From: Candidatus Izemoplasma sp.
GTDB lineage: Bacteria > Bacillota_I > Bacilli_A > Izemoplasmatales > Izemoplasmataceae
Assembly: GCA_007117885.1 (NCBI GenBank)
Contig: SKFS01000135.1
Location: forward strand, 1 to 36,185
Direction: 5' to 3'
DNA length: 36,185 nt
The notes under the pieces were generated by a model. It ran no database searches. It was not told the DNA's origin and saw only the letters and a program-made list of their open reading frames with translations. Below are positions 1 through 36,185 of this stretch, piece by piece; position 1 is the stretch's first letter; every line of letters starts with the position of its first letter. Made by a program: the position numbers and the translations under genes.

Positions 1-106
1 ACTCACCCGTTCGCCACTGAAAACCCCGAAGGATTTTCCGTTCGACTTGCATGTATTAGGCATGCCGCCAGCGTTTATCCTGAGCCAGGATCAAACTCTC
101 CATAAA
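1..106 (-). rRNA. rrs: 16S rRNA, 5' end only (partial)
   Basis: Read on the minus strand, positions 99-81 give the universal 16S start AGAGTTTGATCCTGGCTCA. It is followed by the usual GGCGGCATGCCTAATACATGCAAG stretch, recognisable at 76-48. The gene starts near 106, about seven bases before the AGAGTTTGAT motif as in other bacteria, and runs off the left edge, so only helix 1 to about helix 6 is present. It is transcribed away from proS, from the promoters at 236-373. Confidence 0.97.
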
Positions 107-340
107 AATATGTAAACTTCTAAACGAAGTTTAAATTTAAGGTTTGTTTGAAATCCTAATCACTCAAAGTAATTCTGTTCTATTTAGTTTTCAAAGACCA
201 TACAAAATCATACACTATCTTATCAGTGCTTAAACATTTTACAACACTTCACAGTTTAAGTCAAGCCAATTACACGCTTTTGATAAGAAAATTTAAGATT
301 AATTTCGGGTCGGAAATTTTTCAATCTCTCGGCCCGCAAT
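107..340 (-). other. rrn leader with box A-like antitermination sequence
   Basis: This is the transcribed spacer between the rRNA promoters and 16S. On the minus strand at about 200-181 it reads TGGTCTTTGAAAACTAAATA, close to the Bacillus rrn leader sequence with box A (TGnTCTTTGA). A hairpin of two 8-nt arms (TAAACTTC/GAAGTTTA) lies at 112-132 just before 16S. A GC-rich imperfect hairpin (CGGGCCG/CGACCCG) lies at about 306-336 near the predicted start site. No coding potential is visible. Confidence 0.7.
236..264 (-). promoter_or_regulatory. rRNA promoter P2
   Basis: A second sigma-A promoter inside the leader: -35 TTGACT (264-259), 17-bp spacer, -10 TAAAAT (241-236). Tandem P1/P2 promoters about 110 bp apart are typical of Bacillota rrn operons. 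The -10 is less good than that of P1. Confidence 0.65.
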
Positions 341-344
341 AAAG

Positions 345-373
345 AGTATATAACTTATCACTTTTAAAGTCAA
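345..373 (-). promoter_or_regulatory. rRNA promoter P1 with A-rich upstream region
   Basis: The -35 box TTGACT (373-368), a 17-bp spacer and the -10 box TATACT (350-345) form a near-consensus sigma-A promoter. The A-tracts immediately upstream (about 374-405) look like an UP element, as expected for an rRNA promoter. Transcription would start near 337-340. Confidence 0.8.
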
Positions 374-455
374 CCCTTTTAAATACTTTTTTTTCCTTTT
401 TTTGAAAACCGCTATTTTAAAAGCTTAAACACAGTAAACTGTAGATTAATATAAT

Positions 456-487
456 AAAAAAAAGTGCTTTTGTCAACCAAAAGCACT
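456..487 (-). terminator. Intrinsic terminator after proS
   Basis: Minus-strand stem AGTGCTTTTG (487-478), loop GTTGA, CAAAAGCACT (472-463), followed by a run of Ts (463-456). It ends the long rpsB-to-proS transcription block about 24 bp after the proS stop and insulates it from the rRNA promoter. Confidence 0.9.
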
Positions 488-510
488 CATAAATTCTGTG
501 ACGTTTTACA

Positions 511-1761
511 CTAAATATTTAACGATTTCAAGGTTTCCGCTAAATCCTCGAGATCAAGGACTTCCTTGTGATCGTTGTAGCGATTTAAAAACTCAATTTT
601 CCCGTTTGAGAAATCCTTACCAATAACCATCCGATACGGCACGCCAATCAAATCAGCATCTTTAAACTTTACACCCGCTCTTTCGTCACGGTCATCGAGT
701 AACACACGATAATCTTTTTCTAAACTACGGACCAATCCATCCACTTTCTCAATCAACGCATCGTCACGATAGTTCACCGGTACAACATGAAGATCAAACG
801 GCGTTAACTCTTTAGGCCACACCAATGCATCCTCGGTACTATGCTGTTCAACCGAAGCCATCAAGGTACGACTAATGCCAATCCCATAGCAACCCATAAT
901 CACCGGTTCTCTTTTTCCTTCACGCGAAGTAAACAGTGCATTCATACTTTCTGAATATTTCGTGCCCAACTTAAAAATGTTGCCGACTTCAATCCCTTTA
1001 GCCGTCCGAATTGTTCCCCCACATTTAGGACAAACATCGCCGTCACTTAAGCCACTAAACTCTTGGTTTGCAGCATACGAGCACGACATACAGTACGAAA
1101 TCGTATCTTCACCGACTTCACTCATCACCATAAACTCATCGGCTTCATCGCCACCAATCTGACCGGTATCGGAAGAAACAATTCGAGTTTCCAGTCCTGA
1201 GCGTCGGAAGATTTCAGTGTACGCTTCCTTCATCGATTGATACCAACGGTCTAAATCCTCTTGGTTTTCATGAAACGTATATAAATCTTTCATAATAAAC
1301 TCACGGCCACGCATTAAGCCAAAACGTGGGCGCATCTCATCCCTAAACTTCGTTTGAATTTGGTAGAGTGCAAGCGGGAGCTTTTTATAGGAATTAATGT
1401 AATCTCTCACTGCATGTGTAACAATCTCTTCATGCGTAGGACCCAAACAAAAATCTCTTTCTTTTCGGTCTTTCAAGCGCATTAACTCAGGCCCATACAA
1501 ATCCCAGCGTCCTGATTCATCCCAAAGGTCTCTAGGTTGTAAAGCCGGCATCAACATTTCACTACAACCCCGTTTATCAAGTTCTTCACGAATAATCGTC
1601 TCAATATTGCGAATCACTCTATGGGCAAGTGGCAAATACGTGTACACACCCGCAGACGTCTGTTTAATCAGGCCTGCACGGGCCATTAACTTATGGCTTT
1701 TAACTTCAGCATCCTTTGGCGCTTCTTTCAATGTTGGTACAAACAATAAACTTTGCTTCAT
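511..1761 (-). CDS. proS: Prolyl-tRNA synthetase lacking the INS editing domain
   Basis: Class II aminoacyl-tRNA synthetase that charges tRNA-Pro. Motif 1 lies around residues 48-72, motif 2 at 139-159 (FRDEMRPRFGLMRGREF) and motif 3 at about 289-304 (MGCYGIGISRTL). The anticodon-binding domain fills 321-416. At 416 aa it is about 150 residues shorter than the usual bacterial form (about 565-575). The missing part is the INS domain, which hydrolyses Ala-tRNA-Pro. In its place, residues 220-250 form a short loop with CMSC (224-227) and CPKC (244-247), a probable zinc ribbon. ATG start with GGGTG 5 nt upstream; it begins 9 nt after the rseP stop. Last gene of its operon. Function is certain; how misacylated tRNA is cleared is not visible here. 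Confidence 0.97.
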   Translation of the reverse strand: MKQSLLFVPTLKEAPKDAEVKSHKLMARAGLIKQTSAGVYTYLPLAHRVIRNIETIIREELDKRGCSEMLMPALQPRDLWDESGRWDLYGPELMRLKDRKERDFCLGPTHEEIVTHAVRDYINSYKKLPLALYQIQTKFRDEMRPRFGLMRGREFIMKDLYTFHENQEDLDRWYQSMKEAYTEIFRRSGLETRIVSSDTGQIGGDEADEFMVMSEVGEDTISYCMSCSYAANQEFSGLSDGDVCPKCGGTIRTAKGIEVGNIFKLGTKYSESMNALFTSREGKREPVIMGCYGIGISRTLMASVEQHSTEDALVWPKELTPFDLHVVPVNYRDDALIEKVDGLVRSLEKDYRVLLDDRDERAGVKFKDADLIGVPYRMVIGKDFSNGKIEFLNRYNDHKEVLDLEDLAETLKSLNI

Positions 1762-1770
1762 TCTTTCACC

Positions 1771-3333
1771 CTATTCTGTTGGTATTAACCGTAAAACATC
1801 GTTAAATGTAATATAAACAAACAGTGCTATTAATAAAATAAACATCACGAAATGGATATAATTCTCAACCCGTTTATTCACAGGTTTCTTAGCAATCGCT
1901 TCATAGCCTAAAAAGACTAGCCGTCCACCATCGAGTGCGGGGATCGGTAAGAGATTAATAATCCCTAAATTAATACTTAAAATCGCAACCCAGCTTAAAA
2001 ACGCAATAAAGCCAGCTGCAACCGCTTGCGCCGTCATCGAAGCAATGCCCACCGGTCCCGCCAGCATGTTTACCGAAATCGTTCCAGAGAATAAAGAGGC
2101 AAGCGTTGAGAAAATCATCGAAAATGTCCCAAACAACATGGTAAACCCATAACTAAACGTTCCTAAAAACTCCCGCTGGTAAATTGGACCAATGCCTGCA
2201 TCCACTGCAATCATACGAATCTGTTGGCCACTTAAGAACGCTTCATCAAAAGGATCCACCTCAAAACTCATGGTCGCACCATTACGGTTTATCCTAAGCG
2301 TCATGACTTCACCTTCTGTATTCGTCGCAATATAACTCAGTGCCTCCTGCCATGTCGACACTGGATTGCCATTGATCGCTTCAATTCTGTCGCCTGTTCG
2401 CATCCCTGCTTGATGGGCAGGAAAGTTATCCAAAACATTTAACAACAAACTCTCCGGTTCACGAAGACTCGACACAAGACCCATACTATATATATAGATT
2501 AAAGGGGTCACCGTTAAAGTCTCTTCATGGCCGTTGCGTAAGACAACAACTTCAATGCTCCGATTCGCGACTTGTTCGCGCAGAATTCGCGTCACATCGC
2601 TCCATTTCTCGACCGTTTGACCTTCGATGCGCAACACTTCATCGCCGACCTCAAAGACATTGTACAAATTAGAGTTTAAATACATTTGATACAACTCAGT
2701 ATCGGCACGAATTTCATCACTTATGACAGGAACTCGCCCAATTTCAGTCGTGTTTTCTTGCGGCAACCCTTGGATTAAAGCAATGCCGAAAAATAAGACG
2801 ATCGCTAAAAGAAAGTTCATAAAAGGGCCCATAAAAATCGTTAAAAACCGTTCGATTAACGTCTTTGATTCAAAACTTCGTTCATACGGTGCGATTTGGA
2901 GCGATTTATTTTTCATCACATAATAGGCATCACGTTTCACAGTATACTCATTAATAAATAACGCTTGATCGTCGATGCCTTTTAAATCATAGCTTTCGAC
3001 AATCACTTCGAGGGCATCTTGGTAACGCGCATCCTCAGCATCTAAAACAATATGTGAAACACGATCATCCTCAAAAATGAGTTTAATTTTTTGACCGACC
3101 TTAAGCATCTCATCATTAACTTCTTCACCGGCCATCATCACAAAGCCACCAATCGGAATCGCACGGAGACTATACAAGGTTTCTCCACGTTTTTTACTCC
3201 ACAAAATCGGTCCCATACCTAAGGCAAACTCATGGCACAAAATCCCCGCCCTTTTCGCCATCACAAAATGACCGAGTTCATGAATAAAAATAACCACACC
3301 AAGCATTAAAATAAACGCTAAAATACTGAGCAT
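1771..3333 (-). CDS. rseP: Site-2 intramembrane metalloprotease RseP/RasP with two PDZ domains
   Basis: M50 zinc protease of the cytoplasmic membrane that cleaves anti-sigma factors and leftover signal peptides inside the bilayer. The zinc motif HELGH is at residues 18-22 in the first membrane segment, and the third ligand lies in PALDGG (Asp468) near the C-terminus. Membrane segments: about 4-24, 162-188, 395-460 and 490-512. Between them lie two PDZ-like modules, a divergent one at about 220-278 and a clear one at 297-360, which is why it is 520 aa rather than the ~420 of Bacillus RasP. I chose the ATG at 3333 (AGGTGG 8 nt upstream) rather than the GTG at 3345, which lies inside dxr. It starts 1 nt after the dxr stop. 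Confidence 0.95.
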   Translation of the reverse strand: MLSILAFILMLGVVIFIHELGHFVMAKRAGILCHEFALGMGPILWSKKRGETLYSLRAIPIGGFVMMAGEEVNDEMLKVGQKIKLIFEDDRVSHIVLDAEDARYQDALEVIVESYDLKGIDDQALFINEYTVKRDAYYVMKNKSLQIAPYERSFESKTLIERFLTIFMGPFMNFLLAIVLFFGIALIQGLPQENTTEIGRVPVISDEIRADTELYQMYLNSNLYNVFEVGDEVLRIEGQTVEKWSDVTRILREQVANRSIEVVVLRNGHEETLTVTPLIYIYSMGLVSSLREPESLLLNVLDNFPAHQAGMRTGDRIEAINGNPVSTWQEALSYIATNTEGEVMTLRINRNGATMSFEVDPFDEAFLSGQQIRMIAVDAGIGPIYQREFLGTFSYGFTMLFGTFSMIFSTLASLFSGTISVNMLAGPVGIASMTAQAVAAGFIAFLSWVAILSINLGIINLLPIPALDGGRLVFLGYEAIAKKPVNKRVENYIHFVMFILLIALFVYITFNDVLRLIPTE

Positions 3334-3334
3334 A

Positions 3335-4468
3335 CTAAACACCACCTAAATATTCTTGATAAACGTATTTTTTTACCTCTTGATCATGCTCAATTACTGA
3401 ATCAAGAGTGATTTCTTTATCGTTTTCGAAACGATCAAGACAATCATAAATAATCGTCTCAATCGTCAAAAAATTAATCTTCTTGCGTAAAAATAAATCA
3501 ACGGCTGCTTCATTGGCTGCATTCATTGTCACAACATGTAACCCTTTCTTCTTTGCCACAGCCATCCCTAAATCAAACAGTGGATACTGAGCACTGTCAA
3601 TACGCTGAAAGTGCAAGGTGCGTAACTTCGTCAGATCAAAAAACGAACGATACGTCAAGACATCCTCATCTTGCAAAGCACTCACTATCGGAATCCGCAT
3701 ATCAGCCGGTCCCATATGCGTCATAATATTCCCATCCTTATAATAAATCAACCCATGTACAACACTTTCTTTATGAATCACTGCTTCAATTTTATCATAG
3801 GGGAGCTGAAATAAGTAATGCGCTTCGATGACCTCAAAAACCTTATTCATCAGCGTCGCTGAATCAATGGTTATTTTTGCCCCCATCGTCCAGTTCGGGT
3901 GCTTCAACGCATCCTTTAAGGTAACCTTCTTTAATTGCTTTCGAGAGTAATCACGAAAGCTACCGCCACTTGCGGTAATCACCACTTTCTCAACGTCTTT
4001 TAACTTACGGCCTCGCAAACACTCTCGCAACGCGGAATGTTCAGAGTCAATCGGGATTAATCGTCCTCTTGAGCGTTTCATGAGTGGCGCGATAATTTCC
4101 CCACCAACCACTAACGTTTCTTTATTCGCAAGCAAAACATCGCGATGATTTAACAATGCGGTTACTGTGGGGCGTAACCCCACACTGCCGACAAGCGCAT
4201 TCACAATCACAACATCCTTAGGTAGTTCTTCAACTAACGTCGATAACGCTTCTAAAGGATAAAACTGTGTTTCATTAAACAATGTTCGATACGTTTCTTC
4301 GATGGCGACCACTTTACACTGATGACGCATCACAATCGCCATTAACTGCTCAACATTCGTTTTAGCGGTAGCACCATAAAGCGAAAAACGCTCTGGATAG
4401 TGCTCAATAATTTCAAGCGTTTGTTGCCCAATACTCCCAGTAGCCCCTAAAAGCATAATTCGTTTCAT
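3335..4468 (-). CDS. dxr: 1-deoxy-D-xylulose 5-phosphate reductoisomerase
   Basis: NADPH-dependent enzyme that converts DXP to 2-C-methyl-D-erythritol 4-phosphate, the committed step of the MEP isoprenoid pathway. The NADPH-binding GATGSIGQQT is at the N-terminus (about residue 8). The metal/substrate site is seen in LANKETLVVGG and PIDSEHSAL, with the flexible-loop region ASGGSF and the MNKVFEVIEAH segment following. Length of 377 aa is normal. The start codon directly abuts the cdsA stop, and a GAGGTG Shine-Dalgarno lies in the end of cdsA. It supplies precursors for the product of uppS in the same operon. The rest of the pathway is not in the window. Confidence 0.97.
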   Translation of the reverse strand: MKRIMLLGATGSIGQQTLEIIEHYPERFSLYGATAKTNVEQLMAIVMRHQCKVVAIEETYRTLFNETQFYPLEALSTLVEELPKDVVIVNALVGSVGLRPTVTALLNHRDVLLANKETLVVGGEIIAPLMKRSRGRLIPIDSEHSALRECLRGRKLKDVEKVVITASGGSFRDYSRKQLKKVTLKDALKHPNWTMGAKITIDSATLMNKVFEVIEAHYLFQLPYDKIEAVIHKESVVHGLIYYKDGNIMTHMGPADMRIPIVSALQDEDVLTYRSFFDLTKLRTLHFQRIDSAQYPLFDLGMAVAKKKGLHVVTMNAANEAAVDLFLRKKINFLTIETIIYDCLDRFENDKEITLDSVIEHDQEVKKYVYQEYLGGV

Positions 4469-5278
4469 TTAAAGCACCTCAATAAACATCATCGCAATCA
4501 TCAGTGCCATCGCCGCAAAAATGCTTGAATCGAAGCGATCGAGTAAGCCCCCATGCCCCGGTAGTAGATGTGAAAAATCTTTAACATCGTGGGCGCGTTT
4601 GAGTTTCGATGCGACCAAATCGCCGATTTGCGCTAAAAACGATACAATGATCCCTAATAAAATCACTAACACTAGCGATAAGTCAGTGAAAGACGGCATC
4701 AACGAACGATACACTGTCGCAATAATAACTGCGACCACCGTCCCACCTATCGCTCCCTCAACCGTTTTTTTCGGGCTGATGAGTGGTGCGAGCTTATGGC
4801 GCCCAAATAAATACCCTGAAAAATAGGCAAAGACATCGGTGGCCATAGTCAAAATAAGTAAGTACCCTAAAAGTTCAAGACTGATGCTTCGCGTCATGCT
4901 AATGGCGGCAAAACCAAAGGCAACATACACCATCGCTAAAAACGACTTCGCAGCCATAGTCGTCTCTAATTTTTCATCGAAAACATACCAAACTAAAACA
5001 ACAATCATCACAAATAACAGACCAAGACTAAGAAGATTCTCACTCAACAACTGAAGATAATCAACCACCATTAGCGTATACAAAAAGCCCGTTGCCACCA
5101 TGTGAAAACCCCTATATCCACGACGATAAGAATGTTTTTGTGTAAATACACGAATGATTTCATAGCCAGCAACAACCGAAAAAACACCTAAAATAAGTGT
5201 AAACAACGTTACACTCACAAAGAGCATAGGAATCAATACGAGCGCTAAAACTAAACCCGTTATCAATCGTTCTTTCAT
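4469..5278 (-). CDS. cdsA: Phosphatidate cytidylyltransferase (CDP-diacylglycerol synthase)
   Basis: Integral membrane enzyme that makes CDP-diacylglycerol from CTP and phosphatidate, the branch point for phosphatidylglycerol and cardiolipin. The protein is almost wholly hydrophobic, with about seven or eight membrane segments. Near the C-terminus it carries the family signature, here KRAHDVKDFSHLLPGHGGLL followed by DRFDS. Length of 269 aa is typical. ATG start with AAAGGAG 7 nt upstream, inside the end of uppS; four bases separate the two genes. Its place between uppS and dxr is the standard Bacillota arrangement. Confidence 0.96.
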   Translation of the reverse strand: MKERLITGLVLALVLIPMLFVSVTLFTLILGVFSVVAGYEIIRVFTQKHSYRRGYRGFHMVATGFLYTLMVVDYLQLLSENLLSLGLLFVMIVVLVWYVFDEKLETTMAAKSFLAMVYVAFGFAAISMTRSISLELLGYLLILTMATDVFAYFSGYLFGRHKLAPLISPKKTVEGAIGGTVVAVIIATVYRSLMPSFTDLSLVLVILLGIIVSFLAQIGDLVASKLKRAHDVKDFSHLLPGHGGLLDRFDSSIFAAMALMIAMMFIEVL

Positions 5279-5282
5279 GCGC

Positions 5283-6014
5283 TCACTCCTTTAATCCACC
5301 AAATTTACGATGGCGTTTTTGATAATGCTTAATCGCTTTATATAAATGTTTTGCCGAAAACGACGGCCACAAAACCTTTGTGAAGTAAAACTCGGCATAG
5401 GCAACTTGCCACAAAAGAAAATTACTTAAGCGCACTTCACCGCTCGTCCGAATCAATAAATCAACATCCGGTAAATCACGTGTATAGAGTCGCGATGCAA
5501 AAACATCCTCATTAATCGACGCCAACGTGAGCTGGCCGTTTAAAACATCTTCAGCCACTTTTTTTGCGGCGCGGGTTATTTCATCATGACTGCCATAATC
5601 TAAGCACACATTAAGTGTTAAGCCTTTTCGATCCTTTGTTTTTTCTTCAACCCGCTGCATCAAATCGAGATTCGCTTGAGAGATGCGATCTCTACGGCCA
5701 CTAAAAACAACCCGAATATCGTACTCTTTAAAATTATCTTTATACTCTTCTTCAAAAATCTTAGGTAAGTTCATTAAATAGTCAATTTCCTCTTTAGGTC
5801 GGCGCCAGTTCTCCGTACTAAACGCATAGACACTTAAAAAACGAATCCCTAATTGATGCGCTTCAAGGGTGATTTTTTGGAGATTGATCGCCCCTTGTTT
5901 ATGACCGGCATGACGAGGTAGATTTCGACGCTTCGCCCAACGTCCATTGCCATCTAAAATAATCGCAATATGCTTAGGCACTGGTTTCGCCATTACTTGT
6001 TGTTTTAACCTCAT
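5283..6014 (-). CDS. uppS: Undecaprenyl diphosphate synthase (cis-prenyltransferase)
   Basis: Condenses isopentenyl diphosphate onto farnesyl diphosphate to make the C55 lipid carrier for peptidoglycan and other wall polymers. The catalytic Asp21 sits in the signature ILDGNGRWAKRR, and the C-terminal substrate motif RTSGEVRLSNFLLWQ is intact. The start is a tandem ATGATG (6017/6014). I prefer the second because its distance to GAGG (7 nt) is better; the first would add one Met. Product 243 aa. A candidate promoter and a hairpin separate it from frr. Confidence 0.96.
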   Translation of the reverse strand: MRLKQQVMAKPVPKHIAIILDGNGRWAKRRNLPRHAGHKQGAINLQKITLEAHQLGIRFLSVYAFSTENWRRPKEEIDYLMNLPKIFEEEYKDNFKEYDIRVVFSGRRDRISQANLDLMQRVEEKTKDRKGLTLNVCLDYGSHDEITRAAKKVAEDVLNGQLTLASINEDVFASRLYTRDLPDVDLLIRTSGEVRLSNFLLWQVAYAEFYFTKVLWPSFSAKHLYKAIKHYQKRHRKFGGLKE

Positions 6015-6038
6015 CATTTCACCTCATTTTCTATGCAA

Positions 6039-6049
6039 AGTATATTATA
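6039..6049 (-). promoter_or_regulatory. Possible promoter -10 upstream of uppS
   Basis: Overlapping -10-like hexamers TATAAT (6049-6044) and TATACT (6044-6039) lie 25-30 bp before the uppS start. The matching -35 positions are poor (TGGTAT or similar). It could give uppS-cdsA-dxr-rseP-proS an internal start independent of rpsB. Confidence 0.35.
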
Positions 6050-6087
6050 CACTAAAACCCTTTTTTATACCATTAAAGACAAAAGAT

Positions 6088-6107
6088 AAACCACCATTGG
6101 GTGGTTT
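6088..6107 (-). terminator. Hairpin at the end of frr, weak terminator
   Basis: Minus-strand AAACCACC / GGTGGTTT with a 4-nt loop. It overlaps the frr stop codon and is followed by ATCTTTTGTCTTT rather than a pure T-run. It is probably a leaky terminator or an mRNA-processing hairpin between frr and uppS. Confidence 0.5.
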
Positions 6108-6663
6108 AGATTTGCATTAAATCTTCTTCTTTACGACGCATTTCCGCTTCAGCTTTTTCAATAAATTGATCGGTTAACGTTTGCACGTCATCTAAATAGC
6201 CCTTTTCATCATCTTCGGTGATTTCACTGGCTTTCTGCGCTTTCTTAATGCCTTCATTGACGTCTCTGCGGATATTACGAATGGCCACTTTGGCCTCTTC
6301 AGTTAGTTTTTTGACATCTTTAACTAAAGTCTTTCGCGTTTCTTCTGTCAACTTAGGCAAAACAATGCGGATTTGCTCGCCCTCATTTTGAGGAGTGACG
6401 CCTAAGTTCGCAGCTAAAATAGCCTTTTCTGCATCTTTAATCGCGCTGCGATCATACGGCTTAATCAGTAGCTGGTTTGGTTCAGGCACACTAATGTTCG
6501 CTAGCTGATTAATCGGTGTGGGTGCGCCATAGTAGTTTACCATGACAGGATCGAGAAGCTTTGGGTTTGCACGTCCTGTCCGTACTTTTGAAAATTCACG
6601 TGTTAACGCGTTTATCGCGCCATCCATACGTTCTTCTGCTTCTAATAATAACTCATCAATCAT
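6106..6663 (-). CDS. frr: Ribosome recycling factor
   Basis: Acts with EF-G to split the post-termination ribosome. The 185-aa length and the whole sequence fit the family: an N-terminal helix with MDGAINALTREFSKVRTGRA, the domain II part with YYGAPTPINQLANISVPEP, and C-terminal helices ending in AEAEMRRKEEDLMQI. ATG start with a strong AAGGAGGA Shine-Dalgarno. It follows pyrH by 11 nt, the conserved order. Confidence 0.98.
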   Translation of the reverse strand: MIDELLLEAEERMDGAINALTREFSKVRTGRANPKLLDPVMVNYYGAPTPINQLANISVPEPNQLLIKPYDRSAIKDAEKAILAANLGVTPQNEGEQIRIVLPKLTEETRKTLVKDVKKLTEEAKVAIRNIRRDVNEGIKKAQKASEITEDDEKGYLDDVQTLTDQFIEKAEAEMRRKEEDLMQI

Positions 6664-6674
6664 AACGATCCTCC

Positions 6675-7388
6675 TTATTTAATAAGTGTTCCTATATTCT
6701 CACCAAGTGCAGCTCGTTTAATATTGCCCTTGATGTTCATATCAAATACAACAATCTCAATGTCATTGTCTTTACATAACGCCGCGGCCGTTGAATCCAT
6801 AACTTTAAGCCCGTTTTCCAAAATATCGTGATGACGTAATGTTTCAAACCGTTTTGCGTCTTGATGCAAACGCGGATCTTTATCGTAAACCCCATCAATT
6901 CCATTTTTCGCCATTAAAATCGTTTTAGCGCCGATTTCTGCAGCGCGCAAAGCACTTGTGGTATCCGTACTAAAATAAGGATTTCCTGTGCCACCACCAA
7001 AGATAACAATCATGCCTTTTTCTAAATTGCTAATGGCTTTACGACGAATATACGGCTCGGCGACCTGAGGAATATTCAAACTCGTCATTGCTCGCGTTTC
7101 GACACCGAGTGATTCTAACGCATTTTGGAGTGCCAAAGCATTCATAATCGTCGCTATCATACCCATGTAATCAGCACTGCTTCGCTCCATACCCATCTCA
7201 CTCGCTTGCTTTCCACGCCAAATGTTTCCACCACCAATAATAATGCCGATTTCAAACAAATGCAGGTCATAGGCATCTTTTATTTCAAGCGCGATATCAC
7301 GGACCCGCAAAGGATCGATGCCACGATGGTTTTCATAGCTTAAAGCTTCACCACTTAACTTAATTATCAAGCGTTTCTTTTCACTCAT
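6675..7388 (-). CDS. pyrH: UMP kinase
   Basis: Phosphorylates UMP to UDP with ATP; a hexameric enzyme of the amino-acid kinase fold. Visible motifs are KLSGEAL near the N-terminus (phosphate binding), GGGNIWRG, the UMP-site helix [18 protein letters not shown], and [14 protein letters not shown]. Length of 237 aa is normal. ATG start with GGGGAG upstream. It supplies UDP for nucleotide synthesis and for wall precursors; upp elsewhere in the window feeds UMP into the same step. Confidence 0.98.
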
Positions 7389-7411
7389 GATACTCTCCCC
7401 TTATTGAAAAG

Positions 7412-7433
7412 TAGGACACAAAAAAGTGTCCTA
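7412..7433. other. Intercistronic hairpin between tsf and pyrH
   Basis: Inverted repeat TAGGACAC / GTGTCCTA around six bases. On the plus strand it is followed by Ts, so it would terminate forward transcription, but no forward gene precedes it. On the coding (minus) strand it is preceded by As and followed only by CTTTTC, so it is more likely a processing or stability element. Confidence 0.5.
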
Positions 7434-7438
7434 TTTTT

Positions 7439-8314
7439 TTACTTATTCATTTGTGATTTAACTTCACTCGCAAAATCTTCTTGGCGTTTTTCAATGCCCT
7501 CGCCAACTTCTAAGCGAACAAACGAAACAATCGAAGATTGCGCTTCTTTAACATACTGGGAAACCGTAATATCTGGATTCTTTACAAACGGTTGATTCAC
7601 TAAACAAATTTCTTTTAAAAACTTGTTTAAACGACCGATGACCATTTTGTCAACGATTTGCTCAGGCTTTCCTTCATTCAACGCTTCATTACGTAAAATT
7701 TGACGCTCGTGCTCGATAACTTCTTCACTGATCTCATTTTGGTCGAGGTAACGAGGATTAATCGCCGCCACATGCATTGCTACATCCTTAGCGACAACTT
7801 CATTTTCTCCTGTAATCAATGCCAAAGAAACAATACGTCCGCCCATGTGACTGTAGGCACCAAACACCATGTCATCTGATTTTTTAATGACTTCTACACG
7901 TCGTAAACTTAGTTTCTCGCCAATCTTTGCAGTTGCGGCAATCACGGTATCGGCAATGGTTTTTCCTTCAAGTTCAACATTCAGTGCTTCATCGAGGTTG
8001 GTCGCATTTGAGTGTAAAATCGCTAACCCAATATTTTCCAATAAACTTAAAAATTCTTGGTTTTTTGCGACAAAGTCGGTTTCTGAGTTTAACTCATATA
8101 AAACTGCTTTATTGTCTTTGACTAAAATATTACATAAGCCTTCAGCGGCAATACGATCGGCTTTTTTCGCGGCTTTTGCAATGCCTTTTTCACGCAAGTA
8201 ATCGATGGCTTTATCGATATCTCCATTGGTTTCATCTAACGCTTTTTTACAATCGAGCATCCCTGCCCCTGTCTTCTCTCTGAGTTGCTTAACTAATGCT
8301 GCGGTTACTGCCAT
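7439..8314 (-). CDS. tsf: Translation elongation factor Ts
   Basis: Guanine-nucleotide exchange factor for EF-Tu. The N-terminal UBA-like domain begins [18 protein letters not shown], followed by the family signatures [15 protein letters not shown] and, further on, [16 protein letters not shown] reading frame extends upstream to a GTG at 8329, but that GTG overlaps the Shine-Dalgarno GTGGAGGAAA of the real ATG at 8314, so the product is 291 aa. It lies 113 bp after rpsB, separated by a weak terminator, so its expression can be uncoupled from S2. Confidence 0.97.
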
Positions 8315-8351
8315 TTCTATTTCCTCCACTCATCTTCTAATATCATTACAT

Positions 8352-8360
8352 ATTTTACCA
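8352..8360 (-). promoter_or_regulatory. Possible extended -10 promoter for tsf
   Basis: TGGTAAAAT on the minus strand fits an extended -10 (TGnTAnAAT), 38 bp before the tsf start. A convincing -35 is lacking (TTGTAT is 20 bp away). Its position just after the rpsB terminator makes an internal promoter plausible. Confidence 0.35.
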
Positions 8361-8400
8361 TATTCCATCGTTCTTTTATACAACTTGAACAGGTTTTTTG

Positions 8401-8422
8401 AAAAAGAGAGCTCAAAGCTCTC
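8401..8422 (-). terminator. Weak terminator after rpsB
   Basis: Minus-strand stem GAGAGCT, loop TTG, AGCTCTC, followed by five Ts and then C. The short T-run suggests partial read-through into tsf. It begins 6 nt after the rpsB stop. Confidence 0.65.
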
Positions 8423-8427
8423 CTTTA

Positions 8428-9462
8428 TTATTTTAATGCTTCAATAAGTTCAGCTTTACGTAGTTTTGAATATCCAGTTAAACCACGATCTTTAGCGATT
8501 TCTCTTAACTCTGCAACGGTTAATGTTTCAAGATCAACCGTTTCAGTTTTAGGTTCTTCCTTCGGTGATTCTTCAACACGCGGTTTTGCTTCAACTTTAG
8601 GCGCTTTTTTCACTTCGGGTTTTTCTTCAGCTTTAGGCGCTTTTTCAGCCACTGGTTTAACTTCTACTTCAGGGGCTTTTTCACGCTTTGGTTTTACAGT
8701 TTCTTTTTTAGGTTCAGCAACTTTTTCAACTCTAGCTGGTCTTTTCACTTCGGGTTTTTCTTCTTCCTTAGCTTCTTCAATACCGCCACTACCTTCAACC
8801 ATAGCATTGGCCATTGTACTAACGATAACTTTAATTGAACGAATCGCGTCGTCATTCGCAGGAATAGCGAAATCAACTTCGTCAGGATCACAGTTTGTGT
8901 CAACCATACTATAAACAGGAATCCCTAATTTGCGGGCTTCTAAAATCGCGTTACGCTCTTTTTTAGGATCGACAATAAAGACCGCTTCAGGTAAGGTACG
9001 CATATCTTGAATGCCCCCTAGAAAAGCTTCTAGGCGGTTTAACTCTTTACGTAACCCAATGACTTCTTTTTTAGGTAAACGTTCAAACGTTCCGTCTTTT
9101 TCCATTTGCTTAATTTGATGCAAACGGCGGACACTTTTACGGATGGTTTTAAAGTTTGTTAAGGTGCCCCCTAACCAACGTTTTGAAACATAGTATTGCC
9201 CTGAACGCGTCGCCTCTTCAACAATTACGTCCTGTGCTTGTTTCTTTGTCCCTACAAACAACACTTTACCGCCTTCTTTAGCGATAGCGTGTAAACGTTG
9301 ATACGCTTCCTCAATTAAGACAACGGTTTGTTGTAAGTCAATAATATGAATGCCGTTGCGCGAAGTGTAAATAAACTTCGCCATTTTTGGATCCCAACGA
9401 CGGGTTTGATGTCCAAAATGAACACCTGACTCTAATAATTGTTTCATTGTAATGACTGCCAT
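8428..9462 (-). CDS. rpsB: Ribosomal protein S2 with long charged linker and C-terminal Rho_N/SAP-like module
   Basis: Small-subunit protein S2. Residues 1-225 are a normal S2 ([64 protein letters not shown]). After residue 226 an 85-residue tail rich in Lys, Glu, Pro, Ala and Val follows, with repeats of the type [19 protein letters not shown]. It ends in a folded-looking segment at 312-344 ([20 protein letters not shown] and KAELIEAL), which resembles the small helix-extended-helix module found at the N-terminus of Rho and in SAP domains. At 344 aa it is about 100 residues longer than usual. The reading frame is continuous. Strong GGAGG start site; long leader and its own promoter upstream. 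Confidence 0.96.
8590..8765. repeat. Degenerate repeats coding for the S2 linker
   Basis: Within rpsB, the plus-strand words TTTTCACTTCGGGTTTTTC (near 8609 and 8744) and TTTAGGCGCTTTTT (near 8596 and 8632) recur. They encode the EKPEVK/KAPKxE units of the linker, so this looks like slippage or unequal-exchange growth of a disordered segment. The units stay in frame. Confidence 0.7.
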
Positions 9463-9477
9463 AAATTAATCCTCCTT

Positions 9478-9588
9478 AGTTTTTTTTGATTTTACCTCCA
9501 CAAACGTCTTCGTGTTGTTCCCACTTTACGGTCGCGTAAAGCTCTTGAGAAAACACTCTCCTTGTGTGTGTATTTTACGGCATTTAGT
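9478..9588 (-). promoter_or_regulatory. Structured 5' leader of rpsB
   Basis: About 120 nt separate the predicted transcription start from the rpsB ATG. On the minus strand there are two clear hairpins: CTTTAC/GTAAAG around GCGACC (about 9542-9525), and ACAA-C-ACG/CGT-TTGT with an AAGA loop and one bulged C (about 9518-9500). The region is otherwise non-coding. S2 is known to repress its own mRNA in some bacteria, so an autoregulatory site is plausible but unproven. Confidence 0.45.
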
Positions 9589-9617
9589 AGTATATCAAAA
9601 AAACACTTGGAGTGCAA
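9589..9617 (-). promoter_or_regulatory. rpsB promoter, -35 inside the upstream terminator
   Basis: -35 TTGCAC (9617-9612), 17-bp spacer, -10 TATACT (9594-9589). The -35 lies in the loop and 3' arm of the terminator hairpin that ends the B12 operon. This is the only good promoter before rpsB. Confidence 0.75.
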
Positions 9618-9625
9618 GTGTTTTT
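9597..9625 (-). terminator. Intrinsic terminator of the B12 uptake operon
   Basis: Minus-strand AAAAACACTTG (9625-9615), loop CACTC, CAAGTGTTTTT (9609-9599) with the T-run continuing to about 9597. It lies 13 bp after the stop codon of the S-component gene. As a symmetric stem with A and T flanks it could also work in the other direction. Confidence 0.85.
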
Positions 9626-9637
9626 CCTTAATATTGT

Positions 9638-10168
9638 CTAATTCAAGATTTCCTTTTCACGATTGAATCCTAAGGCATCCATTTCAAAATTGAGGGTTGT
9701 ATAAAGTGGCTTATACAGCCATAGAATGGTAATAAAGTTACTGACGGCCATAATGATTTGAAAAGGAATATCGAGCATTAGATACGGCCAAAATTCAGTA
9801 ATGCCAAGTTCTACCATTCTAAAAGGGATAAAAACCCAACCATAATAAAACCCATAAAGCAAGCCAAAGACCGCGAGTTTAACCTCCGATTTAGTCTGTC
9901 CTAAAACGGTGTAGTAAAGCAGTGGAATCGTAAGCCAGGCCAGCAACATCGCTGGCGTATAAATGGGATTAAATGAGTTCATGTAAAGGTTATCCAAAAT
10001 TACATAGATCACAATCATCGCGACACTTTCACGCCATTTAAACAAACTCACGTATAAAACTAATAATAACGTCGTAAACTGGACATTAGGTATAATGGTT
10101 AATATTTGCTCTTGGACAAAGACAATTGTAATGCACATCGCCATAAAAATCAGTCGTTTTAAAGGCAT
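9638..10168 (-). CDS. ECF transporter S component, probably for cobalamin (CbrT-like)
   Basis: Small hydrophobic protein (176 aa) with about six membrane segments, the size and layout of ECF substrate-binding S components. These pair with a shared EcfA-A'-T energising module encoded elsewhere. The N-terminal part has QEQILTIIPNVQFTTLLLVL, and the middle has GLLYGFYYGW. Substrate assignment rests mostly on context: it is the third gene behind a cobalamin riboswitch and follows two DUF4430 proteins. A TTG at 10180 could extend it by four codons, but the ATG at 10168 is more likely; it starts 1 nt after the preceding stop. A different corrinoid precursor cannot be excluded. Confidence 0.8.
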   Translation of the reverse strand: MPLKRLIFMAMCITIVFVQEQILTIIPNVQFTTLLLVLYVSLFKWRESVAMIVIYVILDNLYMNSFNPIYTPAMLLAWLTIPLLYYTVLGQTKSEVKLAVFGLLYGFYYGWVFIPFRMVELGITEFWPYLMLDIPFQIIMAVSNFITILWLYKPLYTTLNFEMDALGFNREKEILN

Positions 10169-10169
10169 C

Positions 10170-10601
10170 TTAATGTCCAATCCTCTGATAGACGAAGTAA
10201 TAGCGATTGCCGTCCACTAAAGGAATTGAATCAATCCCTACAGGGGAAAGATCGTTGTCCATAAGCAATGGCTCTGCACCACTTCGTAGCAATTGACCTG
10301 AAATCCTTATCTGAATAAAATCGCGCTCAAAATCCGTTTTCACCGATTCAAAATCAAGGAGAATTCTCCCAATGCTCGTGGTTGTGTAACGCAAAGTATA
10401 GTTTTGATCAAGAACACCGAGTAAGGTATCCCCTTCTTTAAAGGATAGACGATCTTCAATGATAATCGAACCGTCTTCAGCCACCACAACCACCATAACA
10501 TTGCCGATGCCATCGGGTTGTTCATAGGGTGTGTCGACCGTGAGAATCGTCCAAAATACCGCCATTACAATAATAACGAGAGCACTCGCAATTACTTTCA
10601 T
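10170..10601 (-). CDS. Membrane-anchored DUF4430 (transcobalamin beta-domain-like) protein
   Basis: 143 aa. One N-terminal hydrophobic segment (residues about 3-21, no lipobox Cys) would anchor it with the rest outside. The remainder is a predicted beta domain of the DUF4430 type, with FKEGDTLLGVLDQNY (about 54-68) and the closing VDGNRYYFVYQ (129-139). DUF4430 is related to the C-terminal cobalamin-binding domain of animal transcobalamin. Good start: AGGTGG 4 nt before the ATG. It sits between the large lipoprotein and the S component. I infer a role in capping or handing corrinoid to the S component; no catalytic motif is visible. Confidence 0.75.
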   Translation of the reverse strand: MKVIASALVIIVMAVFWTILTVDTPYEQPDGIGNVMVVVVAEDGSIIIEDRLSFKEGDTLLGVLDQNYTLRYTTTSIGRILLDFESVKTDFERDFIQIRISGQLLRSGAEPLLMDNDLSPVGIDSIPLVDGNRYYFVYQRIGH

Positions 10602-10616
10602 ATTACCACCTAATTT

Positions 10617-12023
10617 CTAATCAAAAATATACGGATTGGTCCCTACATTTGTAAGGATAAACTCATCAAGCATAACAAGTGCTAAAAATGCTTGAGGTGT
10701 TGAAAACATTGCGTCTGGTTCAGTGGTCCAGTTAAATGTTCCATCAGGATTTTGAAAACTGATAAACACTTCAAGTAAGCTTTCTTCTGAACTATTATAA
10801 TACCGTGCACTCATCGGGTTCTTATCAACGCTCAATAAGCCGATAATCACATTCGCAAATGTCGCGGCGTTATCACCAAACTCACTTGTGTATAGGCGTT
10901 GTTCAATTTCTTCCAAACTTTGCCCGATCAACTCGTTAGTTTCTTCATGATTCAGCAATGATAAGGCGATAAGCATCATTGACAAGGTATCTAAATCGGT
11001 TGTACTTAGGTTTTGTGTTGCCATCGCATCGCGTAAATCGGCTTCAAACGACTCAAGATCAAGTTGATCATTCGTTTTAAGTGCCGCATAAACCAAGGAC
11101 GTCGTATAAAGATGGCCGATCGTTTTGATTTCATACAAGGCTTCTGTGCTCGCTTGGGTATCAAAACCAAGGGCATTTTCGATAAAGATACGACTGACTA
11201 AACCACCGACGGTCTCGGGTAAGGTTTCATCGAGTTCAATCGTATACTCATCGAGTATCCCTAACTGTGCTAGCCCGATAATCACATGGTAATTCGGTGG
11301 CAAAAGGTAATCCTCCACACGGTTTTCTACCATAAGATTTAATGCTTCATATACCCTCTGAGCATCAAGATGCCACCACTCTTTAACAAAGCTAAAGTGA
11401 TCAAGATGGTGATACGGCGTGCTTTCCACACCGGTCATGGCAAATTCATCATTAATGTAAAAGGCGATAAAACTGCCAAAGGGCGCATCGATGGTGTCAA
11501 TTCCGAGAATTTGTTGGCCCCACTCCGTTTCAATCGAACGGACATTAAAGGTGCTATTAAGCAATTGCCATAAAGAGGCTTCGGCATCGTCATAAAATCG
11601 AACGACACGGGTTTGTGCTTTTTCGCCTTCACCGACTGTGATCGTAAAATACCCGTCGTAGCCATCACGGAATCGCTCGAGTTCTAATAGGCTTTCTTGT
11701 AACTGAGCGATGTCTGCTTCTTTATCAGAAAGTGCTGTTTGAAGCGCTTCAATTTGGATGGTTAAGTCTAAAATCGTTTCTTCAAGTGCCTCGATTTCCT
11801 CAAGGTAGTTTGCTTCTTCATTTAATCTTTCTAGCTTGTCTTCAAGCTCTTTCAGGCGATTCTCTTTATCCCCTAAAATTAGTTCATAACCTTCGATTTG
11901 GTTATTTTTGGCTTCAACTGTTTCTTCGAGTTCTTGAATTTGATTGAGATACTCTTCTGCATCGCAAGCAACCATCAAAAACGCTAAAAATACTAGTGTC
12001 ACCAGAGAGAATAGTTTTTTCAT
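10617..12023 (-). CDS. Transcobalamin-like lipoprotein: coiled coil, DUF4430 domain, alpha/alpha toroid-like domain
   Basis: 468 aa, starting at the ATG at 12023, which has GGAGG 6 nt upstream; an open frame to 12080 runs back into the riboswitch terminator. Residues 1-19 are a lipoprotein signal peptide ending MVA-C20. Residues 21-117 form a long acidic coiled coil. Residues about 120-215 match the DUF4430 beta fold (YFTITVGEGEKAQTRVVRFY through FIAFYINDEFAMTG). Residues 218-468 are all-helical and resemble prenyltransferase/squalene-cyclase-type alpha/alpha toroids, with the repeat-like NPDGTFNW and STPQAFLALVMLDEF near the end. Animal transcobalamin and intrinsic factor hold B12 between an alpha6/alpha6 barrel and a DUF4430-like domain; here both are present in reverse order. 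With the riboswitch upstream, surface B12 capture is the best reading. The fold match is by eye. Confidence 0.75.
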   Translation of the reverse strand: MKKLFSLVTLVFLAFLMVACDAEEYLNQIQELEETVEAKNNQIEGYELILGDKENRLKELEDKLERLNEEANYLEEIEALEETILDLTIQIEALQTALSDKEADIAQLQESLLELERFRDGYDGYFTITVGEGEKAQTRVVRFYDDAEASLWQLLNSTFNVRSIETEWGQQILGIDTIDAPFGSFIAFYINDEFAMTGVESTPYHHLDHFSFVKEWWHLDAQRVYEALNLMVENRVEDYLLPPNYHVIIGLAQLGILDEYTIELDETLPETVGGLVSRIFIENALGFDTQASTEALYEIKTIGHLYTTSLVYAALKTNDQLDLESFEADLRDAMATQNLSTTDLDTLSMMLIALSLLNHEETNELIGQSLEEIEQRLYTSEFGDNAATFANVIIGLLSVDKNPMSARYYNSSEESLLEVFISFQNPDGTFNWTTEPDAMFSTPQAFLALVMLDEFILTNVGTNPYIFD

Positions 12024-12050
12024 TTTGTCCTCCTTATGCATGTTATTAAT

Positions 12051-12074
12051 AAAAAAACCATCCTCCTGGATGGT
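12051..12074 (-). terminator. Riboswitch-controlled intrinsic terminator
   Basis: Minus-strand ACCATCC (12074-12068), loop AGGA, GGATGGT (12063-12057), then a T-run to 12051. It lies between the cobalamin aptamer and the lipoprotein start. The segment CCAGGAG within it (12069-12063) can pair instead with an upstream CTCCTGG (12135-12129), so it is a switchable terminator. Confidence 0.88.
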
Positions 12075-12135
12075 AACCACGCATATTATTCTAAACGACG
12101 TTTAGCTAATAGACGTTACTACTCATACCCAGGAG
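12063..12135 (-). promoter_or_regulatory. Antiterminator pairing of the cobalamin riboswitch
   Basis: CTCCTGGGT (minus, 12135-12127) is complementary to ATCCAGGAG (12071-12063), 9 bp with one G-U. The second partner is half of the terminator stem, so the two helices exclude each other. A local palindrome CTAAACGTCGTTTAG (about 12104-12090) sits between them. The first partner lies just after the aptamer, where B12 binding could sequester it. Confidence 0.65.
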
Positions 12136-12139
12136 TGTA

Positions 12140-12302
12140 AACTTTAGAAGATAAGGTAGGTCTACCGGCTTAATATCATCCTACTTTGCACCTTCCCGCC
12201 GAAGCAGTGGTCTCGCATTTCGTCCATATTACGGTTGCTGGGACAGCCTGGGATTCTCACCCAATTCCCTGTTATGTTAAAACACCTAATCTTTCTATCT
12301 TA
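12140..12302 (-). promoter_or_regulatory. Cobalamin (adenosylcobalamin-class) riboswitch aptamer
   Basis: The minus strand carries the class hallmarks in order: ACAGGGAATTGGGTGAGAAT (5' core), CTGTCCCAGCAACCGT, the ACCACTG helix segment, CGGCGGGAAGGTGC, and the B12-box AAGCCGGTAGACCTACCT (12171-12154). P1 can form between AAGATAG at about 12302-12296 and TTATCTT at about 12148-12142. It precedes the terminator/antiterminator pair and the B12-uptake genes, so high cobalamin should switch the operon off. Subclass cannot be settled by eye. Confidence 0.93.
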
Positions 12303-12331
12303 AGTGTAGAGAGTTCGCTTTTAAAAGTCAA
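12303..12331 (-). promoter_or_regulatory. Promoter of the B12 riboswitch operon
   Basis: -35 TTGACT (12331-12326), exact 17-bp spacer, -10 TACACT (12308-12303). Transcription would start near 12296, at the 5' side of aptamer P1. It is back to back with the dut promoter. Confidence 0.8.
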
Positions 12332-12379
12332 GGTTTTCTCAAAAATACTTGATAATTCACATCGTTAAACAAGCGAACG

Positions 12380-12388
12380 TGCTATAAT
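12380..12388 (+). promoter_or_regulatory. dut promoter, extended -10
   Basis: TGCTATAAT is a perfect extended -10 (TGn TATAAT) 28 bp before the dut start codon. No good -35 is seen at the right distance, as is common for extended -10 promoters. It diverges from the riboswitch promoter about 50 bp away. Confidence 0.7.
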
Positions 12389-12415
12389 AAAACAAACACG
12401 AAAAGGAATGATACA

Positions 12416-12859
12416 ATGAGAGGATTTAAAATTGCTAATGGGTATCAAACCCGTACCATAAAACTGCCCCAAAGAAGTACAAAAAAGAGTGCAGGCTATG
12501 ATTTTGAAATCATCGAGGATATCCAGATTGAACCGGGTGAAATCAAGCTCGCTCATACGGGCATCAAAGCTTATATGCAAGACGATGAAGTCTTAAAACT
12601 GTATCCAAGGAGCTCCTTACCCAAAAAGTTTGGTGTTACGATTCCAAATAATGTGGGCATTATTGACGCCGATTATTTTGGAAACCCCGATAACGATGGG
12701 GCGATTTTTGTGTCGTTATACAATTTCACAAATAAAACGCAATTCATCCCAAAAGGGACCCGAATTGCGCAAGGAATCTTTATCAAATACTTAAAAACTG
12801 AAGAAGACCACCCCTTAAGCGATAATCGCAATGGTGGTTTTGGTAGCACAGGAACTTAA
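12416..12859 (+). CDS. dut: dUTP diphosphatase (trimeric dUTPase)
   Basis: Hydrolyses dUTP to dUMP and pyrophosphate, keeping uracil out of DNA and feeding thymidylate synthesis. All five motifs are present: motif 1 KKSAGYDF, motif 2 PRSSLPKK, motif 3 GIIDADYFGN (Tyr and catalytic Asp), motif 4 GTRIAQGIF and motif 5 NGGFGSTGT at the C-terminus. Length 147 aa. ATG start with AAGGA 8 nt upstream. It is the only forward-strand gene in the window, monocistronic with its own promoter and terminator, and convergent with fabZ at a distance of 20 bp. Confidence 0.96.
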   Translation: MRGFKIANGYQTRTIKLPQRSTKKSAGYDFEIIEDIQIEPGEIKLAHTGIKAYMQDDEVLKLYPRSSLPKKFGVTIPNNVGIIDADYFGNPDNDGAIFVSLYNFTNKTQFIPKGTRIAQGIFIKYLKTEEDHPLSDNRNGGFGSTGT

Positions 12860-12881
12860 CAACGCCAAGCGTTGTTTTTTT
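12858..12881 (+). terminator. Terminator of dut
   Basis: AACAACGC, loop CAA, GCGTTGTT and then Ts to 12881. The stem includes the last bases of the dut stop codon. In the opposite direction the stem is followed by AAG rather than Ts, so it is a poor terminator for the fab operon ending at 12880. Confidence 0.85.
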
Positions 12882-13305
12882 ATTGACCGACGGCAAAGGT
12901 CATTTCTAAAGATACTGCGAGCTCACCATCGACAGTGGCCTTTGCTGTACCCTTACCGATCGGACCTTTAAGTTTTGTGATTTCTAGTTCTAACACTAAG
13001 GTGTCTCCCGGTTTTACTTTACGTTTAAAACGGCATTTATCGATGCCTGCAAAATAGGCTATCTTGCCTTTAAACTGCGGCTCACTTAAAATTGCCACCG
13101 CCCCCGCTTGCGCTAGCGACTCGATAATCAAAGCCCCAGGCATCACATGCTCTTCAGGAAAATGTCCCATAAAAAACGGTTCATTTGCCGTGACATTTTT
13201 TATCGCTTTCACGGATTTTCCTGGATCCATTGCGATAATTTTATCGACAAGCAAAAATGGATAACGATGAGGAATAATCGCTTGGATTTGATTGCTATCT
13301 AACAT
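12880..13305 (-). CDS. fabZ: 3-hydroxyacyl-ACP dehydratase FabZ
   Basis: Hot-dog fold dehydratase that makes trans-2-enoyl-ACP in type II fatty acid synthesis. The N-terminus [20 protein letters not shown] is diagnostic. The catalytic pair is His48 (MGHFP) and Glu62 (MPGALIIES). The start is the ATG at 13305 with GGGAGGG lying in the last codons of fabF; a longer frame to 13353 lies inside fabF and is rejected. Product 141 aa. Last gene of the acc/fab operon. Confidence 0.97.
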
Positions 13306-13306
13306 A

Positions 13307-14545
13307 CTAACCCTCCCATTTCTTAAAAACAAGTGTCGCGTTGTGTCCACCAAATCCTAAAGAGTTCGATAAGGCAATGGAAACAGGACGCGATTTACCT
13401 ACATTCACAGTATAGTCTAAATCACATTCTGGGTCAAAGTTTTTAGTGTTGATTGTCGGTGGCACAAAGTCCTCTTTGACCGCCATAATCGAAAATATCG
13501 ATTCGATGGCGCCGCTGGCGCCGAGTAGATGTCCAGTCATTGATTTCGTTGAACTAATAGCAAGGTGTTTAGCGTGATCGTTAAACAAGCGTTTAATGGC
13601 CAGGGTTTCAATGCGATCATTGAGCGGCGTCGAGGTCCCATGGGCGTTAATATAATCCACTTGGTTAAAAGGAACTTTGCCATCAAGCAAGGCGTTTTTC
13701 ATACAGTTCATCGCTCCCGTCCCTTGCGGGTCAGGTGAAGTGATATGGGTGGCATCACAGGTGGCACCATAGCCAACGATTTCAGCATAGATTTTTGCAC
13801 CGCGCTCTTGGGCGTGATCTAGGGTTTCTAATATTAACGTTCCCGCTCCTTCACCCATGACAAATCCACTCCGTTCTTTATCAAAAGGTATTGAAGCATT
13901 ATTCGGATCGTTGCTGTTACTCAGTGCATGCATCACTTTAAATCCCGATAAACCAAGCTCAGTAATCGTGGCTTCACTGCCTCCCGCAATGGCGATATCT
14001 AAATAGCCATCACGTAAACTTCTAAACGCATCACCGATGGTATTAGTTGCACTAGCGCATGCTGTAACACTCGCAGTAGCAGGACCATGAATGCCATATT
14101 TTATAGCAATGTTTCCCGCAGCGATATTAATAATTGAGGTGGGGATAAAGAAGGGCGATATGCGATTAAACCCTTTGCTTAAGCCTTTTGAATGTTCAAT
14201 AGCAATCGTTTCAAGCCCGCCAATTCCACTGGAAAAGTAGACACCCACTCTTTCTGTTGAACGTGTGGAGAAATCGAGTTGACTATCTTTAATCGCTTCA
14301 TCTGTCGCAACCATCGCCAATAAGCTAAAACGGTCATTGCGTTTGACTTCTTTTTTGCCAAAATAGGTTTCAAAATCGAAATCTTTAACTTCACCGGCAA
14401 TTTTCACATCCCAGTTTGAGGCATCAAAACGTTTGACTTCAGCAATGCCGTTTACTCCATTCTTTGCGGCTTCCCATGTCACTTGAAGATTATTTCCTAA
14501 TGGATTTATCGTTCCTATTCCTGTGACTACAACACGTTTTTTCAT
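13307..14545 (-). CDS. fabF: 3-oxoacyl-ACP synthase II (KAS II)
   Basis: Elongating condensing enzyme. The Cys-His-His triad is complete: Cys163 in [10 protein letters not shown], His302 in [11 protein letters not shown], His339 in [14 protein letters not shown]. Length of 412 aa is normal. Start ATG overlaps the fabG stop as ATGA, with GGAGGG upstream. It is the only elongation KAS in the cluster (no fabB). Confidence 0.98.
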
Positions 14546-15285
14546 CCAATCATCCCTCCGTTTACATTGATGGTTTGTCCTGTGATATACCGTGCCTCAT
14601 CACTGGCTAAAAAGAGCACTGTGTAAGCGACATCATCGACTGAGCCAAACGTATTAAGAGGAATTTGAGAACGATAAAATGATTTGACCTCTTCATTCAA
14701 TGAAGCCGTCATTTTTGTCTCAATAAATCCTGGCGCGACCGCATTGACTGTTACTTGTTTCTTACCAAACTCTTTTGCTAAAGACTTGGTTAAACCGATG
14801 ACCCCTGCTTTACTGGCAACATAGTTTGCTTGGCCAGCGTTGCCAATGACTCCAACCACGCTAGATAGGTTAATAATTCTGCCATATTTTTGTTTTAACA
14901 TTGGCCGTGAAGCGTGCTTTATCATGTTCCATGTGCCTTTTAAGTTTGTTTCAATCACTGCATCAAAATCCTCTTCAGACATCCTTAACATTAATTGATC
15001 ACGGGTAATGCCAGAATTGTTCACAAGCACATCAATTCGTCCGAAATGGTTAATGGTGGCTTCAACTAACTCTTGACATTGCTGATACTCGGCAATATTT
15101 GCACGATACATCAGCGCTTGTCCGCCTAGTTGTTCAATCGTTTTCTTTGTGTCTAAGGCCCCTTCTTCACTCGAGTAGTAATTGACAACGACATTCGCTC
15201 CCTCACGACCAAAGTGTTCAGCGATGGCTTTGCCAATCCCGTTTGAAGCCCCTGTTACAACGACAGTTTTATCTTTAAATTTCAT
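14542..15285 (-). CDS. fabG: 3-oxoacyl-ACP reductase
   Basis: NADPH-dependent short-chain dehydrogenase that reduces 3-oxoacyl-ACP. It has the TGASNGIGKAIA nucleotide motif at the N-terminus, NNSG at about 89-92, and the catalytic Ser142, Tyr155 and Lys159 (YVASK). Length 247 aa. ATGA overlaps join it to fabD upstream and fabF downstream, so the three are translationally coupled. Confidence 0.97.
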   Translation of the reverse strand: MKFKDKTVVVTGASNGIGKAIAEHFGREGANVVVNYYSSEEGALDTKKTIEQLGGQALMYRANIAEYQQCQELVEATINHFGRIDVLVNNSGITRDQLMLRMSEEDFDAVIETNLKGTWNMIKHASRPMLKQKYGRIINLSSVVGVIGNAGQANYVASKAGVIGLTKSLAKEFGKKQVTVNAVAPGFIETKMTASLNEEVKSFYRSQIPLNTFGSVDDVAYTVLFLASDEARYITGQTINVNGGMIG

Positions 15286-16205
15286 TGGTTCAACTCCTTT
15301 AATGCCTCGATGGTATCGAGTAAGGTTTGACTGTTTTCAATATGAAAAACAGGCTGGTTGTTCACTTGTTTCTTAATTAGTTTCTTTAAGACATCTTTGG
15401 GTCCAATTTCAATAAACACGTCGATACCGTCTTGAACCATTGCATCAATCATCGCTTCAAACTGGACAGGCTGTACAATTTGATCGCTCATCACAGAATG
15501 AAGGTCTTCACCTTTATAGCGCGTTCCCGTAGTATTTAGGTAAAGCTGTTTTTGTGGAGGACGCTTTGGTTGAAAGGCTAAATATTGCTCGAATGCTTGC
15601 TTTGCTTCCGCCATGAGAGGTGTATGAAAGGCCCCACTAGTATTGAGCGGTGTTGCCCGTTTAAAGCCATACGATTTCGCAGCCTCGATAACCTTCGCCA
15701 TGGTTTCACCATCACCCCCAACAACCGTTTGAGTCGCACTGTTGAGATTAGCGATGTAACATCCTGGATACGCATCAATTAAGTTTTGTAGATGGTTTTT
15801 ATCGCCAAGCAAAGCCACCATTTTTCCTGGTCTATTTTCACTGCTTTTTTGCATAAAATAGGCTCTATGGATAAGTGTCCTCAACCCTTGTTCAAAATCA
15901 AAAACCCCAGCATCGTAATACGCTGCGTACTCTCCAAGCGATAACCCCGCACAAGCATCTGAAACGATGCCCTTTTCTTCAAGAAGATCGCGGATCGCCG
16001 TGCTGAATGTAAAAATGCTTGGTTGAGCGTAGCGTGTTGAATCCAGTTTTGTATTGACATTAAACATAACCTCTGTCAGTGCTTCTTGAAAGATGTCGTC
16101 GGCTCTATCAAAGTGTCTTTTTATCGAATCATACTGAGTATATAAATCTTTACCCATGCCGTTATACTGAGACCCTTGGCCTGAGTAGATAAACGCAATT
16201 TTCAT
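15282..16205 (-). CDS. fabD: Malonyl-CoA:ACP transacylase
   Basis: Transfers malonyl from CoA to ACP. GQGSQ at residues 9-13 and the nucleophile Ser89 in GLSLGEYAAY are present; the catalytic His lies in SGAFHTPLM near residue 195. Length 307 aa. GGAGG 7 nt before the ATG; 16 bp after fabH. It joins the malonyl-CoA made by AccABCD to the elongation cycle. Confidence 0.97.
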   Translation of the reverse strand: MKIAFIYSGQGSQYNGMGKDLYTQYDSIKRHFDRADDIFQEALTEVMFNVNTKLDSTRYAQPSIFTFSTAIRDLLEEKGIVSDACAGLSLGEYAAYYDAGVFDFEQGLRTLIHRAYFMQKSSENRPGKMVALLGDKNHLQNLIDAYPGCYIANLNSATQTVVGGDGETMAKVIEAAKSYGFKRATPLNTSGAFHTPLMAEAKQAFEQYLAFQPKRPPQKQLYLNTTGTRYKGEDLHSVMSDQIVQPVQFEAMIDAMVQDGIDVFIEIGPKDVLKKLIKKQVNNQPVFHIENSQTLLDTIEALKELNQ

Positions 16206-16221
16206 GTCTTTACCTCCATTT

Positions 16222-17190
16222 TTAATACCGAATCATTGCGCCACCCCATGTAAGTCCTGCCCCAAATGCGACCGTGATAAACACATCGCCACGCTTTAAA
16301 TGATGGTGACGAATCGCTTCATCAATCGCTAATGGAACACTTGCAGCAGAGGTATTCCCATACTGATCGATGTTCATAAACATCTTTTCGATGGGCACCT
16401 TTAAGACACGGGCCGATTTATCAATAATTCGTTTATTTGCTTGATGGGCGACAATTAAAGACACATCTTCCATCGTATACTCCGTCTCGTTAATTAACGT
16501 ATTCACAACTTCGGGTAACACACTTGTGGCAAACTTAAAGACTTCCGTTCCTTGCATTTCAATGAACGGTCGTTTTTGCTTGGGTGTCTTAAAGTTTTCC
16601 TTGAGTGGATAACCCTCCATTTTAAGCAGTCCTTCTAAATCCCCTTTTGCGTAAGTCACAATTTTCTCAATATGCGGTGTCTCAGCTTTACCTATAACCA
16701 TGGCCCCCGCGGCATCGGCAAACAACACACACGTATTCCGATCTTCATAATCGGTATACTTCGTTAAGGTTTCTGCCCCAATGACTAAAGCTTTATGGTA
16801 ACTGCCACTACGAATCATTTTGTCGGCAACATTCAGTGCATATATAAAGCCTGTGCAGGCAGCATTCACATCAAACGCCGTAATCGTGTTACAGTTTAAG
16901 CGTCGCTGAAGTATTTGGGCAACTGCAGGGAAAGGATAGTCTCCAGTCACCGTAGCAACAATGATTAAATCGATATCTTGAGCGTTGACTTGAGCATCTT
17001 CTAATGCTTTTATCGCGGCTTTATAGGCCAGTTCAGAAGTGTTCTCACCTCGTGTCACACGGCGGTTAATGATGCCCGTCCTAGACTGAATCCACTCATC
17101 GTTTGTGTCAACGAGTTTTTCTAAATCAAAATTAGACACGATTTGGTTTGGGACATACGATCCTGTCCCCAGTATTTTCGTATGGATCAT
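16222..17190 (-). CDS. fabH: 3-oxoacyl-ACP synthase III (KAS III)
   Basis: Starts fatty acid synthesis by condensing acyl-CoA with malonyl-ACP. Catalytic Cys112 (NAACTGFIY), His249 (VAHQANKRI) and Asn279 (QYGNTSAAS) are in place. Length 322 aa. It overlaps the accA stop by 4 nt (ATGA). The primer preference (acetyl or branched) cannot be read from the sequence. Confidence 0.97.
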   Translation of the reverse strand: MIHTKILGTGSYVPNQIVSNFDLEKLVDTNDEWIQSRTGIINRRVTRGENTSELAYKAAIKALEDAQVNAQDIDLIIVATVTGDYPFPAVAQILQRRLNCNTITAFDVNAACTGFIYALNVADKMIRSGSYHKALVIGAETLTKYTDYEDRNTCVLFADAAGAMVIGKAETPHIEKIVTYAKGDLEGLLKMEGYPLKENFKTPKQKRPFIEMQGTEVFKFATSVLPEVVNTLINETEYTMEDVSLIVAHQANKRIIDKSARVLKVPIEKMFMNIDQYGNTSAASVPLAIDEAIRHHHLKRGDVFITVAFGAGLTWGGAMIRY

Positions 17191-18143
17191 TTCACCACAC
17201 CTTTCAAATTATCATAATTAAATCGTTGGAAAAACCCAATATTGCGATACTTCGCATACCGAGCAGTGCGAATTTCAAAATGACCGAGACGATTCAACCG
17301 TTTCAGACTGTCATAAACGGTTTCTTTCACGGCTTTATACGTTTCTTCAGGATGATAATGGGCGCCCCCCAAAGGTTCTTTAATAATGCCTTCGATAATG
17401 CCCATTTCATCTAAATCATAACTCGTTAGTTTCATGACTTCTGCGGCGGCTTTAGATTTCGATGCATCTTTCCAAAGAATACTGGCGTACCCTTCAGGTG
17501 ATAAAATCGAATAAATACTATTTTCTAACATATAGACTTCATTACCCATACCAATCGCAAGCGCCCCACCCGAACCCCCTTCACCAAGGACTACACTAAC
17601 AATGGGTACTGAGAGATCACTCATCTCATAAAGGTTTTTTGCGATGGCCTCACCTTGGCCTCTCGCTTCAGCCCCAATTCCAGGATAAGCCCCAGGAGTA
17701 TCGATGAAGGTAACTACCGGTCGTTTAAACTTCTCTGCTTGTTTCATTAATCGTAATGCTTTACGGTAGCCCTCAGGATGCGCCATCGCAAAATTACAGG
17801 CAATGTTTTCTTCGGTGGATAACCCTTTTTGCTGGGCAATGACAGTGACGGTGATGCCACCGATACTCGCTAATCCGCCAATGATTGCTTTATCATCGGT
17901 ATAAGCACGATCGCCGTGAAGTTCAATAAAGTCATCAAAAACACCTTGAATAAACATTTTTGCGTTGGGTCTTTTAGGGTGCCTTGCGATTAAAACACGA
18001 TCCCATGCGGTGAGGTTCGACATCGCTTTCTTTTTATAATCTTCAATGTTTTGCTTGATTGCCTGAATCGCTTTTTCATCATCGAGACGCTCAAGTTCAT
18101 CGATAAGTTTTTGCAGCTTTTTCTCTTTTTGGAGGATATCCAT
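17187..18143 (-). CDS. accA: Acetyl-CoA carboxylase, carboxyltransferase alpha subunit
   Basis: With AccD moves the carboxyl group from biotin to acetyl-CoA. An N-terminal helical part (1-40) precedes the crotonase-type fold, with FIDTPGAYPGIGAEARGQGE, VLGEGGSGGALAIG and LSPEGYASILWKD. Length 318 aa, as usual. TAATG overlap with accD, with AGGAGGG just upstream, suggests 1:1 coupled synthesis. Confidence 0.97.
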   Translation of the reverse strand: MDILQKEKKLQKLIDELERLDDEKAIQAIKQNIEDYKKKAMSNLTAWDRVLIARHPKRPNAKMFIQGVFDDFIELHGDRAYTDDKAIIGGLASIGGITVTVIAQQKGLSTEENIACNFAMAHPEGYRKALRLMKQAEKFKRPVVTFIDTPGAYPGIGAEARGQGEAIAKNLYEMSDLSVPIVSVVLGEGGSGGALAIGMGNEVYMLENSIYSILSPEGYASILWKDASKSKAAAEVMKLTSYDLDEMGIIEGIIKEPLGGAHYHPEETYKAVKETVYDSLKRLNRLGHFEIRTARYAKYRNIGFFQRFNYDNLKGVVK

Positions 18144-19033
18144 TAGTTTTCCCTCCTACGATGCATTTTCAACAAACGGTATAACGTTTTTTTCATTTCA
18201 TGGCGGTGGACAACTTTATCAATCATGCCTTTTTCTAAAATAAACTCTGCCGTTTGAAACCCTTCAGGTAACGATTGCCGAATCGTTTGCTCAATAACTC
18301 TAGGGCCGGCAAACCCAACTAACGCTTTCGGCTCCGCTAAGATAATATCCCCAAGCATCGCAAAAGATGCCGTGACACCCCCTGTGGTGGGATGAGTCAA
18401 CACGCTAATAAATAGCAATCCTTGTCGGTCCATTTTGCGTAGTGCGCTACTCGTTTTAGCCATTTGCATCAGACTATAAATACCTTCTTGCATCCGTGCG
18501 CCACCTGAAGCTGTGAAGATAATTAAAGGGAGTTTTTTATAAAGCGCGTACTCAATACTCTTTGTCACCTTTTCACCGACGACACTCCCCATACTGCCCA
18601 TCATAAAATAGCTGTCCATGACGCCGATGACACAGGGCTGACTATGGATTTCAGCATAGCCATAAATGTAGGCTTCATCAAGGTTCGTTTGCTTTTTATA
18701 GTTTTGCACCTTTTGATCGTAGCCTTCTTGAAATAAGGGGTTTAACGTAATATACCCAAACCCTTTTTCCACGAAGGTATGCGCATCAACGGTCATGCTT
18801 AAGCGATCAATTGCCCGCGCCCGAAAATGGTTATGACAATGGGGACAAACGAGTTGGTTCTTAATCACATCACGTTGCCTAAAGGTATTTTTACACGCCG
18901 AACACTTTTCATATAATCCTTCGGGTACATCAAGCGTTTTCGGCTGGTATAATGGTTTCTTTTGATGGCCTTCAATATGACTAAAGAACCTTTTTTTCTT
19001 TTCAAAAGAAGCGATGAGTTGTTCACGTTTCAT
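18143..19033 (-). CDS. accD: Acetyl-CoA carboxylase, carboxyltransferase beta subunit
   Basis: Partner of AccA. A four-Cys zinc ribbon lies at the N-terminus (Cys44, Cys47, Cys63, Cys66: CSAC...CPHC), followed by the crotonase fold with TASGGARMQEGIYSLMQMAK and GGVTASFAMLGD. Length 296 aa. The ATG lies 11 nt inside the end of accC, with AAGGAG about 10 nt before it. Confidence 0.97.
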   Translation of the reverse strand: MKREQLIASFEKKKRFFSHIEGHQKKPLYQPKTLDVPEGLYEKCSACKNTFRQRDVIKNQLVCPHCHNHFRARAIDRLSMTVDAHTFVEKGFGYITLNPLFQEGYDQKVQNYKKQTNLDEAYIYGYAEIHSQPCVIGVMDSYFMMGSMGSVVGEKVTKSIEYALYKKLPLIIFTASGGARMQEGIYSLMQMAKTSSALRKMDRQGLLFISVLTHPTTGGVTASFAMLGDIILAEPKALVGFAGPRVIEQTIRQSLPEGFQTAEFILEKGMIDKVVHRHEMKKTLYRLLKMHRRREN

Positions 19034-20375
19034 AGTTCAACAACTCCTTTAAATGCTTCGCTATAAATCCTGTATCAACATCCCCCTTAACAAACTCTGG
19101 GTGCATGAATATCATCGATAAAAAGTTTTGGTTTGTCGGCACCCCTTCAACGACGAGCTCTTCAAGCATCGCGCGCATTTTTCGAATGGCGTCGAGTCGG
19201 CTAAACCCATGAACAATCACTTTGCCCATCATCGAATCATAAAAAGGTGGCATCACATAATCGGTGTAAAGCATTGAATCAAAACGAACACCAAGACCAT
19301 TGGGTACATGCAATAACTCAATCGTACCTGGACTTGGTAAAAACGCTTTTTTAGGGTCTTCTGCATTTAATCGAACCTCAATCGCATGCCCGTTAAACTG
19401 AATATCTTCCTGTTTATACCGCAGTGGTTTACCTCCTGCGACACGAAGTTGCTCACGGACAATATCAATCCCCGTAATCATCTCAGTCACAGGATGCTCG
19501 ACTTGGATTCGTGTGTTCATCTCAATAAAGTAATACCTTTCATCTTTTACGATGAACTCAATCGTTCCAGCATTTTCATACTGAACATGCTTTGCCGCGC
19601 TGATTGCTGAATCGAAAATCTTATTACGTAAAGTATCACTGAGCCGTGAAGGCGCCTCTTCAACAACCTTTTGATTTCGTCGTTGGATACTGCAATCCCG
19701 TTCACCAAGATGGACAACATTGCCATATTTATCCGCCATAATTTGCACCTCGATATGAAGCGGATCAGTAATTAACTTTTCAATATACACCCCGCTGTGT
19801 TTAAAAGCATTTTCTGCTTCCTGAGATGCTGCGCGATAAAGTGAAGCAAACTCCTCCTTATTACGAACGATCCGCATCCCTCTTCCGCCCCCGCCAGCAC
19901 TGGCTTTAATTAAAACCGGTAAGCCAATTTCATCGATTAAACGCTGACCTTCTTCTAATGTCACTTCCCCGTCACTTCCAGGCACGACAGGAACCGAAGC
20001 AGCCTTCATTAACTGTTTCGCTTTTGCCTTATCGCCCATATTACGAATGACTTCGCTGCTTGGACCGATAAAACGAATGCCACAGGATTCACATAATTCT
20101 GCAAACTGCGCATTTTCGCTTAAAAAGCCGAAGCCAGGATGGATCGCTTCGGCGCCTGTATTAATCGCAGCACTAATAATATTTTCCATGTTCAAGTACG
20201 ACTTAGAAGCATGAGCTTCCCCGATACATACGGCTTGATCAGCGATCTGCACATGGAGACTTTCTTTATCGACATTACTATAGACAGCCACTGTTTCAAT
20301 CCCCATTTGTTTGCAGGCACGGATAATTCTAACGGCGATTTCACCACGATTGGCAATTAACACTCTTTGCAACAT
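19023..20375 (-). CDS. accC: Biotin carboxylase
   Basis: ATP-grasp enzyme that carboxylates the biotin on AccB. It begins MLQRVLIANRGEIAVRIIRA and contains the glycine-rich loop KASAGGGGRGMRIV, HLGERDCSIQRRNQKVVEE, and the active-site IEMNTRIQVEHPVTE. I use the ATG at 20375 (TGATG, sharing one base with the accB stop, GGAG 8 nt upstream) rather than a GTG one codon earlier; product 450 aa. Confidence 0.98.
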   Translation of the reverse strand: MLQRVLIANRGEIAVRIIRACKQMGIETVAVYSNVDKESLHVQIADQAVCIGEAHASKSYLNMENIISAAINTGAEAIHPGFGFLSENAQFAELCESCGIRFIGPSSEVIRNMGDKAKAKQLMKAASVPVVPGSDGEVTLEEGQRLIDEIGLPVLIKASAGGGGRGMRIVRNKEEFASLYRAASQEAENAFKHSGVYIEKLITDPLHIEVQIMADKYGNVVHLGERDCSIQRRNQKVVEEAPSRLSDTLRNKIFDSAISAAKHVQYENAGTIEFIVKDERYYFIEMNTRIQVEHPVTEMITGIDIVREQLRVAGGKPLRYKQEDIQFNGHAIEVRLNAEDPKKAFLPSPGTIELLHVPNGLGVRFDSMLYTDYVMPPFYDSMMGKVIVHGFSRLDAIRKMRAMLEELVVEGVPTNQNFLSMIFMHPEFVKGDVDTGFIAKHLKELLNYET

Positions 20376-20809
20376 CACTCAATCTCCATAATGAGTTGAT
20401 CGTACATGACCATGTCCCCATTCGTTACGTGAATCGCTTGAAGTTTGCCATCGATCGGTGCAGTGATTTCATTCATCACTTTCATCGCTTCGATAATAAA
20501 CAACGTCTCCCCTTTTTTAACGGTCTGACCTACGCGCACAAATACCGGTTGGTCCGGCGCAGGTGCTTCATAGAAAGTGCCCACTAAAGGCGCTTTAACA
20601 GGGAAGAAGTTATCTTTTTTACCCGCTGCATTCTGATCTTCTTTCTCAACAATGTGCTTTACGGTATTGATTGGCTGTGCTGTCGTTTGTTGTAAAACTT
20701 CATTTTGTTTTTCAAGTTCAATGGTGGTATTTTCTTTGCTGAGCTTCAGTCGTGTTAACGATGACGACTCAAACATTTTTATAATCGTTTTTAACTCTCT
20801 ATTCGTCAT
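20375..20809 (-). CDS. accB: Biotin carboxyl carrier protein
   Basis: Carries the biotin of acetyl-CoA carboxylase. The C-terminal biotinyl domain (about 68-144) has the modified Lys110 in IIEAMKVMNEI, and the thumb-like PAPDQPVFVRVG. A flexible Lys/Glu/Gln-rich linker (about 34-66) joins it to an N-terminal dimerising part. Length 144 aa. It is a substrate of the biotin ligase encoded just upstream. Start with CGGAGG, 21 bp after acpP. Confidence 0.97.
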   Translation of the reverse strand: MTNRELKTIIKMFESSSLTRLKLSKENTTIELEKQNEVLQQTTAQPINTVKHIVEKEDQNAAGKKDNFFPVKAPLVGTFYEAPAPDQPVFVRVGQTVKKGETLFIIEAMKVMNEITAPIDGKLQAIHVTNGDMVMYDQLIMEIE

Positions 20810-20830
20810 AGTAACCTCCGAAATTGTTGA

Positions 20831-21055
20831 TTATTTAAGACTTTCTAAGTAGTCGATAATGTCTTTGACTGTTTTTAGCGTTTGTGCTTTATCATCACTA
20901 ACTTCAATGTTATATGCATCTTCAAGAGCCATAATTAGTTCGACAACATCTAAAGAATCAGCCCCTAAATCATCAACAATTTTTGATTCTAAGGTAATCG
21001 TATTTTCATCGATACCGAGTTCTTCACTCAAGATTCGTTTAATTTCTTCAAACAT
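20831..21055 (-). CDS. acpP: Acyl carrier protein
   Basis: Small acidic four-helix carrier (74 aa). Ser34 in DLGADSLDVVELI is the phosphopantetheine site. ATG start with GGAGGAG upstream. As first gene of acpP-accBCDA-fabHDGFZ it is directly behind the operon promoter. ACP leading the acc genes differs from the common fabH-acpP-fabK order of streptococci and lactobacilli. Confidence 0.98.
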   Translation of the reverse strand: MFEEIKRILSEELGIDENTITLESKIVDDLGADSLDVVELIMALEDAYNIEVSDDKAQTLKTVKDIIDYLESLK

Positions 21056-21078
21056 ATTTTCTCCTCCTTATCTATGCC

Positions 21079-21107
21079 ATTATATAAGCAGTCTCCCCTA
21101 GTGTCAA
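21079..21107 (-). promoter_or_regulatory. Consensus promoter of the acpP-acc-fab operon
   Basis: Perfect -35 TTGACA (21107-21102), 17-bp spacer and perfect -10 TATAAT (21084-21079), 24 bp before the acpP ATG. Such a strong promoter would normally need a repressor, which fits the palindrome touching its upstream side. Confidence 0.92.
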
Positions 21108-21110
21108 TAT

Positions 21111-21127
21111 GTTTTGAACTTCAAACT
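21111..21127. promoter_or_regulatory. FabT-like operator palindrome
   Basis: Minus strand AGTTTGAAGTTCAAAAC contains the perfect palindrome TTTGAA-G-TTCAAA and agrees with the published streptococcal FabT (MarR family) site ANTTTGATTATCAAATT at the conserved TTTGA and TCAAA halves. It ends 3 bp upstream of the -35. No fabT gene is in this window. The match is by eye against a remembered consensus. Confidence 0.55.
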
Positions 21128-21151
21128 ATAATTTATATTCATTTTCACAAG

Positions 21152-21178
21152 TCGTTTATATGCGTACTCGTTTATATG
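21152..21178. repeat. Direct repeat TCGTTTATATG x2 upstream of the acpP promoter
   Basis: TCGTTTATATG at 21152-21162 and again at 21168-21178, 16 bp start to start. The pair lies 45-75 bp upstream of the -35, a place where an activator or second regulator might bind. No known factor is recognised. Confidence 0.6.
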
Positions 21179-21216
21179 TAATTTTGTTCATGTTTTTATG
21201 CGTTAATCCACAAAAT

Positions 21217-21284
21217 AAAAAAACAGTATACGTATCCAAACAAAGGTATTTTATCTTCTTTTTGTTTGTATACTATCTGTTTTT
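21217..21284 (-). terminator. Long imperfect inverted repeat, probable birA terminator
   Basis: AAAAACAGTATACGTATCCAAACAAA is not quoted as one unit: the left arm is 21219-21244 and the right arm 21261-21284, pairing with a few bulges around a 16-nt loop. On the minus strand the stem ends in CTG and seven Ts (21223-21217), as an intrinsic terminator for birA would. The stem is A/T-rich, and its arms carry the TGTTTGTATAC words described separately. Confidence 0.55.
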
Positions 21285-21312
21285 CATTCATATGTTTGTA
21301 TACATAGTATAT
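21226..21312. repeat. TGTTTGTATAC repeats in the acpP/birA intergenic region
   Basis: TGTTTGTATAC occurs at 21263-21273 and 21293-21303 as direct repeats 30 bp apart, and an inverted, one-mismatch copy GTATCCAAACA at 21232-21242. TATACTAT (about 21269-21276) and ATAGTATA (21305-21312) form an additional inverted pair, so alternative hairpins are possible. The intergenic region 21056-21351 holds no gene. Confidence 0.6.
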
Positions 21313-21351
21313 TTTCGATAAACGAAGCTTTTCTATTTATAATTATTTCAA

Positions 21352-22029
21352 TTAAATCGAGTAGTCAAACTCAACTTCGTGTATCGGTGCGGTGACAAAA
21401 CCTTCTTCATTCTGTAATAAGACGGCTTGCTCTTCGGTAAGACCGCCCCATAGAAACCATCTGTTTTGATATTTAACACGTGTGGGGGTGAGTAAAGACT
21501 GCGTAAAAAGTAACATCATGTCTTCATCCTTGAGCTGGTTAAAATACGTAATAAAAGTATTCAATAGATCGCGTCGTCTCAGTGACTTCTTTTTGATCAT
21601 CTTGATGCTTGTTCTTGCTTCTTCTTTAACCATTATTTCATTCACATTCAAACCAATACCAACAATGGTTATTTGATTCCCTACAAAATGCTTCCGCTCA
21701 ATCAAAATACCCGCGATTTTTTTACGCTTCACTAAAATATCATTCGGCAACTTGATTTTCGCTTCAATACCTAGTCTTTCCAATGTTTTTACCACCGCTA
21801 ACGCCGAACGCATTAAAACAAACTCTGGGTTGTTAATCCTCGTTTTTAATATAAAGCTAAACAATAAGTTCTTTCCTTTGGCACTTTGCCATTTAGCGCC
21901 ACGTCGCCCGACGCCATCAGTTTGATAATCAGTATAGATTAATGTCCCATCTCGATAGTCGTGATGGTGTTCTTTTAATTGCTTGTTTGTTGAATCGATG
22001 GTTGAATAATATTGCGTTGTTTTTATCAT
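21352..22029 (-). CDS. birA: Biotin-[acetyl-CoA-carboxylase] ligase without DNA-binding domain
   Basis: Makes biotinyl-AMP and attaches biotin to Lys110 of AccB, the obvious target encoded next door. It starts directly with the catalytic domain (STIDSTN at 9-15), has GVGRRGAKW at 39-47 where GRGRxG is usual (Val40 for Arg), the catalytic Lys in KIAGILIER, and a short C-terminal domain. The N-terminal helix-turn-helix of bifunctional BirA is absent (225 aa), so it should not act as a repressor. Start at 22029 with AGGTGAT; a frame to 22077 runs into the dps terminator and is rejected. Confidence 0.93.
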   Translation of the reverse strand: MIKTTQYYSTIDSTNKQLKEHHHDYRDGTLIYTDYQTDGVGRRGAKWQSAKGKNLLFSFILKTRINNPEFVLMRSALAVVKTLERLGIEAKIKLPNDILVKRKKIAGILIERKHFVGNQITIVGIGLNVNEIMVKEEARTSIKMIKKKSLRRRDLLNTFITYFNQLKDEDMMLLFTQSLLTPTRVKYQNRWFLWGGLTEEQAVLLQNEEGFVTAPIHEVEFDYSI

Positions 22030-22045
22030 CGTATCACCTGCATTT

Positions 22046-22074
22046 ATGGTAAGGGTAAAGCCTTTTTTTGTCAA
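22046..22074 (-). promoter_or_regulatory. birA promoter overlapping the dps terminator
   Basis: -35 TTGACA (22074-22069), 17-bp spacer, -10 TACCAT (22051-22046). The start would be near 22039, leaving a leader of about 10 nt that still holds the Shine-Dalgarno. The -35 follows the T-run of the dps terminator by only a few bases. Confidence 0.65.
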
Positions 22075-22075
22075 C

Positions 22076-22098
22076 AAAAAAAGGCGCGTGTGCGCCTT
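22076..22098 (-). terminator. Intrinsic terminator of dps
   Basis: Minus-strand AAGGCGC (22098-22092), loop ACAC, GCGCCTT (22087-22081), with the T-run to 22076. GC-rich and compact; it starts 6 bp after the dps stop. Confidence 0.92.
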
Positions 22099-22103
22099 CT
22101 TAA

Positions 22104-22541
22104 TTACTTAAGTGCAGAGACAATAAACCAGAGTTGCTTATCAAATCCTGCAACATGATCTTCCATCATGGCTACTGTGCCAAAATCATCTTCCTCATCG
22201 GCTTCCGCGCGAATCGTAATCGATAATTCTCTTAAAGCCTCAAGTTCTTGTTTTAAAATAGCAAAAACTTCACCAATTTGATAGTCACGATTTTCAAGTT
22301 CTTCAACTTTCGTCACCGCTAAATAGTCTTTAAGTGATGCAAGTGGATAGACGTCTAACATTTTAAGACGTTCTGCGACTTCATCATACTTCGCAAATAA
22401 ATCATCATACAGTTCTTCAACATAGACATGAACAGGCTGGAATCTCTCGCCAACTACATTCCAATGTAAGTTATGGAATTTCACGTTTAAAACCGCTAAA
22501 TCCGCTACGTATTGATTCATTAATTCTACTTTTTTACTCAT
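22104..22541 (-). CDS. dps: Dps-family ferritin-like DNA-protection protein
   Basis: Dodecameric mini-ferritin that oxidises and stores iron using peroxide. The inter-subunit ferroxidase residues of Dps are all present with the correct spacing: His26 (LHWNV), His38, Asp53 and Glu57 (YDEVAER). Length 145 aa, no Lys-rich DNA-binding tail, so iron/peroxide detoxification is more certain than DNA binding. GGAGGA start site. A PerR-like box lies in its promoter. It follows atpC on the same strand with no clear terminator between them. Confidence 0.93.
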   Translation of the reverse strand: MSKKVELMNQYVADLAVLNVKFHNLHWNVVGERFQPVHVYVEELYDDLFAKYDEVAERLKMLDVYPLASLKDYLAVTKVEELENRDYQIGEVFAILKQELEALRELSITIRAEADEEDDFGTVAMMEDHVAGFDKQLWFIVSALK

Positions 22542-22570
22542 GATAAATCCTCCTTTTATTCTCTACTTAT

Positions 22571-22599
22571 AGTATACTGTAATCATTACAATTTTGCAA
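22571..22599 (-). promoter_or_regulatory. dps promoter with PerR/Fur-type box
   Basis: -35 TTGCAA (22599-22594), 17-bp spacer, -10 TATACT (22576-22571). The spacer holds TTGTAATGATTACAG (22591-22577), which agrees with the PerR box TTATAATnATTATAA at 11 of 14 defined positions. A repressor bound there would block polymerase, so peroxide or metal control of dps is expected. The regulator gene is not in the window. Confidence 0.8.
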
Positions 22600-22601
22600 T
22601 C

Positions 22602-22625
22602 ATTTCACGTTGTTTTTTGTGAAAT
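22602..22625. repeat. Inverted repeat between the two dps promoters
   Basis: ATTTCAC (22602-22608) and GTGAAAT (22619-22625) around 10 bases. There is no T-run after either arm, so it is not a convincing terminator; it may be a binding site or mRNA hairpin in transcripts from the upstream promoter. Confidence 0.4.
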
Positions 22626-22636
22626 ATTTCGTTTAT

Positions 22637-22665
22637 AGCATAACACAGTGTGTCGCGCCTGTCAA
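22637..22665 (-). promoter_or_regulatory. Second, upstream promoter for dps
   Basis: -35 TTGACA (22665-22660), 17-bp spacer, -10 TATGCT (22642-22637), starting only 15 bp after the atpC stop. Transcripts from it would pass through the PerR box region. It could give a basal level of dps. Confidence 0.55.
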
Positions 22666-22679
22666 AACCTGTAATTAGA

Positions 22680-23072
22680 TTAACGTTTAGATGCTTTCGC
22701 TTCTTTAATATTACGTTTTAACTCTTTTTCTGCTTTTAAGAAATCCATGGTACGGCGACGGTTTTCTTCTAAGCGTTCTTGTCGGACGGCGTTTAAATGA
22801 TCCATCGCGCTATCTTTATTAAGACCGACATGCGCTTCTTGAGCCACGATGGTCACGAAGTTATCCTGTTGTTCTAATACACCGTTAATCACCACTGTAA
22901 AAACATGCTTTTGATCTTTAACCATCTTGATGTAACCTACATCGATGGTTGAGATAATCGGAGCATGGTTTTCTAAAATGGCAAAATCACCATTGTTTTT
23001 AGAGCTAATCACAATGTAATCTAAGGTTTCATCATAGAGTACACCGCTCGGTGTTATAACAGTAAGTTTCAT
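22680..23072 (-). CDS. atpC: F-type ATP synthase epsilon subunit
   Basis: Central-stalk subunit that couples and restrains ATP hydrolysis. The N-terminal beta domain includes GDFAILENHAPIISTIDVGY, and the C-terminal helical hairpin is Arg/Lys/Glu-rich (about 90-130). Length 130 aa. AGGTGG start site, 11 bp after atpD. Last gene of the atp operon. Confidence 0.95.
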   Translation of the reverse strand: MKLTVITPSGVLYDETLDYIVISSKNNGDFAILENHAPIISTIDVGYIKMVKDQKHVFTVVINGVLEQQDNFVTIVAQEAHVGLNKDSAMDHLNAVRQERLEENRRRTMDFLKAEKELKRNIKEAKASKR

Positions 23073-23083
23073 AGAATTACCAC

Positions 23084-25406
<2,323 letters not shown>

Positions 25407-26915
25407 TTACGCAAAAGTTTTTTTGAAACCTTCGATGACTTTATTTAAATCTGCTACCTCTGGTAATCCTTTGGATTCACGAATGGTGGTTAAACATTTT
25501 TGACCGAGTTCATCGCGATCAAAGTGTTGATGTAAATCTTCTTCAAAACGTTTAATATCTTCAATTTTTATATCATCTAAATAGCCATGGGTTAAGGCAA
25601 AAATACTAATGACTTGCTTTTCAACATCCATGGTGTCATGGAGACCTTGTTTTAAAATCTCAACGGTCCGTTTGCCTCGTTCAAGTTTCTTTGTCGTCGC
25701 TTCATCTAAGTCTGAACCAAACTGAGTGAACGCCTCGAGTTCACGGTAACTTGCTAAATCAAGCCTAAGTGTTCCCGATACTTTCTTTATCGCTTTAATT
25801 TGGGCAGCGCCGCCAACACGTGAAACACTTAACCCAGCGTTAATCGCAGGGCGGACACCGGTGTAAAACAAATCGCTTTGTAAGAAGATTTGTCCATCGG
25901 TTATACTAATAACGTTCGTAGGAATATACGCTGAGATGTCCCCAGCTTGAGTTTCGATAATTGGTAAAGCAGTGATTGATCCACCGCCGAGCTCGTCATT
26001 AAGTTTAGCAGCGCGTTCTAACAAGCGAGAATGCAAGTAAAAGACATCGCCTGGAAAGGCTTCTCGACCTGGTGGACGACGGAGCAATAAACTGAGCTCT
26101 CGGTAAGCGATGGCGTGTTTTGTGAGATCGTCGTAAACAACGAGAACACTCTTACCTTCAAACATAAACTCTTCACCGATGGTCACCCCTGCATAAGGCG
26201 CTAAGTAAAGCAACGGTGAAGGTTCACTGGCACTAGCACTAACCACGATTGTATAGTCCATAGCACCATATTTTTTAAAGGTTTCAACAACGCCTGCAAC
26301 GGTTGATTCTTTTTGACCGATCGCCACGTAAATACAAATAACATCTTTACCTTTTTGATTAATAATCGTATCCATGACAATCGCGGTCTTTCCGGTTTGT
26401 CGATCACCGATAATAAGCTCTCGCTGACCCCGTCCAATGGGCACTAACGCATCGAGAACTTTAATGCCGGTTTGTAGTGGCTCATCCACAGATTTACGGC
26501 TCATAACGCCTTGTGCCTTCTTTTCTAAAGGACGCGTTTTTTTCGTGTCTATTTTCCCAAGTCCATCAATCGGTTGTCCAAGAGGATTGATGGCGCGACC
26601 TAAGAGTTCTTTACCGACTGGAACTTCTAAAATACGTCCAGAAGTTTTAACGGTATCGCCTTCTTTAATACTCGTTGATTCATCGAGAATAATCGCCCCA
26701 ACATGGTCTTTTTCTAAGTTTAAGGCCATGCCATAAACATCACCTGGGAAAACAAGCAACTCCCCACTCATTGCTTCATTTAAGCCGTGAACCAAAGCAA
26801 TACCATCACCCACACTACTGACAGTTCCAATGTTTTCACTTTTTATTTCTTTGCTGTATTGTTTGATTTGTTCTTTAATCAGCGCACTGATTTCTACTGG
26901 ATTTATTTTGCTCAT
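25407..26915 (-). CDS. atpA: F-type ATP synthase alpha subunit
   Basis: Non-catalytic nucleotide-binding subunit of F1. P-loop GDRQTGKT at 170-177, the [20 protein letters not shown] region, and [15 protein letters not shown] with the arginine finger. Length 502 aa. It begins 12 bp after atpH. Confidence 0.98.
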
Positions 26916-26927
26916 AATAACACCTGC

Positions 26928-27446
26928 CTATTTCGTCAACCGTGACTTAATTTGGTGAATCGTATGATTGATAGTGTCGTCAATGACGAGTCCTTGAAAC
27001 TCAAATCGAAGACCGCCAAGAATCGATGCCTCAAGATGGTTTTCGATAATCACTTTACGGTTGTATTTTTTTTCATACTGTTCTGTTAATTGTTTGATGC
27101 GTTTTGCATCGAGTGGCTTTCCACTGTAGACATTAATCCGCAGTATATCCTCTAAAGACTCACTGAGCTTTTGATAGCTTTGGTAAATGTCAGACAGTGC
27201 TAAAAAACGTCGATTATCGATAATCACATACATGAAATCACGTAGTAATCCGTCGATTTTAAAAGCATCAATCGCGGCTTTTTTCTGCTTCTTATCAATC
27301 GAAGGATGAGTGAAAAATAAACGACTTTCCTCATTGTAAATCGCTTCAACGAGATCTTTCAGCTCCGTACCAATGGACTGCGCTTTTTCCTCAGCTAAGG
27401 CAAGCTCAAAAAGCGCCACCGCATACTGGTCGCTAATAACACTCAT
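26928..27446 (-). CDS. atpH: F-type ATP synthase delta subunit
   Basis: Peripheral-stalk subunit that sits on top of F1 and binds subunit b. It has the N-terminal VISDQYAVALFELAL and the C-terminal signature region with LGGLRFEFQGLVIDDTI. Length 172 aa. The start overlaps the atpF stop as ATGA. Confidence 0.95.
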   Translation of the reverse strand: MSVISDQYAVALFELALAEEKAQSIGTELKDLVEAIYNEESRLFFTHPSIDKKQKKAAIDAFKIDGLLRDFMYVIIDNRRFLALSDIYQSYQKLSESLEDILRINVYSGKPLDAKRIKQLTEQYEKKYNRKVIIENHLEASILGGLRFEFQGLVIDDTINHTIHQIKSRLTK

Positions 27447-27970
27447 TGTTTCCGCACCTCTTCAATCGCGTCATCAAGTAACCGATGATATGTCTTTTCA
27501 TCGATTTCTTCAGCAAGCACTTTCTCAGCAAGTACGCTCGCGACTGAGATAATCTCAGACCGTAACTCTTGACGGGCTAACTCGATTTCTTGAGCGAGAT
27601 CTTTTTGCGCACTCTTCTTGATGTTTTGTGCTTCATCTTTTGCTTTCGCGAGTAACTCACGGCGTGTATCTTCACCTTTAGATTTGGCGTCTTCAAGAAG
27701 AATCTTCGCTTCTTTTTTCATGCGATCGAATGCTTGTTCAGCTTCTTCTTTCAACATTCTTGCTTCTTCATTCATCGCCGTTGCTTCGGTGAGCTCTTGA
27801 TCCATAAGCTCTTGACGTGATTCGATGAAATGGGTCACCTTTTCCCAAAAGAAAAACTTAACCACTAAAATAAGAATCACCGTAGCAACAATCTGAATCA
27901 TCATTTCGATCGGATTAACACCGAGGCCAATATCGACCAATCTTTGTATCGCTTCTGCAACTCTAGCCAT
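27443..27970 (-). CDS. atpF: F-type ATP synthase b subunit
   Basis: Peripheral stalk. One N-terminal membrane segment (about 22-43, MMIQIVATVILILVVKFFFW) followed by a long charged helix to residue 175. GGAGG start site. No second b-type gene is present, so a homodimer is expected. Confidence 0.96.
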   Translation of the reverse strand: MARVAEAIQRLVDIGLGVNPIEMMIQIVATVILILVVKFFFWEKVTHFIESRQELMDQELTEATAMNEEARMLKEEAEQAFDRMKKEAKILLEDAKSKGEDTRRELLAKAKDEAQNIKKSAQKDLAQEIELARQELRSEIISVASVLAEKVLAEEIDEKTYHRLLDDAIEEVRKQ

Positions 27971-27988
27971 ACAGTTGCCTCCAATCTA

Positions 27989-28261
<273 letters not shown>

Positions 28262-28288
28262 TTATTCGTTTTATTTATTTTAACACCC

Positions 28289-28960
28289 TTACGCGGCAAC
28301 TTCAGAATCTTCGATTGCCATCGAAAGGAAAATTGTTAATAACATAAAGAAGACAAACGCTTGGATTAAACCAAATCCAATGTTAAAAATCGGATGCAAG
28401 AGCACCGTCGTTAAAACAATACTCCCCAACCAATCCATTAAGTTAAAAACCACAACCGCCATGACACTTCCACTGAGAAGGTTCCCAAATAAACGCAATC
28501 CCATCGCTAAGGGTGTCGATAGCTCACTAACAAGGTTAAGCGGTAATAATAATGGTGTCGGAGACGCTAAATCTTTCACTCTATTCCACGGTTTTCGGAC
28601 AATTAAACCCGAGATTTGAATCGTTAAAAACGCGAGTAAACTAAAGCTTAATGCAACATTTAGGTTTGCTAGCGGCGCCGCCAATCCAAAGAGGCTTGAT
28701 GTATTCGCAAAAGCGAGATACAAAAATACACCAATTAAAATCGGCGCAAAGGTACGCCAATGCTTACCATAAAAATCTTTAATGAAATTATTCAATAAAT
28801 CGACGAGTAAAATCATAATAAAAACAATCCCCTTAGGTTTATCACGGACATCAAGTCGCCCGACTTTACGACCAATGATCGTTAAAAATACGATTAACCC
28901 TATAATGACAATGAGGGATGCCTTTATATTTTGCGAGAGCGATTCATAAAAATCAATCAT
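28289..28960 (-). CDS. atpB: F-type ATP synthase a subunit
   Basis: Membrane stator that holds the ion half-channels. The essential Arg156 lies in STPLAMGLRLFGNLLSG, with polar Glu146 and Gln200 in the flanking helices. I choose the ATG at 28960, which has a perfect GGAGGTGA just upstream, over the one at 28990; the product is then 223 aa and overlaps atpI by 8 nt. Confidence 0.95.
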   Translation of the reverse strand: MIDFYESLSQNIKASLIVIIGLIVFLTIIGRKVGRLDVRDKPKGIVFIMILLVDLLNNFIKDFYGKHWRTFAPILIGVFLYLAFANTSSLFGLAAPLANLNVALSFSLLAFLTIQISGLIVRKPWNRVKDLASPTPLLLPLNLVSELSTPLAMGLRLFGNLLSGSVMAVVVFNLMDWLGSIVLTTVLLHPIFNIGFGLIQAFVFFMLLTIFLSMAIEDSEVAA

Positions 28961-29339
28961 CGAGTTCACCTCCAAATTTAGCGAGTGCAAAGCTGATCAT
29001 CATAACAACTTTAAATGTTGTAAAACCGATAAAGACAGGAATTAAATAGCGATAATCTTGGAACTTAAGCAAGGTGATAGCCAGCACAAGTATATAGAAA
29101 AAATAGCGAAAGAAATAGTTTTTTAAAGCACGACTTTTTAACCCTAAATGATCTTCCTTAGCGGTTTTCATTGTCGTCTTATAATTATGGCTCATAAGCA
29201 TAATACTAACTAACGAACCTAAAAAGAAGTTTAATGCCATATTCCAGTTTTGCCCCGTGACAAAAAACACAATAAAGAAAACAATAGGCATGTACACCCA
29301 TACATAAACAAATGTCTTAAGAAATATTTTCTCCGTCAT
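28953..29339 (-). CDS. atpI: AtpI-like ATP synthase assembly/membrane protein
   Basis: 128 aa with four predicted membrane segments (about 8-28, 34-51, 70-92, 98-120), the pattern of UncI/AtpI proteins encoded ahead of atpB. In other species these help c-ring assembly or Mg2+ supply. The sequence is not strongly conserved, so the name leans on position and topology. It overlaps atpZ by 23 nt, with GGGGTG before the ATG. Confidence 0.75.
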   Translation of the reverse strand: MTEKIFLKTFVYVWVYMPIVFFIVFFVTGQNWNMALNFFLGSLVSIMLMSHNYKTTMKTAKEDHLGLKSRALKNYFFRYFFYILVLAITLLKFQDYRYLIPVFIGFTTFKVVMMISFALAKFGGELDD

Positions 29340-29556
29340 CTTTTTTCACCCCAAGGCGGTAAACACGTACCATTAAGTTACGAACTGCAGCTAAAGCGCC
29401 GATAATCATAAACACGATCACAAGTACCGTATCCAGATTAAACAAACGATCTAAGCCTAGCCCTATTAAATACCCAATCGCGATGGCTGCAATGGCTTCA
29501 TACATAAAACTTGTGGCAATCGCAAATAGCTTTAACATAAATTTCTTATCGTTCAT
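29317..29556 (-). CDS. atpZ: AtpZ-like two-helix protein of the ATP synthase operon
   Basis: 79 aa with two membrane helices (about 15-34 and 42-64) and a Gly-rich first helix (AIGYLIGLGLDRLF), as in the AtpZ/AtpQ family that often accompanies AtpI. The ATG shares one base with the upp stop (TAATG) and lacks a clear Shine-Dalgarno, so translation is probably coupled to upp. Confidence 0.75.
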   Translation of the reverse strand: MNDKKFMLKLFAIATSFMYEAIAAIAIGYLIGLGLDRLFNLDTVLVIVFMIIGALAAVRNLMVRVYRLGVKKDDGENIS

Positions 29557-30182
29557 TATTTAGTGCCAAACAAACGGTCGCCACAATCGCCTAAACCAGG
29601 AACGATGTAGCCAATATCATTAAGTTTCTCATCGAGTGCTGCTAAGTAAATATCGATATCCGAAAAGTGTTTTTCAATCTGAGCAATACCTTCAGGGCAT
29701 CCTACAATGCCTACAAAGCGGATGTCTTTAACCCCTTTTTCCTTTAACACTTTAATCGATTCAACCACGGTTCCACCCGTGGCTAACATCGGATCAAGCA
29801 ATAAGACTGTCGCATTTTTAATCTCTTTAGGAAACTTAGCGTAATAAATATGCGGCAAAAGTGTTGTTTCATCACGGTACAAGCCTAAATGCCCGACTTT
29901 CGCAGTGGGAATCAAACTTTGAATCCCATCGACCATACCAAGCCCCGCACGTAAGATGGGCACTAGCACCACTTGATTACTAAGCATCTTACACTGTGTC
30001 TTAGCAAGCGGTGTTTCAACATCCACGGTATGGGTCGTTAAATCGCGGGTAATCTCGTAAGCCATTAAAGCACTGAGCTCATTGACATTTTCACGGAATG
30101 TCTTTGTATCAGTATCTTTATTACGTATTTTTGCCATTTTATGATCAATTAAAGGGTGATTCAATATGACAACTTTTCCCAT
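29556..30182 (-). CDS. upp: Uracil phosphoribosyltransferase
   Basis: Salvages uracil to UMP using PRPP. The PRPP loop is LLLDPMLATGGTVVES, and the uracil-binding C-terminal part has GDCGDRLFGTK. Length 208 aa. It directly precedes the atp genes, as in Bacillus, where glyA lies between rpiB and upp; here glyA is missing. UMP made here is the substrate of PyrH. Confidence 0.97.
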   Translation of the reverse strand: MGKVVILNHPLIDHKMAKIRNKDTDTKTFRENVNELSALMAYEITRDLTTHTVDVETPLAKTQCKMLSNQVVLVPILRAGLGMVDGIQSLIPTAKVGHLGLYRDETTLLPHIYYAKFPKEIKNATVLLLDPMLATGGTVVESIKVLKEKGVKDIRFVGIVGCPEGIAQIEKHFSDIDIYLAALDEKLNDIGYIVPGLGDCGDRLFGTK

Positions 30183-30195
30183 AACACACCTCTAT

Positions 30196-30627
30196 CTATT
30201 TTTCGATTTTATTCACACGCCGAACATGTCTTTCTTGATGTGAAAAAGGCGTCTTAAGCCATATATCTGTAATCGCAAAGGCAATTTCATCACCGATAAT
30301 TCGACCGCCCATACATAAAACATTTGAGTCATTGTGTAAACGCGTAGCTTTTGCGGAAAACAAATCATGGACAAGCGCAGCACGTACGCCTTCAACTTTA
30401 TTGGCTTGAATGCTCATACCAATACCAGTACCACAAATCAAAATACCGCGATCAACTTTTTGATCACGGACCGCTTGAGAAACATTTAGGGCGATATCAT
30501 TGTAGTCGCAGCTATCCAGTGAATCTGTGCCATAATCTTCAACTTCGATGGCGTTTTCATTTAAGAAGTTAACAACTTTTTCTTTTAACTCAAAACCACC
30601 GTGATCTGCACCGATTGCAACTTTCAT
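30196..30627 (-). CDS. rpiB: Ribose 5-phosphate isomerase B
   Basis: Interconverts ribulose 5-phosphate and ribose 5-phosphate (or works on a related sugar phosphate). The N-terminal GADHGGFELK has Asp8/His9, the active-site Cys65 is in ILICGTGIGMSI, and His98 lies in RLHNDSN. Length 143 aa. The ATG at 30627 has GGAGGTG 6 nt upstream; a GTG at 30636 that would lengthen it lies within this Shine-Dalgarno. First gene of rpiB-upp-atp, it supplies ribose phosphate toward PRPP used by Upp. Confidence 0.94.
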   Translation of the reverse strand: MKVAIGADHGGFELKEKVVNFLNENAIEVEDYGTDSLDSCDYNDIALNVSQAVRDQKVDRGILICGTGIGMSIQANKVEGVRAALVHDLFSAKATRLHNDSNVLCMGGRIIGDEIAFAITDIWLKTPFSHQERHVRRVNKIEK

Positions 30628-30665
30628 GATTGACACCTCCGATTTATCTTACTTTTTCCCTTACA

Positions 30666-30693
30666 ATTATATCAAAACATCTTCATAAAACAA
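30666..30693 (-). promoter_or_regulatory. Promoter of the rpiB-upp-atp operon
   Basis: -10 TATAAT (30671-30666) with -35 TTGTTT (30693-30688) at 16 bp. The -10 is perfect and 39 bp before the start codon. No other good promoter was found before atpC, so it probably drives the whole ATP synthase operon. Confidence 0.65.
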
Positions 30694-30761
30694 CCTTATT
30701 TTCCTATATTTATAAGAGTTTCTTAATAGGGTACAGAAAACGCCAGCGATTCCACACCGAT

Positions 30762-31385
30762 TTAATCAAGTTTTAACGTTTGCTGTTGTTTATATGCATC
30801 GGCTACAGGTTTAAACGATTTCCGGTGTAGTGCACAAGGTCCAAATGTTTTAAGCGCGTGCAAATGGTGTTTAGTCGGATAGCCTTTATGCTTCTCAAAA
30901 CCGTATTGTGGATAGTCTTTTGCGACCTTTACCATATAACGGTCTCTTGTTACCTTCGCTAAAATACTCGCCGCTGCAATCGATGCACTCTTTTGATCGC
31001 CTTTAATAATCGCTTCATAAGGTAGATCGAGTCCTTCGAGCGGCATGGCATCACTTAGGACATAATCAACCGGATAGCGTAACGCCTTTACCGCCTCAAT
31101 CATGCCTATACGACTCGCGTGATAAACATTGAGACGATCGACGGTTGAAACGTCGATCGTGACGATTTTGTAGTCTTTTGCCTGCGTGACGATTAAATCA
31201 TAAAGTCCTTCACGCTGCTTTTCCGATAGCGCTTTAGAATCATATAATCCGGCAATCGGTTGCGCGTCATCTAAAATCACTGCAGCGCAAACTAAAGGAC
31301 CCGCTAAAGGGCCTCTTCCAACTTCGTCACAACCGGCAATCCACTCATAACCAGACTGTTTAGCCTTGTTCTCATAGGCATCCAT
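30762..31385 (-). CDS. rnhB: Ribonuclease HII
   Basis: Cuts RNA in RNA-DNA hybrids and starts removal of misincorporated ribonucleotides. The catalytic GCDEVGRGPLAGP (Asp20, Glu21) and the second Asp in YVLSDAMPLE are present; IIKGDQKSASIAAASILAKV is diagnostic. Length 207 aa. The ATG shares one base with the rbgA stop (TAATG). No convincing terminator follows it. Confidence 0.96.
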   Translation of the reverse strand: MDAYENKAKQSGYEWIAGCDEVGRGPLAGPLVCAAVILDDAQPIAGLYDSKALSEKQREGLYDLIVTQAKDYKIVTIDVSTVDRLNVYHASRIGMIEAVKALRYPVDYVLSDAMPLEGLDLPYEAIIKGDQKSASIAAASILAKVTRDRYMVKVAKDYPQYGFEKHKGYPTKHHLHALKTFGPCALHRKSFKPVADAYKQQQTLKLD

Positions 31386-32227
31386 TAACGATCCAACATA
31401 ACCTTTCCTAAACGTCCTTCACGAAAATCATTTAGAAAAATATCAATCACCCGATCATAGTCAATTTCTCTTCCTTTAGTAAAACAACCCATACGTTCAC
31501 CGATACCGTCAAATATAGCGACAATATTATTAGTATCAAGCGTGAACTGATACCGTTCCTCAAAATGCTGAGGATGGTATTTTTCTAAGTAATTAAAGCC
31601 GTAAATAACGATTTCATCTAAAGGGATTAAATGATCTTTTAATGTCCCTAACAATGCCAAACGTTTTGCCACTTCAGGATCCTCAAACTTCGGCCATAAA
31701 ATACCCGGCGTATCCATCAGTTCTATATCCTCATGAATGCGAATCATCTGGATGTTTTTCGTGACACCAGGACGATCGCCAACCGTTAACACTCGTTTTT
31801 GAATCAACTGATTAATCAATGTACTTTTTCCGACATTAGGGATGCCTAAAATCATCGCTCTAACTGCTCTTTTTTGTCTTCCTTTAGACGCCTCTTTCGC
31901 TAAAACCCCTGCAGCTGATAACTCAGCCGCTTTAACAACTTTAGGTAAATCTTTTCTATCAAAGGCATTTATTGCTAAAGCAATCGCGCCTTTTTCTTCA
32001 AAATATGAGAGCCATTTTCTTAACCCCTCTATATCGGCTAAGTCTTTTTTCATCATCACGACGACTCTTGGTTTATGCCGAACAATCTCATCAATCATGG
32101 GATTCCGACTAGACATCGGTGCTCTAGCATCGAGTAGCTCAATAACGCAATCAACCAGTTTTAACTTTTCAATGACTTGTCGTTTAGTTTTAGCCATATG
32201 GCCAGGATACCATTGAAGTTGTGCCAT
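31385..32227 (-). CDS. rbgA: Ribosome biogenesis GTPase RbgA/YlqF
   Basis: Circularly permuted GTPase needed for late assembly of the 50S subunit. The order of motifs is permuted, as in the family: G4 (MMKKDLAD) comes first, then G1 (GIPNVGKSTLIN) and G3 (DTPG). It begins MAQLQWYPGHMAKTKRQ, the family start, at ATG 32227; the frame runs on to 32320 inside lepB and is rejected. Product 280 aa. It is followed directly by rnhB, a common Bacillota pair. Confidence 0.96.
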   Translation of the reverse strand: MAQLQWYPGHMAKTKRQVIEKLKLVDCVIELLDARAPMSSRNPMIDEIVRHKPRVVVMMKKDLADIEGLRKWLSYFEEKGAIALAINAFDRKDLPKVVKAAELSAAGVLAKEASKGRQKRAVRAMILGIPNVGKSTLINQLIQKRVLTVGDRPGVTKNIQMIRIHEDIELMDTPGILWPKFEDPEVAKRLALLGTLKDHLIPLDEIVIYGFNYLEKYHPQHFEERYQFTLDTNNIVAIFDGIGERMGCFTKGREIDYDRVIDIFLNDFREGRLGKVMLDR

Positions 32228-32228
32228 G

Positions 32229-33014
32229 TTATTCCACCTTTCCAATCCGCTCAAACGGTCTAATAATAAACACCGCTCTCCCATATAAATTTTCCCGTGG
32301 AATAAAGCCAACATCCTCACTACGAGAATCCTTTGAGTTGCGACGGCTATCGCCTAAAACAAAGTAATGATTTTCAGGAACTACATACACGCAGCGTGTT
32401 TCACAGGTGAACGATGAATTCGCAATAAACGATTCATCAACCCGCTCTCCATTCAGATAGAGTTGATCATTATCGTAAACCACTTCGTCTTCTGGTAAAC
32501 CGATAATTCGCTTAATGTAATACTCATTTTCAGCGATTTTAACAATCACCACGTCGAAATGCTCGTAGCGCTCATTAAAATGCCAAACAATTAAGTCATC
32601 TTGATCATACAGTGTGGGTTCCATACTCCCACCTTGGACATTGCTCAAAGAAAAGAAAAAGGTGTTTAGAAACACAAATACTGCCATTAACATCACTAAA
32701 AAACTACTTAAATCAACCAGTTCACTATGGCGTTTAAAACACTTAATGCGGTCGACACTAGTATTCTCAGGTAAGCGTAAATAGCGTAGTATAACATACA
32801 GGATATACCCCATGATCAAATACATTAAGACTTGAAAAACCACCGTGTTGTGGACCACATCAAAATCCTGATGTCGCGGGAAAAAATCCGGTAAAAAAAT
32901 GACCAAAAAAAGCCCGAAGACTGCAAGAATAATCTTGCGTATGAGCTTCTTATGTTTGGTTTTAATGGTTGTTTCTAAACTCTCCTCATGTGGGACCATA
33001 GTGTCTTCAGACAT
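32229..33014 (-). CDS. lepB: Type I signal peptidase with extra N-terminal membrane segments
   Basis: Removes signal peptides from exported proteins. The Ser/Lys dyad is Ser130 (GGSMEPTL) and Lys168 (YYIKRIIGLP), and the C-terminal box has VLGDSRRNSKDSR. Three hydrophobic segments (about 25-42, 57-78, 101-123) come before the catalytic domain, where Bacillus SipS has one. A Cys pair (about 204/208) lies in an insertion. Length 261 aa. AGGTGAG start, 8 bp after the translocase gene. Confidence 0.93.
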   Translation of the reverse strand: MSEDTMVPHEESLETTIKTKHKKLIRKIILAVFGLFLVIFLPDFFPRHQDFDVVHNTVVFQVLMYLIMGYILYVILRYLRLPENTSVDRIKCFKRHSELVDLSSFLVMLMAVFVFLNTFFFSLSNVQGGSMEPTLYDQDDLIVWHFNERYEHFDVVIVKIAENEYYIKRIIGLPEDEVVYDNDQLYLNGERVDESFIANSSFTCETRCVYVVPENHYFVLGDSRRNSKDSRSEDVGFIPRENLYGRAVFIIRPFERIGKVE

Positions 33015-33022
33015 ACTCTCAC

Positions 33023-34993
33023 CTACAACGCGTCTAAAATATCTTCTAATTGATCCTCATCTACAAGCACTTCTCTTGAACGAGATCCTAAGTTCTCCGA
33101 TACGACGCCGATTTCTTCTAAACTTTCTACAATGCTTTGGGCACGGTTAAAGCCAATACTAAATGCTTTACTTATCTTATTGATTGAACACTCATTTTGC
33201 TCAACAACAAAACGAGCTATGTCTTCAAAATACTCATCGCGTTCTAATGATTTAGCGATGTTCTTAACGAGTGTTTCCTCATCAAAAAGATATTCTGGTT
33301 TCATTTGATTACGTAAGTACTCAGTCACAGTTTCTATATCTTCATCCCCGATAAAAGCACCTTGAAGGCGAATCTTATTTTGCCCGTTAGAAACAAATAA
33401 CATATCGCCACGACCTAGTAGTTTATCCGCTCCGCTTGAATCGATAATGGTTTGCGAATCGACATGGCTTGAAACACTAAATGCAATCCGTGTGGGAATG
33501 TTTGATTTTATCGTCCCTTTAATAACATCGGTTGACGGTCTTTGTGTGGCGATGATTAAATGAATCCCACAGGCACGCGCCTTTTGCGTTAAACGCTTAA
33601 TGGCATCTTCAACGTGTTGACTTGAAATCATCATTAAATCCGCTAGTTCATCAATGATTAAGACGATGTAAGGCATAAACTGTTCTTCATCCACGACTTT
33701 TTCATTATACGCTTCAATATCACGAACGCGTAACTCTGAAAAAACATTAAAGCGTTTTTCCATTTCTTCAACCAAAAAACGTAAGGCTGCAGTCGCTGCT
33801 TTAACATCGGTAATCACAGGCGTTAGTAAGTGAGGAATCTCTTGATAACTTGAAAGTTCGACCATTTTTGGGTCGATTAAAATCAGTTTTAACTCACTCG
33901 GTGTATACTTCAATAGTAAACTCATTAGCAATGTATTGATGCAAACACTTTTACCACTTCCTGTTGCACCCGCAACCAGTCCATGAGGCATGCCTTTAAT
34001 CGAAGTGTAAATGGGATTCCCATCAATATCAAGTCCTAAGGCGACCGTTAACGGTTGAGCCGCTTGTTGGAACTGGGATGTTTTAACGATATCGATAAAA
34101 TGAACAACTTGCACAATTTCATTGGGTACTTCAATACCCACAGTCGATTTGCCCGGTATCGGTGCTTCGATACGTATTTGCGTGGCAGCTAAAGCCATTT
34201 TTAGGTTATCCGCTAGGTTCGTGATTTTACGAACATTAACCCCGCTCTCTAAAGCCACTTCATAGCGAGTGACTGTGGGTCCTTGCGTATGTTTAATCAC
34301 TTTCGCACCGACCTGAAACTCATCGAACGTTTTATTTAGAATTGCAATTTGATTCTCAATCGATTCACGTAAATCCGGGACTTTATAATCCGGCTTCTTT
34401 AGTAATGATAAAGGGGGCTTTTGATAGCCCTTAGAATCCCGTTTGTTCGCCTTAACAAATCCAGTAATCACCGGTTTTTGGTCTTCGTTTGAAGAAGACT
34501 CTTGCGCGTCTTCTAACGTAAAGTCTCTTTCCTCATAGTCGTTATCCTCAGTTTCTAAAGCTTCATGGGAGGGCTGTGAAAACGTCTCAGCGATTGCAGG
34601 CTCAGGCGGATGAGGTTTAGGTTCTTCAGCCACGATAGATGTCTTCACAATCTTGTGCTTCTTTCCTTGATTTTCTAGCACTTCGTTTAAGTTTCTACCG
34701 CGAACCAAATCAAACTCTGGATACTCGCTTCCATAGCGTTTTTTTCGCTCTTCTGGCGTGAGTTTAGGCTGCGTTCTAAAGGAATCGAGCGTATCAAGGT
34801 TTTGGGTTCGATTTGTCATGATTGGAATCACCACTTCGTCTTTAACATGGGTGCCGAAGATCGGTGAGACAAAGTGTTCTTTCTTATAGCGTCTTTTCTC
34901 CTCTTCAGGAACGATTTCGTACACCTGAAAAGGGCGCTCATCTGCGCTTCTTTTCTCGGGTGCGATTATTTTCTTAAATCGTTTAAACAGCAT
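33023..34993 (-). CDS. sftA: FtsK/SpoIIIE-family DNA translocase without membrane domain (SftA-type)
   Basis: ATP-driven motor that clears chromosome DNA from the division site. Walker A GATGSGKS is at 342-349, Walker B IVLIIDELAD around 443-452, followed by the C-terminal gamma winged helix (about 590-656, with KISKAFSIGFNRAQSIVE). Residues 1-200 are charged and low-complexity, with no membrane helix. It is thus a soluble type like Bacillus SftA (YtpS), though shorter (656 aa). The preceding thioredoxin-like gene matches ytpP near ytpS in Bacillus, which supports the name. ATG abuts the upstream stop. Confidence 0.9.
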   Translation of the reverse strand: MLFKRFKKIIAPEKRSADERPFQVYEIVPEEEKRRYKKEHFVSPIFGTHVKDEVVIPIMTNRTQNLDTLDSFRTQPKLTPEERKKRYGSEYPEFDLVRGRNLNEVLENQGKKHKIVKTSIVAEEPKPHPPEPAIAETFSQPSHEALETEDNDYEERDFTLEDAQESSSNEDQKPVITGFVKANKRDSKGYQKPPLSLLKKPDYKVPDLRESIENQIAILNKTFDEFQVGAKVIKHTQGPTVTRYEVALESGVNVRKITNLADNLKMALAATQIRIEAPIPGKSTVGIEVPNEIVQVVHFIDIVKTSQFQQAAQPLTVALGLDIDGNPIYTSIKGMPHGLVAGATGSGKSVCINTLLMSLLLKYTPSELKLILIDPKMVELSSYQEIPHLLTPVITDVKAATAALRFLVEEMEKRFNVFSELRVRDIEAYNEKVVDEEQFMPYIVLIIDELADLMMISSQHVEDAIKRLTQKARACGIHLIIATQRPSTDVIKGTIKSNIPTRIAFSVSSHVDSQTIIDSSGADKLLGRGDMLFVSNGQNKIRLQGAFIGDEDIETVTEYLRNQMKPEYLFDEETLVKNIAKSLERDEYFEDIARFVVEQNECSINKISKAFSIGFNRAQSIVESLEEIGVVSENLGSRSREVLVDEDQLEDILDAL

Positions 34994-35326
34994 TTACTTC
35001 ACGCTCCTAGTCAAATTCTGATCGATAAAACTTAAGACGTCTTCAAAGGATTTTCGGTGTTTATCAACATAGCGATTTAAGCAGGTGCCACTTTGATAAA
35101 TAAGAAAACTTGGTACGCCATATATCTTTAAATCGAGCGCCAGTGTCGGCAGTGTTTCTCGCTTAACTCGATAAAATGCATACGTGTTAAACAGGGTTTC
35201 TATATGGTGCATAAACTGATCTGCGTAAAAACAATCCCCACAGGCATCACTTGAAAACATCACTACCACAGGAGTAGGAGATTGAATGACAGACGCATAC
35301 GTTTTTAAAGACGTAATCTCAGTCAT
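34994..35326 (-). CDS. Thioredoxin-like protein (YtpP-like)
   Basis: 110 aa with a thioredoxin fold: the redox motif CGDC at residues 29-32 after a hydrophobic strand (PVVVMFSSDA), and the cis-proline turn YGVPSFLIY. There is no signal peptide, so it is cytoplasmic. I chose the ATG at 35326 (GGAG 9 nt upstream, overlapping the upstream stop by 8 nt) over one at 35362 that lies in the preceding gene. The substrate is unknown. Its position next to sftA matches ytpP of Bacillus. Confidence 0.85.
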   Translation of the reverse strand: MTEITSLKTYASVIQSPTPVVVMFSSDACGDCFYADQFMHHIETLFNTYAFYRVKRETLPTLALDLKIYGVPSFLIYQSGTCLNRYVDKHRKSFEDVLSFIDQNLTRSVK

Positions 35327-36092
35327 CGTCTTCTTCTCCAGCCTCAAGTGCACGGAGTTCACGTTCGACTAAATCAAACTCAATGTCTTTATCAAAAAGC
35401 TTTTTAGAGTAGACTTTACTCGTTTCTTCCCCGACAACACCGATGATCATTAAACAAATCTTTTTTGTCACAAAGTCAACGCTCGTATTAACCACAAGCT
35501 TTCTAAACCAGTACGCTGGGTTAAAGACATTCAACGCACCGATGGTAACTTTCATCGTGGTTTTTACGGTTTTACTTTTCGCTGCTTTTACGAGTTTCTT
35601 TTCATCAATCGCCCGTTTTGTTTCATACGCTTTTATAATCTTAGTCACCCGAATATTTCGGGTGTTTTTTAATATCGGTTGATCTAAAATCTGATCGACA
35701 CGATCTGTGATGTAGTGGTTTAATGAAATAATCTCATTGACACTTAGCTCGAGCATCGGATACTTCGAGTTAGGAAAGTAATACCGGGAGATTTCTTCGA
35801 TTAGCTCATAGGATAAATCAAACGTTGTCTTACCGATATTCTTCTTGTTTTTTCTATACGCTAGCTTAAACGTGTGTTGCTTGTCGATAATGATTTGTTT
35901 AAGCTTCTCCTCATCCACATCAACCGGTGGTTTACGTATCAACATCATCTCAGCGTTTTTACCACGAACACTAAAATAGATGTAAACGACAGTGAATAAA
36001 ATAAAACCAGAAAAAATACCGAGAAGAAAGTTAATAATCCCACCAAATGATATTTCAGGCATGCAATCAGTCGAGTAGACTATTCTCGACAT
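35319..36092 (-). CDS. Unknown protein with one N-terminal membrane helix
   Basis: 257 aa. A hydrophobic stretch at about 17-43 (FGGIINFLLGIFSGFILFTV) is followed by a basic, mostly helical cytosolic part and an acidic tail (EEDDD). A second, weaker hydrophobic stretch lies near 205-222. No domain or catalytic motif is recognised. The start is uncertain: ATG 36092 has AGAGGAG only 1 nt away, and ATG 36062 (MPEISFGG) has no Shine-Dalgarno but gives a more natural N-terminus. It overlaps the thioredoxin gene by 8 nt, so the two are co-translated. Confidence 0.7.
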   Translation of the reverse strand: MSRIVYSTDCMPEISFGGIINFLLGIFSGFILFTVVYIYFSVRGKNAEMMLIRKPPVDVDEEKLKQIIIDKQHTFKLAYRKNKKNIGKTTFDLSYELIEEISRYYFPNSKYPMLELSVNEIISLNHYITDRVDQILDQPILKNTRNIRVTKIIKAYETKRAIDEKKLVKAAKSKTVKTTMKVTIGALNVFNPAYWFRKLVVNTSVDFVTKKICLMIIGVVGEETSKVYSKKLFDKDIEFDLVERELRALEAGEEDDD

Positions 36093-36169
36093 ACTCCTCT
36101 CTTTAAAGTGAGGGTAAGTCTTATAAGCCCCTCACAGAACCCATCGTGCCTTATTAAGGCAATAGGCTC
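36070..36169 (-). other. Cluster of three hairpins at the window edge, possible structured RNA or leader
   Basis: In minus-strand order: GAGCC...GGTTC enclosing TGCCT/AGGCA (36169-36137); GTGAGGG/CCCTCAC (36135-36108) around a 14-nt loop; GTCGAG/CTCGAC (36090-36070), which overlaps the first codons of the gene at 35319-36092. The close packing and GC-rich arms contrast with the surroundings. It may be the 3' part of a small RNA or cis-regulator whose 5' part is outside the window; I cannot assign a family. Confidence 0.4.
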
Positions 36170-36185
36170 TTCATAGTATCTTCGA

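Follow-up and report, generated by a model that had tools for sequence, protein, structure and literature searches.

The window, by which we mean the whole 36,185-nucleotide stretch analysed (contig SKFS01000135.1, positions 1 to 36,185 of the forward strand, assembly GCA_007117885.1, Candidatus Izemoplasma sp.), contains a three-gene operon that very likely serves riboswitch-repressed cobalamin (corrinoid) uptake in an Izemoplasmatales bacterium that is probably a B12 auxotroph. A preliminary description of this DNA had proposed a B12-regulated operon with transcobalamin-type parts and a vitamin S component, made up of genes for a DUF4430 lipoprotein, a membrane-anchored DUF4430 protein, and a six-helix S component. 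All three genes are present on the minus strand, and the riboswitch, the domain folds, and a relation of the S component to CbrT agree with that reading. The order on the minus strand is riboswitch, terminator hairpin, lipoprotein, small DUF4430 protein, and S component, with the following features.

12138..12304, minus strand: cobalamin riboswitch aptamer (RF00174), covariance-model match of 86.6 bits
12057..12074, minus strand: intrinsic terminator hairpin of the riboswitch expression platform, 7-bp stem and T tract, from a hairpin scan
10617..12023, minus strand: lipoprotein of 468 amino acids, with lipobox Cys20 and domains placed by alignment and model
11370..11663, minus strand: lipoprotein DUF4430/transcobalamin-type beta-grasp domain, matching 5no0 and 5np4 (TM to target 0.79 and 0.78)
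10620..11369, minus strand: C-terminal helical domain of the lipoprotein, alpha/alpha-toroid-like in the predicted model (~12 helices, pLDDT mostly >90)
10170..10601, minus strand: small DUF4430/SLBB protein of 143 amino acids, with one N-terminal transmembrane segment and no lipobox
9638..10180, minus strand: putative ECF S component of the CbrT branch, 180 amino acids from TTG, by model fold and profile relation to 6fnp
9599..9625, no strand assigned (called on the plus strand): end-of-operon hairpin with T tract

The ATG at 12023, which follows AAGGAGG, fits as the lipoprotein start. A longer version beginning with GTG at 12080 was rejected because it starts inside the leader, upstream of the terminator hairpin. 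The 5' end of the S-component gene overlaps the small DUF4430 gene, and an alternative in-frame ATG lies at 10168. The terminator expected at the end of the operon is represented by the 9599-9625 hairpin, whose minus-strand reading likewise finishes in a T run. A promoter-like site at 12331-12303 was no better than chance (7 sites found in the promoter scan versus 7.8 expected). The operon is flanked by a dut-like gene on one side and by rpsB-tsf, named from sequence, on the other. At the contig end, positions 1-106 (minus strand) hold the 5' end of a 16S rRNA gene.

The cobalamin aptamer noticed earlier upstream of the genes is a full-length RF00174 match (E 3e-20), well above the gathering cut-off of 31.5 bits, and it is the single match found in the 1.75-Mb draft. 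Between the aptamer and the start codon lies the leader terminator hairpin, ACCATCC-AGGA-GGATGGT followed by T7. A scripted search recovered this kind of hairpin at 35 of the 39 homologous loci, mostly as close variants of ACCATCCAGGAGGATGGT-TTTTTT. The four loci in which it was not found (L055, L056, L057, and L060) all have a two-gene form of the operon; in three of them only 13-16 bases separate the end of the aptamer from the start codon, pointing to translational control by the riboswitch there. The folding energy of the window's leader is not exceptional (z -0.3), a value that says little because the aptamer depends on its ligand. Judged from sequence, the leader is a predicted riboswitch-controlled expression platform with a conserved terminator.

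Single-sequence searches of the window proteins against Pfam, NCBIfam, and PDB returned only coiled-coil noise and a sub-threshold ECF match, so family alignments were needed. In plasmid records nothing matched the lipoprotein, and a distant small protein had a single weak hit. The lipoprotein has homologues in 42 of 61 relatives, and its lipobox Cys20 is invariant across the 33 homologues aligned. Behind this cysteine follow a predicted coiled coil (residues ~21-118), a DUF4430/SLBB domain (~121-218), and an alpha/alpha-toroid-like helical domain (~219-468). The AlphaFold model (mean pLDDT 89.8) shows a long helix, which we read as the coiled coil, then a small beta domain and ~12 further helices. 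The Pfam family for DUF4430, PF14478, was not detected in either of the window's own DUF4430 proteins, which are too diverged for a direct match, but it matches 30 of the 33 lipoprotein homologues (best 4e-14).

The modeled beta domain has the secondary structure order E E H E E E E, that is, a beta-grasp with a beta hairpin after the helix. Its top structural matches are the apo and B12-bound human transcobalamin beta domains listed above, and the next is the DUF4430 structure 3u7z. The earlier assignment of a DUF4430 region to the lipoprotein is thus borne out by its homologues and its model. The helical domain, described before as toroid-like, matches intrinsic factor (2pmv_B, TM to target 0.55) and, equally, other alpha/alpha toroids in a high-confidence model. 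The family profile gave no significant relation to the transcobalamin II alpha domain (E 0.4). We therefore describe this part as a predicted toroid-like fold without demonstrated specific kinship to transcobalamin. The model presents both folds that structure prediction had been proposed to look for, and the joining of an alpha/alpha toroid to a beta domain is present in it, with no significant sequence relation for the toroid.

The small protein belongs to the same domain class. PF14478 matches 25 of its 37 homologues (best 1e-7), and the small-protein and lipoprotein DUF4430 families match each other in a profile-profile comparison (99.4%, about 2e-21), which upholds its earlier assignment to DUF4430. 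In many small DUF4430 proteins (alignment A1), the helix is followed by an extended loop that carries two cysteines (CAD..Y.....C). This loop sits where the ligand-contacting hairpin of transcobalamin lies, and the window copy lacks both cysteines.

Modeling of the third protein (pLDDT 92.6) gave the six-helix S-component fold that had been suspected. The first structural matches are S components, the best being 4huq_S, RibU, FolT, and PanT, though these matches are of limited strength (best E 0.026, probability 1.0); against Pfam alone the protein reached only 0.004, below the cut-off. A profile of the Izemoplasmatales-type S family (A2) searched against PDB returned capsid noise only and missed 6fnp, so intermediate sequences were used. 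The S protein of a distant relative (L123), whose next gene encodes an adenosyltransferase, has one PDB match, 6fnp. A profile of seven distant non-Izemoplasmatales S sequences matches 6fnp at 1.1e-29 and recovers the window S protein at 7.8e-15 together with all 87 family members, while recovering no other frame among 3,036 sequences. The combined S profile matches 6fnp only (2.8e-25). Another S-like protein of the same genome showed no relation to the CbrT-type profile. We take 6fnp (6fnp_A) to be the Lactobacillus delbrueckii B12 transporter ECF-CbrT. The profiles thus join the window protein to CbrT, rather than to an S component of another vitamin family, and place it, through intermediates, in the predicted CbrT branch.

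The preliminary description had also suggested looking for the same three-gene set under Rfam cobalamin riboswitches. We found RF00174 at all 38 loci scanned in relatives from the order, most of which carry the three genes in the same order; most loci of the family also have dut and rpsB as neighbors. A riboswitch before the operon at 38 of 38 loci makes the unit conserved far above chance. At more distant loci RF00174 was found in 12 of a further 15 (missing at L104, L105, and L106). The same operon occurs in a same-genus genome (G001, contig SKIW01000112.1, Candidatus Izimaplasma bacterium CSBr16_77). The location beside dut/rpsB is unusually stable for a vitamin uptake operon: in the window (8428-12859) and at L132-L135, the operon or its two-gene form stands next to dut or rpsB across families. 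In several relatives (L095, L097, L099, and L108) the operon is followed at a short distance by a lysine riboswitch (RF00168).

In other members of the class, DUF4430 genes stand beside S-component genes (L110, L113, L114, L116-L118, L123-L125, L127, L130, L132-L135, and L138) or have genes for an EcfT-like protein and an ABC ATPase as neighbors (L111, L115, L121, L122, and likewise L112), in part with a cobalamin-class riboswitch. Of the EcfT-like proteins tested, the one in L111 alone passed the CbiQ cut-off, and for L112 and L122 Pfam gave no match. In the wider Bacilli, DUF4430 genes also precede genes for corrinoid adenosyltransferases, which come from two unrelated families: the next gene encodes a PF01923 adenosyltransferase in L123 (also in L127, by N-terminal sequence) and a BtuR-type enzyme in L124. 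A system of DUF4430 proteins with an S component is real and widespread.

The source genome is a 1.75-Mb draft in 167 contigs, ~90% complete, which makes gene absences provisional. It encodes EcfA, EcfA', and EcfT, a PduO-type adenosyltransferase, and two AdoCbl mutases, lysine 5,6-aminomutase and glutamate mutase. No match was found in the ~90% draft for CbiC or CobS, two markers of B12 synthesis, or for a FecCD/BtuC-type permease. An organism that depends on B12 but shows neither its synthesis nor uptake by BtuCDF needs some other importer, and the operon is the only riboswitch-controlled importer candidate found in the genome. From its gene content, the organism is probably a B12 auxotroph. 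Elsewhere in this genome, L153:3168-15425 is a lysine fermentation cluster (lysine 2,3- and 5,6-aminomutase) with PduO a few kb upstream.

Cobalamin-class riboswitches also govern cobalt transport and synthesis genes, so that cobalt or a corrinoid precursor comes into question as the substrate. We consider import of cobalt or another metal extremely improbable, and cobalt transport was rejected on genome context. The DUF4430 structure 3u7z is labeled a putative metal-binding protein and CbiQ-type genes occur near DUF4430 in relatives, but the S component groups with CbrT, adenosyltransferases neighbor DUF4430 in relatives, and the lack of a CbiC match in the ~90% draft leaves no visible cobalt need for corrin synthesis. 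Uptake of the precursor cobinamide or of other cobamides instead of cobalamin is also improbable, if less so. ECF-CbrT was shown to transport cobinamide as well as B12 (Santos et al. 2018, PMC5997447); against this, the genome has PduO but no CobS match in the ~90% draft, and the route from cobinamide to a complete cobamide therefore seems closed.

We propose that cobalamin uptake would proceed as follows. At low intracellular B12 the leader would be read through. The lipoprotein, held off the membrane by its coiled coil, would, in the manner of animal transcobalamin, capture a corrinoid between its helical toroid and its DUF4430 domain. The small membrane-anchored DUF4430 protein would sit beside the S component and help either in docking the carrier or in covering the ligand. 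From there the corrinoid would pass to the CbrT-type S component, powered by the shared EcfA-EcfA'-EcfT module, whose genes lie elsewhere, and PduO would make AdoCbl for lysine 5,6-aminomutase and glutamate mutase. We infer corrinoid binding by both surface proteins, the order of hand-off, and the use of the shared module.

The step from lipoprotein to S component might pass through the membrane-anchored DUF4430 protein acting as a detachable beta-domain lid, a proposal we hold tentatively, at slightly under even chances. Three loci (L098:3606-4475, L108:3335-4273, and L089:373-1269) encode a toroid-only lipoprotein, the beta domain being found only in the neighboring small protein, and this suggests a separate DUF4430 lid. 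We judge it rather unlikely that the S component and ECF module alone transport B12 while the surface proteins work separately, either in remodeling or as scavengers that concentrate the vitamin at the surface. This arrangement would fit the L. delbrueckii ECF-CbrT, for which the accessible text of PMC5997447 reports B12 transport in vitro and mentions no extracellular partner, as well as the relatives that lack the large lipoprotein (L055, L056, L057, and L060). At almost all loci examined, on the other hand, the small DUF4430 gene adjoins the S gene, and in those same four loci its product is kept, with a lipobox-like cysteine of its own replacing the plain transmembrane anchor (a strict lipobox pattern caught two; the other two read FMGC and IMGC). 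Small proteins carry this cysteine only where the large lipoprotein is absent. Adjacency and retention together speak for a partner of the S component on the membrane side.

In other loci the lipoprotein beta domain is duplicated in tandem (L024, L026, L039, L044, and L051) or triplicated (L058). Together with the lipobox swap and the split forms, these tandem domains suggest that the locus variants are interchangeable parts of one predicted corrinoid-binding assembly at the membrane. A second, diverged pair of small DUF4430 and S-component genes lies beside the main operon at L035:102-1745, in a contig of Ca. Izemoplasma acidinucleici, and also in L080 (genes 390-1290). The L035 pair has its own cobalamin riboswitch, and these second pairs possibly have a different corrinoid specificity.

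In animal transcobalamin and intrinsic factor, B12 lies sandwiched by an alpha/alpha barrel and a beta domain, and the likeness of the window lipoprotein lies in the fold of its beta domain. It differs in the reversed order (beta then alpha), in being lipid-anchored with a coiled coil, in the absence of receptor-mediated endocytosis, and in a toroid with no significant sequence relation to that of transcobalamin. The host, moreover, is a wall-less bacterium.

The outline of such a system was predicted in 2007. Burroughs et al. (PMC1796856) described a transcobalamin-like SLBB domain (DUF4430, PF14478) in low-GC Gram-positives, fused to toroids in either order, along with extracellular paralogues that come in pairs and operons containing CbiO/CbiQ. 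They noted missing B12 synthesis, proposed B12 scavenging, and placed the origin of animal transcobalamin in such bacteria. The earlier remark that dedicated extracellular partners would be unusual for an ECF system was accordingly overstated, since scavenging proteins of this kind with CbiO/CbiQ genes had been predicted there, and since a Lacticaseibacillus protein is already labeled "Additional lipoprotein component of putative cobalamin ECF transporter" (PMC9963975). The latter paper also reports a DUF4430 protein of unknown function next to rtpR. The accessible text of PMC1796856 makes no mention of a riboswitch, ECF, or S component; the window operon differs from those proteins in its partner, a putative CbrT-branch S component, in its coiled-coil spacer, and in belonging to Izemoplasmatales.

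CbrT itself was predicted by Rodionov 2009, as cited in PMC5997447, and the L. delbrueckii cluster reads nrdJ-cbrS-cbrT-pduO. At a guess, cbrS encodes a DUF4430 protein. The window system resembles ECF-CbrT in the predicted S-component branch, the shared ECF module elsewhere in the genome, the B12-dependent enzymes, and PduO; it differs in low sequence identity and in its surface protein partners, which the accessible text of PMC5997447 does not discuss. The surface lipoproteins BtuG and BtuH of Bacteroidetes likewise capture B12 ahead of a transporter but, by their descriptions, belong to other systems built from other proteins: in BtuH a C-terminal domain of its own binds B12, and no DUF4430 is named in the accessible text. 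We found no binding experiments on bacterial DUF4430 proteins in the open-licence literature searched.

Together, the operon joins three literatures, namely the bacterial transcobalamin-like scavengers of 2007, the CbrT transporter, and riboswitch control, and it bears on the origin of animal B12 carriers. If the proposed carrier-fed transporter is correct, an ECF S component would be served by dedicated extracellular carriers. For the organisms themselves, the operon accounts for how Izemoplasmatales that, like this one, seem not to synthesize B12 may obtain it.
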